Shown piece by piece: positions 1 to 58,642 of a DNA stretch of 58,642 bases; within the stretch, counting starts at the first letter, position 1, and every line of letters begins with the position of its first letter. Location: the IMG/VR virus record IMGVR_UViG_3300034683_000065, positions 1 to 58,642 of that record; one strand, given 5' to 3'. The position numbers and the translations under genes were made by a program. This DNA is from a virus. A model generated the notes under the pieces. It was not told the origin of the DNA. It did no database searches and saw only the letters and a program-made list of their open reading frames with translations.

Positions 1-127
1 AAGTAACAGACTTCAGAGCTTTCTGAACCTGACGTTCAACGTACTCCTGCATCGGCTTAGCGAAGTCAGGAAACTCTTCCATGAGCTCCTTAAAAGAGTC
101 AGGAAGATCGGGTTCGTCTGCAGCATC
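1..127. repeat. Terminal direct repeat, copy 1 (circular-assembly overlap)
   Basis: These 127 bases are identical to 58516-58642. The repeat lies inside the scaffolding gene, and joining the copies restores one reading frame. The simplest reading is the k-mer overlap left at the join of a circular assembly graph, so the physical molecule is circularly permuted or its true ends lie elsewhere. A genuine 127-bp terminal repeat within a coding gene is less likely. Confidence 0.95.
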
Positions 128-535
128 AGCAGAGTCATTGGCAGGAGCAGCGGCCTGCTGCTTAGTCTGCGCCTTGAGCTCTTGATACTGAGCAGACAGC
201 GACTGCAACCTGCTGTTAAGAAGCCTAATCTGCGCGTCGCTTTCCTTTCGGGCTTGCTCAAGCAGATCCTGGTAGTTAACAGAGCTGTCGTCGCTTTCGG
301 TGCTTTCGTTTGCGGAGTCGGTACCGGACTGATCGCCAAGCTGCGCACCGGATTCGTCATTATCTTGGTCATCCGCACTTGGTTCTGTGCTGTGTGTAGC
401 TTTAATCACAGAAGGATCTTCAATACTAAGTCCATAGTTGGAGTTACCGACGGCGGTCTTAGCGCCGGATTCGTCGTACTCCTGAGCGGCTAGATCAAAG
501 GCTTCTTCAAAGCTAATGTCATTCGGATTAGTCAT
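1..535 (-). CDS. Scaffolding protein, N-terminal part (cut by the window edge)
   Basis: The frame opens with ATG at 535 and runs off the window start; it continues at 58515 down to 58028, giving a 340-aa protein. The N-terminal half is acidic and rich in Ser, Asp and Gln. A predicted coiled coil (about residues 85-130) follows, then the charged segment ELMEEFPDFAKPMQEYVE. Its place between portal and major capsid genes and its acidic helical composition are typical of podovirus scaffolds, which direct procapsid assembly and then leave. The assignment rests on position and composition, not on a conserved motif. Confidence 0.85.
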   Translation of the reverse strand, partial: MTNPNDISFEEAFDLAAQEYDESGAKTAVGNSNYGLSIEDPSVIKATHSTEPSADDQDNDESGAQLGDQSGTDSANESTESDDSSVNYQDLLEQARKESDAQIRLLNSRLQSLSAQYQELKAQTKQQAAAPANDSADAADEPDLPDSFKELMEEFPDFAKPMQEYVERQVQKALKSVT

Positions 536-610
536 GCGTTTATTTTAAAACTCTTAGTGTGTGCTGGCCCAAGGGGCAAAAGCCGAGTCTTAGGCCAGCA
601 GTTATAGGTG

Positions 611-868
611 TTAAGACGAGAGGGTGCCTTTCAGCGTCTCGTCACCATCGTCAAGCACGTCAAGAATTTTGCTGATCGCGCGGAGTTCACCGACAAGAAG
701 AGCAAAATCTTCTTGATCAGAGTTAAGGAGGCGTCTGTGCGCAAGTTCCTTTAGAACTCTTAGGTATTCAACGAAAACTTTTTGCAGATCTGCTTGGGCA
801 GAAAGCTTAAAGGCCTTTTCGTGCTTAGACTTTACAGCGTTAAGTGCACTCAGTGTTGAGATGGCCAT
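611..868 (-). CDS. Small helical protein between portal and scaffold
   Basis: This 85-aa protein is predicted almost entirely helical, with no Cys or Trp and no membrane segment. It starts 2 bp after the portal stop in the leftward head operon. Small helical proteins at this place occur in many N4/T7-like podoviruses, but no function is recognisable. It could be an assembly cofactor for portal or scaffold (inference from position). Confidence 0.8.
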   Translation of the reverse strand: MAISTLSALNAVKSKHEKAFKLSAQADLQKVFVEYLRVLKELAHRRLLNSDQEDFALLVGELRAISKILDVLDDGDETLKGTLSS

Positions 869-870
869 GC

Positions 871-2979
871 TTACATACCTACAGGGGCTACTTCAGCTGA
901 AGTTGGACCTTGTGGTTGAGCACTTTGGGATTGCTGTTGCTGAAGAGCAGCAGCTTGTTGTGCCATCGCGTCGACATCTTGCTTCGCAAGCTTAAGGTTG
1001 TTGATCAAATCTTGCGGAGAGACGCCGTGTTCGCGGGCAGCCTCGACCATCTGACTCATCCAAGCGCGCTCTTCCTCAGCAGCCTGTTGCTGCTGCTGTT
1101 GCTGCACTTGCATTTCCTTTTCAGAGTACACCAGACCCTTATCGCCAAGGTCAAGTGCGTCTGCGATGCCACGAATGACGTTAGGACGCTTGACAATGTT
1201 GATGTCAGTCGGGTTATTAGTGATGGACGCGAACTGAATAAGGGTATTTGCGTACACTTCCTTAGCGATCAAGGACGAAGTCCCCTTAGCCACGATAGTG
1301 TAGTCACCCTTAATGCCCGGATCATCATTAAATTGCATATTCCAGTGGTACATTGCAGTAATAAACGGCTTAGTGATGCCATCGTCAAAGTTTTTGACCT
1401 GGTCTTTGATGGTAATGTTTGCACTTCCCATCATCATGGACAGGCCAGAAGCCGTACGACCAGCTCCACCAGCTTGTTCACCCCACATGTAGCGTGGAAT
1501 AGTAGTAACTTCGTCTCCGTACTCCTTGAACATGGCAGCAAGGCGCTCAAATTCGAGCGTGTACGAGGGAAGTTGGAACACTCGGATCGCCGGAGATGCA
1601 GCATCGGGACCAGCCCCTGTGCGAAGCCACGTTTTAAACGGCCGAATGTCCGTTGCGTCGTCGAGATCACTCAGAAGATCAAGGTTTACTTCGATCTGAG
1701 GGCCAGCACTGATGGCAGCGTTGTCGAGCATGGCTCTAAAAGCGCTGTTAGTCAGCTCTTGAACGTCCCGCATGATGGTCGGGATGCCCTCACCAAAGAT
1801 AGAAGTCTCATCTTTGTCGTAGTAGTAGAAAAAGTAAGGCCACTTTATGCCGTCCATGGGCATAACAGAAGCTTTAATCACGTGACAGCCAAGAACCCAC
1901 ACGTTTGCGGCCACTTCAAGGTTGCCTTTAAGCTTGTCTGGTACAGAAATACCAGCCTTTATGAGATCTTCAGCGTCAACGTAACCCCAAAACTCGAACA
2001 CTTCGTACTTCTTAGCGTGCGAATTAGCGCTTGCGTTTGACTGAACAACGTTACCAAGCGACTGAAGCTCGAGTTCGTGGGACTTTTTCTCAAAGTCACC
2101 GTCAGGATTGTCCTTCAGGTACTTCTTAATCTTCTTTCCAGCAAAGTCAGAGCGCTTAGTAAGCTCGGAAAGCTCGTGCTTGTCCATCTTCCTGCGCTGT
2201 ATAAGGTACCTGCAGTCGTCAATCGAAGTTGCTTCCATGTCAGGATAGATATCCCACACAGGAACAGACTCAATAAACGGGGTAACCTGGTCAAAGTGCT
2301 GCAAAATCCACTCACTTTTACCAGACTTACCTGTACTTTTCTTGTACTGCTTATTCTGAACAATGCTAACCAGCGGACCTTTAAGTATACCTGTGCCGTA
2401 AACGTTGCCACTGTGGACAACCTCACGCATTATTTCGCGATACTTAAGTTCAACAAGCTGGTCTTCGATGGTCTTTTCCATCCGCCTTGTCTTCTTGCGA
2501 GCTTCTTCGCCCACAAGCATTTCAAGTTCTTCAGGAGTGATCTGCTGCCCAGTCTCTTGTACGTACATAGCAGCAAGCATTTTCTGCTGCTCGTCGCTAA
2601 AGTCTGGGTACGGGGTAGGTTCGATACCCCAGTTCTTGTCTCCGTTAGCAGGGAACAAGAAGTCACAAAGGCGACTGTCAACAGTCTTTACCTTCGTACG
2701 TGTAATTCGAATGTACGCCTTGGATCTATTAGGATCCATTTTAGAAATCGTATCAGGATCGTACTGACCCCTGTACTGTCTGAGGTCTGTAAGCCAGCGA
2801 TCTTCGATTTCCTTTCGCGCATTCTCACTTTCCTCGAAGCACGACGACACAAACTTAGCGAGATCGTCGCCTTCTTTTTTGTCAGTCTTACCGTCTACGT
2901 TAACTTCGTCGAGAACCTTTTCTATTTCTTTCTGAAGCTTGTCGTCTACAGTAACGACTTCTACTTGAGTGTCTATCAT
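871..2979 (-). CDS. Portal (head-tail connector) protein
   Basis: A 702-aa protein, the expected size for a podovirus portal, directly downstream of the large terminase. The portal forms the dodecameric ring at the capsid vertex through which DNA enters and leaves. Features include an early segment with ITRTKVKTVDSRLCDFLFP, a central region ending in PRYMWGEQAGG and the helical stretch GRTASGLSMMMGSANITIK, which resembles portal stem and crown regions. The C-terminus is Gln-rich with a run of seven Gln, typical of a disordered portal tail. It starts 6 bp after the terminase stop. Confidence 0.9.
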   Translation of the reverse strand: MIDTQVEVVTVDDKLQKEIEKVLDEVNVDGKTDKKEGDDLAKFVSSCFEESENARKEIEDRWLTDLRQYRGQYDPDTISKMDPNRSKAYIRITRTKVKTVDSRLCDFLFPANGDKNWGIEPTPYPDFSDEQQKMLAAMYVQETGQQITPEELEMLVGEEARKKTRRMEKTIEDQLVELKYREIMREVVHSGNVYGTGILKGPLVSIVQNKQYKKSTGKSGKSEWILQHFDQVTPFIESVPVWDIYPDMEATSIDDCRYLIQRRKMDKHELSELTKRSDFAGKKIKKYLKDNPDGDFEKKSHELELQSLGNVVQSNASANSHAKKYEVFEFWGYVDAEDLIKAGISVPDKLKGNLEVAANVWVLGCHVIKASVMPMDGIKWPYFFYYYDKDETSIFGEGIPTIMRDVQELTNSAFRAMLDNAAISAGPQIEVNLDLLSDLDDATDIRPFKTWLRTGAGPDAASPAIRVFQLPSYTLEFERLAAMFKEYGDEVTTIPRYMWGEQAGGAGRTASGLSMMMGSANITIKDQVKNFDDGITKPFITAMYHWNMQFNDDPGIKGDYTIVAKGTSSLIAKEVYANTLIQFASITNNPTDINIVKRPNVIRGIADALDLGDKGLVYSEKEMQVQQQQQQQAAEEERAWMSQMVEAAREHGVSPQDLINNLKLAKQDVDAMAQQAAALQQQQSQSAQPQGPTSAEVAPVGM

Positions 2980-2985
2980 AGCGCC

Positions 2986-4410
2986 TTAGTAGCCTCCGAT
3001 GGAGCTTGCTGCTTGATACTTTTTACGGTTGGCAAGTAGCGTTCTTTTTGGTTGTTTGTGCACGTACTCCATCATCGCGTACTGCAGAGCGTCGTGTACG
3101 TGAGAGTACTTATTCTTTGCGGGCTTCTCTTTGTACAGAATCCCGTTAACTGTCTTGGCTTCGTCAAACTTGTACTCGCTCAAGAAACCCTTTCTGAGAG
3201 CAGTACAACTAGGCCCAAGTTTGAATTTATCTCTTAATCTTAGGTAGTGAATGACAGCTTCTTTTCGTTCTGTGAACACGTTCGACTTAGCGAGGCGCAC
3301 AGGCAGACCGTTCTCTTTGAGTACGTCAAAGCCTGCTTTAGCGTCGTTCATAGATCTTTGTACTGTAGCCGGGTCACACACTACTCTGAAATTAGAAACT
3401 ATCCACGGGTACTTCGTAGTGATCAGTGGCCACAGGTGTTCTTGACAGAACTCTTGCAACGAACAATCTTCAGTGGCGATCTCGTCAAACACAAGCACTC
3501 TACCGTCTGGAGCTTGCTGCGTAAATACTGCAGCGGGGGTGAGGCCTTGGTCAACTCCTATAATTACAGGGACCTCTCGAAGAGGAAGAATCGGCTCACT
3601 TACGTAATGTTCGTTGTCGTCGTAGTCTTTGTAAACAGGTCTACCTGTTCTGACTTCACCGTAGTTGTTCATTACGTTAACGTTGATGAAGTCTTCGTCA
3701 GCGCCCATGACGTTGAGTTTGTAGTACTCTTCGTCTAGGTTTTCTACGTTGTCAGCCTCTGGGTTAACTACGTATTTACCATCTGGCAGCTTAATAACTG
3801 CAGACGGTTGCTTGTAAAAAGCGCAGCCCTCAGGCTTTGTTTCTTCAGCTATTTTGTACAACCAGTGGTCTGTGCTGACGGCGTTGTAGTCAAGAATAAT
3901 GAACGGGTTAACACACCCACCGTCCTTTCTAGCAGGATATCGGTTAAAGCGTGTTTTGAGCATTTCGAAAACTCTGTAGCTGACTTCCGAAGCTTCGTTG
4001 ATGTGGCACGACGTTACTTCAAGAGAACGAAGTTTTTCAACAGCTTGGTCGTCGTCTACTGCGATGAACAGAACTTCCATGTCTACGGTAGTGCCATCTT
4101 CCATCGGGTACCGTATACGACCTACAATCGGAGTACTGTAGGTTATCGTGATCTTGTCTTTAAACCAAGAGATCCACGACTTGACAGTGGAAGCTTTAAG
4201 AGATGGGTACGTAGCACGAACCACAAGATGTCTGCTGTGTCGAACCCCGTTGTGGTCAGGCTTCTGACGCATTGCGTTAATAAAGGCGTGAAAGATGCAC
4301 CCAGTACTTTTGCCAGAGCCAACCGGCCCCATAACAAAAATAAACGGGTTGGTCTCTCTGTGCACTTTACTAAACGTGGGTACAACCTTGTAGTTAATGT
4401 CTAGACTCAT
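2986..4410 (-). CDS. terL: Terminase large subunit (packaging ATPase/nuclease)
   Basis: A 474-aa protein with the classical two-domain layout. The N-terminal ATPase has Walker A GPVGSGKS at residues 28-35 and a hydrophobic strand ending in HINEASE that fits Walker B and the catalytic Glu. The C-terminal RNase-H-like nuclease has acidic strands VIIGVDQG and VFDEIATED and the late motif HVHDALQYAMMEY. The enzyme pumps DNA into the procapsid through the portal and cuts concatemers. It sits between TerS and portal, as usual. The Walker B motif carries Asn-Glu rather than Asp-Glu. Confidence 0.96.
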   Translation of the reverse strand: MSLDINYKVVPTFSKVHRETNPFIFVMGPVGSGKSTGCIFHAFINAMRQKPDHNGVRHSRHLVVRATYPSLKASTVKSWISWFKDKITITYSTPIVGRIRYPMEDGTTVDMEVLFIAVDDDQAVEKLRSLEVTSCHINEASEVSYRVFEMLKTRFNRYPARKDGGCVNPFIILDYNAVSTDHWLYKIAEETKPEGCAFYKQPSAVIKLPDGKYVVNPEADNVENLDEEYYKLNVMGADEDFINVNVMNNYGEVRTGRPVYKDYDDNEHYVSEPILPLREVPVIIGVDQGLTPAAVFTQQAPDGRVLVFDEIATEDCSLQEFCQEHLWPLITTKYPWIVSNFRVVCDPATVQRSMNDAKAGFDVLKENGLPVRLAKSNVFTERKEAVIHYLRLRDKFKLGPSCTALRKGFLSEYKFDEAKTVNGILYKEKPAKNKYSHVHDALQYAMMEYVHKQPKRTLLANRKKYQAASSIGGY

Positions 4411-4446
4411 ATAGTGTTCTTTTTGGGAAGAAGCGTCAAATCTTTT

Positions 4447-4839
4447 TTAAAAGTTAAATTCTTCAGGGTCTTTAGTTGCAGGCTCTTCGGAGCTGTTTTC
4501 TATGTCAAGCTTAGGCAGCCCGGCAGCACCGTTCTCGTCAGTGGGGAACATGATGTTCACCCGGATTACTTCGCCTTGGTGCTGATTAACTTCAACGTTC
4601 TTGAGCTTCGGAACAATGTATCCCATGAGCTCTTGGCTGATCTTAATCTTTTCACCCACGCTAGTCTTGTTAGACTTCGCAAGGGCAACAAGCTCTTGAA
4701 GAGGGTCGAAGTTGAACTCGTACTGCAAGCGACGAAGCAGCAAGTCACCCTTCGTGTAGCCTTGACCAGTAGGAACCTTAGAGGTCGGAGTAGGCTTGGT
4801 GAGCAGGGGTCTACCTGCTGGTTTTTCGTTGTTACTCAC
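4447..4839 (-). CDS. terS: Probable terminase small subunit
   Basis: A 130-aa protein immediately upstream of TerL in the same leftward operon. A basic, disordered N-terminus is followed by a helical core containing KIKISQELMGYIVPKLKNVEV, which resembles the central oligomerisation segment of small terminases, and an acidic C-terminal tail. Small terminases recognise the packaging site and recruit the large subunit. The call rests on position, size and the Y-x-x-PKLK pattern; no helix-turn-helix is obvious. Confidence 0.7.
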   Translation of the reverse strand: MSNNEKPAGRPLLTKPTPTSKVPTGQGYTKGDLLLRRLQYEFNFDPLQELVALAKSNKTSVGEKIKISQELMGYIVPKLKNVEVNQHQGEVIRVNIMFPTDENGAAGLPKLDIENSSEEPATKDPEEFNF

Positions 4840-4968
4840 AGCGGTGTTACTTCTTGTTAAGGTTTGTAGTGGTACACCCTAGCAATTTCTCCAGGTTCGT
4901 CTGTTGTGAACAGAAAAACTTGGCTGCTGTTAGGGCACATCCTCAGACACGATTCGCACGCAGAAGTG

Positions 4969-5268
4969 TTAGTCTGTGCAGACTGATCCATCTTTTGCGT
5001 GGTAGTGAAGGTACCTCCGCGCTTCTTCAGGCGAAAGCCTGTAAACGCTGAGAATTTGCTGCTGCATTTCTTCTTGCCGGCACTCGATCTTGTCAAGCTT
5101 CGACCAAATAAGCTGCAGCTGCTTTTGTACTTCACTTCGAGACTCTTGGAGTTCAGTCACTAGTTTGCCGGCGTTAAAGAACGTCGACCTACCCAGTGTT
5201 CCAAGAAATGTAGCAGTAGCTAGTAGTACGGAGACAGCTCCGACTAGCACTTCTGGATTGTCTAACAT
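4969..5268 (-). CDS. Small membrane protein with coiled coil, first gene of the virion operon
   Basis: A 99-aa protein with one hydrophobic segment near the N-terminus (about residues 8-27) and then a long charged helix (about 35-75) of coiled-coil type. The C-terminus ends in a short Cys-containing tail. It is the first gene after the palindromic divergent promoter. One membrane span plus a coiled coil fits a holin-associated or spanin-like protein, but no lipobox or lysis partner lies next to it. Function unknown. The 130 bp between it and the next gene show no clear feature. Confidence 0.7.
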   Translation of the reverse strand: MLDNPEVLVGAVSVLLATATFLGTLGRSTFFNAGKLVTELQESRSEVQKQLQLIWSKLDKIECRQEEMQQQILSVYRLSPEEARRYLHYHAKDGSVCTD

Positions 5269-5338
5269 TTGTACCCGTGTGTGCGCAATAGTGATGTGTT
5301 AAGTGTGAGCGTTCGAGCGTGTGTAAAAGTACAAATGT

Positions 5339-5377
5339 AACATACGTCTTGACATCTCCCCCATCAAGACTTATGTT
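5339..5377. promoter_or_regulatory. Near-palindromic divergent sigma70 promoter pair
   Basis: Rightward promoter: TTGACA at 5349-5354, 17-bp spacer, TATGTT at 5372-5377. Leftward promoter: TTGATG (complement of 5362-5367), 17-bp spacer, TATGTT (complement of 5339-5344). The two share a 14-bp inverted repeat, AACATACGTCTTGA at 5339-5352 against TCAAGACTTATGTT at 5364-5377, with 13 of 14 positions matching. The -35 boxes lie inside and the -10 boxes outside, so transcription would diverge to the virion operon on the left and the HU-like gene on the right. Confidence 0.75.
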
Positions 5378-5418
5378 TATTATCAAATACAAATAATACC
5401 ACAGGGAGGATTTGTCAA

Positions 5419-5970
5419 GTGGTAAGTGAAGAAAAAGTTAATATTTCTGCGAGTAGGTGTAGAAAAAATTACAACAAGGGTGACAGGGCTAATGATTACC
5501 TTGAGTACTACACGCTTCAAGAACTTCTTAAAGACCTGAAGATTATGTTCCCCAACATCCCGATAAGCGAACTTCGCAGACTTGTGAGAGCTATCTTCTG
5601 GATTTTTACTGAGTGTTTTGCTCAAGGAATGAACGTACGTATTCACAACTTCGGTCGGTTCTTGGTAAAGGATCTTCCTGCGCCCAACAGAGTGTTTGAC
5701 TTCTGGAACGGTGGTGACTTGCCTAATCCTCCGACACGTCGTAAAAGTGTTTCGTTCGAACCAGGCCACAGAATGCGTCACGTTATAAGTCCTACGGACA
5801 GTACTTACATTAGTGACTGCGGAAGGTACAATCACGAGTGGAACAGAAAGGTTAAGGCAATACACGAGCGCATAGGCAATGCTCTGTACCAGGCTCCGTA
5901 CGATAAGTTTGGAAACTACCTTGGTTACACAGATGAATTCGCGGAGTACTTGACAAAAGATTTTATATAG
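5419..5970 (+). CDS. HU/IHF-like DNA-binding protein
   Basis: A 183-aa protein starting at GTG behind AGGGAGGA (5403-5410). The central region follows the bacterial HU/IHF plan: a helical dimerisation segment (ELRRLVRAIFWIFTECFAQG), then VRIHNFGRFLVKD, which matches the conserved V-x-I/L-x-G/N-F-G-x-F turn, a variable beta-arm with Pro and Arg, and a closing FEPGHRMRHVI strand and helix. It is about twice the length of HU because of a C-terminal extension of some 70 residues. It is the only gene driven rightward from the divergent promoter and may bend DNA at the adjacent repeat-rich region. Confidence 0.75.
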   Translation: MVSEEKVNISASRCRKNYNKGDRANDYLEYYTLQELLKDLKIMFPNIPISELRRLVRAIFWIFTECFAQGMNVRIHNFGRFLVKDLPAPNRVFDFWNGGDLPNPPTRRKSVSFEPGHRMRHVISPTDSTYISDCGRYNHEWNRKVKAIHERIGNALYQAPYDKFGNYLGYTDEFAEYLTKDFI

Positions 5971-5990
5971 TTATACCATAGGTACTTAAG

Positions 5991-6233
5991 GTGAGTAAGA
6001 ATAATAAAGTAGTATTTAAATTTAGTATAAATAAAGAAGAAGTTAAAGTAAGAAAACTTAATAATTTAAAACCTACTAAATTCTTTAAAGATAAAAGTAA
6101 GTATAATAGAAAAGAGTTTAAGCTTAATAAAAAGAGCTTAGACTCTTTTTCTTTTTATATATATATATATATACCATCAGTACCTGGGGTTCCTAAGGGA
6201 CCTAAGGTTCTAGGTCTACATCAAGTTAAGTAA
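5991..6233 (+). CDS. Doubtful small basic protein in AT-rich DNA
   Basis: An 80-aa frame opening with GTG 20 bp after the HU-like stop. It is extremely Lys- and Asn-rich, as expected from very AT-rich DNA, and it continues through a terminator-like hairpin and an 18-bp TA run encoding YIYIYI. A weak AAGG lies upstream. The first 50 residues could be a small nucleic-acid-binding protein, but the frame may simply be open by chance. Confidence 0.35.
   Translation: MSKNNKVVFKFSINKEEVKVRKLNNLKPTKFFKDKSKYNRKEFKLNKKSLDSFSFYIYIYIPSVPGVPKGPKVLGLHQVK
6129..6150 (+). terminator. Terminator-like hairpin downstream of the HU-like gene
   Basis: AAAAAGAG (6129-6136), loop CTTAGA, CTCTTTTT (6143-6150) forms a perfect 8-bp stem whose 3' arm ends in a T-run, followed by more T. 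The stem is AT-rich and modest in strength. It would end transcription from the divergent promoter before the gene-free region. Confidence 0.5.
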
Positions 6234-7240
6234 CTTAGGAATACCTATAAGTAAATACGAAGTAAGTACTTATAGATACTTCTAAAGTAAATAACCATCC
6301 TTACCTGGTTCTCTTAAGACTACTCGAAGTACCTAAGGGACACGAATAGTACCTAAGCCCTCTAGAATTCTAAAAATATACGCGCGATGTAGGTGACATC
6401 ACAGGGGGTAGGGGCCACTCTGTGTCCCACGGTACCCCTCGAACCACCCCCCCCTATGGGAAAATTCGGAGCTGTGTGGTCTGGATAGAGCCACTCCAGA
6501 TAGCCTCAATTCCGATTAGATTAATCTAGTACGCTTCAATCCTAGTATCCTTCAATCCGAGAACGCTCCAATAGGATACAAGTTAATCACGATTGCCCTA
6601 CTCCGCTTCCGTTTCCGCTTCCGGTTCGCTCGCTTGCCTTGTGTATTATGCGCTATCCGTTATGCCTTCCTACCTTTCTTCCTTCCTGCCTAACTACCTG
6701 ATATCACTGGATATCTTTCTTTTAGTAATCCTTCATGTTTCCTTTGTAACATGCTGTAATCCTTGAGCTAATTTAAGTTTTTCGTTTTAAGGCACGATAT
6801 GCCACAAGATGACCTGCGGTATGCCTTGGTGCTTTACGTGCCCTACAGGTCAATGTCGTGCGTTCTATGGGGTCTTGTGTGCTCGCTCAACATGTCATTC
6901 CTTTTTGGTAGGATATGGTTTTTCTCTTGTGCTACATTGGTACTTTGCTACTGCGACAACGTGATGTTGCTTTGTGTTACTTTGCTACTACAGTCGCACT
7001 ACAGTCGCGTTGCATTGCAAGTTGCATTGGCGCTAATTCACGTTGCTTTGCGTTGCGTTGTTTTTGCGTTTCTTGTGTTTGCTTGGCATGATACTTGCCT
7101 TTACGCGCGCATGTGCGCACCACATATGAACGTAGGTCTTGTGACGTGACGTGTTGAATTACTTCACTTTTCGCGTTTGGTGCTTGTGACGTGTTGATTT
7201 TACTTGATAAAAATCTTTTTCGGTTTTCTTGAAAAATTGT
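6234..7240. other. Gene-free, repeat-rich control region (candidate origin)
   Basis: About 1 kb without a convincing gene between the HU-like gene and the main early promoter. It holds CCTAAGG/CCTAAG words at about 6192, 6201, 6332 and 6352, an eight-C run near 6447, and GATATC-ACTG-GATATC at 6700-6715. CTyCAAT words place CAAT at 6537, 6553 and 6569, exactly 16 bp apart, with a related copy at 6507. Pyrimidine-rich stretches (6598-6700) and a TTGC-rich stretch (6950-7080) follow. The composition shifts from AT-rich to mixed. Its position at the divergence point next to an HU-like gene makes it the best candidate for a replication origin. Confidence 0.5.
7138..7207 (+). repeat. Direct repeat upstream of the early promoter
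   Basis: Two related copies, 7138-7164 and 7183-7207, share CTTGTGACGTG and then GTGTTGA followed by a T/A-rich TTACTT. The second copy ends about 33 bp before the -35 box at 7241. The placement suits an activator or repressor site (inference). Confidence 0.5.
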
Positions 7241-7268
7241 TTGACATCAACCTGCAATCTGGTATTGT
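7241..7268 (+). promoter_or_regulatory. Main early promoter (sigma70-like)
   Basis: TTGACA at 7241-7246, a 16-bp spacer and TATTGT at 7263-7268. The -35 is a perfect consensus and AT-rich DNA lies just upstream, like an UP element. It stands 58 bp before the first gene of the rightward early region. Confidence 0.75.
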
Positions 7269-7325
7269 TGCCTTGAACGTAGCATAACGATACGTTCCAC
7301 ATACTACCTACTTGAGAGGTTCGCT

Positions 7326-7829
7326 ATGTCCGTGGATACTGCACGTGCGCTGCGTGACGCCGAAGGTCGCAATGCTACCAGATTGCTTGGCAACGTCGAA
7401 CCTATCGACCTGCCTGTTGGCTGTAATGCCGGAACCATGCGCGAAGTTCCACCTATGGTGCTCGAAGTCTTGAAGCGAGACGTACGGGCGCAACTGGATG
7501 TGCTCAAGGCGTCTGGAGTGTCATGTCGTGAACGTAACAGGCTGTCAAAAAGCTTGTTACGTCTTGCCGTCGAACGATGGCATGAAGGTCGCAAGCGTGA
7601 CGCTTACAAGTTGCGCGCCAAGAAAGCGGGTGAAACCCGCAGCATCAAAGCGGCGAACAGACCGCGCGCAAAAAGCGAACATGGCACCGAAGCACCGCTT
7701 GAAGCGTTCGCTTCAGCTAGGCATAAACCTTGCCCGAAGAAAGCAAAGGGTTTGATAGGTTTGGCGGTCAAAGCGAGCGAAAAAAGTCAAGCACCGCAGG
7801 TAGTTGTCAGAAAAGCGAAAAAAGATTAA
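7326..7829 (+). CDS. First early protein, basic, unknown
   Basis: A 167-aa protein with GAGAGG 9 bp before the ATG. Residues 1-90 look folded, with mixed helix; the remainder is strongly basic (Lys, Arg, Ala) and probably disordered. No known domain is recognised. As the first gene behind a near-consensus promoter it is expected to be made immediately after infection, and a basic early protein suits binding to nucleic acid or to host RNA polymerase. That role is only inference. Confidence 0.75.
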   Translation: MSVDTARALRDAEGRNATRLLGNVEPIDLPVGCNAGTMREVPPMVLEVLKRDVRAQLDVLKASGVSCRERNRLSKSLLRLAVERWHEGRKRDAYKLRAKKAGETRSIKAANRPRAKSEHGTEAPLEAFASARHKPCPKKAKGLIGLAVKASEKSQAPQVVVRKAKKD

Positions 7830-7836
7830 AAATCAC

Positions 7837-7866
7837 TTGACCGCTTGCCGCGAATCACGCTATAAA
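7837..7866 (+). promoter_or_regulatory. Promoter of the large structured RNA
   Basis: TTGACC at 7837-7842, an 18-bp spacer and TATAAA at 7861-7866. A start about 7 bp downstream falls at 7873, exactly where the 5' strand of a 14-bp long-range helix begins. That agreement raises confidence that this is the RNA's own promoter. Confidence 0.65.
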
Positions 7867-7872
7867 GGATTT

Positions 7873-8609
7873 GTGGCAAGCAACGGAAGACCGACATAAG
7901 GTCGGTACTCCGCCACAAGTGACAAGAGGCCGTCCGTTTCCGGATGGACGCACGAACACCGCGCCAGCATTGGGCGTACCGACGTAGCATGACGTCACGT
8001 CACGCAAAAGCACATAACGCTTTGCAGTATGCCCTTGCGCCATGACGCACCAAACATTTTAACCGGATTGCTCACGTTCCGTCGTGAGAATTAGTTATCC
8101 CCGCGCAAGCCACAAGGCACACAAAGCCGTCGCTTGCTACCTCAAAGACGCCGATACGTTCACGGACGTTCGGCACGACGTGAGGTGAAGCAACGCAACG
8201 TAAAGCGCAAGACGACGTGACAACGCCGACCGCCCTTTTCTTTGTGTGACAGTGTATCGCTTGTCAATGACGTTCTTCACGGAGAACGGAGACAACGCGA
8301 CACCGAATCCAACTTGTGGAGACCAGCGCAAGGCAGGAAGTTAGGTAAAAAGCCCAGTACCGACGCCATGAAGACCGACCGCCGATTGTTTCACGCGAAA
8401 CATTCAACGCGCAAGCCCAGTAATGGTTAATGCCAGTCGGGAAGACCTGATAAAAGCTAACTCCTGCTACTAGGGGCAACTATGGCATACGAAAAATGCT
8501 ATGTTGTGCCGACGGGGTAAAAATCCGGCTCACTTGTCACAAATTGCTTATTTCACAGAAGAGGCTTCCCTACCGAAAGCTAATAGCTAGTACGTAGGGA
8601 AGCCTTTTT
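7873..8609 (+). ncRNA. Large structured non-coding RNA candidate (about 735 nt)
   Basis: No convincing frame covers this stretch, yet base-pairing is dense. The 5' end (7873-7886) pairs with 8127-8140 over 14 positions, with one G-U and one mismatch. Inside lie hairpins ACCGAC/GTCGGT (7890-7906), CGTCCGT/ATGGACG (7931-7950), a helix GGGCGTAC/GTATGCCC (7972-7979 with 8027-8034) enclosing GACGT/ACGTC and GCAAAAGC/GCTTTGC, and CTCACG/CGTGAG (8071-8088). The 3' part has CGTTCT/AGAACG (8271-8288), TGTTTC/GAAACA (8387-8402) and ATGGCAT/ATGCTAT near 8482-8502. A promoter precedes it and an intrinsic terminator ends it. It may belong to the giant ornate RNA classes (GOLLD- or ROOL-like in scale), but I recognise no family signature. 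Confidence 0.65.
8562..8609 (+). terminator. Strong intrinsic terminator
   Basis: AGGCTTCCCTAC (8562-8573) and GTAGGGAAGCCT (8594-8605) form a perfect 12-bp stem around a 20-nt loop, followed by a T-run. It ends the large RNA and separates it from the next gene. Confidence 0.9.
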
Positions 8610-8667
8610 ACATTGAAATTGGCAATGGAAGTTTCACATGAAACAATCAGCAAATGAGGTTAATACC

Positions 8668-9234
8668 ATGTCGAAGTTTACGCGCAACACTCTCATCGAA
8701 GTCGGCAACATGGACTCGGCAATCATCGACTACAGGAATAGCTTTCTTGACGTGAAGACTGACGGCCATGTCATTCTGTTGTCATGCCTGTATCATGGAA
8801 TGCCAGCCAATCTTGAGACGGGAGCAGACGGCAAGTCCTTGAAGAACCCCGGCAACGGTTCCTTCCTTAACAAGTTTCTCAAGGTCGTCGGCGAGTCGCA
8901 CCCCGCGTATGTTCCGCGCCTCAAGTCGTTCATCAAGGAAGTCGCGCCTTTCGAGGTTGACGGCGAGAAGGTCAGGTTCAAAGAGAAGACCTTCAGGGAC
9001 ATGGGCGGCGACCGCGACGTTATCTTCGGTCGCCTGAACGCCATCGCAGGGACGTGGTACGACCGGACGAAGGCCGAGAAGAAGGAAAAGGGACGCCCTG
9101 ACGTTGCCAAGAAGCTGGCAAGCCTCGTCAAGATTATCAAGGGCCTTGAGAACCTGTCCGAGCAGGAACAGGCCATCCTCACCGGCCTTCTCAAGATTGC
9201 CGAGATTGCCAAGGTCGAGCTGCCCAAGGAATAG
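8668..9234 (+). CDS. Early protein of unknown function
   Basis: A protein of 188 aa from the ATG at 8668, which has GAGG 8 bp upstream; an ATG at 8638 in the same frame would add 10 residues behind GGAA. It is soluble and Lys-rich, with a C-terminal helical part (KKLASLVKIIKGLENLSEQEQAILTGLL split by turns). GC-rich codon use suggests high expression. No domain is recognised. The upstream start overlaps a GTTTCACATGAAAC palindrome. Confidence 0.8.
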   Translation: MSKFTRNTLIEVGNMDSAIIDYRNSFLDVKTDGHVILLSCLYHGMPANLETGADGKSLKNPGNGSFLNKFLKVVGESHPAYVPRLKSFIKEVAPFEVDGEKVRFKEKTFRDMGGDRDVIFGRLNAIAGTWYDRTKAEKKEKGRPDVAKKLASLVKIIKGLENLSEQEQAILTGLLKIAEIAKVELPKE

Positions 9235-9253
9235 CCGCCTTGTGGGCCACATA

Positions 9254-9303
9254 GCACCCGTCAAGTACCAAGTAGCTTGGCGGGTGCACTTGTGTTCTAC
9301 AAC
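9254..9303 (+). promoter_or_regulatory. Hairpin plus -10 box unit, copy 1
   Basis: GCACCCGTCAAG (9254-9265) pairs with CTTGGCGGGTGC (9276-9287) over 12 bp with one G-U. TTGGCG (9277-9282) in the 3' arm is followed after 15 bp by TACAAC (9298-9303). The unit could stop upstream transcription or stabilise the upstream 3' end, and start a new message 25 bp before the next ATG. Confidence 0.6.
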
Positions 9304-9327
9304 TAATTAGTACCGGAGGTCGCAGAT

Positions 9328-9540
9328 ATGCAAAAGCTTTTTTCTCACGCCAATCAGCGAGGCATTCGTCGCACCTTTACGCTGCCAGTCGGAAGTCACG
9401 CATGTGAAGCAGTGGAATACGTCGAGCACATGGTTCGCGTGGGAACAATCGTCGACGCAGAGGTGGAGAGCCGGGTGTACGACGTTGTGGCCAATTATTA
9501 TTTCAACCTCAACGTGTCAGTCCGGCACGTGTCAGAATAA
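9328..9540 (+). CDS. Small early protein, unknown
   Basis: A 70-aa protein behind GGAGGT with 8-bp spacing. It has a basic N-terminus (residues 1-20) and a mixed alpha/beta remainder, with no membrane segment or Cys pair. It stands alone between two hairpin/-10 units, so it is probably a single-gene transcription unit. Function unknown. Confidence 0.7.
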   Translation: MQKLFSHANQRGIRRTFTLPVGSHACEAVEYVEHMVRVGTIVDAEVESRVYDVVANYYFNLNVSVRHVSE

Positions 9541-9542
9541 TA

Positions 9543-9586
9543 AGTCGACAGCTAGCAAGCTGGTGGCTTTTATTGCGTCCTACAAC
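9543..9586 (+). promoter_or_regulatory. Hairpin plus -10 box unit, copy 2
   Basis: AGTCGACAGC (9543-9552) pairs with GCTGGTGGCT (9559-9568), with two G-U pairs and one mismatch, and runs into TTTTATT. CTGGTG (9560-9565), 15 bp, TACAAC (9581-9586) keeps the spacing of copy 1. Confidence 0.55.
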
Positions 9587-9606
9587 TAACTAACGCTGGA
9601 GGTTTT

Positions 9607-9828
9607 ATGGACATCAACATCAATGTCACAAGAGCCACCGAGTCAACCCGTGTTGATGTTTCCGCAACCGGAGTGTCGGCAGGCGATTTCATAAAAGTCA
9701 TGTCCGCCGCGTCTGAAATTGCGGCTGGTGTCGCATCTGGGTTTCTAGCCGCCGTTTCTCAAGGCAAAGGTGACAGAAACGATGAGTGTGAAAAGCTGAT
9801 TATGTCCTTGGTACGCAAAATCAAGTAA
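9607..9828 (+). CDS. Small early protein, unknown
   Basis: A 73-aa protein behind TGGAGG. The N-terminal part is beta-rich (MDINININVT-like alternation); the middle (GDFIKVMSAASEIAAGVASGFLAAVSQG) is a Gly/Ala-rich amphipathic helix that might contact membrane; the C-terminus is charged. Between hairpin units 2 and 3. Function unknown. Confidence 0.7.
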   Translation: MDININVTRATESTRVDVSATGVSAGDFIKVMSAASEIAAGVASGFLAAVSQGKGDRNDECEKLIMSLVRKIK

Positions 9829-9852
9829 ACGCTCATCGGTAGGCCACCCAGA

Positions 9853-9896
9853 AGCCATCAGCTAGCAAGTTGGTGGCTTTTATTGTGCCCTACAAT
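9853..9896 (+). promoter_or_regulatory. Hairpin plus -10 box unit, copy 3
   Basis: AGCCATCA (9853-9860) pairs with TGGTGGCT (9871-9878) with one G-U and is followed by TTTATT. TTGGTG (9870-9875), 15 bp, TACAAT (9891-9896). The best match to the shared pattern TTGGYG-N15-TACAAY. Confidence 0.6.
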
Positions 9897-9917
9897 CAAC
9901 AAGCTAGGAGAAAAGCC

Positions 9918-10169
9918 ATGCGAATCACAGTTGTTGAGAACATACGCGACTACGGAAACCCCGTACTCAAACTGTCGAGGAGGACAGGGGTTGGCAGGTC
10001 GTGGCCCGCGCCTGTGGGAGGTAATTGCTCGCGGGTTGAGAATGAAATGCGCGAGCACGCGGAACGTACCCCCGTGGGTGAAATCTTCACCATATGGGGA
10101 GAGTTGATGGAAATGGGCGGCTATGAGCCGCGAAGGTGTTTCAAGCAGCAGTATGTGTTCATTGACTAG
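9918..10169 (+). CDS. Small early protein, unknown
   Basis: An 83-aa protein starting at the ATG behind AGGAGAAAAGCC. A longer frame to 9870 would run back through the hairpin/promoter unit and is rejected. The sequence is mixed and mildly basic, with one Trp-rich patch (GRSWPAPVGG) and no known motif. Confidence 0.7.
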   Translation: MRITVVENIRDYGNPVLKLSRRTGVGRSWPAPVGGNCSRVENEMREHAERTPVGEIFTIWGELMEMGGYEPRRCFKQQYVFID

Positions 10170-10206
10170 TGGCCATGCCTGCAATAGTAGGAGTGTAGGA
10201 CGCCTA

Positions 10207-10252
10207 GCACACGTCAGGCAAGAACTTGGCGGGTGCGCTTGTGTTCTACAAT
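10207..10252 (+). promoter_or_regulatory. Hairpin plus -10 box unit, copy 4
   Basis: GCACACGTCAGG (10207-10218) pairs with CTTGGCGGGTGC (10225-10236), with G-U pairs and one mismatch. TTGGCG (10226-10231), 15 bp, TACAAT (10247-10252). The 3' arm is nearly identical to copy 1, so the two probably arose by duplication. Confidence 0.6.
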
Positions 10253-10271
10253 TAACAAGTGAGGTGACACT

Positions 10272-10487
10272 ATGAATATTCAGCTCTCGCGCGTTCCACA
10301 CTTTCTGGCAAAGCAGCATGGGTGGCCAGCGTGGGCGGTGTCTCGCGTGAGATATAGCAGAAAAGATGGTACGCGGGTGGTAATTCACTTCACCCACGAA
10401 GACCACGTTAAAGAACTCATCGATGTTCTTGAACGAGAGGGGAAAGGGTGCCCCGGTCTTATCGAAGTTGAAGAACTTATCTTGTGA
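10272..10487 (+). CDS. Small early protein, unknown
   Basis: A 71-aa protein behind GAGGTG. It is a compact alpha/beta sequence, with strands around RVVIHFTHED and a helix HVKELIDVLERE, ending in an acidic tail. The next gene starts 8 bp after its stop, so the two form a pair. Function unknown. Confidence 0.7.
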   Translation: MNIQLSRVPHFLAKQHGWPAWAVSRVRYSRKDGTRVVIHFTHEDHVKELIDVLEREGKGCPGLIEVEELIL

Positions 10488-10494
10488 GGGCAGC

Positions 10495-10722
10495 ATGGCA
10501 AAGCTCATAGTCGTGCGCTTTGGTGCGCCAGTCGACGAAGTAACAATCAGAACCATAACGGCAGCAAAGCTGCACGGCGAGGCCATGTATCGTGAGTACG
10601 GGTCTAACATCGTGAGCATACACGTCTTCCACACCAAGTGGGTGGAAGACGTCCTCGTGCTGGACAAAACCAAGCCGTACTACAGGCTTATGAAAAAAGG
10701 AGGTTGGGCACAGCATGGCTAA
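10495..10722 (+). CDS. Small early protein, unknown
   Basis: A 75-aa protein starting at ATG 10495 behind GAGGG; longer frames overlap the previous gene. It opens with strand MAKLIVVRFG and has a central VEDVLVLDKTKPYYRL segment, a small alpha/beta fold. Its 3' end contains AAGGAGGT, the ribosome site of a 12-codon micro-ORF that overlaps its stop. Confidence 0.7.
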   Translation: MAKLIVVRFGAPVDEVTIRTITAAKLHGEAMYREYGSNIVSIHVFHTKWVEDVLVLDKTKPYYRLMKKGGWAQHG

Positions 10723-10753
10723 CAAGAACATCGTCGTCGTGTACGACCTCTAG
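10715..10753 (+). CDS. 12-aa micro-ORF with a perfect Shine-Dalgarno site
   Basis: ATG-to-TAG frame encoding MANKNIVVVYDL. AAGGAGGT ends about 10 bp upstream, inside the end of the previous gene, whose stop it overlaps. Its first residues resemble the start of that gene (MAK-LIVVRF), so it may be a truncated duplicate, a leader peptide or a true micro-protein. Too short to judge by composition. Confidence 0.4.
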   Translation: MANKNIVVVYDL

Positions 10754-10759
10754 CCACAC

Positions 10760-10821
10760 AGAACCCATCTCCTAGGTGACAGCAGTGAGGTGGGTTCTAT
10801 TGTGTTTAGAAACGCTAGAAT
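10760..10821 (+). promoter_or_regulatory. Diverged hairpin unit, copy 5
   Basis: AGAACCCATCTC (10760-10771) pairs with GAGGTGGGTTCT (10787-10798) over 12 bp with one G-U. The downstream bases align with the other units but the -10 box is altered; TAGAAT at 10816-10821 could serve instead, 22 bp before the next start. Confidence 0.5.
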
Positions 10822-10842
10822 ATTAACAGAGGAGGGCGGTCA

Positions 10843-11682
10843 GTGCGAGTATACCGTATCTACAGGCTGCACATGAACAACGGAGACGTGTTTATGTGTA
10901 ACAACTGTGTCAACGTGTACGGAAAGCGGAAGTATTACGTTGAGAGCGCATGTCAGTGCGGCTTTGACGACTGTTTTGAACGTACCCGCATGTACTTTGA
11001 CGTCCTCGAAGATATGTCTGTGGCCGCCAAAGAGTACATAAAAATTGAAAACTGCTATCTCCCCATCAAAAATATCTCCTACGTAGAGGTGGTAGTTGGG
11101 GAGTACTGTCACGTACGGAACATCGACTGGAAGGTGACGGACATAGACAAACTTGAGGAGGACATATGGGAAAAGATGCAGGCAAGTTGTATCTTGTCAG
11201 CGAGCACTCGCGCAAGGCAGTCGCAGACTACATTACTGCCACCATCGCCTCCGGAGCAAGTGGTATCTCAGCAGACCAGACAACCCGACCCCAAAACACA
11301 CAGGGTGAAAAGGAGTCTTATCGTGAAGATCATCATCGCCTTTCTTGCCTCAGCTGCCATGCTGTTCTACGGCCTCACCGCTCGCTCGTTCGGTGCCGAC
11401 ACCAACGCCGTGTCTGAATGGTGTGCCGCCAAGCAGGACGTGCCTGCCTCGTGGACAATGGCTGGCATCTCCGCCATCCTCGAAAGTGGCGAGGACGAAA
11501 GTGTGTTCGACGCACGTAACGACGTAGGTTTTCTTGTGTCCGGCACTGTGGTCAAGGTGCAGCACAAAGACTCCAAGCTGGGAGTGGCTGCCGTAGTTCC
11601 TGTGTACGCCAAGGGTGCTACCTTCTGGGTTGAGTACCCGACAAAGAAGTACTGGGATTGTTCGTTCGAAAAAGAGGAGTAG
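10843..11682 (+). CDS. Composite ORF: Cys-rich N-terminal domain joined to an exported-type C-terminal domain
   Basis: A 279-aa frame opening with GTG behind GGAGGGCGGTCA. Residues 1-110 hold CNNC and CQCGFDDC clusters that could bind zinc. Residues 111-160 are low-complexity and Pro/Gln-rich. Residue 161 onwards begins with a signal-peptide-like segment. No stop separates the parts, but a second frame with its own ribosome site (11166) and an internal in-frame start (11323) suggest that two or three proteins are made here. A full-length fusion with an internal membrane segment is the alternative. Confidence 0.5.
   Translation: MRVYRIYRLHMNNGDVFMCNNCVNVYGKRKYYVESACQCGFDDCFERTRMYFDVLEDMSVAAKEYIKIENCYLPIKNISYVEVVVGEYCHVRNIDWKVTDIDKLEEDIWEKMQASCILSASTRARQSQTTLLPPSPPEQVVSQQTRQPDPKTHRVKRSLIVKIIIAFLASAAMLFYGLTARSFGADTNAVSEWCAAKQDVPASWTMAGISAILESGEDESVFDARNDVGFLVSGTVVKVQHKDSKLGVAAVVPVYAKGATFWVEYPTKKYWDCSFEKEE
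11166..11417 (+). CDS. Overlapping frame with its own ribosome site
   Basis: An 83-aa frame starting with ATG directly behind GAGGAGG. Over 11166-11320 its codons look more gene-like than those of the longer frame (MGKDAGKLYLVSEHSRKAVA, helical with GCC/ACC/ATC codons). After 11323 it overlaps the exported-type protein and becomes Arg/His-rich, as shadow frames do. Either a real overlapping gene or the remains of one joined by a frameshift. Confidence 0.4.
   Translation: MGKDAGKLYLVSEHSRKAVADYITATIASGASGISADQTTRPQNTQGEKESYREDHHRLSCLSCHAVLRPHRSLVRCRHQRRV
11323..11682 (+). CDS. Putative exported protein from an internal start
   Basis: GTG at 11323 lies 8 bp behind AAGGAGT, in frame with the 279-aa ORF. 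The 119-aa product begins KIIIAFLASAAMLFYGLTAR and then SFGADT, a good signal peptide with an alanine-type cleavage region. Two Cys (in SEWCAAK and YWDCSF) could pair in the periplasm. A secreted early phage protein is unusual; superinfection exclusion is one possible job (inference). Confidence 0.55.
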   Translation: MKIIIAFLASAAMLFYGLTARSFGADTNAVSEWCAAKQDVPASWTMAGISAILESGEDESVFDARNDVGFLVSGTVVKVQHKDSKLGVAAVVPVYAKGATFWVEYPTKKYWDCSFEKEE

Positions 11683-11686
11683 TGAC

Positions 11687-11923
11687 ATGTGTGCCAACAC
11701 CTACGTCGTCATTGGGCTGCTCGTGCTCGCCACCTTTCTGTTCTGGCTCACGGTGTGCTTGCGAAAGAACCTCAACAAGTACGCTCGCAAGTACTACATC
11801 GCTGCACAAGAACGGGACATCATGGCGTGCGACGCCAACAAGCAGGCCAAGTACGTCCGCATCCTCAAGCGGTCACTGTGCAGGATGGCTTTGCGTGGCG
11901 GCCCGAGGATAATCCGGCGATAG
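11687..11923 (+). CDS. Small single-span membrane protein
   Basis: A 78-aa protein behind AGAGGAG, starting 5 bp after the previous stop. One hydrophobic segment (about residues 6-25, VVIGLLVLATFLFWLTVCL) is followed by a basic helical tail, the pattern of an N-out, C-in inner-membrane protein. It follows a signal-peptide protein, so the pair may act together at the envelope. Function unknown. Confidence 0.7.
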   Translation: MCANTYVVIGLLVLATFLFWLTVCLRKNLNKYARKYYIAAQERDIMACDANKQAKYVRILKRSLCRMALRGGPRIIRR

Positions 11924-11934
11924 CATCTTCAAAG

Positions 11935-11962
11935 CAGCCATCAAGCGCACACTTGGTGGCTG
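11935..11962 (+). promoter_or_regulatory. Hairpin unit, copy 6
   Basis: CAGCCATCAAG (11935-11945), loop CGCACA, CTTGGTGGCTG (11952-11962): an 11-bp stem with one G-U at the same place as in copies 1 and 3. The TACAAY box is not conserved here. Confidence 0.6.
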
Positions 11963-12022
11963 TCATTGCAGCTGCTACTTACACAGCTAGCACCATCACA
12001 ATACCCACAGGAGGAACACACT

Positions 12023-12226
12023 ATGGGTAAGACCTACAAGTACAACAGACGTGGAAAGGTTAAGGCTGCTGGTGAAGGCCAGCTCTCGAAGGAAGAACGA
12101 GCGTACACAGGAGGTCGAGTCTCGTACTCGTCCGGTGAACGCCACGAACAGCGTCGTTCTCTTCGACACGAACGCCGTGCCCTGAAAGAAAGCGGCCTCA
12201 CGTGTGTTCTCGAAGACGAAGACTAG
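12023..12226 (+). CDS. Small basic protein, unknown
   Basis: A 67-aa protein behind ACAGGAGGA. It is strongly charged (Arg, Lys, Glu, His), with RRSLRHERRALKE as a likely helix, and probably binds nucleic acid or is disordered. The next gene starts 4 bp after its stop. Confidence 0.65.
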   Translation: MGKTYKYNRRGKVKAAGEGQLSKEERAYTGGRVSYSSGERHEQRRSLRHERRALKESGLTCVLEDED

Positions 12227-12230
12227 CGCC

Positions 12231-12500
12231 ATGGAAACTTCCAACCCCAAGCGCAAGAACGGGAGACCTGCGAAGAACAAGATGATATCGATCTCGTCGA
12301 TGCCTAACCCTGTGCACATCCGTACGTACGAAGCGGGTAAGTACCGGAAAGGCAACGACTACGTCGTCGACGTAACGAAAGGTTACGGAGATGTCTACAT
12401 GATCGTGGCTGCCGCCCTTGACGAGGGCCGAGTAGTCACAGCCCGAAAGATTGAACCGGCCGACGTGCTGTACACCAGAAGCAGCACGGATACAATATAA
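12231..12500 (+). CDS. Small protein, unknown
   Basis: An 89-aa protein beginning METSNPKRKNGRPAKNK, a basic head with an AT-hook-like GRP core, followed by a beta-rich part (HIRTYEAGKYRKGNDYVVDV). It has no strong ribosome site of its own and is probably translated by coupling to the previous gene. DNA binding is possible through the GRP motif. Confidence 0.65.
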   Translation: METSNPKRKNGRPAKNKMISISSMPNPVHIRTYEAGKYRKGNDYVVDVTKGYGDVYMIVAAALDEGRVVTARKIEPADVLYTRSSTDTI

Positions 12501-12530
12501 AACCACTAACACCACAAAAGGGAGAACACC

Positions 12531-13568
12531 ATGTCGAAGCCCATCATCAAGGAACTCATCGAATCCAACACCAACGCTTTCAAGGACGCTGCTGCCCGCG
12601 CTGGCGGTAAGCTGCTGCTCGACGCCATCCTCGGCGACCCCACCCTGAAGGAGCGCATCGCAGTGGCAGAGGGGGTGGCAACACTTGCCAGTCTTCTCGA
12701 CGCCAACGGTGCACCCGGCAAGATCCTGCGGCCTGTCGCCGTGGGTGCTCTGTCGATCACCGTTGACGAGCTGGTGTCGTGCTTCATCACGGCCTCGGCA
12801 GACGGGGGTGCAAAGCTGGCCATCACCACCGAAGAGTACGCCAAGCAGCGTGAACTCGACACCGTCTTCAGCTCGGCAGCCGATGGTCAGGCTGCCATGA
12901 CCCTTCCTGAAGAAGCCACACCGGAAAAGGCGAAGGTAATCGCCCTCCCAGAAGGTGGTGGTGTGGTGAAGCCCAACGACGGCAAGGGTCTCTCCATAGG
13001 GGATGCCATCGCCGAAGCCCTGACCGGCAAGTCGAACGCCTCCTCGGCCAGCTCAGGTGAGTCGACGACGACCACCAAGTCCAGCGGCAACAGCCACCTC
13101 TGCCCTCGCTGCGGCAAGGCTTCCAAGAAGGGTGACCTGAAGCAGTGGAAGCCCGGCAAGGACGTGCTGAAGGACATCGAAGGCGACGTGCTTCCCCACG
13201 TTGGCACCAGCCTCTGCGGTACGTGCCGTCGCGACCTGAACCAGCTCGTCGACAAGGCCCACAAGAACGTGCGCCGCATGAGCGAGATCCTTGACAAGGT
13301 GTCCAGCAACAAGGCGTCCACCGAAAAGTTCAGCGGTGAACTCGCCGAGTACCAGGCCACCCTCGAATCCGTCAAGGCCCTTGGTGACAAGGCTCCTGCC
13401 CCGATGGTGGCTCTCGCCACCGAAGCCGAGGCCAAGATCACCACGCTCACCAACAACATCGCCCGCATCGAAGAGGACACGAAGAAGCTTGAGGCCGAGT
13501 ACGACTCGCTCTCCGGCACTGCTGCCCCCACCGAAGAAGCCGGTGTTGAAAAGTCCTCCGAGCTGTAA
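12531..13568 (+). CDS. Abundant-type early protein with a zinc ribbon and coiled coils
   Basis: A 345-aa protein. Residues 1-120 are Ala-rich amphipathic helices; 120-185 is a Ser/Thr-rich linker; near 188-232 CPRCGK and CGTCRRD form a four-Cys zinc site; the rest is a long coiled coil. GC-rich, strongly biased codons and AAAAGGGAGAACACC before the start (identical to that of the next gene) suggest high expression. No known family is recognised. It may organise a structure or coat a surface together with the next gene product (inference). Confidence 0.75.
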   Translation: MSKPIIKELIESNTNAFKDAAARAGGKLLLDAILGDPTLKERIAVAEGVATLASLLDANGAPGKILRPVAVGALSITVDELVSCFITASADGGAKLAITTEEYAKQRELDTVFSSAADGQAAMTLPEEATPEKAKVIALPEGGGVVKPNDGKGLSIGDAIAEALTGKSNASSASSGESTTTTKSSGNSHLCPRCGKASKKGDLKQWKPGKDVLKDIEGDVLPHVGTSLCGTCRRDLNQLVDKAHKNVRRMSEILDKVSSNKASTEKFSGELAEYQATLESVKALGDKAPAPMVALATEAEAKITTLTNNIARIEEDTKKLEAEYDSLSGTAAPTEEAGVEKSSEL

Positions 13569-13610
13569 GTCAACGCAACAACCAACCGCCAAAATAAAAG
13601 GGAGAACACC

Positions 13611-14168
13611 ATGACCAAGACCAACGACATGAACAACGAGTTCACCGCCGAACTGGAGCAGATGCTCAACAACGACGAGAAGAAGGCGTCTGTTGTCGAC
13701 GCAGTCTTCGGGTTCCTCAAGGGAGGCGCACTCCAGGGTGTCGCCAGTGACCTGGCCACGTCGCACAAGGAAGCCGTCGCCGTCAGCATGAAGGCCAACA
13801 TCGGCGGCATCGTGCTGAAGAACACGGTCGATCTCATCCTTGCCATGATGCCCAAGCACGTTGCCGACAAGGTCGACGACAACCCCATCTACCGAGGCAT
13901 GGCAGAGTTCGTCGCTGCCCAGCTGGCCGGTGGTGTCATGTTCTTCATGGCCCGCAACTCTGTCAACAACTCCGCGAAGTACATCTTCGTGGCAGACAGT
14001 GTGGTGCTTGCCATGCAGACCCGCATGTTCACCATCTTCAACGTCGAAGGCATCGTGGATCACATGCTTGCCGGCGTGAAGGGCAAGCTTGAGAGCGCTA
14101 TCAACGGCGGCACGCTGCCCGCTGACGCCGTGTTCAACAATCCCGACCCGGCCACCAAGCCCATGTAA
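13611..14168 (+). CDS. Helical, possibly membrane-associated early protein
   Basis: A 185-aa protein with the same ribosome site as the previous gene. Several Ala/Val/Met-rich helices (GGIVLKNTVDLILAMM, FVAAQLAGGVMFFMA) are hydrophobic enough to touch membrane or form a helical bundle. High-GC codon bias again points to strong expression. No known domain. Confidence 0.75.
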   Translation: MTKTNDMNNEFTAELEQMLNNDEKKASVVDAVFGFLKGGALQGVASDLATSHKEAVAVSMKANIGGIVLKNTVDLILAMMPKHVADKVDDNPIYRGMAEFVAAQLAGGVMFFMARNSVNNSAKYIFVADSVVLAMQTRMFTIFNVEGIVDHMLAGVKGKLESAINGGTLPADAVFNNPDPATKPM

Positions 14169-14187
14169 CACTGGGCCTAGCCTACTA

Positions 14188-14213
14188 GGGGTGGGCACTA
14201 CGGTGCTCGCCCC
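14188..14213 (+). terminator. Intergenic hairpin
   Basis: GGGGTGGGCAC (14188-14198) pairs with GTGCTCGCCCC (14203-14213) over 11 bp with two G-U. There is no T-run, so it is an mRNA-end stabiliser or weak terminator. Confidence 0.5.
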
Positions 14214-14256
14214 AATGGAGGCTAGTAATACGGAGAACACCACGAAGGAGGATACT

Positions 14257-14415
14257 GTGGAAGAGTACACCTGTGGCGAATGTGGCTGGCAAGGGTTGTT
14301 CTGCAACTACGATGACGGGCCAGTCTGCCCTACGTGCGGAGCCGAACTTGAACCATCATCGTGCTCGTCCTGCTCTTGTGACGGCTCGTGCTCAGGCTGT
14401 GAGTGCGGTGACTAA
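14257..14415 (+). CDS. Cys-rich zinc-ribbon mini-protein
   Basis: A 52-aa protein from GTG 14257, chosen because AAGGAGG lies 5 bp upstream; an ATG at 14215 has no ribosome site. It carries CGEC and CPTCG pairs, a standard zinc ribbon, and then a tail with six Cys in about 17 residues (CSSCSCDGSCSGCEC), like a metallothionein. Eleven Cys in all. It may bind metal or act as a zinc-dependent adaptor. Confidence 0.65.
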   Translation: MEEYTCGECGWQGLFCNYDDGPVCPTCGAELEPSSCSSCSCDGSCSGCECGD

Positions 14416-14433
14416 CTGAAAAGGAGTCTTGGT

Positions 14434-14730
14434 ATGCGTGAGTGCCTCAACACTTTCCTGTTTGGTGTCTTGGTTGTGAGCGTGGTGCTTCAACAGTTCT
14501 ACGCTTACGACAGGACGTGCACTCAGCTGCTTAGTCTGCGCACGCAGTACGATGAACTCGACAGGCGCTACGCCTGCTTGAGCAGCGCCGTTGACAACCA
14601 CATCGACGAGGTATCCTCCATCATCGAACGTGGCAAGACGGCAACCCCAGAGACGCTTCGTGTGCTGATCAACACGCTGAAGTGGAACGCTGGGTACATC
14701 GTAGACAGAACTGAAAACGCACCTGAATAG
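14434..14730 (+). CDS. Single-span membrane protein with coiled coil
   Basis: A 98-aa protein behind AAAAGGAGTCTT. An N-terminal hydrophobic segment (LFGVLVVSVVLQQFYA) is followed by a coiled-coil-like periplasmic part (LLSLRTQYDELDRRYACLSSAVDN). The topology is that of an inner-membrane spanin or Rz-like protein, but no outer-membrane lipoprotein partner lies beside it, so the role is uncertain. Confidence 0.65.
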   Translation: MRECLNTFLFGVLVVSVVLQQFYAYDRTCTQLLSLRTQYDELDRRYACLSSAVDNHIDEVSSIIERGKTATPETLRVLINTLKWNAGYIVDRTENAPE

Positions 14731-14741
14731 GTGTTGTCACA

Positions 14742-15413
14742 GGTGGGGCGATAGCTTCTGCTGTCGTCCTACCCATTGGCAACGCGTGCTCACTTGCTGT
14801 AAAGCACACGTGCTGTGTGGAATTACTATTAGCCAGGCAGGGAAACCTGTACACGTCTGCACCAAGAGGGTCTGGTCAAGTGGCTACCAGCTTGGACAGT
14901 TTCGCTAAAGCTAAGCGGGGCTGCCGCCAAGGTAACAGCACTATAAACTCAACAGGTGTAGAGGTAGGGGAAGGCACCCAGGTGACGAAGCACAAGCGCC
15001 GCCCAGCAATAGCTTAGCCGTGTTGACCGTTCGTTATTGGCGTTGGTTGACAGCTCATCGAAAACACAAAGGCTTAGTGTCGGTGAGGGGAAAGGTGAAC
15101 TCCTGTGTCCCTAAGACCGTAGGTGTGTGCGAGGAAGACTTGACACACGTAAGAACTTGATCCGCGATGCCTTTAACTGCTGCCAACCACAAGGCGAAGA
15201 GAGCTTGGTCGTTAGTTCAGAGCCAGCACAATTGGGTTAGTACTGCAAAGTATCTTCAGGAACTACGTGTTCCCTTGCACTGCGGTGCTCGGCGCACAGC
15301 TACGTTGGGACTACAATGTACCTAGTGCTCGAAGATTTTGAGGAGGGTTGCCCTCGCTTTGCCAAAGGCCAGTAGCTGGCCAGGAATCTGGGCTCGACTT
15401 GCAGGCCGCTGCA
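14742..15413 (+). ncRNA. Second large structured non-coding RNA candidate (about 670 nt)
   Basis: No credible gene covers this stretch. It opens with a 13-bp hairpin rich in G-U pairs (14742-14754 with 14761-14773). GNRA hairpins follow, TGCT-GTAA-AGCA (14795-14806) and CAGG-GAAA-CCTG (14838-14849), then GTCAAG/CTTGGAC, CGCT/AGCG and GCTG/CAGC (14875-14939), CAATAGC/GTTATTG (15007-15039) and GTGTGT/ACACAC (15123-15148). The 3' part has six consecutive perfect hairpins: 15259-15273, 15277-15288 (TGCG loop), 15301-15320 (one G-U), 15343-15355, 15367-15381 and 15400-15413. No terminator follows, so it may be processed from the operon message. Scale and style fit giant ornate phage RNAs; the family is not identified. 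Confidence 0.6.
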
Positions 15414-15479
15414 CAAGTTCTCACAAGTTGTCTCTTTCTATCTCACGTAAAGGTTCAAGCATCTGGAGGTGTGACTATC

Positions 15480-15932
15480 ATGGTAAGAACTCAGTTCAGG
15501 CACCACGCCCTCGGCATGTGGGTGCCGTTAATGCTCACTGCTGCCGGGCTGCTCCTTCCGCTCGTAGCGTGCCGTATGTTCGGTTGGATTTGGGTGTCGG
15601 CTCTGCCAATTACCGGAGTCATAGCCTACACATGGTGGGCATGTCGAGCCGTAGAGTTCGACTATGCTTTCCGTGCCTTGAACCGGCACGAGTACCCGCT
15701 GTATCCACCCGCAGTCTGGACAACAATGCGGTTGGTCAAACTGTACAGCGGCACGAGGAGCCGATTGTATGTGCTTGAGAAAGCTGCTGACGCTGCTCGA
15801 AGAAGAGCAGCCACCGTAACTGGCTGCGTTGAGACGTTAGCCTTGGAAGCAGGATACAAACGGATGACCGGTCTTGACTGGCTCAAGGCCCAGTTCATTC
15901 CTGCACACCAAGACATAAACGCTCAACGATAG
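15480..15932 (+). CDS. Membrane protein, two spans
   Basis: A 150-aa protein starting at ATG 15480 behind TGGAGGTG. Longer frames run back into the structured RNA and are rejected. Two hydrophobic segments (about 12-32 and 36-54) form a hairpin in the membrane, followed by a basic cytoplasmic helix. Function unknown; inner-membrane modification or exclusion is possible. Confidence 0.7.
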   Translation: MVRTQFRHHALGMWVPLMLTAAGLLLPLVACRMFGWIWVSALPITGVIAYTWWACRAVEFDYAFRALNRHEYPLYPPAVWTTMRLVKLYSGTRSRLYVLEKAADAARRRAATVTGCVETLALEAGYKRMTGLDWLKAQFIPAHQDINAQR

Positions 15933-15947
15933 GAACTTTCAACAGAG

Positions 15948-15979
15948 CTGGGAACCGAGGGCACTTGGTTCCCAGTTTT
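15948..15979 (+). terminator. Intergenic terminator hairpin
   Basis: CTGGGAACCGAG (15948-15959) pairs with CTTGGTTCCCAG (15964-15975) over 12 bp with one G-U and is followed by TTTT. Confidence 0.75.
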
Positions 15980-15996
15980 ACATGGAGGTTGCGACC

Positions 15997-16212
15997 GTGA
16001 GCGAAATCATCTGCCCTAAAGATAAGCACGTCTTCACGTCAATCGACGACGTGGAGTTGTGCTGCTGCCCTGCGCCACACGCCCGGTGCCCTAAGAACTG
16101 TATACTCACACATAAAGGAGGCCTTGCTGATGTCTTGGTTGTCGGTAACGATTGTAGCTTTGGTGTCTATTCTGATCCTTGTAGTGGCAAGCTACGTGTG
16201 GATGAAGATTGA
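15997..16212 (+). CDS. Cys-rich small protein (zinc binding likely)
   Basis: A 71-aa frame from GTG 15997, chosen because GGAGGT precedes it by 7 bp; the ATG at 15982 is part of that ribosome site. It has CCCPAPHARCPKNC and two later Cys. The last 28 codons overlap the next gene out of frame, and a stop codon just before that gene's ribosome site is off by one base, so the true C-terminus may be near position 16110. Confidence 0.5.
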   Translation: MSEIICPKDKHVFTSIDDVELCCCPAPHARCPKNCILTHKGGLADVLVVGNDCSFGVYSDPCSGKLRVDED

Positions 16213-16342
16213 CGCCGTGATCGAAAGAAGGCGGTACATGGTTGGCCCGTTCAAGACTCTTGGCATGGGCAGCCTCAGCACAGCGGGTCGTCTTGTCACG
16301 AAGCCTGTGTTCAAAGTCTACGTTTGGTGGCACAAGTTGTAA
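16130..16342 (+). CDS. Small single-span membrane protein
   Basis: A 70-aa protein behind AAAGGAGG. One strong hydrophobic segment (LSVTIVALVSILILVVASYVW) is followed by a basic, aromatic C-terminal part. Probably an inner-membrane protein with a cytoplasmic tail. Function unknown. Confidence 0.7.
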   Translation: MSWLSVTIVALVSILILVVASYVWMKIDAVIERRRYMVGPFKTLGMGSLSTAGRLVTKPVFKVYVWWHKL

Positions 16343-16362
16343 GCTGCCTCGGAGGGAACGAC

Positions 16363-16578
16363 ATGCCTGAAATCGTAATGGAAATAATGCGCGGGACAGC
16401 TACTCTTGGGGGTATCAAGTGCCCCAACTGCGGCAACAAGTGCTTCGGTGTCATCACCCGTACACTGGAATTTGGTACCAGTTATTTCTTACGGTGTTCG
16501 TGTGGTGTGTCTGGCCCCCGCGGCACTGACAGACGAGAAGCAGTCGAAAAATTTAAATCAACATTTGGCCCCCGCTAG
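16363..16578 (+). CDS. Lar-like zinc-ribbon protein (possible restriction alleviation)
   Basis: A 71-aa protein starting behind GGAGGGAAC. The pattern CPNCG, a mid strand, then C-x-C-G and the tail REAVEKFKSTFG matches the Lar family plan (C-P-x-C-G ... C-x-x-C-G ... EAI-x-x-W). Rac-prophage Lar relieves type I restriction by acting on EcoKI. The second pair here is CSC, and the usual Trp near the end is Phe. The function is inferred from this short pattern only. Confidence 0.55.
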   Translation: MPEIVMEIMRGTATLGGIKCPNCGNKCFGVITRTLEFGTSYFLRCSCGVSGPRGTDRREAVEKFKSTFGPR

Positions 16579-16589
16579 TAGGTGCATTA

Positions 16590-16740
16590 GTTGTGTCAAG
16601 CATCACTGTAACAAGGCACACTATCCAAGACACACCCTTGCTTTTAGCACAACCAGTCTTATCTTCACTGGTTAGTGCTGAGCACTGTACGTATTCACTG
16701 TGTGTTTTGCGTAGCGTGCCTTGATGTTTCACGACACAGC
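16590..16740 (+). ncRNA. Four-helix nested hairpin RNA (151 nt)
   Basis: Four helices nest in order: GTTGTGTC/GACACAGC (16590-16597 with 16733-16740, one G-U), CAAGGCAC/GTGCCTTG (16612-16619 with 16716-16723, perfect), AAGACACAC/GTGTGTTTT (16627-16635 with 16700-16708, one G-U) and AGCACAACCAG/CTGGTT-A-GTGCT (16646-16656 with 16668-16679, one bulge). Together they make one long irregular hairpin in a gene-free gap, with no T-run directly after. Probably a small RNA or a long 5' leader of the next gene. Confidence 0.65.
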
Positions 16741-16807
16741 TGGGTGCACAGAACACGACGGGCCAAAAACTTTGTGTCAGTAACCTGTAACAGTTAATGG
16801 AGGTAGT

Positions 16808-16993
16808 ATGAACGTGCTGAAAAAGGTGGCCGACGCCATCGAAGAACACCCCAACACGGCGTCCATCATTCTCGGTGCAGTAATCGCAGGCATTTACTGG
16901 AGATTCTGCAACAAGATTGCGACAGAAGCGGCATCGCTCGTAGTCGTCGAAAAGGCGGACAGACAGTGCATCACCTTCACCCCTAAGCAGTAA
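16808..16993 (+). CDS. Small single-span membrane protein
   Basis: A 61-aa protein behind ATGGAGGTAGT. After a charged start (VADAIEEHPN) comes one hydrophobic segment (TASIILGAVIAGIYW), then a mixed tail with two Cys. Part of a run of tiny membrane-associated early genes. Function unknown. Confidence 0.65.
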   Translation: MNVLKKVADAIEEHPNTASIILGAVIAGIYWRFCNKIATEAASLVVVEKADRQCITFTPKQ

Positions 16994-17001
16994 CCTCGAC
17001 A

Positions 17002-17033
17002 CAGGCAGCGGAGCACCAACGCTTCGCTGTCTG
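17002..17033 (+). terminator. Intergenic hairpin
   Basis: CAGGCAGCGGAGC (17002-17014) pairs with GCTTCGCTGTCTG (17021-17033) over 13 bp, with two G-U pairs, around the loop ACCAAC. There is no T-run. Confidence 0.6.
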
Positions 17034-17127
17034 CATCGGGAGTCCTGCCCCACAGTTAATGTAGGCTAAGCAACTTCCCAACGTACAACCTGTAACCCCG
17101 ACCAAGTTCGGGACATAGGAGCTTACC

Positions 17128-17304
17128 ATGCCCAGCTTTTTCCGCAAGCCCACCATGGGCGAGATCATCGCAGCCGCCATCGGCGCCGCCGTCGTAGCGG
17201 CTTTCTACAACAAGGACAACATCATGTCCGCCCTGCCCAGCTCCAAGCCTGACGCAGCCATCGACGCCGGCGACGTTGTTGTCGACGTCACCCCGCAGCA
17301 GTAG
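17128..17304 (+). CDS. Small single-span membrane protein
   Basis: A 58-aa protein (ATG 17128, TAGGAGC upstream). It has a hydrophobic segment GEIIAAAIGAAVVAAFY and then an acidic tail ending VVVDVTPQQ, similar in layout and ending to the previous gene (TFTPKQ). The two may be diverged duplicates. Confidence 0.65.
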   Translation: MPSFFRKPTMGEIIAAAIGAAVVAAFYNKDNIMSALPSSKPDAAIDAGDVVVDVTPQQ

Positions 17305-17313
17305 CCTGCTTCG

Positions 17314-17343
17314 GTGACCGGAAGGGCAGGACTTCCGAGTCAC
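17314..17343 (+). terminator. Intergenic hairpin
   Basis: GTGAC-CGGAAG (17314-17324) pairs with CTTCCG-A-GTCAC (17332-17343): 11 bp with one bulge, around a 7-nt loop. There is no T-run. Confidence 0.55.
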
Positions 17344-17377
17344 TGTAAACGCTACCCTCTCACACAAAGGAGGACTC

Positions 17378-17791
17378 GTGCACCTTCGACGCGTAACAGC
17401 AAATGACCACCACGTCGTAGAATCTCTGCTGGGTATATGTGGACTGACAACAGCAGTGCACTGGCACGACGAAGACAGGGGGATCATTGCCGAGGCGTTC
17501 AAGACCAGCGGCGTAAGAAACGTAGGCTGTCTGCTGTACATACCTCAAGTAAAGGCTGTGCAGCTGACGTGCCTGTGTGTCATTCCGTCGTACCAGAACC
17601 TCGGCGTTGCAAAAGAACTCTTCAATGTCTTCGTCAGCACGCTGCCTACTGACATCGTTCACGTACGGGCACTCGCCCGACAGGGCAGAGGAGACGAACG
17701 GTTGCTCGAAAAGCTGGGCTTCAAGATGCGCGAATTCACACTGCGCTCAGGGTCTGGTGTGGAATTGCGTCCTTATGTACTCAACCTGTAA
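17378..17791 (+). CDS. GNAT-family N-acetyltransferase
   Basis: A 137-aa protein starting at GTG behind AAAGGAGGACTC. The acetyl-CoA-binding motif A is seen in LTCLCVIPSYQNLGVAKELFNVFVS: a strand, V-x-P-x-Y-Q-x-x-G-x-A/G, then a helix. The late GFKMREFTL strand also fits the GNAT fold. Such enzymes acetylate a protein N-terminus, a lysine or a small molecule; the substrate cannot be told. An early-expressed phage acetyltransferase could modify host RNA polymerase or a defence protein (inference). Confidence 0.8.
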   Translation: MHLRRVTANDHHVVESLLGICGLTTAVHWHDEDRGIIAEAFKTSGVRNVGCLLYIPQVKAVQLTCLCVIPSYQNLGVAKELFNVFVSTLPTDIVHVRALARQGRGDERLLEKLGFKMREFTLRSGSGVELRPYVLNL

Positions 17792-17814
17792 CTCACAAGA
17801 TGAAAGGAGCTCAC

Positions 17815-18309
17815 ATGTCCGGTGATCAGAATCAGCAGAACCAGCAGAACCAGAACAAGCAGAAGGGCGGTGGTGGCGGTACCCAAGTGGGTATCACTCT
17901 CAACCGCAACATGCAGGCTGGCAACAACCTGCGTGACACCGTGCACACCGTGGTCTCGGAAGCCGTCGGGTACATCGCCGCTGCCGTTGTCACCACCGTG
18001 GTGTACGAAGCCATGAAGCAGTGCTTCGGTGGTTTCTTTTCGGGCGGCAACAGCAACAAGCCTGCGCTTCCCAGCCCCGGGCAGGCTGCCTACGCTCTGT
18101 CCAACGGCGATCCCAACCAGATCAAGTCGCTCATCGCCCGCAACCCCAAGCTGCTGGACGCCGCACGTGAAGCGGTCGCACAGCAGGAACAGCAGGCCAG
18201 CGGCAATCCGGCCCCCGTTCAGGAGGCGGTGACCCAGCCCGACCAGCCCAAGCCCGACAAGGAGCAGTCCTCCAAGGGCAACTCCGGCAAGGGCGACAAG
18301 AACAAGTAG
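17815..18309 (+). CDS. Early protein with hydrophobic helix and disordered tail
   Basis: A 164-aa protein behind AAAGGAGC. A Gln/Asn/Lys-rich head (residues 1-20) leads to a hydrophobic helix (AVGYIAAAVVTTVVYEAMKQ), a short folded part, and a long disordered Pro/Gln/Lys tail. High-GC codon use indicates strong expression. It resembles the other helical Ala/Val-rich early proteins in style. Function unknown. Confidence 0.7.
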   Translation: MSGDQNQQNQQNQNKQKGGGGGTQVGITLNRNMQAGNNLRDTVHTVVSEAVGYIAAAVVTTVVYEAMKQCFGGFFSGGNSNKPALPSPGQAAYALSNGDPNQIKSLIARNPKLLDAAREAVAQQEQQASGNPAPVQEAVTQPDQPKPDKEQSSKGNSGKGDKNK

Positions 18310-18326
18310 CACACGCTGCCAACAAC

Positions 18327-18356
18327 AAGGGCGGGGTCGAAAGGCTCCGCCCTTTT
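18327..18356 (+). terminator. Intrinsic terminator
   Basis: AAGGGCGGGGTC (18327-18338) pairs with GCTCCGCCCTT (18344-18354) and is followed by TT; a GC-rich stem with a G-U pair and a GAAA-type loop. Confidence 0.8.
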
Positions 18357-18374
18357 CTGCTAAAAGGAATGCGA

Positions 18375-18614
18375 ATGCCTGTCCTCTCGACGCAGCAGCT
18401 TGACGCTCTTGCAAAGATAGTGCGTGAAGAAAAGCTTCGTGGTGAGCACCCGAGGTATCAAGGCCACGTGCTTGACTTGCTTGAGACCATCAAGTTTGTG
18501 AAGAAAGAAAAGAAGAAGTGGCAGCGCCTTGCCCAAGCTCGCGGCGAAGCGTTGCTGACGATCAAGTACAACACGAACAAGTCTACGCTACAACTTGACA
18601 AGAAAGGCAAGTAG
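18375..18614 (+). CDS. Small coiled-coil protein
   Basis: A 79-aa protein. ATG 18375 is chosen over the in-frame ATG at 18369 because AAAAGG sits only 1-2 bp from the latter. The sequence is a charged helix (LAKIVREEKLRGE and FVKKEKKKWQRLAQARGEALL), probably coiled coil and nucleic-acid binding by charge. Function unknown. Confidence 0.65.
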   Translation: MPVLSTQQLDALAKIVREEKLRGEHPRYQGHVLDLLETIKFVKKEKKKWQRLAQARGEALLTIKYNTNKSTLQLDKKGK

Positions 18615-18621
18615 CTAGGCA

Positions 18622-18763
18622 GGGGAGTTTCGGCTCCCCACACAAGCTTGGCGCCACGTGTGCTAGGCTTCTGTGGGTACCCGACACGTCGCTGTACCTG
18701 TGTAGTACAGAAGTAATGCCTCACGACACCCTCGACAACGCACAGAACAGGGTGTTTAAGGCA
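18622..18763 (+). ncRNA. Structured intergenic RNA element
   Basis: In the 237-bp gap before the next gene, GGGGAG/CTCCCC (18622-18639), CTGTAC/GTACAG (18692-18710, 7-nt loop) and ACACCCT/AGGGTGT (18726-18755), closed by TGCCT/AGGCA (18717-18721 with 18759-18763), form in a row. It may be a small RNA or the 5' leader of the next gene. Confidence 0.45.
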
Positions 18764-18851
18764 CGAAAATGTAAAACACGACCTGAGGTATAGGCCAAGA
18801 GTAATCGAGGCTTAGAATCGAAAATCTCTAACGCCCTAAAAGGAGCACACT

Positions 18852-19313
18852 ATGTTCAAGAATACCTCTTCTCTCTCCCAGATTGTCAAGCGTGGCGACA
18901 TCTTCCAGCTCAACAACTCCAAGCGTGGTACCCACGACGGTGAGTTCTACCAGCTCGTTCGAGTCGCTGCTGATGCTCCCGGTGCGGTTGACACCCTGTC
19001 GGGCAAGCCTGTTGGTGGACGGGTTGACTTGTACAATCTGGTGAACGTCAGCACTGGCAAGACCCGGGTCTCCGATCCGGCACGCCTCTTCAAGGTTTCT
19101 TCCGGCGGCAACGTCTACCTGCACACTCTGAACCGCCACTTCCAGCTCGATCTGAAGCGCGTCACTGACGTGCCCACCATCGCCGCTGACGTGGAACGTT
19201 CGATCCGTGCTCGTATGCCCAAGCCTGTCGCGAAGCCCAGTGCTGAAGCTCTTCTTTGCGCGGTAGCCGACGCTCTCGGCTACACCGTCTGCCGTTCGGC
19301 TTACGGTTTCTAA
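18852..19313 (+). CDS. Early protein, unknown
   Basis: A 153-aa soluble protein behind AAAAGGAGC. The N-terminal half is beta-rich and may form a small barrel (GDIFQLNNSK, GEFYQLVRV, VDLYNLVNVSTGKTRV); the C-terminal third is helical with a Pro-rich linker. No family recognised. A strong terminator follows. Confidence 0.7.
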   Translation: MFKNTSSLSQIVKRGDIFQLNNSKRGTHDGEFYQLVRVAADAPGAVDTLSGKPVGGRVDLYNLVNVSTGKTRVSDPARLFKVSSGGNVYLHTLNRHFQLDLKRVTDVPTIAADVERSIRARMPKPVAKPSAEALLCAVADALGYTVCRSAYGF

Positions 19314-19334
19314 TTCCAAAAAAGGTCAAAGGTT

Positions 19335-19378
19335 CAAGGGGTGTTACGCTCTTCTGAGGGTACACCCCTTGTCTTTTT
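19335..19378 (+). terminator. Intrinsic terminator closing the early small-gene region
   Basis: CAAGGGGTGT (19335-19344) pairs with ACACCCCTTG (19362-19371), a perfect 10-bp stem, followed by TCTTTTT. Confidence 0.9.
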
Positions 19379-19477
19379 AGGACGGCTAGTCGGTCCGCGA
19401 GAACAAAGCTACCGACGTAGTACCTTATACTTCTGGTGCAGGCTACCAAACCCACCAAGAAAAGGAAGGTTAGTGAC

Positions 19478-21280
19478 ATGACGAGAACGTACGAAGAACA
19501 GCAGGCACTTGTGCCCACATTGTTTAGCGACAGTTCGCAATTGCGTTTGAGAGACCGGACCGACGGTATCGACGCAATTATCAACCTGCACGAAGCCAAC
19601 AAGGCTCCGCTCATGCAGATGCTCGGCTTCACAGAGCGGCCGTGGAAGTTCACAGCACAGGGCGGACCACAGTTCGCCGTGGTGCACTTCCCCATATCCA
19701 CCCAAGCCATCAAGGCTGCGCTGCCTGACGACTTTAAGGAGACCATAGGGGATAACCTTGCACAAGTGCTTGCTGACAACAACCTCAAAGTTGGTAAGCA
19801 CGAATACAAGGTCAGCCGATACTTGATTCAACGGCTTGAGCACATCAGGCACTCGGACATCAGAGCTTACAAAAGCATCGTAAGCATGATGCACCGGGCT
19901 CTCACGTCCGAGTTGAAATACAAAGGCTATCTCACTGCCTCTGCTGAAAAGGGTGTGATAGATCTCTTTGTGCAGTCGTTCTTCTCAGAGTACAAGGCAT
20001 CAGCCACAGGGCAGCGCCTTGAGATTTCGTTTGAGTTGGACGACATTCTCGACGCAGGGTTGTCGAACCACGGGTGGGGCAGCTGCTTCAAGTGGGGAGG
20101 AATCAACGAGCGAGGATCGTTGTACGTTGCCACAGCCGCAAAGGGTGGGGTTATCCGCAACTACGGAGCAAAGGGCCAGCTTATCGGGCGTGCGTGGATA
20201 TACATAGCAGACGACGAGAAGTCCATTCACATCTTGAAGCCGTACGGATTCTTGCCCAACAACTTGCTGCTCACTGCTGGTAAGTTTCTGGCCAACAAGT
20301 TGTCTCCGAACAACCTCTGGGTGCCTGGCCTGGACATAAGCGCAGATGTCAACAGCAGCACCTTTTCGTACCTTCCGTCAGATGTGTGCGCGCTTCTTCC
20401 GAATGGCTCCGCTGCCGCACAGATGCGGTGCAAGGGTGTGGATCTCGCCGGTTGGTACACCGACCCGTGTTCTCTCCGTCTGTACCGGGACGACTTCTTC
20501 GTCGGCTGCTCTCTTCTTGTTACGCTGACAAGACCACCGTGTGCTTTCTGTGGCAACGATCACTCCGGTAGTGCAACCATCTGCCGCAGCTGCAGATCAA
20601 GCAGGTTTGTCTCCTGTTCTGCGTGTGGCAACAGAGTACACAAAGAAATGGCACAGCTGTTCGGGAATACCCTGTACCTGTGCAAGGATTGCTCCGACGC
20701 AGGAGTAACACTGTGTGTAGACTGCGGCAGAAGGATAGGGCCTGGCAGCAAACGGGGCGACAGAGGCCGCTGTTTCGAGTGCAGCTCTGCCCGCACGTGT
20801 TCCTTGTGTGGCTCAACGTCGAACGTCTCCCGTGTTAGCGGATATCCTGTGTGTGCTGAATGTCTTGCCGCATGTGATGCGTCCACGTGCTACGTGTGCG
20901 GCGCTGACTTTAACTCCAACACACAAGGCGCCACCGTCGGGCAACGACGCATCTGCAAAGAGTGCGCAACGGTTGTGTGTGACAAGCGCTTTGTCGATCG
21001 GGTTATCCCACTTGTCAAGCGAGCGGCAGACGTAGACGGAAAACTCATGCGTGCAGTTGAGCTGTCACTCAAGCTGCAACACAAGGAGCTTGACGTTAAG
21101 TTCGTGAAGAAGGTTGACAGCGACACGTACTCGCGTGTGGTACTTCCGACGGTCGGCAGCAAAGTCAAGAAGTCCACACACTGGTCGCCCAAAAGCATGC
21201 CAGGATTCACCAGCCTGAAGCCGTCGCCGCAACTCACCAGGTTCTGCTACCACACCAACCTTTTCCGCGGGAGGCGCTAA
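19478..21280 (+). CDS. 600-aa protein with five zinc-ribbon modules
   Basis: Starts at ATG 19478 behind AAAGGAAGG. Residues 1-360 form an unrecognised globular part, including SCFKWGG and a strand pair ending GRAWIYI. Residues 365-530 hold five CxxC-pair modules in series (CAFC/CRSC, CSAC/CKDC, CVDC/CFEC, CSLC/CAEC, CYVC/CKEC), each fit to bind one zinc. The C-terminal 80 residues are helical and basic. The array suggests contact with nucleic acid or with several protein partners. The next gene also ends in zinc ribbons, so the two may work together. No family recognised. Confidence 0.75.
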   Translation: MTRTYEEQQALVPTLFSDSSQLRLRDRTDGIDAIINLHEANKAPLMQMLGFTERPWKFTAQGGPQFAVVHFPISTQAIKAALPDDFKETIGDNLAQVLADNNLKVGKHEYKVSRYLIQRLEHIRHSDIRAYKSIVSMMHRALTSELKYKGYLTASAEKGVIDLFVQSFFSEYKASATGQRLEISFELDDILDAGLSNHGWGSCFKWGGINERGSLYVATAAKGGVIRNYGAKGQLIGRAWIYIADDEKSIHILKPYGFLPNNLLLTAGKFLANKLSPNNLWVPGLDISADVNSSTFSYLPSDVCALLPNGSAAAQMRCKGVDLAGWYTDPCSLRLYRDDFFVGCSLLVTLTRPPCAFCGNDHSGSATICRSCRSSRFVSCSACGNRVHKEMAQLFGNTLYLCKDCSDAGVTLCVDCGRRIGPGSKRGDRGRCFECSSARTCSLCGSTSNVSRVSGYPVCAECLAACDASTCYVCGADFNSNTQGATVGQRRICKECATVVCDKRFVDRVIPLVKRAADVDGKLMRAVELSLKLQHKELDVKFVKKVDSDTYSRVVLPTVGSKVKKSTHWSPKSMPGFTSLKPSPQLTRFCYHTNLFRGRR

Positions 21281-21281
21281 T

Positions 21282-22736
21282 ATGTCAGCCCTTGAAAAAC
21301 TGCGCCAGTATCTGGTGCTCTCAGAAAGCGCGTGTTTCCACGCCGTGATGGCTGAGCTGCGCGGGCACGGCTACTCTGTCTACACAGACGGAGTGAACTA
21401 CATGCTTGGCGTACCAAAGGCCAAGCGTGTGTGCCCCGTGCTTGTCAACGCACACATCGACACCGTGCGTTCTCCAGCGGTGGACAACAACGTCATCATC
21501 GTTGACGACGGCAAGATCATTCGCAACAAGCTGTCGGCTGTGCTTGGTGGCGATGACAGGTGCGGTGTTGCTATGGCGCTTGCCATGGCCGAACAGCTCA
21601 TCGTCAAGCCGTACATACTTCTCACGACGGGTGAAGAAATCGGTTGTGTGGGGTGCCGTACGTTCTTGAAGACCGAGCTGCTCGGGAAGATCATCAACGA
21701 CATCTACCTGTATGTGGGTCTCGACAGACGAGGCTCCAACGATGCGGTCATGTACAGCACGAAGTCTTTCCCTGAGGAGCTTCGTGAGTTGGTCCGCGCT
21801 CACGGGTATGTCCCTGTCGTAGGCACGTCTTACAGCGACGTGCTGCATCTGACAGAAGAAGAGCCGAGGATCGCACACGTAAACCTGAGCGTCGGGTATC
21901 ACAATCCGCATAGCTCCATGGAATACGTGAACATTCAGCAGTTCAACGCGGCATATGAAGCAGCAGTTGGTTTGGTCACCAACGTGAAACGTCGATACGC
22001 TGCCCCACCCAAGTACGAGCCGACATACGGCAGCTGGCACAGGGATTACCGGCGTCCGAGCAGCCCTTACGGACCACCAGCACCTCGCGGCATTCCTCTT
22101 CCGTGGGAGCACGGTGGTATGGGTACGGCTGTCCTGCCGAGTGACAATGAGCGCCCTGCTCGCTGTGCCCTGTGCCAGAAAGACACGCGTGTCTCGAAGT
22201 ACTACAGCAGCGCTGACGTGCACCTGTGCTACGTGTGCGCCAAGAAGGTCATGCGCTTTGGTGGGGTCAACTTGAATTCGCTGTACAAGGCGAACGAAGA
22301 GTTGATCAAAGAACAGAACATGACGCGCAGAGCCAACAAGGTTCTCGCCATGCGCAAGACGGAACGCGGTATGATTCCCAAGTGCCCTGTGTGCGACACG
22401 AACAAGCACTCCAGGTTTGACAGCCGAGAGCGTGGCTTCGTGTGCGCGCGGTGCATGGAAATCTTCGGCACCGGAACCACAGATTACTCAGGTGTTTACT
22501 GGCTTGAGGGCAGCGTGCGTACGTTCATCCGGGGAGACCAGGTGTACAGATCGCACCTCACGCACAACAAGATCTTGTACGCAGGGCCGCTGAAGGCGGA
22601 CACTTTCGTCAAGGTGTGCGCTCACTGCCAGAAGGCCACGATCACTCCGTTCGATCACGTCGATGGTACTGCCCTGTGTCCTGAGTGCTACGAGTTCAGC
22701 AAGAGCTACTCCATCAGTACCGGGACGCCGTGGTAA
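21282..22736 (+). CDS. M20/M28/M42-like metallopeptidase fused to zinc ribbons
   Basis: A 484-aa protein. Residues 1-235 follow the di-zinc aminopeptidase plan: HIDT (ligand and helper Asp), GGDDRCG (bridging Asp), TGEEIG (catalytic Glu-Glu), DRRGSND (ligand Asp) and the final ligand in SVGYHNPHSSMEYV. The C-terminal half has three zinc ribbons (CALCQ/CYVC, CPVC/CARC, CAHC/CPEC). The peptidase part also occurs in other phages; the ribbon fusion is unusual. Possible jobs are trimming a host or phage peptide or a cell-wall peptide; the substrate is unknown. Confidence 0.8.
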   Translation: MSALEKLRQYLVLSESACFHAVMAELRGHGYSVYTDGVNYMLGVPKAKRVCPVLVNAHIDTVRSPAVDNNVIIVDDGKIIRNKLSAVLGGDDRCGVAMALAMAEQLIVKPYILLTTGEEIGCVGCRTFLKTELLGKIINDIYLYVGLDRRGSNDAVMYSTKSFPEELRELVRAHGYVPVVGTSYSDVLHLTEEEPRIAHVNLSVGYHNPHSSMEYVNIQQFNAAYEAAVGLVTNVKRRYAAPPKYEPTYGSWHRDYRRPSSPYGPPAPRGIPLPWEHGGMGTAVLPSDNERPARCALCQKDTRVSKYYSSADVHLCYVCAKKVMRFGGVNLNSLYKANEELIKEQNMTRRANKVLAMRKTERGMIPKCPVCDTNKHSRFDSRERGFVCARCMEIFGTGTTDYSGVYWLEGSVRTFIRGDQVYRSHLTHNKILYAGPLKADTFVKVCAHCQKATITPFDHVDGTALCPECYEFSKSYSISTGTPW

Positions 22737-22761
22737 ATACACCCACAAGGAGGGTGAAAAG

Positions 22762-23175
22762 ATGAAAGAGTTCATTCAGTTTCTCGTCCGAGGCTTCAAG
22801 CACGCAGCCTCCAAGATCTTTGACTTCGCCATCCGCATGGGCACCCGTGTCTACAAAGAGCTGGCGAACATCAAGGAACGTGTCGAATCCGTAACGCTGC
22901 AAAGCGCTGCATCTTTCGTAGGCAAGTCTGTAGGTAAGGCCGTCGTAGGCGGCGCCACATCGGTGCTCCTTGACAAACTCCCCAACAAGTACGATCGTTT
23001 TGCTACTGCTGTGAAGCAGCACATCTCGGTTCCGTACAAGGACATCATCACCAAGGACAAGAACTCGGGTAAAGCCACAGTCAACGTGGCGGGCGCCCTT
23101 CGTTCGTTCTTTAATGATCTCCTTAGCAAAGCTGTTGGGAAGCGAGAAGCGCCTGTTCTGCAGATACACGTCTAA
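22762..23175 (+). CDS. Early helical protein, possibly membrane-active
   Basis: A 137-aa protein starting behind AAGGAGGGTGAAAAG; upstream frames overlap the peptidase gene. It is basic with amphipathic helices (MKEFIQFLVRGFKHAASKIFDF) and a Gly/Val-rich hydrophobic stretch (SFVGKSVGKAVVGGATSVLL). Function unknown. Confidence 0.7.
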   Translation: MKEFIQFLVRGFKHAASKIFDFAIRMGTRVYKELANIKERVESVTLQSAASFVGKSVGKAVVGGATSVLLDKLPNKYDRFATAVKQHISVPYKDIITKDKNSGKATVNVAGALRSFFNDLLSKAVGKREAPVLQIHV

Positions 23176-23213
23176 TCGGCTACGGCCACAGCTATAGTGG
23201 AGGTGCTACTAAC

Positions 23214-23279
23214 GTGAAGCACAAACATTGTGGTGTAGAACTAGTGAGTACAAGGGGGCGCCACTCTCTTGAGACGTAA
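23214..23279 (+). CDS. 21-aa upstream ORF coupled to the primase gene
   Basis: GTG at 23214 behind GGAGGTGC opens a 21-codon frame whose stop (23277-23279) overlaps the TTG start of the primase at 23269. The primase has no good ribosome site, so coupling through this leader is plausible. It may also encode a micro-peptide. Confidence 0.4.
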   Translation: MKHKHCGVELVSTRGRHSLET

Positions 23280-24111
23280 CGAAAAAGACACATTAGAATC
23301 TTACATGGATCCAGATAGTCCGCTGGAGTCACCACGTAGATTCGACGTGTGTCCGTTCTGCCACGAGCACGTGCGAGGTAAGGGCTTTGTCGTAACCCGC
23401 ACGACTCACGGATACAAGATGTGGTGCCACCGGTGCCACGCAAAGCGCTTCGTAAAAAGTGGTGTGCCTTCTGCCAGCACGTGCCTACGAGAGGCCAAAC
23501 GCTGGTTGCAACCGCAGCCACAGTGCGCACAAGAATACGTTGCCAAAGAGATTAACCTGCCGGATGATTTCCAAAAAGAAATCCCGGCTGCTGGTCTTGC
23601 GTGGCTAGCTACCTACGGCGTGACTCAAGAAGAGATAGCACGCTTTAACTTCGGGTACAGCCCAGGGCTCAACAGGCTCATCATGCCAGTGTACTTAGAC
23701 GGAACACTCGTGTTCTGGCAAGGTCGTGATCTCAGCGGCGACGGTTCTCGGAACAAGTACCTCAGTGTGAAGCAGTCACGCGGCTCACTGTGGTTTGAAG
23801 TTAACCAAGGTAACCCCACCACTGTTGTCGTCGAGGACATACTATCTGCCCTCGCAGTAGCAAGAGCTGGGTACAACACAGTTGCTATACTCGGTAGCTA
23901 CGTGCACTCCGAGATGGTGGGCAAACTGGCTACAACTGGAACACGGATAGTTGTGTGGCTTGATTCGAACAAACGAAAAGAGTCGTGCTCTTATTCGAAA
24001 AGGTTGAGGTCGCTCGGCATACAATCAGTTCCAGTAGTTCTCCCCGACAAAGATCCAAAAGAGTACAACCCTGACGAAGTCAAAGACATAGTCGGGCAAG
24101 TACACTCTTAG
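23269..24111 (+). CDS. DNA primase (zinc-ribbon and Toprim)
   Basis: A 280-aa protein equal to the primase half of T7 gp4 as a separate gene. The zinc ribbon has CPFC and, after about 20 residues, CHRC, for template recognition. The Toprim core shows VVVEDILSALAVARAG (catalytic Glu-Asp) and IVVWLDSNKRK (the Asp strand). It makes RNA primers for lagging-strand synthesis together with the helicase two genes downstream. The start is the TTG within the leader ORF or the ATG at 23305; neither has a strong ribosome site. Confidence 0.9.
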   Translation: MRRNEKDTLESYMDPDSPLESPRRFDVCPFCHEHVRGKGFVVTRTTHGYKMWCHRCHAKRFVKSGVPSASTCLREAKRWLQPQPQCAQEYVAKEINLPDDFQKEIPAAGLAWLATYGVTQEEIARFNFGYSPGLNRLIMPVYLDGTLVFWQGRDLSGDGSRNKYLSVKQSRGSLWFEVNQGNPTTVVVEDILSALAVARAGYNTVAILGSYVHSEMVGKLATTGTRIVVWLDSNKRKESCSYSKRLRSLGIQSVPVVLPDKDPKEYNPDEVKDIVGQVHS

Positions 24112-24148
24112 GCAACGATCACTAACGGCTACACAAAAGGAGTCCAGC

Positions 24149-24535
24149 ATGGGCAACGTAGTAAACATGTTCGAGCTGCCTGATTCCGCCGTGCTCACGA
24201 CGGCGCAGAAGGCTATCGAAGCAGTGAAAAAACAGATCAAAGAAAATCCCGTGCTCACATTCCAAAAGCTCGGAGTTGTACACAACATAACTACCCCGCG
24301 AATGATGGGCGGCAGTTCGCACACCCACAGGTTCTGCGACAACTGCGGCGGCATCTTCCCGGACACGTTGGGTGCAGGTACTGAGTGCCCGCACTGTGGT
24401 GTTGACAACAAAAGAGTACATTCGTGGGCCAGGGTCAGCTCTGTGTACAACGCAGGGCACATGATTCTGTTCGCCGCGAATGTCAGTAAGTGCGACGAGG
24501 CAAAGCCTGCGCCTACTCTTGTGGCTGCTGCATAG
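24149..24535 (+). CDS. Zinc-ribbon protein between primase and helicase
   Basis: A 128-aa protein behind AAAAGGAG. A helical N-terminus is followed by CDNCGG and CPHCG, a four-Cys zinc ribbon, then an alpha/beta end. Its place between primase and helicase suggests a replication accessory role, for example primer-template or helicase contact (inference). No family name can be given. Confidence 0.7.
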   Translation: MGNVVNMFELPDSAVLTTAQKAIEAVKKQIKENPVLTFQKLGVVHNITTPRMMGGSSHTHRFCDNCGGIFPDTLGAGTECPHCGVDNKRVHSWARVSSVYNAGHMILFAANVSKCDEAKPAPTLVAAA

Positions 24536-24681
24536 CTTGACACACGCCAAGTGCGTGCCTAGCTTGTGGCTGTGGTGATGTGAAACGGGAGACCAGTTTC
24601 TTGGCGAGGGCTCTGGTTGTGCAACTGCGCACAAAACAAAAGCCCTTGCTCTTTATATATTATATATACTTGGAGTACTTC

Positions 24682-26154
24682 GTGTCTGTTGGTAACGTTC
24701 AACTAGAAGAGATATCGCTAATAATATTTTTCTTAACTAGGGAAAACTTTGATAAATACTTTAAGTATATATCTAAGTTGAATTTAGAAAGAGAGACTAA
24801 AAACTTTCTTAATACTTTGAAGGATTACTATTCTGAGTATAAAGAAATAGATAAAGTAAAAGTAGAAGATCTTTTAATTTACTTTAGTGTTAAGCATCCA
24901 GTTCTTAAAAAGAATGCGGTGTACCAAGAGTACCTATCTAGGCTAGGTAGTATAGAAATCAACGAAGGAATTCTTAAAGAGAATCTAAATAATCTCCTAG
25001 AGAAATACTTCGCATCTGAGATTATATACCAGCTTACAGAAGTACTTGACGGTACGTCAGGAAAGCTTGAGCTAGTGAAAGAAAAGATTAAAGAATTCGA
25101 AGACAACAAATTTAATTTATCAGACGAAGCTGACGAAAGTATCTTTGTTTCAAGTAACCTTGAGTCTCTACTTGACGAAGAGGTGCGCAAGGCTGGCCTT
25201 AAGTGGCGCCTTAACTGCTTGAACAGTGACATCGGTGAGCTTCGTGGTGGCACGCTCGGCCACGTATTCGCACGCGTGGACACTGGCAAGACTAGCTTTC
25301 TTGTCAGCGAAGTATCTAACTTTGCTTCGCAGTTGAAGGACGACGAGATAATCGTCTGGTTTAATAACGAAGAAAAGGGTACGCGTGTGCAGCTTCGTAT
25401 ATACCAAGCTGTACTCAACTGCTCTAAGGAACAACTGCAAACGTACGCAGAAGACGCAGAGCGCACGTTCGAAGACAGAGGCGGTAGGCGTATCAAGATA
25501 TACGACAACGCCATAATATCTGTTGACGACATCGTGCAACTGCTCCAGAATTTCAACGTGCGCATGGTTGTCATTGACCAAGGAGACAAGGTCAAGTTTA
25601 GTGGGGACAAGGACATGGCTACGCACGAACGTCTTAAGGCCCTGTACGGAAAGTTTCGAGAGATAGCCAAAGAGTACGGCGTGGACATAATCGCAGTAGG
25701 TCAGGCGTCTGCCGCTGCCGAGAACAAAAAGTTTCTTGCCCTTGACCACATGGACAACAGTAAAACTGGCAAGCCTGGCGAGCTCGACTACGCCATAGGC
25801 ATAGGCAAATCGTACGAGGACAGTAACGAAGGTGCCAGTGAAGTCAGGTACATACACGTTTGCAAGAACAAGATGAAGGACGGAGCACACGGACGACACC
25901 GAGTATTTCTGACAACGGCCACGGCCATCTACTCTGACCGAGGCCAAACCACAGACGGAGGTGTTGAACGTGGCAAAGAGTCTGCTCGTGGAGACGGTCG
26001 CAGCGCTATTGCAGCCCTCTTCGCAAGTCTCACAGGAGCAAAGCCAAAAGCAGCTCAGGAAATTCCTGAAGGCGAAGCTGGCGAAAGCGAAGCGAGACAA
26101 GGTGGAGGAGTTGCAGATAGCAAAGCGCCACTACAAGCGGAGCAAGCAGCTTGA
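24682..26154 (+). CDS. Replicative DNA helicase (DnaB/RecA-fold)
   Basis: A 490-aa protein from GTG 24682, chosen for GGAG 6 bp upstream; a longer frame back to 24580 crosses a TATATATTATATATA stretch and is rejected. The N-terminal domain (to about residue 150) lies in very AT-rich DNA. The RecA-type core has Walker A ARVDTGKTS, Walker B VRMVVIDQGDKV, and a late loop with VGQASAAAENK. It unwinds the fork as a hexamer. The last 60 residues are low-complexity and coincide with an overlapping gene in another frame. Confidence 0.92.
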   Translation: MSVGNVQLEEISLIIFFLTRENFDKYFKYISKLNLERETKNFLNTLKDYYSEYKEIDKVKVEDLLIYFSVKHPVLKKNAVYQEYLSRLGSIEINEGILKENLNNLLEKYFASEIIYQLTEVLDGTSGKLELVKEKIKEFEDNKFNLSDEADESIFVSSNLESLLDEEVRKAGLKWRLNCLNSDIGELRGGTLGHVFARVDTGKTSFLVSEVSNFASQLKDDEIIVWFNNEEKGTRVQLRIYQAVLNCSKEQLQTYAEDAERTFEDRGGRRIKIYDNAIISVDDIVQLLQNFNVRMVVIDQGDKVKFSGDKDMATHERLKALYGKFREIAKEYGVDIIAVGQASAAAENKKFLALDHMDNSKTGKPGELDYAIGIGKSYEDSNEGASEVRYIHVCKNKMKDGAHGRHRVFLTTATAIYSDRGQTTDGGVERGKESARGDGRSAIAALFASLTGAKPKAAQEIPEGEAGESEARQGGGVADSKAPLQAEQAA

Positions 26155-26203
26155 CGAGGAGATCGACCAACTCGAAAAAGCTGTTGTGGCTCTCGACAGT
26201 TGA
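25970..26203 (+). CDS. Coiled-coil protein overlapping the helicase C-terminus
   Basis: A 77-aa frame from GTG 25970 behind GGAGGTG, 185 bp of which overlap the helicase out of frame. It is rich in Lys, Gln, Glu and Leu with a heptad-like helix (LRKFLKAKLAKAKRDKVEEL), and its codons look better than the helicase tail in this stretch. Probably a real gene, translated by its own site. Function unknown. Confidence 0.6.
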   Translation: MAKSLLVETVAALLQPSSQVSQEQSQKQLRKFLKAKLAKAKRDKVEELQIAKRHYKRSKQLDEEIDQLEKAVVALDS

Positions 26204-26235
26204 CAGACTGTCACACCCGTCCTACCTAGTGCTGG

Positions 26236-26256
26236 CGGGGGTTTTGTGCCCCCGCT
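26236..26256 (+). terminator. GC-rich hairpin before the polymerase gene
   Basis: GCGGGGG (26236-26242), loop TTTTGTG, CCCCCGC (26250-26256): a perfect 7-bp stem without a T-run after it; more likely a pause or processing signal than a full terminator. Confidence 0.5.
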
Positions 26257-26280
26257 AAGCCATAACTTTTGAGGTTAGTT

Positions 26281-28257
26281 TTGTCTTACATTATCCTCGA
26301 CATAGAGGCTACCAAAGTTCCTCACCACAACCCGTGGCACAAGGACTCTTACCTTTGCTCCGTAGGTATCCTAGATAAAAACGGAGTCTTTCACTCCTGG
26401 GTGTTTAACCACAGGACTGAGGCTGTTCGAAATGAACGGCTTATGCTGTGCGAAATCCAGCGTATGCTGGACGAAGCACACATGATTGTCGGGCACAACA
26501 TTAAGTTCGACCTTAACTGGCTAAAGACGGTCGGCCTTGCGTGCAGTGACAAAAAGATTTGGTGTACCCAGGTAGCAGAGAACCTCATACAGGGTCAACG
26601 CAAAGTCGGATACAAACTTGACCAACTCGCACAACGGTACGAGGTAAAAGGAAAGCTCGACCTTATGGCTGAGTTCTGGTCTAGTGGATACGAGACAGAC
26701 GAGATTCCTTTGAGCGTACACCTGCCATATCTTGAACAAGACCTTCGGACAACACGCGACATTTTTCTTAGGCAGCTGCCTATCGTGATGTCGTCAGGAC
26801 TTGACAAGTTGGCAGAGCTTACGTTCGAAGTCACGCAGATTCTCAGCGACGTTGAGACGCGTGGTGTTGCGTTTGATCTTGACAGTGCTACCAAGTACAT
26901 TGACGAGTACAAAGAAAAAGTAGAGCAGCTCAGCAACAGAATGCAAGCGGTGGCTGGTATAGAGTTTAACCCGAACACTCCAGCTCAACTATCAGCAGTT
27001 CTGTTCGGCGGCTCTTGGAAAATTGACGGTCGTGAAACGTACACTGTCACGCTGAAAGACGGTACAGTAAAAGAGAAGTCTAGAAAGTGTAAGGTAGATC
27101 TTACAACTGCTGGCCTTGGCTTTGTTCCTCCGCAAGGCTGCGTGTCCAAGAAGACAGGCGCTGCTAGTGTGGACAAGAACGCGCTCAAGCTCATTGGTGC
27201 TAAGACCCCAGCGCAGAAAGATTTCTTGCAGGCCCTTATTGAGTACAAGAAAGCAGCAAAAGTTTTGTCTACGTTTGTCAGTGACACAAACGATAACGCA
27301 GGTCTGGTATCTAAGGTTGGTAAGGACGGGCGGATACACCCAACGTTCAACCAAACAGTAACAGCTACCGGAAGACTGTCGTCGTCAGACCCCAATGGTC
27401 AGAACCTTCCTAGAAAGGGTACGTCACCAATCAAGAAGGTTTTCTACGCCAAGCGTGGTGTCATCGTTAACCTTGACCTCGGACAGATAGAGTGGAGAAT
27501 GGCTGCTGAACTCAGCCGCGACCCAGTAATGCTGTACGAAATCAAGAACAACGTCGACGTGCACGCTGACAACGCGATTAGATTCTTTGGCGCCGGTGAG
27601 TTTGACGCAGACTCAGAGGAGTTTAGCAAGCTGCGCACTGCTGCCAAGGTCATGACTTTCCGTCTTCTGTACGGCGGTTCGGCTAATGGTTTTTACAGAG
27701 ACCAGAACATGCCGAGATACTCGCTGGCTAGGTGGCGTGAAATCGTGGCTGCGTTCTACGAAAAGTACAAAGGTCTCGCTGCGTGGCAGCAGAACAACGT
27801 ACTGCGTGCGAACAAAGACGGCTACCTGCGTAATCCCTCTGGCAGATTCCTAACGTTCGAAGAAGAAACAACTTGGGAAGGCCTGACAGAGTTTTCGCAG
27901 AAGCAAATTTACAACTACCCTGTGCAAAGCTGTAGCGCAGACATCATGTATCTTGCAATGTATCACGTGAACAAGCGTGTGAAAGAAGCTAAACTCAACG
28001 CTGACATGGTACTGCAAGTGCACGACTCCATGGTCTTCGACTGCTCTAAAGAAGACGCACGGAAGCTGTGCGAAGTAGGCATCAGGACATTTGAAGAATT
28101 GCCGAAGCTTGCCCGCGAGTACTTCGGCTGGGAGATAGACGTTCCACTGACTGGTGACGCAGAGATCGGGTACAACTACGGTGCTACCAAGAAGTGCCCT
28201 GTCGAAAAGTGGGACGAAATCTTTAGTAACCTAGATGGTTACTTGACAGCCAACTAG
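26281..28257 (+). CDS. Family A DNA polymerase (T7-like)
   Basis: A 658-aa protein. TTG 26281 is preferred because TGAGGT lies 6 bp upstream. The 3'-5' exonuclease shows IILDIEAT (Exo I), GHNIKFDLNWL (Exo II) and YLEQDLRTTRDIF (Exo III), so proofreading is intact. Polymerase motif A is NLDLGQIEWRMAAELSRD, motif B KVMTFRLLYG, motif C LQVHDSM. The residue matching E. coli Pol I 762 is Phe. It copies the phage genome, possibly with a host processivity factor, since no thioredoxin-binding insert is evident. Confidence 0.97.
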   Translation: MSYIILDIEATKVPHHNPWHKDSYLCSVGILDKNGVFHSWVFNHRTEAVRNERLMLCEIQRMLDEAHMIVGHNIKFDLNWLKTVGLACSDKKIWCTQVAENLIQGQRKVGYKLDQLAQRYEVKGKLDLMAEFWSSGYETDEIPLSVHLPYLEQDLRTTRDIFLRQLPIVMSSGLDKLAELTFEVTQILSDVETRGVAFDLDSATKYIDEYKEKVEQLSNRMQAVAGIEFNPNTPAQLSAVLFGGSWKIDGRETYTVTLKDGTVKEKSRKCKVDLTTAGLGFVPPQGCVSKKTGAASVDKNALKLIGAKTPAQKDFLQALIEYKKAAKVLSTFVSDTNDNAGLVSKVGKDGRIHPTFNQTVTATGRLSSSDPNGQNLPRKGTSPIKKVFYAKRGVIVNLDLGQIEWRMAAELSRDPVMLYEIKNNVDVHADNAIRFFGAGEFDADSEEFSKLRTAAKVMTFRLLYGGSANGFYRDQNMPRYSLARWREIVAAFYEKYKGLAAWQQNNVLRANKDGYLRNPSGRFLTFEEETTWEGLTEFSQKQIYNYPVQSCSADIMYLAMYHVNKRVKEAKLNADMVLQVHDSMVFDCSKEDARKLCEVGIRTFEELPKLAREYFGWEIDVPLTGDAEIGYNYGATKKCPVEKWDEIFSNLDGYLTAN

Positions 28258-28351
28258 TAGTACATATATTACTAGTACACGTAAGTACACGTGTGGTGTA
28301 ACAGCTACTACATTCACGAAAACATTACATATTCAAAAACGAGAAGATCAC

Positions 28352-28795
28352 ATGTGGTTTGTATTTGACAATCTTGAATTCAAGCGCGGCCTTAAGTCTG
28401 CGCGTACCGGCAATAGCTACGATGCGTGGGTTCTTTCTGGAACGAAGAAGGGCTTCAAGGAAACTCCTGACGAGCCTTACGAACGCAAGCTGTTCGACAA
28501 CTCTGCTGCTACTATCGTAGAGGGCGGTGTTGAACGTCCTGGCCTGTCTGTCGTGCAGTTCTTCCAGAAGGGTGTGCAGCGTGGTGACACTGTAAAGATT
28601 ACGTTTGCTCGCCGTAACAATGGTTGGGATATCGAGAAGCTGGAGAACCTGCGCTCTTCCGCAGCTGCTCCTTACGAGCCTATCACTGCTGAGCAAGCAG
28701 CCATGCTTCGTAACTCGAGCAGCGCACCTGCTGCGTACGAGCCTGCTACTTCGGCTTCGTCGCCAACACCTCCTTGGGTTACCGCGTCTAAGTAG
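28352..28795 (+). CDS. Candidate single-stranded DNA-binding protein
   Basis: A 147-aa protein just downstream of DNA polymerase. The first 110 residues are beta-rich and could form an OB fold (WVLSGTKKGF, DTVKITFARRNNGWDIEKLENL), followed by a flexible Ala/Ser/Pro-rich tail, the layout of phage SSBs; the tail, however, ends in TASK rather than acidic residues. No conserved SSB motif is certain. Confidence 0.55.
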   Translation: MWFVFDNLEFKRGLKSARTGNSYDAWVLSGTKKGFKETPDEPYERKLFDNSAATIVEGGVERPGLSVVQFFQKGVQRGDTVKITFARRNNGWDIEKLENLRSSAAAPYEPITAEQAAMLRNSSSAPAAYEPATSASSPTPPWVTASK

Positions 28796-28805
28796 TCTGT
28801 GGATT

Positions 28806-28919
28806 AGTGCGAGCTTAGCTGTTCGCACTATCCTTTAGTGCTGCTACTTTTGCAGCAGACGTCGTGGAAGAAGTGGTGTTCTCCCCCACAACGTTAGCTC
28901 GGTAGCAGTACTAAAGGAT
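28806..28919 (+). promoter_or_regulatory. Long hairpin with a competing inner fold
   Basis: A hairpin AGTGCGA/TCGCACT (28806-28829) is followed by ATCCTTTAGTGCTGCTAC (28830-28847), which pairs with 28902-28919 over 18 positions (one G-U). Inside, ACGT-C-GTGG pairs with CCAC-A-ACGT (28859-28894). The bases TGCTGC (28840-28845) can instead pair with GCAGCA (28852-28857), which would break the long stem. Sitting 33 bp before the next gene, it may act as a switch in its leader or as a processing site. Confidence 0.55.
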
Positions 28920-28951
28920 ATTAACATCCACACACGGAGATATTTTAAACT

Positions 28952-29878
28952 ATGAGTTTGCTTACGAATAACAATGGTCTCCCACAGATCATGCACGACG
29001 CGATGCAAAACAACGCGTACGACTCGGTAGGTGGATCAGACTACAGTGCAACTACACTTATCCAGAGCCCTCGTAAAGTGCAGCTTACTAAGCGACACAA
29101 GGACAAAATCCAAGAGGACATACTGGACAGGTGGGCAGCCTTTCGTGGGACCGCTATGCACAGTGAGCTGGAGCGTGGCCTCAAGGGCAATCCTCGCTAC
29201 ATAGTAGAACGTAAGTACGTGCGCTTCGACAAGCCGGAAGGCGGAACCGAAGATCAGTTCAGACGTATCGCTAGCAAGCTGGACGCCTATGACAAGGAAA
29301 CAAAGACCTTGTTCGACCACAAGACCACTACTACTTTCATCCACGGAAAGGAGATGAAGGACGAGTGGATCCACCAGCTTAACATCAACGCGTACTTCCT
29401 CGAAAAGGAAGGCTACCCAGTAGACGACATTTGCATCAACGCGATTTATCTTGACTGGAGAAAGAACAGCGCTCGTTACAAGGATGACAAGTATCCGGCT
29501 ACCCCTGCTGCTGAGTTCCGTACTACGGCTTGGCCCATGGAGTGGCGCGAAAAGTTCTATCTCGACAGGCTTGGTAAGCACGTTGCCGCAGAAACTCTTG
29601 CTGACGATGAGCTGCCAGAGTGTACTCAAGAAGAGATGTGGGAGAAGCCCGCTAAGTTCGCAGTCTACAAGCCTGGTGCAGACAGGGCAACTAAGCTGTG
29701 TGACACTCGTGAGGAAGCTGAGGCTTACATCGCTAGCAAGAAACTGTACGGTTACAAAATAGAGCACAGGCCTGGTGAGCGCACTATGTGCGAGAACTAC
29801 TGCTCGTGCCGAGACTTCTGTAACCAGTACAAGAAGTGGAAGGAGAGCCAAGAAGGCTCGGAAGAAGTACCCTTCTAG
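28952..29878 (+). CDS. PD-(D/E)XK nuclease (RecB/Cas4-like exonuclease)
   Basis: A 308-aa protein. The core shows RGTAMHSELERGL (the conserved early His), ASKLDAYDKETKTLFDHKTTTT (motif D...DxK with catalytic Asp and Lys) and HQLNINAYFLE (the Q-x-x-x-Y motif). C-terminal Cys (CENYCSCRDFC) could hold an iron-sulfur cluster as in Cas4/AddB-type nucleases. Beside polymerase and SSB candidates it probably serves recombination or host DNA breakdown. Confidence 0.88.
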   Translation: MSLLTNNNGLPQIMHDAMQNNAYDSVGGSDYSATTLIQSPRKVQLTKRHKDKIQEDILDRWAAFRGTAMHSELERGLKGNPRYIVERKYVRFDKPEGGTEDQFRRIASKLDAYDKETKTLFDHKTTTTFIHGKEMKDEWIHQLNINAYFLEKEGYPVDDICINAIYLDWRKNSARYKDDKYPATPAAEFRTTAWPMEWREKFYLDRLGKHVAAETLADDELPECTQEEMWEKPAKFAVYKPGADRATKLCDTREEAEAYIASKKLYGYKIEHRPGERTMCENYCSCRDFCNQYKKWKESQEGSEEVPF

Positions 29879-29981
29879 CGGGCCTTAGAGGAAGACGAAC
29901 ACCTCGTTAAAACGGCTATCAAGGTATGTGAAGACCAGCCTGGCGAACTTCACCCCGCTAGAGTACGCGCAGGAGGTGTCT

Positions 29982-30287
29982 ATGTTTGGACAAGGTATTG
30001 ACGCTCTCTACAAAGCTCAGACGTGGCGCGACTTGGTAGTGCCTGGGTGTGGCGTGCTTGACTATGCCGATCACCCAACCGACGTGTTCGCCGGATTTGA
30101 CTACGTTAGCAGTGAGTACAGGGACCTGAACGGCCTGCTCGTCGGCAGCGACAGCAAAAGATGCAGGCGCGTAATAGAAAACGTACGCAGGCTTTACGAC
30201 TCCCTTCCTGAGGAGCACAGAGAAACTGCGCTAAGCCTCATGCTTTTCTCTTACCAAAACGGAGCACACTTGTTCTGTGAACTGTAA
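29982..30287 (+). CDS. Small protein, unknown
   Basis: A 101-aa protein from ATG 29982, chosen for GGAGGT 5 bp upstream; the same frame extends back to GTG 29928 with reasonable codons, so a 119-aa form is possible. Mostly helical, with no known motif. Confidence 0.65.
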   Translation: MFGQGIDALYKAQTWRDLVVPGCGVLDYADHPTDVFAGFDYVSSEYRDLNGLLVGSDSKRCRRVIENVRRLYDSLPEEHRETALSLMLFSYQNGAHLFCEL

Positions 30288-30299
30288 AGGAGGTGCAAC

Positions 30300-30599
30300 A
30301 TGCAATATCCTGAAAAGATCCAGATCTTCGGGCACGACATCTCGGTGGCGATCCTTGATCAGCCGCTCGGTAAGTTGCCCGACGGTCGTCACATCTGTGC
30401 TGACTTCCACATCCCCACCAACGCGATGAGAGTTTACCACAACGACGCTTACCCGTCGATCGGTGGCACGAACTTCATCCACGAAATGATCGAGGCAATC
30501 AACGCACACGCTGACCTCGGGCTGGAACACCACAAGATCACGACGCTTGCGTCAGGTCTGTATCAGGCCATGAAAAGCGGTGCGGTATCCTGGAACTAA
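30300..30599 (+). CDS. Zincin-like metalloprotein (HExxE)
   Basis: A 99-aa protein behind AAAGGAGG. It contains NFIHEMIEAINAHADLGLEHHKI: a His-Glu-x-x-Glu helix with later His residues, as in small phage proteins related to minimal metallopeptidases. The second His of a classical HExxH is Glu here, as in some zincin-like families. Activity and substrate are unknown. Confidence 0.6.
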   Translation: MQYPEKIQIFGHDISVAILDQPLGKLPDGRHICADFHIPTNAMRVYHNDAYPSIGGTNFIHEMIEAINAHADLGLEHHKITTLASGLYQAMKSGAVSWN

Positions 30600-30621
30600 T
30601 CTTCTAACCTGGAGAAGCGCA

Positions 30622-30789
30622 GTGGAACAAAAACACTGTGCCTCGTGCGTGTGGAAGGCTGACGTTGAGGCTAGTGTACAGCCACTAGACAATGTCAGCT
30701 TCGTGTGCACGCACAGCAGCAGCCCTTACTACGGCACTATGCTTACCAACAGATCACTCTGTTGCGAGTGTTACCGCCGAGACTGGTAG
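30622..30789 (+). CDS. Cys-rich small protein
   Basis: A 55-aa protein from GTG 30622 behind TGGAGAAG. CASCVW, a central Cys and CCECYRRDW give a likely zinc site. The next gene starts 20 bp later. Function unknown. Confidence 0.6.
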   Translation: MEQKHCASCVWKADVEASVQPLDNVSFVCTHSSSPYYGTMLTNRSLCCECYRRDW

Positions 30790-30809
30790 CTGCAAGATAA
30801 GGCGAACCA

Positions 30810-31394
30810 ATGGCTAGAAGCAAAAAGCACAAGGGTTGCACTTTCGCTAGCACATTCGAGCAGAGGTTGGCAAACTACTTCGACGAGCAAGGCATTGCTT
30901 GGGAGTACGAACCAATCAAGATACCGTGGCAGCCAGCCGTCAGGTACTACAAGCCAGACTTCAAGGTAACGCTTCCGTCTGGTGAGCAGTTCTACGTAGA
31001 AGCTAAAGGCTTCTTTGACGGAGACGCCAGAAGTAAGATGATACAAGTCAAGGCTCAGCACCCTGACGTGGACATCCGAATGGTATTCATGCGTGGAGAC
31101 AACGTGCTTTCACGCAAAGCAAAGAACCCTACCACGTACACTGCGTGGGCAGAGCGATACGGTTTCCCGTGCTTTGAAATCGAATTGCCTAAAGAGCAAA
31201 AGAAACCAAGTGCAAAACGAACAACAAGACGAAAGACAACTCAAGAAGCAGCAAACGCTAGCGAAGGTTTACCTAAGGGTAGATCAAGAGCTAAAACGAG
31301 CAGCTCGAAAGTACCCGGATCACCCGAGCCTGGAGCACAGCCTGTGCGTAATCGAAGAAGAACTCGACGAACTGCGCAGGGAAGTGTATCTTAG
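30810..31394 (+). CDS. Endonuclease I (Holliday-junction resolvase, T7 gp3-like)
   Basis: A 194-aa protein. Residues 15-125 match T7 endonuclease I: FEQRLANYFDEQGI (catalytic Glu), YKPDFKVTLPSGEQFYVEAKGFF (the P-D...E-x-K nuclease motif) and a final FEIELPK strand. It resolves branched replication intermediates before packaging. The last 60 residues are basic and low-complexity and overlap the next gene out of frame; T7 gp3 ends near the core. Confidence 0.92.
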   Translation: MARSKKHKGCTFASTFEQRLANYFDEQGIAWEYEPIKIPWQPAVRYYKPDFKVTLPSGEQFYVEAKGFFDGDARSKMIQVKAQHPDVDIRMVFMRGDNVLSRKAKNPTTYTAWAERYGFPCFEIELPKEQKKPSAKRTTRRKTTQEAANASEGLPKGRSRAKTSSSKVPGSPEPGAQPVRNRRRTRRTAQGSVS

Positions 31395-31536
31395 AGGAGA
31401 GTGGCGCCGGCCGCATCGTATTTGGGAAGAAGCCGTTCAGCTTGCGTGTATGTCCATCCGACTACTGGTCGAGATGGAAGCGCGGGAGAATGGTAACGAT
31501 GCTACACCTACAAAACCGGTCAAAGATTTCGGATGA
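31210..31536 (+). CDS. MazG-like nucleotide pyrophosphohydrolase domain protein
   Basis: A 108-aa protein from GTG 31210. CVIEEELDELRREVYL holds the MazG E-E-x-x-E metal-binding motif, and IWEEAVQLACMSIRLL is the usual second helix of small phage MazG-like proteins. Such enzymes hydrolyse NTPs or alarmones. It overlaps the endonuclease tail by 185 bp in another frame and has only a weak ribosome site. The second acidic pair is partly changed, so activity is uncertain. Confidence 0.7.
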   Translation: MQNEQQDERQLKKQQTLAKVYLRVDQELKRAARKYPDHPSLEHSLCVIEEELDELRREVYLRGEWRRPHRIWEEAVQLACMSIRLLVEMEARENGNDATPTKPVKDFG

Positions 31537-31711
31537 TGACTTGCTCGTGTTTGTAGAACGTAACTACACATCTGCACAGCTGGTCGCCCTGTTGGGTATG
31601 CCAGTAGCAGACCTCTTGTCGGAAGATGAGTGGCTGTACACACAGGTAGTAAACGGACTACTCACAAACAAGATCACAAAAGATATCGAAAAAGACCAGC
31701 AAAGGTCGTAA
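31499..31711 (+). CDS. Small protein, unknown
   Basis: A 70-aa protein from ATG 31499 (GGGAGA upstream); an in-frame ATG at 31490 is possible. It overlaps the MazG-like stop by 38 bp. It reads like a small helix-turn-helix (LLVFVERNYTSAQLVALLGMPVADL) and may bind DNA, but the match is loose. Confidence 0.6.
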   Translation: MLHLQNRSKISDDDLLVFVERNYTSAQLVALLGMPVADLLSEDEWLYTQVVNGLLTNKITKDIEKDQQRS

Positions 31712-31715
31712 CTAC

Positions 31716-32021
31716 ATGTTCAATAAGATGATGTGTTACTTCAAAGGCCACAACTTTTCTCAGGTAGAAGAGTACACAGTGGAACTCGGCAAGAAGATTA
31801 CTGCCCACGTTACTATCAAGGAGTGTGCACGTTGCGGTCACAAGACTCGCCACGTTACGTTTTTCGGCACGCTTTCTCGAGACGAAGCTAAGGCAGTCAT
31901 CGACGGTGTCGACCTTACTGTATCTACTCTGCCTAAGGAAGAGATGCCAGAAGCTCTGACTCCGAAGAAGTCTCGGAAGACTGGCTCCACCAAGGAAGTA
32001 GAACCGCTCGAAATAAAGTAG
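31716..32021 (+). CDS. Small protein with one Cys pair
   Basis: A 101-aa protein starting 4 bp after the previous stop. It has CARCGHKTRH and a preceding GHNF segment that could give one metal site together with His residues. The C-terminus is Lys-rich and disordered. Function unknown. Confidence 0.65.
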   Translation: MFNKMMCYFKGHNFSQVEEYTVELGKKITAHVTIKECARCGHKTRHVTFFGTLSRDEAKAVIDGVDLTVSTLPKEEMPEALTPKKSRKTGSTKEVEPLEIK

Positions 32022-32033
32022 GTAGACAAACTA

Positions 32034-32564
32034 GTGGAGATTACAGTCACACAATTGACAGACATTGACCTAGCACGTAAGGCGTGTTCTTTCACTTCCT
32101 CAAAGGAAAGTAAGATCACCCTTGAACGGCTTGCGCAGTGTGAACACAGCCCGCTTAGGTGCATAATGTTTTGCGTGGAAATGCGAGACATCCCGACGTT
32201 TGTGTCGGTGCACCTAGTAAGGCACAAGATAGGTGTTGAACACTTTGTTAAGAGTAACAGAGAAGATCTGGCTGGGTACACCGGAGACACCGGGCGTAAC
32301 CATCCAGTTAATCACATGATGCTCATTAACGCACAAGCACTGATACAACTGGCGCGTAAACGCCTGTGCTCTAAAGCACACGCAGAGACGCAAGCTGTTG
32401 TTCGTGATATAGTAAGTAAGCTTCCTGCTGAGCTTGCTAAGTTCTGTGTACCAGAGTGTGAATACCGAGGTGGAATCTGCTATGAACTTAAACCTTGTGG
32501 ACGGGGAACTCCTGTACGGTCGCTCAGCAAACGGGCGACACAAAGTGTGGAAGATCCGCGTTGA
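32034..32564 (+). CDS. ThyX-like flavin-dependent thymidylate synthase
   Basis: A 176-aa protein opening with GTG. FVSVHLVRHKIGVEHFVKSNRED resembles the ThyX signature (R-H-R-x(7)-S-x-R), with His replacing the second-site residues, and CEHSPLRCIMFCVEMRDIP matches the preceding ThyX strand-helix. ThyX makes dTMP from dUMP using FAD and folate. The protein is shorter than cellular ThyX (about 220 aa) and the signature is altered, so it may be a divergent or regulatory relative, as seen in several podoviruses. Its 3' end overlaps the ligase gene by 83 bp. Confidence 0.7.
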   Translation: MEITVTQLTDIDLARKACSFTSSKESKITLERLAQCEHSPLRCIMFCVEMRDIPTFVSVHLVRHKIGVEHFVKSNREDLAGYTGDTGRNHPVNHMMLINAQALIQLARKRLCSKAHAETQAVVRDIVSKLPAELAKFCVPECEYRGGICYELKPCGRGTPVRSLSKRATQSVEDPR

Positions 32565-33588
32565 AGGTAACGACATAGTCATCGAACACGGCACTGAGGG
32601 TGGTGTGATGCAAGAGAAGCGTCGCACCGTCCGCAGTGGAAAGAATCTTGGGCGAGCTAACGCTACAACAGCTAGCGAACAAGCTATCCGAGAGGCCGCG
32701 TCGCGATATAGTAAGTACCTGGACAAAGGCTACAGGAAGACAAAGAAAGAACTAGACGCCCTGCCTGTTAAACCAATGCTTGCCCAGTCGTTCCTTGACG
32801 CACACAAGAAGTTGCACTACCCTTGTATCACACAGCCGAAGTTTAACGGGGTGCGGTGCGTAGTGCAGTTAGTTGATGGTGAACCTTTCTTTCTTTCACG
32901 AGAAAGTAAAGAGTTCAAAGTAATGCGTACTCACAAGAAACTGTGTTCAGAGCTCAAACGTATCTTTGAACACAGCCCCGACATTATCCTTGACGGAGAG
33001 TTGTACCATCACGGCACACCTCTTCAGGATATAGTAAGTGGGGTAAAGGCTGTCGGAGATCTGACTTCAAGAATAACCTACGTACTGTATGACGTAGTCT
33101 CTAACGAAGATCAGATTACTCGGCTTAGCAAGTTGTCTAACTTGATAACCGACCTATCCAAAGACAAGCCTCTTAAGTTTGTAGAAGCTGCTCAAACGCA
33201 GTACGCAAAAAGCTTCGACGATATTGTAAAGCATCAGCAGCAATATCTGGAGCAGGGGTACGAGGGACTTATCGCTCGTAACGTTAGCGGTAAGTACCGT
33301 AAAGGATACAGAAGCCCCGACTTGCAGAAGTACAAGAACTTCAAAGACAGAGAGTTCAAGATTGTTGGTGCGACGCACAGCAATAACTACGAAGTTATCT
33401 GGATTTGTAGGTTCTTTGGTGAGCCATTCGAGGTAGTACCTACTGGTTCCTCGAGCACACGCAAAGATATGTGGGTAAACGCCGAGAAGTATTTCGGCAA
33501 GATGCTCACTGTGAGGTACAGTGATGAATCCAAACGTGGAGTCCCAATCGGAAACCCAGTCGGAATCTGCATCAGAGACTACGAGTAA
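32482..33588 (+). CDS. ATP-dependent DNA ligase
   Basis: A 368-aa protein from ATG 32482 behind GAGGTGG. Residues 1-90 form a WGR-like nucleic-acid-binding module (HKVWKIRVEGNDIVIEHG, NATTASEQAIREA). The nucleotidyltransferase domain has motif I QPKFNGVRC with the adenylated Lys, motif III IILDGELYHHG, motif IV YEGLIARN, and motif V RSPDLQKYKNFKDREFKIVG; an OB domain follows. It seals nicks. Motif I carries Asn where DNA ligases usually have Asp (KxDG). Confidence 0.92.
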   Translation: MNLNLVDGELLYGRSANGRHKVWKIRVEGNDIVIEHGTEGGVMQEKRRTVRSGKNLGRANATTASEQAIREAASRYSKYLDKGYRKTKKELDALPVKPMLAQSFLDAHKKLHYPCITQPKFNGVRCVVQLVDGEPFFLSRESKEFKVMRTHKKLCSELKRIFEHSPDIILDGELYHHGTPLQDIVSGVKAVGDLTSRITYVLYDVVSNEDQITRLSKLSNLITDLSKDKPLKFVEAAQTQYAKSFDDIVKHQQQYLEQGYEGLIARNVSGKYRKGYRSPDLQKYKNFKDREFKIVGATHSNNYEVIWICRFFGEPFEVVPTGSSSTRKDMWVNAEKYFGKMLTVRYSDESKRGVPIGNPVGICIRDYE

Positions 33589-33871
33589 TGGACATACAGA
33601 ACGAGTAGAGGTCCTCAAGAAGACGCTGCTCTACGGTGACAAACCAGTAGCTAGCACAGGCGTGACACTAGTTCTACTAGAACAGCCAGACGCTCTGTAC
33701 AAGCCCACATGTAATAAGTGTGGTAGTCCCGTTACAGCGTATATAAAGACTACGCACGCACCCGGGTCGAAGAGGCACCAGTATTTGTGGCACTGTGACG
33801 CAGACATCGAGCACACAGGCTTCTTTGGTTTTCTACGCGAGCCGGCGCGGGGGGAAATAAGTTATGGCTAA
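33524..33871 (+). CDS. Small protein with a zinc pair, overlapping the ligase end
   Basis: A 115-aa protein from ATG 33524 (GAGG upstream), overlapping the ligase by 65 bp. Residues 1-25 are Ser/Glu-rich and disordered; a folded part follows with CNKCGS, later HxC (YLWHCDAD), and HTGFFGF, like a half zinc ribbon. It overlaps the endolysin start by 8 bp. Function unknown. Confidence 0.65.
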   Translation: MNPNVESQSETQSESASETTSNGHTERVEVLKKTLLYGDKPVASTGVTLVLLEQPDALYKPTCNKCGSPVTAYIKTTHAPGSKRHQYLWHCDADIEHTGFFGFLREPARGEISYG

Positions 33872-34217
33872 GTATTTTAAGAAATCAGAATTCGCGTGTA
33901 AGTGCGGGTGTGGTTACGACGACGTGCACGAAGACCTGCTCGCGCTTCTCGACGCAGCTCGAGAGCACGCAGGTATTCCGTTCGTTATCAACAGTGGTTG
34001 CAGGTGCAAGAAGCACAACGCAGCCGTTGGTGGTAAGCCGAACAGTGCGCACATTCGTGGCTACGCTGCTGACATTGCGTGCACCGACAGCCACTCTAGG
34101 TGGCTTATCAAGCGCGCACTGTACGCTGCCGGAGCTAAGCGTATCGGACACCACGAACGTTTCATCCACGTCGACGTAGACCCAAGCCTTCCGCAGGAAG
34201 TGGAGTTCAAGTACTAG
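33864..34217 (+). CDS. Endolysin, peptidase M15 (D-Ala-D-Ala carboxypeptidase type)
   Basis: A 117-aa single-domain enzyme. The zinc site shows SAHIRGYAADI (S-x-H-x-x-G-x-A-x-D, giving His and Asp ligands) and FIHVDVD (the last His ligand). SEFACKCGCGYDD at the start is typical of this M15 subfamily. It cleaves cell-wall peptide links after the holin opens the membrane. It is encoded in the rightward arm, about 4 kb from the holin gene, which is on the other strand. Confidence 0.93.
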   Translation: MAKYFKKSEFACKCGCGYDDVHEDLLALLDAAREHAGIPFVINSGCRCKKHNAAVGGKPNSAHIRGYAADIACTDSHSRWLIKRALYAAGAKRIGHHERFIHVDVDPSLPQEVEFKY

Positions 34218-34218
34218 T

Positions 34219-34749
34219 ATGACTAACACGAAAACAGCGATAAAGCTTCTTAAGTGTGTTGGTCCTTTGTGGTATGTAAGTTCTCCAATTTCTACAGGGG
34301 TACGTAAACACAGATTTGAAGAACGCTACTCTTACATTACTAACAAGAGTCTTTACGATTCTTTGTACAAGAAGTATGTAATAGAGCCTAACTGTGCGGA
34401 CGCCAGGGTGTTGGCAGAGTCGTACCGTAGTGACTTGCTGACAGTTCTGTGCCCGGCTGACTTCTATGAGCCTAGCTGGTCACAGGAAGATTACCTTGCC
34501 TTTTGGGAAGAGGTGATTACTGAGTCTGTACACACAATCGTGTTTAATGATGGTTGGGAATATTCTCACGGGTGTAATGAAGAGTTTGTGCTTGCGCACA
34601 AGCTTGGCATTAGATGTTTCGCTGATGATAACGAGGCGCTGTCTGTGGAAGATGGCTACAACATGGCGAAGCACGCTAGCCAGCACGAGCCGTGGTGGCC
34701 AGAAGTAGAAAAGAAATACAAGGAATTGATGAAGAATGTTGACGCGTAA
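34219..34749 (+). CDS. Nucleoside deoxyribosyltransferase-like (DUF4406-like) protein
   Basis: A 176-aa protein beginning 1 bp after the endolysin stop. It has an opening WYVSSPIST strand-loop, which resembles Y-x-x-x-P-I/M-S/T-G, and the late motif DGWEYSHGCNEEFVLAHKLGIRCF, resembling L-x-G-W-x-x-S-x-G-x-x-x-E-x-x-x-A-x-x-x-G-I. The fold transfers or cleaves deoxyribose on nucleosides, so it fits nucleotide salvage during infection. Confidence 0.7.
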   Translation: MTNTKTAIKLLKCVGPLWYVSSPISTGVRKHRFEERYSYITNKSLYDSLYKKYVIEPNCADARVLAESYRSDLLTVLCPADFYEPSWSQEDYLAFWEEVITESVHTIVFNDGWEYSHGCNEEFVLAHKLGIRCFADDNEALSVEDGYNMAKHASQHEPWWPEVEKKYKELMKNVDA

Positions 34750-35215
34750 TTTGAAAGACGAAATTCTGCTGCAGAAGCTGCTTGGTCTCAGCAACGAAGA
34801 AGCCAGTGCACGTCTCGGTATGTGGTACATGTACTGTGACGAGGTTGGTGAACACATCTCTGAGTATGCGATCGGTCAGTACGGAGACTTCCCGAATGAC
34901 CCGTACACCGAGCAGACCATCGACACTCTGTGGTCGCACCTTGATCGCTACCTTGCTCGCCGTAAGACTGGTAAGCGTGGTGAAGAAGACCTCAAGCGAG
35001 ACCTGCTCAAGATCGCACACATCACGAGTGTTATCTGGGCGAAGCAGAGCGGTGTCGAGCAGATGTGGCAAGAAGTAGAAGTTAATCCTGAAACTGCTGA
35101 GGCTGATCTTGATCGGCTTCTTAGTGAGGTTGCTGACAATGTCTCCACTACTGCAGACACCGTGGACCCTGGTGTGCAGAATCTGCCCGAAGATGGAACC
35201 ACTGAATCCAAGTAA
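34736..35215 (+). CDS. Protein of unknown function
   Basis: A 159-aa protein overlapping the previous stop by 14 bp. Helical, with charged segments (KRGEEDLKRDLLKIAHITSVIWAKQ split by turns) and an acidic disordered tail. It lies in the nucleotide-metabolism cluster. No domain recognised. Confidence 0.65.
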   Translation: MLTRNLKDEILLQKLLGLSNEEASARLGMWYMYCDEVGEHISEYAIGQYGDFPNDPYTEQTIDTLWSHLDRYLARRKTGKRGEEDLKRDLLKIAHITSVIWAKQSGVEQMWQEVEVNPETAEADLDRLLSEVADNVSTTADTVDPGVQNLPEDGTTESK

Positions 35216-35294
35216 CTTCTTGGGCTTCTGTACCGAACAATGTAAAGAAGTACGTTACGACCACAGGTGTGACGTAGTTAAAGGTAGCAGCTAA
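35193..35294 (+). CDS. 33-aa Cys-containing mini-protein
   Basis: ATG 35193 opens a 33-codon frame overlapping the previous gene by 23 bp; its TAA shares a base with the next ATG. It has CTEQCKE and a third Cys before the end (HRCDVV), plausible for a small metal site. The tight coupling on both sides supports it as real. Confidence 0.5.
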   Translation: MEPLNPSNFLGFCTEQCKEVRYDHRCDVVKGSS

Positions 35295-35455
35295 TGACTA
35301 TCGTAGAAGTTAGGTGGAATGACAGATTCCACATGACGTTTGAGGCCGACGATGTGCAGCACGGCGCTGACTATTTGTGGGTTTCTGAGGCCAACAAAGA
35401 TCCCAAGTTTATTCCGCTTAGTTCTGTGCGCTGGTTCAGCAAGAAGGTGGCATAA
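35294..35455 (+). CDS. 53-aa protein, unknown
   Basis: ATG at 35294 overlaps the previous TAA, and its own TAA (35453-35455) overlaps the ATG of the DHH gene, so translation is coupled on both sides. The sequence is beta-rich (MTIVEVRWNDRFHMTFEADD), with an ending PLSSVRWFSKK. Function unknown. Confidence 0.6.
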   Translation: MTIVEVRWNDRFHMTFEADDVQHGADYLWVSEANKDPKFIPLSSVRWFSKKVA

Positions 35456-36363
35456 TGAATCCTGATAATGTTTGGTGTTTTCACCACACTGATGCCGATG
35501 GCCACTGCGCCGGTGCAATCGTCAAGTACTTTGTCCCGCACGCTGAGACTGTAGAGATCAACTACGGGTACAAGCCCGAGATTATCTTTGATGTTGTGAA
35601 CCCTGGCGACACAGTCTTTGTCGTAGACTTTTCGTTTACGCCCGAAGACATGCAGAAGCTGGTGCACGAGATGAAGTGTTGTGTCATCTGGATCGACCAC
35701 CACAAGACAGCCATTGAGACTCTTCACGAGTACAAGGACATCGAAGGTATTCGTGACGAGAAGTTCGCCGGGTGCGAGCTGGCGTGGGACTACTTTAACA
35801 ACGACAGAAACTACAGGCCTACTCCTGAGATCGTTAAGTTTGTTGGTAGGTACGACGTGTGGGATCACAGCGATCCTCGAGTTGTTCCGTTTAACTACGG
35901 CATGACTCTGCTCGACACTGTGCCTTCCTCGGCGGAAGCTATGGACTTCTGGGCTACGGCTTTCGAACAGAGTCCCATTGAAGTACCCACTGACGGCAGC
36001 ATGATCTCCGCTAAGTGGGGACCTGTGGATCAGGTGCTCAACATGGGCAACATCGCTATGGCGTACAAGGACGCCCGTTGCGAGTACATCATGAAGAACT
36101 CCTTTGAGTACGAACTCGAAGGACTCAAGCTGATTTGTATCAACCAGAATGTAGAAGACACTTACTCGTTCGCCTCGGTGCGTAAGCCTGAGCACGACGC
36201 AGCTGTGTGGTTCTACTTTACAGGCAAGAAGTGGAAGTGGAGTATCCGCAGTCTTAAGGACGGCATTGACGTTACTCCCGTAGCTCGTAAGTTCGGTGGT
36301 GGTGGACACGCTGGTGCGTGTGGCTTTACTACTGCTGAGTTCTCTGATTTCTTCAAGGTCTAA
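35455..36363 (+). CDS. DHH-family phosphoesterase (RecJ/NrnA-like)
   Basis: A 302-aa protein. Motif HTDADGHCAG (H-x-D-x-D-G), the strand VFVVDFSF, WIDHHKTA (the D-H-H motif) and the C-terminal DHHA1 signature GGGGHAGACGF are all present. Such enzymes degrade short oligonucleotides or single strands from the 5' end using Mn. In the phage it could recycle nucleotides from host DNA or cleave a signalling nucleotide. Confidence 0.9.
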   Translation: MNPDNVWCFHHTDADGHCAGAIVKYFVPHAETVEINYGYKPEIIFDVVNPGDTVFVVDFSFTPEDMQKLVHEMKCCVIWIDHHKTAIETLHEYKDIEGIRDEKFAGCELAWDYFNNDRNYRPTPEIVKFVGRYDVWDHSDPRVVPFNYGMTLLDTVPSSAEAMDFWATAFEQSPIEVPTDGSMISAKWGPVDQVLNMGNIAMAYKDARCEYIMKNSFEYELEGLKLICINQNVEDTYSFASVRKPEHDAAVWFYFTGKKWKWSIRSLKDGIDVTPVARKFGGGGHAGACGFTTAEFSDFFKV

Positions 36364-36384
36364 ACTTTCGGAGGTTAGCACATC

Positions 36385-36780
36385 ATGGCAAATACAACTG
36401 AATTCTCTCCTTACAAACCGGTTACTGTGAAGTCTGTGTCTGTTTCTGAAAACACGTACACTGACGGTGGAAAAGTATGGACTGTCGCTAACCTCATCGA
36501 AAGATCAAAAGATCTGCCTGTATTTGAGCTGCCTATCCAGACAATCTACATTGGGGCACACATCTGGAGTCCCATTCGTAGTGCAAAAGCTCTGGCTAAG
36601 CACATGAAACGTGTAATGAGTGCGTCACTTGATCACCCGATTATCCTTGACGAAGATGGATTCATCATGGACGGGTGGCACAGAGTGACAAAAGCACTGA
36701 TCGACGGAGTTGCCACAGTGAAAGCTGTGAGGTTCGACGAGAATCCTCCGCACGACTACGAAGTAAAGGAGGGCGAGTAA
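36385..36780 (+). CDS. ParB/Srx-like domain protein
   Basis: A 131-aa protein behind GGAGG. HPIILDEDGFIMDGWHRVTKALIDGVATVKAVRF fits the ParB/sulfiredoxin-like core, with the D-G-x-H-R signature. There is no helix-turn-helix, so it is not a partition protein; phage members of this fold act as CTP/ATP-binding or kinase-like enzymes. Function not assigned. Confidence 0.7.
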   Translation: MANTTEFSPYKPVTVKSVSVSENTYTDGGKVWTVANLIERSKDLPVFELPIQTIYIGAHIWSPIRSAKALAKHMKRVMSASLDHPIILDEDGFIMDGWHRVTKALIDGVATVKAVRFDENPPHDYEVKEGE

Positions 36781-36786
36781 TTCTAA

Positions 36787-36927
36787 ATGCTTCATGACGA
36801 AGATGTTTTAAGATCTCTTGTAACTCTAATACCGTTCGTGTGGATCGGTGGTAAATTCTTTTACTACGGAATAAAAGGCTACTACGAACGCAACGACTCT
36901 AACGACGACACTAAGCTTAACTTCTAA
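36787..36927 (+). CDS. 46-aa membrane protein
   Basis: ATG 36787, GGAGGG about 14 bp upstream. A hydrophobic stretch (LVTLIPFVWIGGKFFYYGI) is followed by a charged tail. One membrane span is likely. Function unknown. Confidence 0.5.
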   Translation: MLHDEDVLRSLVTLIPFVWIGGKFFYYGIKGYYERNDSNDDTKLNF

Positions 36928-36953
36928 TCATAAGTACAAAGGTACCTTTACAC

Positions 36954-37247
36954 ATGATTCCTACTATCGAAACACGCCTTGATCACACCGCTAACGTGAT
37001 GGAGATTATCACGACCCGCCTTCAGCAGAACGACGCTGAGCTTATCGCTCTGCAGAACTCTATTGACACTAGTGTCATCAATCTCATCAAGGCCCGATCG
37101 GAACTGGTTGAGCAGCTTGAAGACGCCATTCTTAAGCACAACGAGCTCACGCTTCTTAAGCGCATCAAGGACGACGAGCTTGGCGTGTACGACAAGTCTA
37201 CCGGAGACCACGTCGAAGTGATCTTCGTAGACAAGTCGCAGGGCTAA
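36954..37247 (+). CDS. Coiled-coil protein, unknown
   Basis: A 97-aa, nearly all-helical protein with heptads through residues 5-75 (VMEIITTRLQQNDAELIALQ, LVEQLEDAILKHNELTLL). Probably a dimer. It lies near the end of the rightward arm. No known function. Confidence 0.65.
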   Translation: MIPTIETRLDHTANVMEIITTRLQQNDAELIALQNSIDTSVINLIKARSELVEQLEDAILKHNELTLLKRIKDDELGVYDKSTGDHVEVIFVDKSQG

Positions 37248-37269
37248 TACCCCTTTAGAATGCACGACG

Positions 37270-37344
37270 TTTGATTCTAAGGCACGTTTACAGGGAAACC
37301 TGCCTAGAGTATGGGTGGAAATGTAGCGTGCCTTAGAAGTCAAA
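37270..37344 (+). ncRNA. Structured RNA element near the right-arm end
   Basis: TTTGA-TTCTAAGGCACG (37270-37286) pairs with CGTGCCTTAGAA-G-TCAAA (37327-37344), 17 bp with one bulge. Inside is CAGG-GAAA-CCTG (37291-37302), a 12-base word also found in the large RNA at 14838. A terminator follows 32 bp later. Probably a small RNA or a 3'-end element. Confidence 0.6.
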
Positions 37345-37375
37345 ATCCTACACACAATAAAAGAGAAGCCTGGGT

Positions 37376-37410
37376 ACGAAAGTATCTGGGCTTTTCTTTT
37401 AGTTTACTTT
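37376..37410 (+). terminator. Intrinsic terminator with a GAAA loop
   Basis: AAGCCTGGGTAC (37376-37387), loop GAAA, GTATCTGGGCTT (37392-37403): 12 bp with three G-U pairs, then TTCTTTTAG. Confidence 0.85.
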
Positions 37411-37431
37411 TAACTCGGAGTTCACGAATAT

Positions 37432-37575
37432 ATGAACGAAAAGAAGATAGAGTACATCAAGACGTGGAAGCCTATAGCTGAACAGCTTATCAAGGCAAAG
37501 AGCAAGGAAGCTCGCACCTACGGAGAAGAGTTGATGAAACTCGTGCGCGAAGTAGAGGAGGGTATGGCCGCGTGA
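37432..37575 (+). CDS. 47-aa helical protein
   Basis: ATG 37432, with CGGAG upstream. A single charged helix (WKPIAEQLIKAKSKEARTYG). Its TGA overlaps the GTG of the next gene. Function unknown. Confidence 0.55.
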   Translation: MNEKKIEYIKTWKPIAEQLIKAKSKEARTYGEELMKLVREVEEGMAA

Positions 37576-37790
37576 TAGACATAATAAAGCGGTTCTTTGG
37601 TGGCGTTGACGCTCACGGAAATGCGTGTCCGCGTTACTGTTTTGGTAGGCACGTAGAAGACAACACAGGGTGTACAGATGTGCGTGGGTGCCCGTACATT
37701 CGTGCTTGCGTCGAGGCTGCTGTTGCATCTATGGTCAGGCAAGGCGCACTCAAGCAGTTTAAAGCGTGGATAGGAAAACTCTCTGGGTAG
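37572..37790 (+). CDS. Cys-rich small protein, last gene of the rightward arm
   Basis: A 72-aa protein from GTG 37572, GAGGAGGG upstream. Five Cys (CPRYCFG, GCTDVRGCPYIRAC) suggest a zinc or other metal site between two helices. The bidirectional terminator follows at once. Confidence 0.6.
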   Translation: MIDIIKRFFGGVDAHGNACPRYCFGRHVEDNTGCTDVRGCPYIRACVEAAVASMVRQGALKQFKAWIGKLSG

Positions 37791-37796
37791 AACAAG

Positions 37797-37834
37797 AAAA
37801 GGCCGGGATCCTTTTGGGACTCCGGCCTTCTTTT
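37797..37834. terminator. Bidirectional terminator between the convergent arms
   Basis: AAGGCCGG (37799-37806) pairs with CCGGCCTT (37822-37829). The rightward side continues into TCTTTTG and the leftward side into a T-run from the AAAA at 37797-37800, so it works for both arms. It lies between the last early gene and the holin gene. Confidence 0.92.
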
Positions 37835-37837
37835 GTT

Positions 37838-38344
37838 TTAAGACTCTTCGTTAGTCTTCGTGTTCTGTATTTCTGTAATGCCCATGAGATCTTTGAGCGG
37901 CACGCCGTTCTTCAGTTGCATCATCTCTGCAAACTTCTTGAACCCAAACGCTGCGCTTATGGCTACTCCCACAGATACTTGGTACCAGTCAGGCATACCA
38001 GCGAACGCGTTGAATCCTTCGAAGACCCAAGGCCTTGTGTACGGTATCCACGCAAGAACCAGGGGAGTACTAATTAAGATAGTCCAGTACTCATCCTTCC
38101 ACCCACTGTTCTGTATCTGGGTGTTCTCCCACGCAATGTCCCCAACACCTTTATTCTTGATGAGCTCAATGATAGCGTCTGCCTTTGCTTGCTTAATCCT
38201 GAGCAAGGCTTCCCGCTCAACTTGCCGTTCTTCTTGTTTACCTTTGAAGTAGTCACCGACTTGTCCGACGACAGCCCCAACTACTGTGCCAGCTGGCCCG
38301 AACAGAGTTCCAACAGCACTAGTTACAGTAGACATCCAATTCAC
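37838..38344 (-). CDS. Holin, 3-TM type
   Basis: A 168-aa protein, last of the leftward operon. A Gly-rich hydrophobic N-terminus is followed by a charged helix (residues 35-65) and two more membrane segments (WTILISTPLVLAWIPY and WYQVSVGVAISAAFGF) flanking PWVFEGFNAFAGMPDWYQ. The layout and this W-x-x-x-G pattern match the 3-TM holin superfamily seen in gene-transfer agents and podoviruses. It would open the inner membrane for the endolysin. Confidence 0.78.
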   Translation of the reverse strand: MNWMSTVTSAVGTLFGPAGTVVGAVVGQVGDYFKGKQEERQVEREALLRIKQAKADAIIELIKNKGVGDIAWENTQIQNSGWKDEYWTILISTPLVLAWIPYTRPWVFEGFNAFAGMPDWYQVSVGVAISAAFGFKKFAEMMQLKNGVPLKDLMGITEIQNTKTNEES

Positions 38345-38345
38345 G

Positions 38346-41300
38346 TTAGTACCTCACACCAGCAGACTCAGCTGCTTTGATCATGCGCTTCATGTGCATC
38401 TCCTTTTGCTGTTGCAACATCCGCTTACGGACGTTGTACTCTTCTGAGTAGATGCTGTGCTTGATCGCCAAGTCTGTCTCGGCCTTACGTATCTTAGTCA
38501 AGGCAGTCTCAACTCTCTTGAGATCTTGTTCTGCTTTAAGTGCAGACATAGACCTAGCCCGTATCTCTGCGAGCTCCTTGCCTCTGACTCCTTCCTTGTA
38601 CGCCAGATTATATTCCCCAGCAGAAGCCATGACTTCTTTCTTCACTTTACTGTAGAGCTGCTGCGTGTCAGACGCACCAACCTCACCAATAAAGCGCTTA
38701 AGAACAGGAGACTTAGTGTACTCGAACTCTCGTCCGGGAGTGAGCGCCATGTCGATAGCCTTGTAGGAATCCCACACAACTCGACCAACACCACCAGTGT
38801 ACGAAAGCAACGTGTGCTCTATAGTCTCTGGAGAAATATCTACGTATCCAGACTTAGTCTTCGACCCGCCGGTAACAGAGTTAAGAGCCTCAGCAAACGC
38901 TCTGAGCACAGGGTCAGCTGTACCCCAGAACTTCTGGCTGTCTGGCTTGTCCTTTGCACCTTCAGGTACTATGGGCTGCCCAGCAAAGTTACGGTTAGTA
39001 GCTATCTGGAACATAGGCCTGAAGATCGTAGGCACAAGTGCAGTCCAACCCTCGTCAGCCCCACCAACAAAACTGAAGGCGTCAAAGAAAGTCTTGACAG
39101 AACTGACAGCAGCCTCAACAGGTTTCTTACGACCGTTGATGACTTGGTCAAATGCGTCGCTTGTTGCCCAGAACATGTGGTAACCAAGAGCCATGGGGAT
39201 CTTGATGTAGCCACCGTCAGAAAACGGAGACGGAAGGATCAAGTTCTGAGACCTAACGTAGTCAGGTATCTTGTCGTACTTGTTAACTCCGTCATCGTCG
39301 TCACCCATGACAGCTCGGCACAGTGCTGCGAGAGCCATCTGCCCTGCCATGAATCCACCCAAGTACTTAGCGACACGCTTGACGTTCTGTTCACGAGTAG
39401 AAGTAGGGCGAACAATGTTCTGCATCATTCGAATGTTACCAGCAATAGACGCGCTGCTAAACATGTAGAGTGCGTTCATCACAGGAGCCCAGGCCCCCTT
39501 CTTCGTGAAGTTAACCGTGAGGTTAAGTGCAACGTTACCAGCTCTGTCTTGTGCTACTTCTGGAGACATGCCGTGTTTACGGTAAACACTGTACATATTC
39601 TTGAAGACGCTAAGGCGAGTCATGTTCTCAAGGATGTCGCTGAGCGTGTGCAAGTAAGTACCAGCTGTGATTACAAGGTCGCGTGCTGCGTGAGGCTGTC
39701 GAGCCATCTTGCGCAGACGCGTGTACGTGTCTTCAAAGTTAGCGAGGCCGTACATAGAAGTCTCAGCTCCGCTGTCCTTGTACAACTTAATAGCGTTGTA
39801 CCACCCAGCCTCTTCTTCGTTACGAGGGGCAAGTCCTTTACCTTCCCGCCACAAAGCCTTAAAGGCTGGCACAAGATCCTTAGCAAGCTGCGGTCTGATC
39901 TTCTTGATATCCGCTGCGAACTCTTGCTTGTGCTCTTCAATCACGCTGCCGAGGTTAAGCAGCGCAGTCTGTACGTCTCGAATGGGGTTACCCAAGATAA
40001 ACGGAAGAGACAGCGTAGTGCTTGCCTTAGCCATCATCTGCGTAAACACACCCATCTGCCTGATAGCAGGGCCAGCGATGAGCAGGTTCTCATCTTTAAG
40101 GCCTCGAGCAAGTTCTTTGTCAAAGATAGCAACACGAACACGTGAACCGTCTTCGTCGATTATCGTGACAACTGGCACGTCAGTACCAGAGAACTCGTGC
40201 TTAGCTTTCCTGAATACAAGTTCACCTTCTCCAGTGCTGGTGACTTTGTACTTAGGCTTTTCAGAGTCTATAACCTTCCACAGATCTGGTGCTGGGTTGT
40301 CCTTGATGAGGTTCAGCAAGGATCTGCCAACTACAGTACGCTCACCCATACGGATAGCGTCTTCGTACTGAACGATCGTGTGAATGATCGGATTCTGCGG
40401 AAGAGTGTCGCGACCCTTAGCGCGCTTAGACGGAACCCACTCACCGACGCTGATGCCAGCGCGAGCGTGCTCTGCTGCGTACCCAGGGTCTATCTGCTTA
40501 ATAGCTTCGTCCCAATTCTTGAGCGGAACGTAGTACTTGTACGTCTGCTCCCACTGATCAATAACATCCTTGTCAAACAAGTTGTACTGACGCAGCAGTT
40601 CAAGGCGAGCCGTGTTCAAGTACTTCAGCACACGAACAACTCCCTCCATGTTGGGGTCGCCTTCGTACTTACGAATAGTTTCGTGAGCTTCGGCGTCTGT
40701 CCAACCAGATGGTGCTTCCATGTACTTAAGCATGTCTTGCGTAATGTTCTTGTGAGGCATATTCTTGATCCGCTCTCTGAGCACAGCGTTACGCTCAAGC
40801 GCGTGAAGCGCAGTAGCGTAGTCAGCGGCAGCAGCAAGAGCTTTCTCAAAAGAACCAAACTTAGGAACAAGTTTGTTAACAAAGTACATCAACGATCCCT
40901 TAGTGTTGGGGTCGATGAACTCCTTCTGGATTTCTCCAATCCGACTAGATACTTTGTTACTCATCATCTCGTGCTTACGATACGCGTTGGTGTGCGGAGT
41001 GATCTTTCCACCTTGCTTAATCAAAGCACGCTGCACAACTTGCAGCCTTCTCAACTTATCCCCAAACTTTTCAAGCAGCCAGTCGACAGAGCTGTGACGA
41101 CGAACCTTGCCGTCAGGAGTCACCACCTGCCCAGCTTTGATGACGTCTTCAACAACCTTGCCAACCTTGTCTATGAGACTAAGTCGGTTGTCTTCTCGAA
41201 TCTGCTCAGCCTCAAGGAACGTGCGCGGGCCTGTGGTAGCACTCTCTGGAAGTGAGTACAGAAGAGCATTTACTTTAGACTTGTACTCAGCACTATTCTT

Positions 41301-44300
41301 ATCTTGTGCTAGGTGCAAAGCGCTGGCTTGGAGTATAGTGTAGATGTCGTCTTCAGTAAGCTTACGTACACCAAGCTTATTAAGAACTTGTTTGATAAAG
41401 TTCTTGACCTTTGCGAGCACAGACTTCTCGTCTGCGTCTAGCAGCTGCTTAACTTTCTTTCGTTCCGCAACTCTAGCCACGAACTCTTCGGCCTGGCTCA
41501 GAGGATCAAGAGACGAGTAGTACTCGTTCTTTCCTATGTGGCTGGCCCACGCTTTAGAGTCTTTAAACGAGTCGTACACAAGCTTAAGAAAATGTTCTCT
41601 CTGTCTGTCAGTAAACAGCGAGCGAAGTCCGTAGTGGACAACACCTTCGTGCACAACAGCCCGTACGGCCTGCTCTTTCGAAGTTATGTTCGGAGCGAAC
41701 AGTAGAATTTTTCCGTCGACAAATGCGGCTACAGCGCCCTTCTGGTACCGTGCGAGAATGTCCTGGTTCGAAATAACTTCTACTTTGTCAGCAAGTACAG
41801 GGAGTTGGCTAAGCGTGTTTTTAATCCACGCTGTTACTTTCTTTGCAGAGTCGACAGCCTCTTTTGTTGTGCCGACTTGCTCACGTGCCTGAGCTTGTGT
41901 CTGAGCTTTGACTACGTCTACTTCTCTTGCAAGATTACTTGTGTGAACTGTACCGGTCTCAGGCACAGGCATAGTACCTTGCTGGACAGTGCCAGTAGCT
42001 TGCTCTTGTGTGGGCACCAAAGACCTGCGGTGCAGCTGGTACCCTGGAACGAATTCACCTTCCGGCATTCGTCCGAGCGCAGCAGCTTCTTCAAATTGTT
42101 GACGTTCAGCCTGATCCCACCACGCAGCAAGCTCAGCTTCTTGCGCTTGCTTTTCTTGCTCTCGTGCGTTAGCCAAGTCACGAGCAGCCTCGTACTGAGT
42201 TTGGTGGAACACCATGTTACGTTCTACTGGCTGAGGTACAACAGCAGGTGCTGCCGGTACAGCCTCAGCTACGTCGGTAACCTTGGGAGGAAACACCAAC
42301 ATGTCTCTGTTGTACATACTGGCACCGAACGCTTCTTCTTGTGCTCTGGTGTTGGCTTCGTCGAACTGCTGAGCTTTGGCTCTTGCTGCGGCTATGTCGT
42401 TAGCGATCTTGTCTCTAACTTTGTTAGCTTCTTGCACAGCCTCTTGCTCGTACAGACGTGCGTACTCGGCAGCTTCTGCCTTGTTCTCTGCCTGTGCACC
42501 AAGGGTAGCCCAGTATTCTTTACCACCACCGAAGAACTGTTTCAGTCTTTCTTGACGTTCTCTGCGCTTGTTGTTCTGCTCTTCTTGCCTGATGCTCTCA
42601 CGAGTGTGTGCTGCACGCAGCTCGTTAGCTGCTGCGGCAATGTGCGCCTGTTCTTGCAGCTTGTTCGGCAGCGCGGTGTCGGGTGTTAGATTAGCAAGGA
42701 GATCGTCGCCAGTCTTTTCTGCTCTCTTTCGAAGTTCCTGAAGACTAACTTCGGGCGCTCCTCTGAGGATGGCATCTATGTCAGATGCTGCTGAGCCTAT
42801 GCCGTACAGAGAGTTAAGAGCCTTGTCCAGCTTCCACTGTTCGCCAACCTTGTTGTTAGCGATAAGCCTAACAGCCTTGTCACCCTGCTCAAAGATATTG
42901 TCAACTCTGTTCTGCTCAGCAGTAAGTGCGTTCTTGTAAGTAGAAAGTCTGTCTGCAAGAATACTTACTGTTGCGCGGCTCAGCGTCGGGTCAGACATCT
43001 TGGCTTCGAGCTCTGTGATAGCTGCCCTAAGCTTGCCTTGAATCTGAGTAGAGATGTCAGACTGCCTATTAACAAACGTCTGTACATCCTTAGCCTGGTC
43101 TACAAGTCTCTTATATACTTCAGGAGACTGAGGTGGAGCAGTTGCTTCAGATTCTGCACGCTTCTCTCTGGCCTTCTGTACTTTCTTTTCTGCTGTGGTA
43201 GTAGCTTTCTCTACTTGCTTCTTAGCCAAAGCTTGCGCATGCTCAAGATTCTTCTGTGCCTTTGCAAGCTGACCAGTGACTTGTGCGAGTGCATCCTTGG
43301 CCTGCCCACGAACCTGTGGATCCGACCCAGGATTTCCAAGAACAGTAAGCAGATGGGCACGCTGCCTAGAAAGCTGCTGCACCAGTCCAGCGTACTTCTG
43401 TTGTGTCTCTGCAAGCTTAGAACCAATGCTGTCAACAGTCATAGAGACAGCAGTCTTACCTATCTCAGTAGCAGCTTCTACATTACCAGCAGCCACAGCT
43501 GCTTCTTTGATAATGTCTTCTGCGTTGAACTGAGGTTTGGTAGACAACGACGGATCGTTGCTTTCTGCCGTGTTCTTTTCTGCTGTCTTAAGACGATCTA
43601 CTACTGTGGACACTGGGGCAAAGCCAAGACCACCAATAGCACCAGCAGCTGCGCTGTTGATGATATCCCAGTAGTCATCTGGAGTAATCCAAGCTCGGCT
43701 GTCCTGAATGTTTGCGTTGGCTGAAGCTACGGCTTCCTGAATACCTTCAGTAAAACCTTCCTGCAGCATAACCTTGGGCAGGTCTCGTACGAGTGCGCTC
43801 CTGAAAGATCTTTCAACTTCTCGCGCGACAGGAACGCCTGTGACCTTCCGAAGGATTGAACCTTCAGCACCCATGACAACGTCAACCATTGCGCTAGCAA
43901 GACCAAACGCAGCGTCTTGGATCGGCCTGGTATTTTCAATGCCGTGGGTTTCCACATCTCGTGCGTACATCCCACCAGCTTCTTGAGACCACATGGCACC
44001 AGTAACACCAAGTGTTGCACCAAGCCTAGACGCAACTGCCTTAGTCGCCGTCTCACGCGCAAGCTCAGCACTAAGGCCTTGCTTGATGAGGGACTGCTCT
44101 GCTGCTGCAATCGCAGACTTAGCTCCGTTGGCTACTACTGTACCAAGCACACGCTTGCCTACAAAACTACCAACTCCACCAGTACCAAGAGACAGCATAG
44201 CCTGTGGAAGCAAAGACCCAAGTGTGTGAGCTCCCCACTGAGCGGCAGTCTCAAAAGACTCGATATCACGTATGTCGCCTACCTTACCAGCATAAGGTGA

Positions 44301-44588
44301 GGCTTCTTCCATGTTTCTAAGATACCCCTCGTAACCAAAGTCGCGAAGAGAATCAATTCCTGCTATGTCACCAGCAAGTCCAACAGACCCATAGCCAAGG
44401 GCTTGCATCTGCTGCTTACCGTACTCCCACCCCTTGCCAAACTCTGACATACCAGCAGCAGGATCAACAGGTGCTGGTGTAGGAATAGCAGAGTACGCAT
44501 CTTGAATGTTGTACGAAGATCCGCCCCCGAATGGCCTTACTGGCCCACCGAAGGGATTAATCATAGTACCAGCGCTATCCGGCGTCAT
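38346..44588 (-). CDS. Giant internal virion (ejection) protein with polyvalent-protein domains
   Basis: A 2080-aa protein, the largest of the phage. Residues 1-360 are Gly/Ala-rich with hydrophobic segments; 360-950 is a long Gln/Glu/Ala coiled-coil stretch; near 978 VVHEGVVHYGLR has an HExxxH-type motif as in polyvalent proteins; 1100-2080 is a helical region with FILGNPIRDVQTALLNLG and FVGG segments resembling the large-polyvalent-protein domain LPD38. In podoviruses such proteins are stored in the head and ejected to form a channel through the envelope; the peptidase-like motif suggests wall or protein cleavage. Confidence 0.85.
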   Translation of the reverse strand: MTPDSAGTMINPFGGPVRPFGGGSSYNIQDAYSAIPTPAPVDPAAGMSEFGKGWEYGKQQMQALGYGSVGLAGDIAGIDSLRDFGYEGYLRNMEEASPYAGKVGDIRDIESFETAAQWGAHTLGSLLPQAMLSLGTGGVGSFVGKRVLGTVVANGAKSAIAAAEQSLIKQGLSAELARETATKAVASRLGATLGVTGAMWSQEAGGMYARDVETHGIENTRPIQDAAFGLASAMVDVVMGAEGSILRKVTGVPVAREVERSFRSALVRDLPKVMLQEGFTEGIQEAVASANANIQDSRAWITPDDYWDIINSAAAGAIGGLGFAPVSTVVDRLKTAEKNTAESNDPSLSTKPQFNAEDIIKEAAVAAGNVEAATEIGKTAVSMTVDSIGSKLAETQQKYAGLVQQLSRQRAHLLTVLGNPGSDPQVRGQAKDALAQVTGQLAKAQKNLEHAQALAKKQVEKATTTAEKKVQKAREKRAESEATAPPQSPEVYKRLVDQAKDVQTFVNRQSDISTQIQGKLRAAITELEAKMSDPTLSRATVSILADRLSTYKNALTAEQNRVDNIFEQGDKAVRLIANNKVGEQWKLDKALNSLYGIGSAASDIDAILRGAPEVSLQELRKRAEKTGDDLLANLTPDTALPNKLQEQAHIAAAANELRAAHTRESIRQEEQNNKRRERQERLKQFFGGGKEYWATLGAQAENKAEAAEYARLYEQEAVQEANKVRDKIANDIAAARAKAQQFDEANTRAQEEAFGASMYNRDMLVFPPKVTDVAEAVPAAPAVVPQPVERNMVFHQTQYEAARDLANAREQEKQAQEAELAAWWDQAERQQFEEAAALGRMPEGEFVPGYQLHRRSLVPTQEQATGTVQQGTMPVPETGTVHTSNLAREVDVVKAQTQAQAREQVGTTKEAVDSAKKVTAWIKNTLSQLPVLADKVEVISNQDILARYQKGAVAAFVDGKILLFAPNITSKEQAVRAVVHEGVVHYGLRSLFTDRQREHFLKLVYDSFKDSKAWASHIGKNEYYSSLDPLSQAEEFVARVAERKKVKQLLDADEKSVLAKVKNFIKQVLNKLGVRKLTEDDIYTILQASALHLAQDKNSAEYKSKVNALLYSLPESATTGPRTFLEAEQIREDNRLSLIDKVGKVVEDVIKAGQVVTPDGKVRRHSSVDWLLEKFGDKLRRLQVVQRALIKQGGKITPHTNAYRKHEMMSNKVSSRIGEIQKEFIDPNTKGSLMYFVNKLVPKFGSFEKALAAAADYATALHALERNAVLRERIKNMPHKNITQDMLKYMEAPSGWTDAEAHETIRKYEGDPNMEGVVRVLKYLNTARLELLRQYNLFDKDVIDQWEQTYKYYVPLKNWDEAIKQIDPGYAAEHARAGISVGEWVPSKRAKGRDTLPQNPIIHTIVQYEDAIRMGERTVVGRSLLNLIKDNPAPDLWKVIDSEKPKYKVTSTGEGELVFRKAKHEFSGTDVPVVTIIDEDGSRVRVAIFDKELARGLKDENLLIAGPAIRQMGVFTQMMAKASTTLSLPFILGNPIRDVQTALLNLGSVIEEHKQEFAADIKKIRPQLAKDLVPAFKALWREGKGLAPRNEEEAGWYNAIKLYKDSGAETSMYGLANFEDTYTRLRKMARQPHAARDLVITAGTYLHTLSDILENMTRLSVFKNMYSVYRKHGMSPEVAQDRAGNVALNLTVNFTKKGAWAPVMNALYMFSSASIAGNIRMMQNIVRPTSTREQNVKRVAKYLGGFMAGQMALAALCRAVMGDDDDGVNKYDKIPDYVRSQNLILPSPFSDGGYIKIPMALGYHMFWATSDAFDQVINGRKKPVEAAVSSVKTFFDAFSFVGGADEGWTALVPTIFRPMFQIATNRNFAGQPIVPEGAKDKPDSQKFWGTADPVLRAFAEALNSVTGGSKTKSGYVDISPETIEHTLLSYTGGVGRVVWDSYKAIDMALTPGREFEYTKSPVLKRFIGEVGASDTQQLYSKVKKEVMASAGEYNLAYKEGVRGKELAEIRARSMSALKAEQDLKRVETALTKIRKAETDLAIKHSIYSEEYNVRKRMLQQQKEMHMKRMIKAAESAGVRY

Positions 44589-44612
44589 GGTAACTCCTAA
44601 AGTAAAATGTGA

Positions 44613-45773
44613 TTATCTGCCAAGGCCAAGCCCAAAGTATTGCTCTGACCCTGTTCCTTGGTATTGCCCAGGGCTAAGGTTATTGATGAACACTGGGTTA
44701 AGATTATCAAAGAAGTTAGTATACCCGCCGGGTTGAGCATATGGCGTATGTACAGTACCCATAGGCACAGAGGCCTTGAGACGCCCAGCCAGTGCGTCAA
44801 ACTCAGCTTGCGTACGTTCTTCTTCAGACGTTGGTGCTTGTGGAGCAGCCGCATTGGCGGCAGCAATACCGACGTTAGCCATCATGCGCGGGAAGGAATC
44901 TATAAGATTACCAGACGTAATACCTTGAGCGAGCGCCTGCTGAGAAAGCAGCAAAGTCTGGTTAAACTTAGTCATATCTTCTGAGGTGATGTTAGAGCCG
45001 TCGGCTTTCTTAAACTCACCAGTCTGCTTATCAATGTACATGTTGTTGTGGTACAGCGAGTTGATAAGCGCCTTGTCCATCAGGTTGCTAGACTGTGTGA
45101 TAAGAGTCTTAGCCAGTTCAGTCTGACCCTTAGCACCTTCAAGCTTAAGCGCGTTAAAGCCCTCAAGAGCTTTTACGTTCAGTGCGTTACGACCGCTAAG
45201 CTTTTCCTTTTCAAGTCCGTAGGCACCCTTGACTTTCTCTTCCGCAACACCCCAACGGCCAAGCTGGTCGATCTTATTAATATCGTGTTGGAACTTAGCT
45301 TGCTGTTCAATGGTACCCTTAACATCCCTCATTGCCTCAAGAGGAGTCTGGATGTACTGAGACAGGCTGTACAAAGCCTGCTTCCCAGAAGGTATTGTAC
45401 CCTGCTGGAGCACATTGCCGTCAGCGTCTACAAGCTTTACTGTAGCATTACTTCCGTAAGACGTGCTATCTGTTACCCAGCGCTGCCCTTCTGCTTTTGT
45501 ACCGGGCAGAGAGTTCAGGGCCTCAACAAAACCAGAAGGACTAGACATAATCCTATCTTGGTTTTGGTTGAGCATCTGCATGTTCTGTGCTACACGACGA
45601 GTGGCAGAACGCGCAGCAGACCTAAGCATACCTTGCTCTTCACTGAGAGCATCTTCATAACCGAGCTGCTCAACCTTCATTTTCATGCGGGCAAGCGCAC
45701 GCTGGTCATCTTCAAACTTGTCAGCCTCCCACATACGGAGACCGTCTCTAATCGCCAATCCAAGCGATGCCAT
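44613..45773 (-). CDS. Internal virion protein
   Basis: A 386-aa helical protein rich in Gln, Ala and Leu. The N-terminus (GLRMWEADKFEDDQRALARM) and repeated Q/N-rich helices are typical of ejection proteins. It sits between the giant protein and two further virion proteins, in the order seen for T7/N4-like ejection modules. No motif for activity. Confidence 0.78.
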   Translation of the reverse strand: MASLGLAIRDGLRMWEADKFEDDQRALARMKMKVEQLGYEDALSEEQGMLRSAARSATRRVAQNMQMLNQNQDRIMSSPSGFVEALNSLPGTKAEGQRWVTDSTSYGSNATVKLVDADGNVLQQGTIPSGKQALYSLSQYIQTPLEAMRDVKGTIEQQAKFQHDINKIDQLGRWGVAEEKVKGAYGLEKEKLSGRNALNVKALEGFNALKLEGAKGQTELAKTLITQSSNLMDKALINSLYHNNMYIDKQTGEFKKADGSNITSEDMTKFNQTLLLSQQALAQGITSGNLIDSFPRMMANVGIAAANAAAPQAPTSEEERTQAEFDALAGRLKASVPMGTVHTPYAQPGGYTNFFDNLNPVFINNLSPGQYQGTGSEQYFGLGLGR

Positions 45774-45778
45774 AATTG

Positions 45779-46570
45779 TTAACCCCTCATCAGTTCAAGA
45801 AGATTACGACCACTGTAAGTCGCACCCCTGAAGTAGTCACTAGCGTTAGCTTGCTGCTGGTTAGCGAGATTGCTGAGCATACCAGATGCTGCACCAAGTC
45901 CAGACAGAGCTGCCGTAGGAGTAGTCGTAGAAGAGAACTGCTGCGCGGACAGAGGAATACCAGCGCGGTAGTTAAGCGCCTGAGCCTGTCTACTAAGTGC
46001 AGTGTCTTCAGCTTGCCTAGAGGCTTGCGTACGAGCACCAGCTTCTGCGAGTGCCTGGGACGTGCCCATCTGCTGCATGTAGTTCTGGAACATCCCACTG
46101 TTGGGATTGATACCAGCAGCAGCAAATCTACGGGCGTCTACGTCACGCTGCTGACCAAAGGAAGCTCCGATGTCAGTACTAGCAGTAGCGCGCATTCGGC
46201 CAGCAAGAACGTCCTCACCCTCAGCAAGTTTCTTTACAAGAGATTCTTTGGTCTGGTCAAGAATAGGGTCGAGAATCTTAGCCTGTGCTATGTCACCAAG
46301 ACCCTTAGTGATACCGTAGTCACGCTGCGCTACCTGAAGCTTGCGCAGTTTTTCAAGATCTTCGAGAGAGTACTCTGCCTGCAGATCTTCTATGGGCCAC
46401 TGCAGTTCCTGCATCCTGTCCCAAAGATCTTGCGCCCACTCACTCTGCATAGCAACACTGCCAGCAAGCATGTTGCTGTATTTGTTAGCCTGCTGTTGAG
46501 ACTGGTAGCCTTGGTAGGCATCCCACCCAGCAAGTCCAAGGTTACCGAGTTTAAGAAGACTATCCCACAT
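45779..46570 (-). CDS. Internal virion protein
   Basis: A 263-aa helical protein. After LAGWDAYQGYQSQQQANKYS come long Gln/Ala/Leu helices and a Ser/Thr/Ala-rich end. Similar small proteins precede the larger ejection proteins in podoviruses and line the inner core. The assignment rests on composition and position. Confidence 0.75.
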   Translation of the reverse strand: MWDSLLKLGNLGLAGWDAYQGYQSQQQANKYSNMLAGSVAMQSEWAQDLWDRMQELQWPIEDLQAEYSLEDLEKLRKLQVAQRDYGITKGLGDIAQAKILDPILDQTKESLVKKLAEGEDVLAGRMRATASTDIGASFGQQRDVDARRFAAAGINPNSGMFQNYMQQMGTSQALAEAGARTQASRQAEDTALSRQAQALNYRAGIPLSAQQFSSTTTPTAALSGLGAASGMLSNLANQQQANASDYFRGATYSGRNLLELMRG

Positions 46571-46572
46571 AA

Positions 46573-47685
46573 TTACCCCACATATCCAACTGCTTGCTTA
46601 GCTCTGTCATACGCGCGCTTCACAGCCTCTCTAACGTCATCCTTAGCGAGCTTCATCTGCTGAGGCATGTCATTGTGAGACACTTCGAAGTTCCAACTAA
46701 ACCCACCCCAGCCGTCTTTAACTTTACGGCCAGCGCTGATACCTCTACCAACTGCTATGTTTTCCTTAGACAGAGCGTCTTTAAGTTTGGTAGCCATGCC
46801 TTGGTCTTCCATAGCGTTAATCTTCCGCAGTACTCTGTCGCGCTCTCTTTGCGCTACGGAGCCGAGAGAGTTGTAGATGTTGCTGTACCTAGATGCTTTA
46901 GCACCAGAGGCTCCAGAAGAGCCCTGAGCAAACGCATCTTTAAAGCTGTCTTCGTACGTGAACGGAACGTTGATCTTCGTGTACACAGAAGGGTCGCCCT
47001 TCTTTTTACCAAATGCTCCACCAAGACCACCACCAAACAAGCCGCCAAGAAGACCGCCAGCTGCGGTGCCAACACCAGGAAGAATAGCTGTTCCTATGGC
47101 AGCACCACCGGCAGCACCAAGACCAGAGCCAACAGCCGCGTTAGGCTTGTCAGGCCAGAGCATGCTGCCTCCAAGATACCCAAGACCACCAGCTATACCA
47201 GCAGGCCCGAGTATACCAGTAAGCGTGGCGCCACCACCAGACATACCAGCAGCTGCCTCTGCGGCAGCAAGAGAAGCTACGTTACCACCAGCACTACCAG
47301 TAGCAAGTGCGCCTATACCACCACCAAGGTTACCAAAGACGCTTGGCATTGCCCCGACAGCCCAGCTGTTAATGCCTGTCATGAGAGGACTTGTGGCACC
47401 GAAGGCACTACCAAGCCCAGAGGTAGGCAGTATATCAGAAAGCCCTGACGTAACGCTATCTGGGAGCAGTGAGTATATATCCTTAGCAGCACTACCAATG
47501 TCCATCAGACTAGCACCAGCAGGCTGTTGAGCTTGCTGCATTTGCTGCATAGCCATCTGCTGCGCAGCAGCTTGATATTGCGGAGTCATGCTACTAAATA
47601 TGTAGTCGTACATGTTACCACTAGCACTACTGGGAAATGTAGAGTATCCAGTATTGTACTGCGGAGTAAAAGCAAAGCTTTCCAT
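46573..47685 (-). CDS. Gly-rich internal virion protein
   Basis: A 370-aa protein. Residues 30-55 are Gln/Met-rich; 90-235 is a Gly/Ala-rich stretch with glycine-zipper runs (LGAAGGAAIGTAILPG, GLLGGLFGGGLGGAFGKKKG) that can insert in membrane; the rest is charged and helical. Glycine-zipper ejection proteins help build the DNA conduit. Confidence 0.75.
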   Translation of the reverse strand: MESFAFTPQYNTGYSTFPSSASGNMYDYIFSSMTPQYQAAAQQMAMQQMQQAQQPAGASLMDIGSAAKDIYSLLPDSVTSGLSDILPTSGLGSAFGATSPLMTGINSWAVGAMPSVFGNLGGGIGALATGSAGGNVASLAAAEAAAGMSGGGATLTGILGPAGIAGGLGYLGGSMLWPDKPNAAVGSGLGAAGGAAIGTAILPGVGTAAGGLLGGLFGGGLGGAFGKKKGDPSVYTKINVPFTYEDSFKDAFAQGSSGASGAKASRYSNIYNSLGSVAQRERDRVLRKINAMEDQGMATKLKDALSKENIAVGRGISAGRKVKDGWGGFSWNFEVSHNDMPQQMKLAKDDVREAVKRAYDRAKQAVGYVG

Positions 47686-47687
47686 AT

Positions 47688-47846
47688 TTAACTTACCTTA
47701 GCCTCTAACTTAGAAAGTCTTTCGTCTATATTAGATAATACTTTATTAAGCTTAGTAAAGGCTATATTAAGTTGAGTTAAATATTCTACTAGCATTCTAT
47801 CTTGAACTGAAGTAGGAATATTTAAAAGTTTAAGATTATAATCCAT
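47688..47846 (-). CDS. 52-aa coiled-coil protein
   Basis: ATG at 47846 behind AGAGAGAAG opens a short frame ending 2 bp before the Gly-rich virion gene. Very AT-rich codons, Leu/Asn-rich, with heptads at the end (LNKVLSNIDERLSKLEAK). Probably real, given the tight packing of the operon; function unknown. Confidence 0.6.
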   Translation of the reverse strand: MDYNLKLLNIPTSVQDRMLVEYLTQLNIAFTKLNKVLSNIDERLSKLEAKVS

Positions 47847-47874
47847 AACTTCTCTCTATTTATATATATATATA

Positions 47875-49710
47875 TTAGTATAGTTCACCCATACTACTTG
47901 CTAGTTGTATTCTAGAGATATATCTATTAGATATAACCTCTACTTCGTGACTGTCTCCACGAAAACCAGAGGGTAGTCTAAAGGGTTTACTATTAGTAAT
48001 TACTTTACTAAACTTAAGATCTTTATCTACGTAGTAATTAAAAGCACAAGTACTTTTTTTATACATAGTACTAAAGATATCTGTATTATCACCATTCATT
48101 GGGTATTGATTTACTTGTACACCATTAAATGCTGTAGATACAGTCGTCACAGAAGTATCTAGAATATCCAATACTGGGTCACTAAAGTCAACCTTAGCCG
48201 CACTTAGTGTAGAAATACCCTCGTCATTAGTAAACAGCTTAGACTTCCAAGTGTAGAACCTAGACTGCGCATACCCAGAGTCAAACTTCCAGATCGTAGG
48301 TTTTGCTTGGTTGTCAAAGTATACAAGGTACAGTGCGTCTTCTTCGTCGTCGATGAATGAACACGCACTAGACATAGAGAGTTCTACGGTACCTTGTCCT
48401 GTGTTAAAGATGTCGAGCAGTATGCCACCGCTCTTAAGAGGCGTGTTGTAAAAAGAAATGTACGCACCTCTGTAGAAGTAGCTTCGCATCGACTCTGGTG
48501 CATAGTCTTTCCACTCATCTTTAGTAATGATAGTCTGTGTAGCCAGCACAGGCGCAGTAGTGTCAATAGCCACAACACCATTTACACTAGCGTACAGAAC
48601 GCTACCATTTACGGAGACAATACTTCTTTTACTCAGGCACGGTGCGTGCTCATGGATAGGCCTGGCAACTACAGAGTCTGGGGCCTGTAGCGTGAGTATG
48701 TACGGGCGAGCCACTGTGCACACGACGAGGTTAGAACCAAAAGCTCCAAGCCCAACGATATCGTCATCTACAGTAACTGCGTACACAGAAGGCCAAGCAT
48801 GTACCTGATAAGGTTCGCTGAAGTATACAGTCCTACCTTTAAATCCAGCCAGTACCCCAGGTATCACGTTAACTATACCTGTGAGTCCAGACACCGGAGC
48901 ACTCCACGGCATCGACGTAAGAGTCTCCCCGAGCTTCTCTGTTTTTACAGAGTCCACCACGGTGAATGAGCTTGATGGTGCGTCGTAAGTCACACCACTA
49001 GGAAGACTGGTACCATCTACACTAAACTCTACAACGTACCTGTACCCAGTGTCACCCTTAGATGTCGTTGCGGATCTCCACAGGACAATACTAGTAATCT
49101 TAGAATCAAGATTAGTAGGCTTCTTAATTCCAGATATAGTTACGTTAGTAGTACTCTTTACATCCACGACAACTGTTCCGTCAGCACGCTTCGCAGGATC
49201 ACCAATCGTACCAACGTCTCGTTTACCATCTGGCCACGTACGAACGTAAGATATAGCGTACGTTCTAGACTCTACAACGTCAGTAGTGTCAGATGCAGTA
49301 CCAAGTGTTGGTGCTACAGCAGGACGCTCAATACCAAGAACTACTGTGTCTGCCACAGTGATAGTATCTTTCGTCGACAGTAGCGTGTTCGAGTCGAATG
49401 CCCTAAGCTGATCATCCAACCCAGATATTATTACACGTCTGGTCAAGTTATCAGCAATGGGACTTTCTACGAAGTCAACATCTTTGTCGAATGTCAACCA
49501 CTGCTCAGCACCACCCTGTCGCTTGTACAAGTAAAGTTCAGTTGGGAGTGTGTTTCTACTCAGACTCTTTATCAACAAGTCTTGATTCAGAGGTCTGAGT
49601 TCTCCGCTCCACAACTTTGTGTCAAGTGCTTTTTGAGCGACGTTACTAGCCAGCAAGTGTGGCGCTGTGCGCGGAGAAATACCTTTAAAATTGTTAAGCG
49701 CTATGTTCAT
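47875..49710 (-). CDS. Tail nozzle (tail tubular B-like) protein
   Basis: A 611-aa protein. The opening NFKGISPRTAPHLLASNVAQKALDTKLWSGELRPL matches the conserved start of podovirus nozzle proteins; a long beta-rich body follows (a propeller-like fold is expected). It closes the lower end of the tail tube. The 3' 250 bp are AT-rich, unlike the rest. Confidence 0.88.
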   Translation of the reverse strand: MNIALNNFKGISPRTAPHLLASNVAQKALDTKLWSGELRPLNQDLLIKSLSRNTLPTELYLYKRQGGAEQWLTFDKDVDFVESPIADNLTRRVIISGLDDQLRAFDSNTLLSTKDTITVADTVVLGIERPAVAPTLGTASDTTDVVESRTYAISYVRTWPDGKRDVGTIGDPAKRADGTVVVDVKSTTNVTISGIKKPTNLDSKITSIVLWRSATTSKGDTGYRYVVEFSVDGTSLPSGVTYDAPSSSFTVVDSVKTEKLGETLTSMPWSAPVSGLTGIVNVIPGVLAGFKGRTVYFSEPYQVHAWPSVYAVTVDDDIVGLGAFGSNLVVCTVARPYILTLQAPDSVVARPIHEHAPCLSKRSIVSVNGSVLYASVNGVVAIDTTAPVLATQTIITKDEWKDYAPESMRSYFYRGAYISFYNTPLKSGGILLDIFNTGQGTVELSMSSACSFIDDEEDALYLVYFDNQAKPTIWKFDSGYAQSRFYTWKSKLFTNDEGISTLSAAKVDFSDPVLDILDTSVTTVSTAFNGVQVNQYPMNGDNTDIFSTMYKKSTCAFNYYVDKDLKFSKVITNSKPFRLPSGFRGDSHEVEVISNRYISRIQLASSMGELY

Positions 49711-49732
49711 TACGCCACCAAAACGTTAATGG

Positions 49733-50158
49733 TTATACAAGTGTGGCTAGCTCTGTCCTAAGTGCGGCAGCCCTAGATTCTAGCTCACTAAGTATCCGCT
49801 CGTCCTCTGCCGTTGCCGTACCTGCGAGCTTGGCGCGCACGGGCCGCACCGATTGCAGGTCTACGGCGTCGAGTTCGCGCAGGATGTCTGCGCGGCGGGT
49901 GGTGACAGGGTCTGGTGGCGGTGTGGCATCCGCTGCCTCACGCGCGACCTCCCACGCTGCGTAGAGTGGGGCGACATGGGTTGTATAACCAGCGAGATCG
50001 AGCACCTCATTAGGCTCGCCATGCCGCTCTACCTCTCCGGTTTGTCCATCCCACTGGATGGCGTGGACACCTTGCGCAAGGCCAGAACAGTCTACGTGCA
50101 GCCCACGCCCGTCCACGATGACGAGGCTGTCGGCTGGAACGATGGTCACTCTAGGCAT
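49733..50158 (-). CDS. Tail-fibre assembly chaperone-like protein
   Basis: A 141-aa protein from ATG 50158 (AGGAGGT upstream on this strand); a longer frame to 50224 is rejected. MPRVTIVPADSLVIVDGRGL, then VHAIQWDGQTGEVE and the C-terminal helices, is the pattern of proteins found beside tail fibres in many Gram-negative phages, thought to fold or attach the fibre. GC-rich, like the fibre tip. Confidence 0.75.
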   Translation of the reverse strand: MPRVTIVPADSLVIVDGRGLHVDCSGLAQGVHAIQWDGQTGEVERHGEPNEVLDLAGYTTHVAPLYAAWEVAREAADATPPPDPVTTRRADILRELDAVDLQSVRPVRAKLAGTATAEDERILSELESRAAALRTELATLV

Positions 50159-50489
50159 GTGATACCTCCTGTATATCAATGATGTGTGGATGCGCGGTCG
50201 CGCCAACTGCGTTGCCAGCGCCAAGGGCAGCGAGGGTGATAGCCCGTGACGCCTCTGCCGCGCACACCATCTCGTTGCGCAGCGATTCGGTAGCCGCCGC
50301 GCCCTGCCGCACCTGCTGTGCGTTCTCGATGAGCAACACGGGCAGCCACGCCAGCGAGCATCCCCACTCGTCGACGTCCGCCCCGGTTTGCGGGTGCGTG
50401 CCGCGCAACTGTGTGAACAGGGCGCAGTCCAGCTGTCTGCATTCAGCGAAGCCCGCGAAGGGACACAGGGTCTTGTGTTGTATTTGCAT
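50151..50489 (-). CDS. Conserved small protein between fibre and chaperone
   Basis: A 112-aa protein from ATG 50489 (AAAGGA upstream); the longer frame reaching into the fibre gene is a shadow. It has an early Cys pattern (CPFAGFAECRQLDCALF) and a helical second half. It is a familiar companion of tail-fibre genes in phages of Gram-negative bacteria, but its role is unknown. It overlaps the chaperone start by 8 bp. Confidence 0.75.
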   Translation of the reverse strand: MQIQHKTLCPFAGFAECRQLDCALFTQLRGTHPQTGADVDEWGCSLAWLPVLLIENAQQVRQGAAATESLRNEMVCAAEASRAITLAALGAGNAVGATAHPHIIDIQEVSHA

Positions 50490-50491
50490 AA

Positions 50492-51403
50492 CTAATCCTT
50501 TCTTGCGATGATGATGTCGACGTATGCAAGGCGCAGGTCGAGTCCGTGGGCGTGGCTGCCGGAACCGCCCATGGCACTGGTGGCGAATCCTCGCCATGTG
50601 GAACCGCTTTCGAAGTACAACAACGAACTGTTGCCTCCGCCTTCTTGCGTCCAGTATTCCACACTGTGCGCGTGGTTCGGCATCTGCGCCACCGTCAGCG
50701 TCGTACCATCGGTCGCCGTGCGGGCGAACACCGTCGAGAACGCCACGCTGCCTCCGCTGCCCACCGCCCCGGAAACCACGCGCAGCGCCTTGTCGTTGAC
50801 GGTCGTGTCCTTCGTCCAGCCCGTGGGGGCCGTCGTCTGCTGAAACAGCATCCGCGTACCGGAGGGGAAAGGCGCGACATTCAGTTGCGAAGAAAGCGCG
50901 GCAAGGCTCGTCACGCCCGTGCCGCCCTTGTCGACTGGAAGAACAGACCCGGCGGCAAGCGTTGTGGCCGTGGCTGCATTGCCCGTGCAAGTACCTGCTG
51001 TTACAGCAAACGCAACGTTAGCGCTGCTAACAGTTGCAGGAGAGATAGCTTTGGTAGTTTCTACACCAGCAGCAACTTCTGCGTCAGAAGCGTAAGTAAC
51101 GTTAAGCACTTCGTTAAGAGCGCCGGCAGTAAGTCTATTTTCAACAAGACTGTTAGCGTTGAACGCTCGCGCAGTAGTTCCCTCTTGGGCACGTACTATA
51201 GTGAATACGTCAGCGTTGCGAGATGTTACTTTAACGATTTCTTTATTCCCAAGATCATCCACAAGTGTACAAAGAAAGTATTCGTTAGCGCCAGGAGCTG
51301 GGAACAAGTTACCGGTTTCTGCGAGCACAGTCATGCTAGTTGCAGCTGCCGTAATACCAGATGCAAGCTTTGTGCTTGCGTTATTTTTAAAAAGTATAGC
51401 CAT
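50492..51403 (-). CDS. Tail fibre (receptor-binding) protein
   Basis: A 303-aa protein. The N-terminal part (1-150) is a beta-rich attachment domain; GGTGVTSLAAL begins the distal part; GWTKDTTVNDKALRVV and the His-rich loops MPNHAHSV and GSGSHAHGLDLRLAYVDIIIARK are the signature of tail-collar or fibre tips. The distal part is distinctly GC-rich. It should bind the host receptor. Confidence 0.85.
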   Translation of the reverse strand: MAILFKNNASTKLASGITAAATSMTVLAETGNLFPAPGANEYFLCTLVDDLGNKEIVKVTSRNADVFTIVRAQEGTTARAFNANSLVENRLTAGALNEVLNVTYASDAEVAAGVETTKAISPATVSSANVAFAVTAGTCTGNAATATTLAAGSVLPVDKGGTGVTSLAALSSQLNVAPFPSGTRMLFQQTTAPTGWTKDTTVNDKALRVVSGAVGSGGSVAFSTVFARTATDGTTLTVAQMPNHAHSVEYWTQEGGGNSSLLYFESGSTWRGFATSAMGGSGSHAHGLDLRLAYVDIIIARKD

Positions 51404-51408
51404 ACTTG

Positions 51409-52167
51409 TTAAAACCCATCGTAAAGATATTTGTTTCTAGTAACAACTATGTCACCAGAAGGTTTACTTGTAGGTACAAGTGCTAGTGTGTTTGGCACTA
51501 TAGGCGCAACAGGCACAAGTACAACACCAGAAGGTTTATTTGTTGGTGTAAGTACTAGCATGTTAAACACTGGGGGTGTAATAGGCACGAGCACAGTACC
51601 AGAAGCCTTGTCTTGAGGAACTATCTCTGTCTTGATAGCCCCATTTCTTAACACTATGAACTGATCTGTCTGTCCAGTAACCACAACAGTGCTGTTAGAT
51701 ACAGCGTTCGTGTACCTATTAGCAGTAGAGGAGCTGTCAGAAGTTACTACAGCACTAGTGGGAGTAAGTGTTACAGTACTCAAAAGCTGAGGCGCAGTGC
51801 TACTTACAGACACAGAAGCTACAGCAGAGACTGCTCGAAGCCCTATGCTCTTAGCAGTTGCGCTGACAACGCACGAGGCTACTGACGTAAAACCACGTAT
51901 CCTTTTTGCAGACGCACTACTGCTGACACTGCACAGACTTGATCCAGAGACTAGCCTAATGCGCTGTATCCACACTGTACTGTTGGCTTTTATTTGCGCA
52001 ACTGCACTAGCAAACCCTCGTACACGTACTGGCATACTGGAGGATGAACTGGTGTTTACAGAGCAAGAAGACGTAGTCGTTACAAAGTTAGTGTAAAGAA
52101 CAGAGCGAAAGTTTAGAGTTTCAGAACCTAAAGGCAAATACGGTTGTACTGTAGACGTTGCTCCCAT
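51409..52167 (-). CDS. Ser/Thr/Val-rich virion protein with a 72-bp tandem repeat
   Basis: A 252-aa, low-complexity beta-type protein rich in Ser, Thr and Val. The C-terminal part repeats a 24-residue unit (K-x-S-G-x-V-L-V-P ... L-x-P-T) in DNA copies starting near 51454, 51526 and 51598. Between fibre and neck genes, so probably a fibre or baseplate-type accessory. Confidence 0.7.
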   Translation of the reverse strand: MGATSTVQPYLPLGSETLNFRSVLYTNFVTTTSSCSVNTSSSSSMPVRVRGFASAVAQIKANSTVWIQRIRLVSGSSLCSVSSSASAKRIRGFTSVASCVVSATAKSIGLRAVSAVASVSVSSTAPQLLSTVTLTPTSAVVTSDSSSTANRYTNAVSNSTVVVTGQTDQFIVLRNGAIKTEIVPQDKASGTVLVPITPPVFNMLVLTPTNKPSGVVLVPVAPIVPNTLALVPTSKPSGDIVVTRNKYLYDGF

Positions 52168-52189
52168 TATTGCCTCACACTAATAACTG

Positions 52190-52591
52190 CTATTCAAAGC
52201 TTATGACATTAGCGTTAGCATTAATGCGCACAGCGTCGCCAGCCATTATGTCACGAGCAGTGTCAAAGGGAGCCCAAATCAGCACGTTACCAGCAGTAGC
52301 TGCGTCACACAGAGCCATGTGCGTGATGGTTCCCCAGTTTACAGTGGCTGCAGGAAACTCAATGTGTGCTGCGTTAGAAGAACTTCCACCAGCTGCTGCT
52401 GTGTAGCCACCGAAGTCTGCCACTTTTACTCTGGTGTAGCCACCACCAGTTACTTCACCAGTGGGAGCATTCTCTTCAAGCCCTGTGCCACTCGTATACA
52501 GAGCCACGTAAAGCGTAGGCGGAGTGTACACAGCACCACGAAGTACGTGATCGAGCAGCTTATTTTCAAGGTAATTAGTTGCGTTGTTCAT
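52190..52591 (-). CDS. Tail-fibre-type small protein (Gp80-like)
   Basis: A 133-aa protein. NYLENKLLDHVLRGAVYTPPTLYVALYTS, then GGGYTRVKV, WGTITHMALCDAATAGNVL and a final beta strand match the small phage structural family in which a fibre or tail tip element is made from one compact beta domain. Function in adsorption is inferred. Confidence 0.75.
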   Translation of the reverse strand: MNNATNYLENKLLDHVLRGAVYTPPTLYVALYTSGTGLEENAPTGEVTGGGYTRVKVADFGGYTAAAGGSSSNAAHIEFPAATVNWGTITHMALCDAATAGNVLIWAPFDTARDIMAGDAVRINANANVISFE

Positions 52592-52596
52592 AGATG

Positions 52597-53241
52597 TTAG
52601 TAGTCTCCAAAGCGTCTAGGAACTACTATCTTAGTAGATCTTTGACGAGACTTGGCAGCCTTACCCTTCGCAAGTGAAGCGCCTGCCCTAAAAAGTTTAT
52701 TGTGAAATGCTGACAGAGTAGGCTCAGCCCACACTTTACCAACCATAGCGTGCAGCCTGTAAAGAGCACCGCTTGCGATTACCTCAGCCCAGTCTTCAAG
52801 CAGAAAGTCAGGACATTCAACAGCATCTCTCGTAGGCTTAAGTGCTACGTGTACCTCAAGGCTAGCAGGGATGTCCTCAAGCGGCTTACCCACCAACCTA
52901 ATTGTGTCTTCGCCATCCATGAAATACGCAGTAGGCTTAGCAGCCGCGTAGGTACGCCATGATGGGTACAGATCATCTAGGTCTTGCAGGTTAGTCTGCA
53001 AAAGAATCTCGTCGTTGATAGACGCGAACGTTGGTTGCACAACCCTAGCACCTGCAGGGGGAGCAAATCCGTATCGCGCTTCACCAGCAACAATGTCTGT
53101 CTTAGCGCTTTTCTGCTGCCACAGAAGAGACTTCTCGCAGAACTCGATACACGCACTACGGATAGCGCTGTTAACTATGCCAACAGGACATCCTTGCACG
53201 TTAGGCAAAACGAACTCATGAAAATCTTTCCAAGTTGCCAT
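52597..53241 (-). CDS. Neck/tail adaptor protein
   Basis: A 214-aa protein. MATWKDFHEFVLPNVQGCPVGIVNSAIRSACIEFCEKSLLW is the typical start of a podovirus connector-type protein; the rest is alpha/beta with a basic C-terminus. Directly after the first adaptor gene. It probably joins portal and nozzle. Confidence 0.75.
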   Translation of the reverse strand: MATWKDFHEFVLPNVQGCPVGIVNSAIRSACIEFCEKSLLWQQKSAKTDIVAGEARYGFAPPAGARVVQPTFASINDEILLQTNLQDLDDLYPSWRTYAAAKPTAYFMDGEDTIRLVGKPLEDIPASLEVHVALKPTRDAVECPDFLLEDWAEVIASGALYRLHAMVGKVWAEPTLSAFHNKLFRAGASLAKGKAAKSRQRSTKIVVPRRFGDY

Positions 53242-53244
53242 GTG

Positions 53245-53967
53245 TTACACAGCTCCTGTAGGTGCAGGCGCAGCTGTGGGAGGTACTGCTTCGATGCGCG
53301 GAATGACGTACAGCATAGACTTGTACTCCAACCCGAGCGCTTGGTAGAACGAAGCTTCGTATCTCTGTGCCACCTGCCTGTCTATTTGACTTGTGCTGTC
53401 TGTGCTGTAAAGCAAGTACAGCATATAGCTGATCAGCGGGCCTTTAAAGATGTCGCTTATTGGGATGTCCATTTCAAGAACTACTTCAAACGCATCCGAC
53501 ATCTTAGCGTATTCGACTACTCCGTGTGAGTAATCCATCTCTACGTAGATGTTTGGAGTGGCAGTAACTGGAGGATTCACCCAGAATGTGCGTGGAGAAC
53601 GCGTGTCGTACGCAAACTCAGTCACCTCTGTAGTTCCACCGACAGGTGCGTGCCAGTTATTGAAGTAGTCAAGATCTTTTCGCTCTACCTGAAATATAGG
53701 GTTACCATACCCAAGTATTGTTACACCATCCGGCGTGTTAACATTCGCATAAATCTGGATGAGTGAATATCCATCTTGAGGTATCTCTTGCCTAGTCCCA
53801 GGCTTAAGCTTAACAACAGAGGTTTTGACGTTGGCGTCAGGCCTAGACAAAATCAGCTGGTTAATTGCGTCATCTAAAAACTTCAAGTACTCTTGCTTTG
53901 TAATTCTAACGTAGCCAGAATCGTTGTAGAGAGTAGTTACCCGCTCGAGTATATCTTTTACTTTCAT
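53245..53967 (-). CDS. Head-tail adaptor (tail tubular A-like)
   Basis: A 240-aa protein. MKVKDILERVTTLYNDSGYVRITKQEYLKFLDDAINQLILSRPDANV is the start of phage adaptor proteins (DUF6682-like), followed by a beta-rich middle and a helical end with YMLYLLYSTDS. It binds below the portal ring. Confidence 0.85.
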   Translation of the reverse strand: MKVKDILERVTTLYNDSGYVRITKQEYLKFLDDAINQLILSRPDANVKTSVVKLKPGTRQEIPQDGYSLIQIYANVNTPDGVTILGYGNPIFQVERKDLDYFNNWHAPVGGTTEVTEFAYDTRSPRTFWVNPPVTATPNIYVEMDYSHGVVEYAKMSDAFEVVLEMDIPISDIFKGPLISYMLYLLYSTDSTSQIDRQVAQRYEASFYQALGLEYKSMLYVIPRIEAVPPTAAPAPTGAV

Positions 53968-53968
53968 G

Positions 53969-55792
53969 TTAAGAAAAACTCCAAGCGTTTATTGTAAACT
54001 TAGTCACACCAAATGGTGCAGTAGACCACGAAGTGTGCACTTGTTGCTGTGGCTGAACTGGAGTAGTCATCACAGCTATTGCGCCTATGTCAACACCAGC
54101 TTCTCCAGCACTCTTAAGAGCCTGGTTCTGCGGCGCAAACCCAGACTTTACCCAAGAAACCAACTCAGTGATAGACGCACCAGATGGCGTGTTACTTTGA
54201 GTCTTGGTAGCTGGGTCATATCCATTGATCGCGAGAAGCTTAGCTGTAGCAGCATTCACTTTCTCGTCTTCTGTCTGCCCCTCAGACGCCCAACCCTTAA
54301 GCACTGCGAACGTAGCCAAACGTCGAGACTTATCAGCAAACTGTGGGTCAGTAGCTGCGGCGCCAACTTTGTCGTTCGGACCTTCTTGTTCAAAAGCCCT
54401 GCCAACTACAGTGACATCCTTGTATGGCTGCGTCACATTTCCGAACCAGTTGTAGTCCGAGTACGACACCGTCTCTGTAGTGGACGCTGCGTTATCGTGT
54501 ACTCCGTAGTTAAGCGGAACGTCGCCCCAGATCAGGTTGGAACTGATGTGGTCAGTACCAAGGTAACCTTCTACGGTGTACTCGTACAGCATAAGCGCTT
54601 GTACGATGTTTGGTGTTGCGTTTCGTGCACGACAGTAAATTGTGTTCTGAGAAACAAGCAATCCTTGAGGAGACGTACCTGCACCAGCTGCACCAACAAG
54701 GTTGTTGCCGTAACCGATTAGCATGTTCTTTGTTACTTCGAGCGCCGGGGTTCCGTAGATAACCAAGTTACCTGTGTCGTCCCACCCAGGGTTATTGATG
54801 TCGAGATAATCAAAGATGTTGCCAGTAATGTAAGTAGTCTCAGTAGGCGTTCCAGACCCTGCTGCGTTCACACCGTGTGTATTTTCAAGGTTGGTGTGCA
54901 CGTAGCAATCCTGCATCCGTCCAGCCTTAACGCTAGATGTAGCGCCAAAAGCTGCAAAAGAATCTCCACGCGACGAGCGCACAGTGTACTGACGGAAGAA
55001 ACAGTCTAGCAAATCGTGACCACCACCTTGCCCGTGAGGAGTTGCTATACCCCACGTAGCGGAGTCGAACACAGACAGCTTGAAGTCTATACCTGGGCGG
55101 CCAATGACGTTGACGTTAGTCTTTCCAGAAGACTTCGATATGGTTACCGATTCCCACACTGTTTGTCCAGTGATAGTACCGTTGTATCCAGAAATCGTTA
55201 TGTTCCCAGTATCTCTAAAGTCTACGTTTCGGAAGATCATATCCGACGCAGCCTGCGCTGGATAACCAGAGCGTCCAAACGCTATAGTTCCACACCCAAC
55301 AAATACAGTGTTCGTGAGGTCTAGGGCTGGTGTTACTACTGCTCCAGTAGTATTACCTGACCCCAGAGTGACAGCACCGGTAGTTTGGAATGAAACGTAA
55401 CGCGGAACGATGCGTTGCTTTGGGTCAGAAAGAACAGAGCCACGAGTTATGGCCCCTGTTCCTGTTACCTTAGCCCACTGACCACTTGTGGCTGTTGACA
55501 AAAAGTAACAGTTGTTAAGCGTAAGACCACCAGAACCTATCACAAGCTCAGCACCAGGACCAAGGGTAAGTGTGCCGTCCTTAGCTGTGCCGTTACCTAT
55601 AGCCAGGTTGTATGTGCTTTGGTCAAGCTTTCCATTTACAGTCAGCGTTTTTTCAACAACGAAAGCAGCACCCAGAGTTACTGTGTGCCCAGAGGATATA
55701 GTGATGTCATCTGCTGATGCAGGAATAACACCACCAACCCACGTTGCTGTTGCTGACCAGCTGCCTGATTGGGCACTTGTTATAGTAGCCAT
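53969..55792 (-). CDS. Parallel beta-helix protein (spike or decoration)
   Basis: A 607-aa protein. The start MATITSAQSGSWSATATWVGG..P and G-H-T-V-T-L-rich turns, plus repeating N/G-rich rungs (NVDFRDTGNITISGYNG, NCYFLSTATSG), predict a right-handed beta-helix. Located between head and neck genes, it may be a tailspike or capsid fibre. No enzymatic residues can be named. Confidence 0.72.
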   Translation of the reverse strand: MATITSAQSGSWSATATWVGGVIPASADDITISSGHTVTLGAAFVVEKTLTVNGKLDQSTYNLAIGNGTAKDGTLTLGPGAELVIGSGGLTLNNCYFLSTATSGQWAKVTGTGAITRGSVLSDPKQRIVPRYVSFQTTGAVTLGSGNTTGAVVTPALDLTNTVFVGCGTIAFGRSGYPAQAASDMIFRNVDFRDTGNITISGYNGTITGQTVWESVTISKSSGKTNVNVIGRPGIDFKLSVFDSATWGIATPHGQGGGHDLLDCFFRQYTVRSSRGDSFAAFGATSSVKAGRMQDCYVHTNLENTHGVNAAGSGTPTETTYITGNIFDYLDINNPGWDDTGNLVIYGTPALEVTKNMLIGYGNNLVGAAGAGTSPQGLLVSQNTIYCRARNATPNIVQALMLYEYTVEGYLGTDHISSNLIWGDVPLNYGVHDNAASTTETVSYSDYNWFGNVTQPYKDVTVVGRAFEQEGPNDKVGAAATDPQFADKSRRLATFAVLKGWASEGQTEDEKVNAATAKLLAINGYDPATKTQSNTPSGASITELVSWVKSGFAPQNQALKSAGEAGVDIGAIAVMTTPVQPQQQVHTSWSTAPFGVTKFTINAWSFS

Positions 55793-56070
55793 TAGTCCTC
55801 TCCAAGTACTATAGTCTTAGTGCGCATAGAGCCGGCACGTGTAACGCGCTCTATCTCCACAGTAGTGATACCTTCTTCTTGCAAAGTCTCTAAGACCTCT
55901 CGTCTGTACGGACCCCATTCACCAGCAGCTGCACCGATGTACACCTTATCGTCGCCGATGCGTTGTACGTGGGCAGACATGGTGTACGGATCTCCGTACT
56001 GTTCGTGATCGGGCCCACACCTAAGCGTGTAAGCAGTGGGTGTGAGTGACACTCTTCTAGACTTAGACAT
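55792..56070 (-). CDS. Small head-module protein, unknown
   Basis: A 92-aa protein overlapping the beta-helix gene start by 1 bp. Alpha/beta with SKSRRVSLTPTAYTLRCG and REVLETLQEEGITTVEIERV. Conserved size and place suggest a head-associated role. Confidence 0.65.
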   Translation of the reverse strand: MSKSRRVSLTPTAYTLRCGPDHEQYGDPYTMSAHVQRIGDDKVYIGAAAGEWGPYRREVLETLQEEGITTVEIERVTRAGSMRTKTIVLGED

Positions 56071-56078
56071 CTTAAAAC

Positions 56079-56426
56079 CTACAACAAAGAAACAGACACG
56101 AGGGCAACAACTGAACTGGTGTTAGATACGTCAGTGATGCGGAGTGCCATGTCAGGAGAGGCTACTGGAGAAAACGTGTACAGTTTTACACCAGTTCCAG
56201 ATGCTGCCACAATAGGATCAGCACCTTCAACAGTAGAAAACGGAAGTTTCCCAGAGTTGCGAGCCACAAGTTCAATCTTCACAGAGCCGCTAGTGACATC
56301 AATCTGGAGCGTACCAGCTCCGTGCAGAGAATCACCAGAATTAAAGAAGTTCACATCCGAAAGGTCAAAGATCTTGGACTGCCCAGCAGTAAAAGATTCG
56401 CCAGCAGCCACAGTAATATTGAACAT
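56079..56426 (-). CDS. Small beta-sandwich-like head protein
   Basis: A 115-aa protein, almost all beta by sequence (MFNITVAAGESFTAGQSKIFDLSDVNFF). Its place after the capsid genes suits a decoration or head-fibre protein. No family recognised. Confidence 0.65.
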   Translation of the reverse strand: MFNITVAAGESFTAGQSKIFDLSDVNFFNSGDSLHGAGTLQIDVTSGSVKIELVARNSGKLPFSTVEGADPIVAASGTGVKLYTFSPVASPDMALRITDVSNTSSVVALVSVSLL

Positions 56427-56451
56427 AGGTACTCCAGAAAAGGTGTAATTA

Positions 56452-56871
56452 TTATTTATCTTCGTCTACGTAGCCAAGGAACGTGTACGGGTAGATGTTG
56501 ATGCGACGTTCTTTGATATCAGTAGAACCGTCCTTACCAGGCACGAATGCGTAGTCTACAACCTGAGCAAGGTCGATACAGCCACGCAGATACTTTTCTT
56601 CGAGCACTACTTCTTCTTCGTAGGGAGCCTGGAACGAACGCTCATTCAGAGAAATGAACACGTAGTTCGGGTTAGCGTTCGGGTTGTTGGATCTGTGGAA
56701 GATAACCTTGCACTTACGCGCGTCGTTAATTTCATTCTTCTCAGACTTCCTAAGCGCCTCAATAGCAGCCCCACGAATAAGGTTGCCTTCGCCAGACATA
56801 GGCACTTCGAGGTTACGCTTTTCCAGTTCCTTGATCAGCGATTCGTCAGAACCCTTAAGATTGATAGCCAT
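56452..56871 (-). CDS. Small head-module protein, unknown
   Basis: A 139-aa protein directly downstream of the capsid gene. Helix then beta pattern (CKVIFHRSNNPNANPNYVFISLNERSFQAPYEEEVVL), seen for proteins that follow N4-type capsid genes, where a role in head closure or decoration is suspected. Confidence 0.7.
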   Translation of the reverse strand: MAINLKGSDESLIKELEKRNLEVPMSGEGNLIRGAAIEALRKSEKNEINDARKCKVIFHRSNNPNANPNYVFISLNERSFQAPYEEEVVLEEKYLRGCIDLAQVVDYAFVPGKDGSTDIKERRINIYPYTFLGYVDEDK

Positions 56872-56977
56872 CTCTTTTTTTTAACTCCGTAAAATCTTTA
56901 TGTGTAAAACGTATAAACTTAAAAAGGGAGAGCCCGCCGCTCTCGGTGAACTCTCCCTACCGTTAGCTAGTCAAGAA

Positions 56978-57973
56978 TTAGTACTTCGTGACAGCGCACA
57001 TGAACTTGATGAGCCAAGCCGAGTTAAGGATAACAGCGGTCTGGCAGGTCTTCCAACCCACGTGACCACGCTGACCGAGGGGGTCAGAGTCGGACGGAGT
57101 GGGGTTGACGACCATGGGGGTCAGAGCATTGGCGCCCTTCAGGGGCACGATGCCGTACGAGTCACGAGCGATGACAAACGAGGTGTACACGTCAGCCTTG
57201 GTGCCGGTGGTGGACTCAACGTTGGTCGGAGTGTCACCAGTGTCGGGAGACACAGGCAGCAGCGTCGTCCACACGAAGCGAACACCTTCGACAGAACCAA
57301 TCTCGTTTTCCCAAGCGGACTGCTGACCGTAGTCAACGGCGTCCTTGAAGCCAGGGATGCTACGGATGTCGGCTTCCATGGAGGGGTGCACGATCCACAC
57401 GTAGGAGGGCTGGATGTTCTTGGTGTCGAAGCTGGGGGTAGAACGAACGATCGAGGTGATCGGACGAGCCATCTGCGAACGCATCTTGCGCAGAACCTTG
57501 CGCACGTCGCCAAGCGTGATAGCCTTGGCAACAGTGGCGGGGGACGTGGCAGCATCAGAGTACACAACGTTGGTCGAAGCGTTCAGAACGCCCATACGAA
57601 CCGTTTCGATCATCTGAGCGGCCTGCTCACCAAGGACTTCCACAGCGCTCTTCAGCACGGGGTCTTCGTTGGTGTCCATAACCATGTCAGAGATGATGAC
57701 GCGGTCACCGTACTGAGCCACAGTGGCGGTCACGTCCGTGGGGACGAGAGCCTTCGCCGGGGGCGTGGTGGCTTCGGTAAGGGCCTGCGGGGTCGCGTCG
57801 AGCGCTTCGAAGCGACGGAACTTGACAACCTTGGTGCTGTTGGTGGGCAGAACATAGGTCTGGCCAAACTTTTCCAGCACGAGGTAGGGCAGCGCCCGCA
57901 CGAGCATCTGCGTAGCAGCGTGAGCGCAAGTGCGGTTGCTGATGGTAGAAGTAGTATTGATAGTGTCAGCCAT
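56978..57973 (-). CDS. Major capsid protein, N4-gp56 type
   Basis: A 331-aa protein. EKFGQTYVLPTNSTKVVKFRR, ALTEATTPPAKAL, VTATVAQYGDRVIISD and the following lines match the N4-gp56 family of HK97-fold capsid proteins. GC-rich codon bias fits the most abundant virion protein. It lies just downstream of the scaffold. Confidence 0.93.
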   Translation of the reverse strand: MADTINTTSTISNRTCAHAATQMLVRALPYLVLEKFGQTYVLPTNSTKVVKFRRFEALDATPQALTEATTPPAKALVPTDVTATVAQYGDRVIISDMVMDTNEDPVLKSAVEVLGEQAAQMIETVRMGVLNASTNVVYSDAATSPATVAKAITLGDVRKVLRKMRSQMARPITSIVRSTPSFDTKNIQPSYVWIVHPSMEADIRSIPGFKDAVDYGQQSAWENEIGSVEGVRFVWTTLLPVSPDTGDTPTNVESTTGTKADVYTSFVIARDSYGIVPLKGANALTPMVVNPTPSDSDPLGQRGHVGWKTCQTAVILNSAWLIKFMCAVTKY

Positions 57974-58027
57974 TGTGATTAATTACTCCACACAGAGAAT
58001 ATTTTAGTTTTACTTTTACACACGCTT

Positions 58028-58642
58028 TTAAAAAGTACCTGCGCGGGCTCGCGCTTCGTACTCTTTGGCGTATGCGTCGAACGCTGCAGCAAAGTCGTCA
58101 GGGATTTCGTTAGACTTCTGCTCCTGCGGAGTGCTTTTCTTAGAAGGCACAGACAGTGCAGCAAGGACCTTCTTAACAATCGCGTCCTCGTCTGAGGGCT
58201 GATTCTTAGTCTGGGTCGGAGTCTTGGACGGAGAAGACTTACTTTGCGGTGCGTTGACGTTTTTGGTGCTCAAGTTCCTGGCTGCCTTGTAGTCGTTAAG
58301 AAGTGCGATCACTTGATCAGAGCTACCGCGCTCAGCGACGTACACTGCACCAGTCCGTGCTACAGGGGGAAGAGATTCTATCCACTGAAGCAGGTCGAAT
58401 CCGCCAACAATTTCGTCGAAGTCAGGGTGAGCGTTACGAATAGCGTTCAAGTGCGCGTTAGTTTCAGAAGTGTCGATGTGCGATTCGATAGGGCGAACAC
58501 GCTTATCTACCTCAGAAGTAACAGACTTCAGAGCTTTCTGAACCTGACGTTCAACGTACTCCTGCATCGGCTTAGCGAAGTCAGGAAACTCTTCCATGAG
58601 CTCCTTAAAAGAGTCAGGAAGATCGGGTTCGTCTGCAGCATC
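58028..58642 (-). CDS. Scaffolding protein, C-terminal part
   Basis: Continuation of the frame starting at 535 across the join. From MEEFPDFAKPM onward it is helical and charged, ending in an Arg/Ala-rich tail (DDFAAAFDAYAKEYEARARAGTF) that probably binds capsid protein. The part 58516-58642 repeats positions 1-127. Confidence 0.85.
   Translation of the reverse strand, partial: DAADEPDLPDSFKELMEEFPDFAKPMQEYVERQVQKALKSVTSEVDKRVRPIESHIDTSETNAHLNAIRNAHPDFDEIVGGFDLLQWIESLPPVARTGAVYVAERGSSDQVIALLNDYKAARNLSTKNVNAPQSKSSPSKTPTQTKNQPSDEDAIVKKVLAALSVPSKKSTPQEQKSNEIPDDFAAAFDAYAKEYEARARAGTF
58516..58642. repeat. Terminal direct repeat, copy 2 (circular-assembly overlap)
   Basis: Exact copy of positions 1-127. 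After removing one copy the circular genome is 58,515 bp. Confidence 0.95.

Follow-up and report, generated by a model that had tools for sequence, protein, structure and literature searches.

Overlapping divergent promoters predicted within a near-symmetric 39-bp stretch between the HU/IHF-like and virion genes of a podophage-like genome

Does a near-palindrome of 39 bp, lying between the virion genes and an HU/IHF-like gene of a phage, start transcription in both directions, or is its symmetry there for another reason? We address this question for positions 5339-5377 of a 58,642-nt virus record from IMG/VR (IMGVR_UViG_3300034683_000065), the whole of which is called the window here. The record carries a 127-bp direct terminal repeat, and when this repeat is counted once, the scaffold gene continues through the joined ends. 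Hence, the contig maps as a circle, and the 150-bp gap between the divergent genes (5269-5418) is therefore its sole divergence point. The left arm (- strand, across the joined ends) carries a 99-aa gene followed by the genes for a TerS-like protein, TerL, portal, scaffold, capsid and more virion proteins to ~37.8 kb, and the right arm (+ strand) carries the HU/IHF-like gene, then primase, DnaB-type helicase, DNA polymerase, ligase and nucleases to ~36.8 kb. The GC skew is broadly in line with these two arms. The genome is circular-mapping and podophage-like. The features of the locus are as follows:

871..2979, - strand: portal / head-tail adaptor protein (database match)
2986..4410, - strand: terminase large subunit, TerL (database match)
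4447..4839, - strand: terminase small subunit-like gene (by position; without a family match)
4969..5268, - strand: first virion-side gene, 99 aa, function not assigned (counterparts in the relatives L002 and L003 by position and C-terminal similarity)
5339..5352, + strand: left arm of the inverted repeat, AACATACGTCTTGA
5364..5377, - strand: right arm of the inverted repeat, TCAAGACTTATGTT on the + strand, AACATAAGTCTTGA when read on the - strand
5349..5377, + strand: sigma70-like promoter toward the HU-like gene, TTGACA-17-TATGTT, 10/12; predicted start ~5384
5339..5367, - strand: weaker sigma70-like promoter toward the virion genes, TTGATG-17-TATGTT, 8/12; predicted start ~5332
5403..5409, + strand: ribosome-binding site AGGGAGG of the HU-like gene (seen in the sequence)
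5419..5970, + strand: HU/IHF-family gene, 183 aa, GTG start (PF00216; profile matches to IHF/HU structures)
6109..6150, + strand: terminator-like hairpin 3' of the HU-like gene (hairpin scan)

Matches to TerL, portal and capsid proteins confirm the virion operon that a preliminary description of the locus had proposed. The HU-like gene that it named is likewise borne out, by PF00216 and by profile matches to HU/IHF structures. Against PF00216 the product scores 21.2 bits alone (below the cut-off of 22.4) and 22.8 bits with its neighbours in frame (above it), while its counterpart in L003 matches the family at 5.5e-12. Moreover, a profile built from four sequences finds both IHF and HU structures (2iie, E=1.4e-8). 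The AlphaFold model of the product is poor (pLDDT 47); its core order and best PDB matches are those of HU/IHF. Elsewhere on the virion side, a 2080-aa protein (38346-44588) matches only very large phage proteins with no assigned function (phrog_14770, phrog_616, phrog_10691).

The inverted repeat was found exactly where it had been described: its 14-bp arms match at 13 of 14 pairs around an 11-bp spacer, the 39 bp reading AACATACGTCTTGA-CATCTCCCCCA-TCAAGACTTATGTT, and the TATGTT claimed for each half-site is present in both. Three sites of the window carry a repeat of this quality (arm of 14, at least 13 matches, spacer of 20 at most), at 5339, 6110-6111 and 8560 (four hits, two of them overlapping), compared with a mean of 0.17 per whole-window shuffle, and when the 150-bp gap alone was shuffled, 1 of 3000 sequences held one. 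The repeat at 8560-8607 pairs AGAGGCTTCCCTAC with GTAGGGAAGCCTTT across a 20-bp spacer. Additionally, a perfect 10-bp inverted repeat, ACATTTGTAC/GTACAAATGT, lies at 5265-5274 and 5329-5338, one of its arms spanning the start codon of the 99-aa gene. Among the viral and genome contigs searched, none held an exact match to the 5339-5377 repeat with a spacer of 4-24, and the phage records searched held no near DNA relative of the window.

Two sigma70-like promoters with 17-bp spacers had been read into this repeat; both spacers are there, but the two promoters are unequal. In an approximate sigma70 matrix of E. coli hexamer frequencies, which the sigma factor of the host may or may not follow, the rightward promoter ranks 2nd of 117,232 positions and the leftward one 55th, the latter being missed by a 9/12 scan. 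The rightward promoter has the features of a sigma70-type element, with hexamers near consensus, 17-bp spacing and the AGGGAGG site before the GTG at 5419. The leftward candidate has a poor -35 (TTGATG) and draws its backing mainly from relatives; an alternative extended -10 for it, TGTTACATT, lies 5 bp further on. The two elements share 19 bp, and thus overlap as well as diverge, and if both members are required to score high, no divergent promoter pair in the window ranks above them. An equally good pair arose somewhere in 53 of 100 whole-window shuffles, and since about half of such shuffles hold one, our case rests on position and relatives and not on score alone. When the 150-bp gap was shuffled, 7 of 2000 sequences had both scores at 8.5 bits or above, an inexact comparison, since the local background scores the real pair at 7.3. 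No promoter-like site in the window scores higher than TTGACA-16-TATATT at 28243-28270 (+), which lies where the DNA polymerase gene ends.

Searches with TerL and portal yielded four relatives, L003, L005, L006 and L023, and the HU-like/virion divergence is common to all of them. In the L003 gap, two 12/12 promoters with extended -10 point away from each other, their -35s separated by 10 bp. This pair ties for the best promoter score on the locus, with 0/500 local shuffles as good, and 12/12 extended -10 promoters number six in the L003 genome versus none for the reversed control pattern. In both L005 and L006, the top promoter of the contig (12/12) aims from the same gap at the virion genes. 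Its -35 region is overlapped by a less strong candidate that points toward HU. L003 also has a terminator-like hairpin after its HU-like gene, matching the place of the hairpin in the window. The tight promoter overlap was not seen in L003, the very A+T-rich gap of L023 showed no clear promoter pair, and the inverted repeat of the window is absent from all four syntenic relatives; its symmetry is lineage-specific.

Other features were noted in these relatives. The L023 gap has several ACTTAAG palindromes; of the 12 copies on the locus, 9 lie to either side of the HU-like gene (6022-6368 and 7251-7426), including four within the divergent gap, and they may be an operator array. The predicted leader of the HU-like mRNA in L003 (3308-3385) contains several strong inverted repeats, e.g., one of 14 bp at 93% with a 14-bp spacer. 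A further relative, L002 (69% TerL), stops short of the gap. Searching with the HU-like or TerS-like protein alone returned no relative, the TerL search of genome contigs gave no match, and the named phages Rollin, Y3 and Pmp11 (TerL ~33% identity) have no annotated HU-like gene divergent to terminase. The wider set of portal relatives added L023 as its only further case, several others having same-direction upstream genes or being incomplete there.

Collectively, position, score and syntenic relatives make a divergent pair of sigma70-type promoters in the gap a well-supported prediction. The earlier proposal that such promoters drive the virion operon and the HU gene stands on the same grounds, with its leftward member weak. 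We consider it probable that overlapping divergent sigma70-type promoters start both transcription arms, and from the sequence elements, gene order and relatives we infer how transcription, start sites, exclusion and timing may be arranged. The stronger rightward promoter would fire the HU/IHF-like gene, and the leftward one, with its poor -35, would serve the 99-aa gene, the TerS-like gene, TerL, portal, scaffold and capsid. Since each -35 sits in the spacer of the other promoter, one RNA polymerase would cover both and only one could be occupied at a time; hence, the overlap would make the HU and virion promoters mutually exclusive, and not co-expressed as the linkage proposed earlier would have it. 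Under such exclusive occupancy, early transcription would favour HU, and that of the virion side would increase once something blocks the rightward promoter or helps the leftward one. The dimeric regulator that was also proposed earlier may bind the arms, but this explanation works without it. The gap is a likely control point of both arms in uncharacterised phages whose HU/IHF-like gene is retained in divergent orientation to the packaging/virion genes, and, if the promoters exclude each other, a 39-bp fragment in simple reporter constructs could serve to study how the arm is chosen.

The symmetry of the arms calls for a separate account. Ten of the 14 arm positions fall in hexamers, and two more are the TC before TTGA, which is common beside -35 elements. 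Two promoters drawn independently from the matrix reach 13/14 arm matches in ~1e-4 of cases, a figure that is conditional on the same geometry and was computed after the repeat was seen. Three sources could account for the symmetry in excess of two independent promoters: an operator, a mirrored mutational copy, or chance. It is improbable, though conceivable, that the rightward promoter alone is real, the leftward half being a mutational mirror (quasi-palindrome copy) of little activity and the virion genes being read from elsewhere. Inverted copies can come from templated mutation, and the modest score of the leftward promoter (8/12, rank 55) fits such an origin; however, the matrix scan found no better - strand site within the gap, and the relatives have a strong virion-side promoter in that same gap.

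Alternatively, the repeat might mainly be an operator, with a putative dimeric phage regulator on both arms that switches transcription from rightward (HU) to leftward (virion), in the style of phi29 p4 at A2b/A3. We regard this as unlikely, albeit credible. The excess symmetry argues for it, as does the poor leftward -35, which recalls phi29 A3, where p4 sites are inverted repeats over early -35 elements (PMC3100819). A second, weaker copy of the repeat at 34342-34380 (22/28 match, the same 11-bp spacer, 1/200 shuffles as good) also points this way, but it lies inside coding sequence (+ ORF 34219-34749). Moreover, neither the four syntenic relatives nor the searched collections contain the repeat, an activator is not required where a relative has a perfect virion-side promoter, and the 25 bp between arm centres are wide for a simple dimer. 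Rather unlikely, too, is a compact early/late switch, in which a phage protein acting as a dimer, conceivably the HU/IHF-like product, would bind both arms, shut the HU promoter and free or activate the virion promoter; if this were true, 39 bp would set which genome half is transcribed in a phage group not yet described. A hairpin within a transcript, such as a terminator, an attenuator or another RNA element, in place of promoters was rejected as very improbable: the repeat does fold at -11.5 (+) and -14.1 (-) kcal/mol, which 0/200 shuffles equalled, but it has no T-run and no Rfam family match, sits at the divergence point and lies upstream of both predicted starts, hence outside either transcript. 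In the leader of the predicted leftward transcript, folding gave no hairpin structure above shuffles.

The preferred reading, i.e., overlapping divergent promoters, can be set beside known systems. In the bidirectional promoters of the Warman/Grainger type, a shared near-symmetric -10 yields starts 7-25 bp apart, typically 18 (PMC10268837). Divergent starts would likewise arise from DNA symmetry in the window, but here the -10s lie outside the -35s, their outer ends being 38 bp apart, and the predicted starts are ~52 bp apart, which places the locus outside this type. Closer in layout is the Pc/Pr pair of pLS20 (PMC4207663), in which divergent promoters of unequal strength have overlapping -10/-35 boxes, so that polymerase can exclude one of them, and in which one of the two driven genes encodes a DNA-binding protein; its authors cite evidence for one promoter being bound at a time, a possible switch layer. 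The two differ in that control of the pLS20 pair involves the sequence-specific regulator Rco, with operators that have been mapped, and looping of the DNA, whereas the product in the window is HU-like and the split is that of phage virion and HU genes. The nearest phage analogy is phi29 A2b/A2c-A3 (PMC3100819), where early genes, including that for a nucleoid-type protein, diverge from virion genes, the virion-side -35 is poor and inverted repeats lie over promoter elements. The HU-like protein is not p6, however, and the genome types are unrelated. The p4 sites, which are inverted repeats of the form CTTTTT-15 bp-AAAATG with A-tracts (PMC3100819), lie between promoters A2c and A3, whereas the window promoters themselves overlap and the arms read AACATAMGTCTTGA around an 11-bp spacer, a sequence that sets the repeat apart from the p4 type. 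The arrangement itself is already known, and 5339-5377 is a new and tidy example of it.

Follow-up and report, generated by a model that had tools for sequence, protein, structure and literature searches.

A structured noncoding segment between the first two rightward early genes of a podovirus-like phage: a possible early leader with an attenuator-like terminator

The early-arm locus and its genome

The window, meaning the whole stretch of 58,642 nucleotides analysed here, is an IMG/VR virus record (IMGVR_UViG_3300034683_000065) with a perfect 127-bp terminal repeat (1-127 and 58516-58642). The repeat makes it most likely that the record represents a circular genome of ~58.5 kb in its complete form. 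The leftward arm encodes a podovirus-type portal, terminase, internal virion proteins and head proteins, and the rightward arm encodes primase, DnaB, a family A polymerase, an exonuclease and a ligase. No near DNA match for the first 25 kb was found among the GenBank phages, and relatives of the polymerase share ~30% identity. The closest complete kin found, G003 (56.5 kb), is syntenic, with protein identities of 23-50%. A 2080-aa virion protein (38346-44588) matches in size and place a StenR_269 protein annotated as a putative virion-associated RNA polymerase; no match to solved structures was found for it.

The noncoding segment occupies the point where the two arms meet, with the first early ORF on its left and the next early gene on its right (Table 1). 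The first ORF has a weak codon signal with a G-rich first codon position, and a family search with its protein returned only a weak phrog_8366 hit (E 0.05). The next gene has a strong codon signal; no family match was found for its product. To the left of these genes, an HU/IHF-like gene (Pfam E 4e-4, just under the curated cut-off) adjoins an AT-rich junction with short tandem repeats (5419-5970 and 6234-7320). A comparable arrangement, which includes repeated GATTCTCA-type units, exists in G003, and this part of the window may therefore be the origin.

The initial annotation described the segment as free of any credible gene, and this is borne out. The longest stop-to-stop frame is 71 aa and every one of the six frames has a negative codon score, as against +0.13 to +0.50 for the neighbouring early genes, the scores having been trained on a hand-picked early-gene set. 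The segment of this single genome therefore has no protein-coding frame, as is expected of a structured noncoding RNA.

Table 1. Positions of genes, signals and predicted RNA elements at the early-arm junction
Feature	Position	Strand	Remarks
Promoter-like TTGACA-16-TATTGT	7241-7268	+	extended TG; upstream of first early gene
First early gene	7326-7829	+	167-aa basic ORF; ribosome site GAGAGG and ATG
Three-way junction	7833-7922	+	starts 4 nt past the stop codon of the first gene; outer stem 7833-7839/7916-7922; hairpin 7843-7856/7868-7881 (14 pairs, 2 G-U); hairpin 7884-7912
Promoter-like TTGACC-18-TATAAA	7837-7866	+	-10 box in loop of hairpin 7843-7881
5′ arm of long-range closing helix	7919-7926, with 8533-8540	+	GTGACAAG/CTTGTCAC; probability 0.96
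Noncoding interior	7919-8540	+	nested helices 8063-8069/8522-8528, 8095-8101/8514-8520, 8110-8116/8313-8319, 8118-8126/8240-8248, 8332-8344/8457-8468
parS-like 16-mer	8387-8402	+	TGTTTCACGCGAAACA; 1 mismatch; also an RNA hairpin
Local hairpin, 3′ part	8476-8507	+	
Terminator	8543-8626	+	84-nt hairpin; 16-bp core stem 8558-8573/8594-8609; T run
parS-like 16-mer	8630-8645	+	AGTTTCACATGAAACA; 2 mismatches; just upstream of next gene
Next early gene	8668-9234	+	188 aa; likely start ATG 8668; ribosome site GAGG

Predicted fold of the segment and its ends

Over its whole length the segment folds better than its shuffles (z -5.95 for 7873-8608 and -7.9 for 7833-8626), and much of this whole-length z of -6 to -8 comes from the ends. 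At the 5′ end, the three-way junction gives z -8.6 for 7825-7925 and -7.6 for 7833-7921. Its 14-pair hairpin (7843-7856/7868-7881) has a pairing probability of 1.0 and z -6.75, and spans the -10 box of the nearby promoter match.

A different 5′ structure had been proposed, namely a 14-bp long-range helix (7873-7886 with 8127-8140) beginning at the predicted first base, 7873. This helix fails, as only 13 of the 14 positions pair, one of them as G-U, the remaining position is an A-C mismatch, and the ensemble probability is zero. When the first nine of its pairs are imposed on the fold, the energy rises by 29 kcal/mol. Since the 5′ bases of the claimed helix pair locally within 7843-7881, the structured part starts upstream, at 7833. 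The proposed first base and the -10 box thus fall inside the structured element. The junction also lies downstream of the promoter match at 7241, so that transcripts started there would contain it.

The nested middle of the segment is closed by a long-range helix that cannot form together with the junction's outer stem; the two alternatives differ by 4 kcal/mol. For CAAGTGACAAG (7916-7926), two partners of almost the same energy are predicted, TCACTTG at 7833 and 8533-8540, and this alternative pairing could act as a switch. Neither pairing disrupts the terminator stem itself.

The interior presents two aspects. The MFE of its 619 nt (7922-8540) has z -3.7 and is equalled by 30% of the coding segments of this phage, so that ordinary coding RNA of the same genome is no less stable. 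The mean positional entropy, 0.51, is lower than in all 60 shuffles and all 52 equal-length coding segments; the fold is better defined than in all 112 controls. These figures bear on the plainest reading, which takes the segment for plain spacer, or for coding sequence that has decayed, with a fold due to chance and a normal terminator. The interior z lies inside the range of coding segments, phage coding RNA is well folded in any case, and another early noncoding gap of ~700 nt exists (14784-15470). Against this stand the absence of codon signal in every frame, the definition of the fold relative to its controls, the strong non-random elements at both ends and a length that is unusual in a phage. 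Plain spacer is given a low probability.

Local elements are stronger on the plus strand than on the minus strand (z -5.0 as against -2.0 for 8470-8512, and -4.7 on the minus strand for 7833-7921), which makes the plus strand the likely transcript. A minus-strand RNA was set aside on this ground, yet the whole-length z is equally strong on that strand. Two internal repeats, AAGCCCAGTA and GAAGACCGAC, each present twice, occur at near-chance levels.

At the 3′ end, the intrinsic terminator that had been proposed is real, with a stem longer than the 12 bp claimed: 16 bp within an 84-nt hairpin. The hairpin has z of about -8.5 to -8.7, and none of 200 shuffles reached it. Hairpins of at least 14 pairs number eight on the plus strand of the genome, compared with 0-1 in shuffles, and both 7843-7881 and 8558-8609 are among the eight.

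Hairpins with G-U pairs, some with T tails, follow most of the rightward early genes (9243-9299, 9841-9891, 10194-10250, 10750-10818, 14179-14223, 14733-14783, 15934-15990, 18314-18373 and 19316-19381), and several have a repeated CTACAAYTAAC-like tail. These may be RNase III sites, terminators or hairpin promoters. The segment looks like another slot in this hairpin-divided array of units, one that holds no ORF. A second early noncoding slot of ~700 nt (14784-15470) follows a 14-pair hairpin and precedes an ATG at 15480; its fold has z -2.8 and it gave no Rfam match. Near the end of the early arm, very strong tandem hairpins (37277-37401, one with 20 pairs) are among the best-folding plus-strand windows.

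Promoter matches, relatives and candidate functions

The promoter-like TTGACC-18-TATAAA reported for the segment is present and is one of five plus-strand positions in 58.6 kb that match at least 10 of 12 bases (~4 expected). It is missing from a stricter promoter scan because its -10 box lacks the usually conserved last T. Four of the five matches cluster at 5.3-7.9 kb and the next is at 28.2 kb, with no plus-strand match of this quality from 7.84 to 28.2 kb. Because of this gap, the genes past the terminator seem to need read-through, barring weaker or phage-specific promoters.

The segment is probably either a leader open to switching or an early noncoding RNA. The reading best supported, and offered tentatively, is that the segment is a structured early leader whose attenuator-like terminator gates the early operon. 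The layout of such a leader is found here in order: a promoter-like site at 7837-7866, a leader at 7833-8540, a terminator at 8543-8626 and an ATG at 8668. We infer that host RNA polymerase would start at the clustered promoter matches (7241 and 7837) and transcribe a noncoding leader of ~740-790 nt to the right. This RNA would fold into the 5′ three-way junction, the nested middle closed by 7919-7926/8533-8540 and the strong intrinsic terminator, placed just ahead of the next early gene and its ribosome site. The leader would most likely work as a cis-acting attenuator, with the majority of transcripts ending by default near 8609 and giving an early, abundant short RNA. Read-through would feed the 30-kb early operon, and its level would change when 7916-7926 switches partner or when a factor binds.

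As the terminator precedes the ribosome site and no good promoter match follows for 20 kb, a leader with attenuator accounts for the layout no less well than a free ornate RNA does. Several points count against the leader. A length of 700 nt is well above what a leader usually requires, and the next gene could be transcribed directly from a weak promoter-like site at 8619. As most early genes here are followed by a hairpin, the two end hairpins may be generic features of intergenic DNA. The ordinary MFE of the interior and the unremarkable structure of the first 600 nt in G003 count on the same side. If transcribed, the segment would rank with the larger noncoding RNAs for a phage genome below 60 kb, and its position could allow it to gate the whole early operon.

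The main rival is that the segment specifies a free, trans-acting early noncoding RNA of ~700-790 nt. It might be cut by RNase III at the flanking hairpins and might represent a new ornate-type class that functions as GOLLD or ROOL do. The slot is gene-like and bounded by hairpins (7843-7881 and 8558-8609), as are other early genes; the nested fold is well defined, the segment has a promoter match of its own, and G003 has a similar slot. However, the 5′ hairpin covers the supposed start, the stability of the interior is ordinary, no tRNA island lies nearby, and searches for families and homologues yielded neither a match nor covariation. This reading is considered unlikely, if less so than plain spacer or control at the DNA level.

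The family searches agree with the initial annotation in recognising no known family: Rfam covariance models gave chance hits only, at the gathering score and at E 10. At the gathering score the window gave no GOLLD or ROOL hit, nor did 7820-8640 when the limit was relaxed to E <= 10, and the 58.6-kb window holds no tRNA genes. The proposed resemblance to these giant ornate RNAs is not upheld, considering the missing Rfam match and tRNA island, the ordinary interior stability and the failure of the long helix.

Homologues were sought by several routes. The segment has no DNA similarity in phages, plasmids or 25 kin records, and anchoring on the neighbouring proteins did not bring up any relatives. 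Kin were reached through terminase and polymerase; the closest two (L003 and L007) are short contigs that end short of the region. Two single-sequence covariance models returned nothing, one of the 5′ element over the kin loci and 38 records, the other of 8331-8512 over the kin loci. Of two motif scans of IMG/VR, the first matched only G003, the source of that motif, and the second matched nothing. Without a homologue by DNA, neighbour protein, covariance model or motif scan, a new RNA class cannot be claimed. Missing homologues in the collections searched argue little against their existence. The segment stands as a well-bounded candidate and does not constitute evidence of a new class of giant RNA.

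Sequence sharing with G003 is suggestive only, homology of the two noncoding segments being unproven. If the two contig ends of G003 are joined, as was assumed, its layout is similar. Two promoter matches, TTGACA-17-TATATT and TTGACA-17-TTTACT, occur where its first early gene ends and just beyond; after them come ~0.9 kb of noncoding DNA, a terminator-type hairpin of 23 bp and a gene preceded by a ribosome site. The first 600 nt of its noncoding segment are not unusually structured (z -1.7). The two segments share 25 8-mers against 10.7 +/- 4.5, a level that ~0.7% of other segments reach and that an unrelated pair nearly matches. A collinear motif in the two has p of about 0.001 to 0.08, depending on the setting. 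One further reading, regarded as doubtful, is that a podovirus-like lineage (the window and G003) has a new class of large structured RNA at a fixed position, after the first early gene and before the second. Its sequence would evolve fast, while the long terminator hairpin and a short TCCTGCTA...GGGCAACTA..GGCAT motif upstream of it would be kept.

The segment may instead work at the level of DNA, as an origin or as partition or operator DNA by the early promoters, with a ParB-like protein on both parS-like sites and the RNA fold as a by-product. The two parS-like 16-mers (compared with TGTTTCACGTGAAACA) lie 243 bp apart, flank the terminator and are the sole sites of the genome at that level, with 0.04 expected. 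They might bind host ParB or serve as operators for a regulator encoded by the phage. The HU/IHF-like gene and the repeat-bearing AT-rich junction adjoin, the inverted repeats fold on the minus strand too, and in some mycobacteriophages a noncoding RNA close to parABS serves replication (PMC7157519). On the other side, the G-U pairs in hairpin 7843-7881 and the stronger plus-strand z-scores favour RNA, and the GC-skew minimum lies elsewhere, at ~57 kb. No ParA or ParB was found in the proteins scanned, and G003 is without parS-like sites. DNA-level control is improbable, ranking with plain spacer after the free trans-acting RNA, and the attenuator leader stays the preferred reading.

Comparison with known systems

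Extrachromosomal mycobacteriophage prophages have RNA-based origins with a noncoding RNA (PMC7157519). The resemblance is one of setting, a noncoding RNA region of ~600 bp beside parS-type sites in a phage. In the present phage no parA or parB was found in the proteins scanned.

ROOL and GOLLD are often found near tRNA islands, which is their usual but not invariable setting (PMC12286853). The segment is like them in its size range, phage setting, noncoding nature and many predicted helices. It differs in having no match to their Rfam models at E 10, no tRNA genes near and no demonstrated conserved core or covariation. A further hallmark of GOLLD and ROOL is a homo-oligomeric cage whose intermolecular contacts covary.

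In phage T7, the intergenic hairpins of the early operon are cut by RNase III. The present phage likewise has a hairpin after most early genes, including 7843-7881 after the first, although these are predicted hairpins and some have terminator-type T tails.

The put RNA of HK022 is an early phage leader RNA that controls terminator read-through. It is about ten times shorter than the segment and carries no terminator of its own. The two are alike in layout, both combining an early promoter, a structured RNA and a strong terminator ahead of the next early gene.
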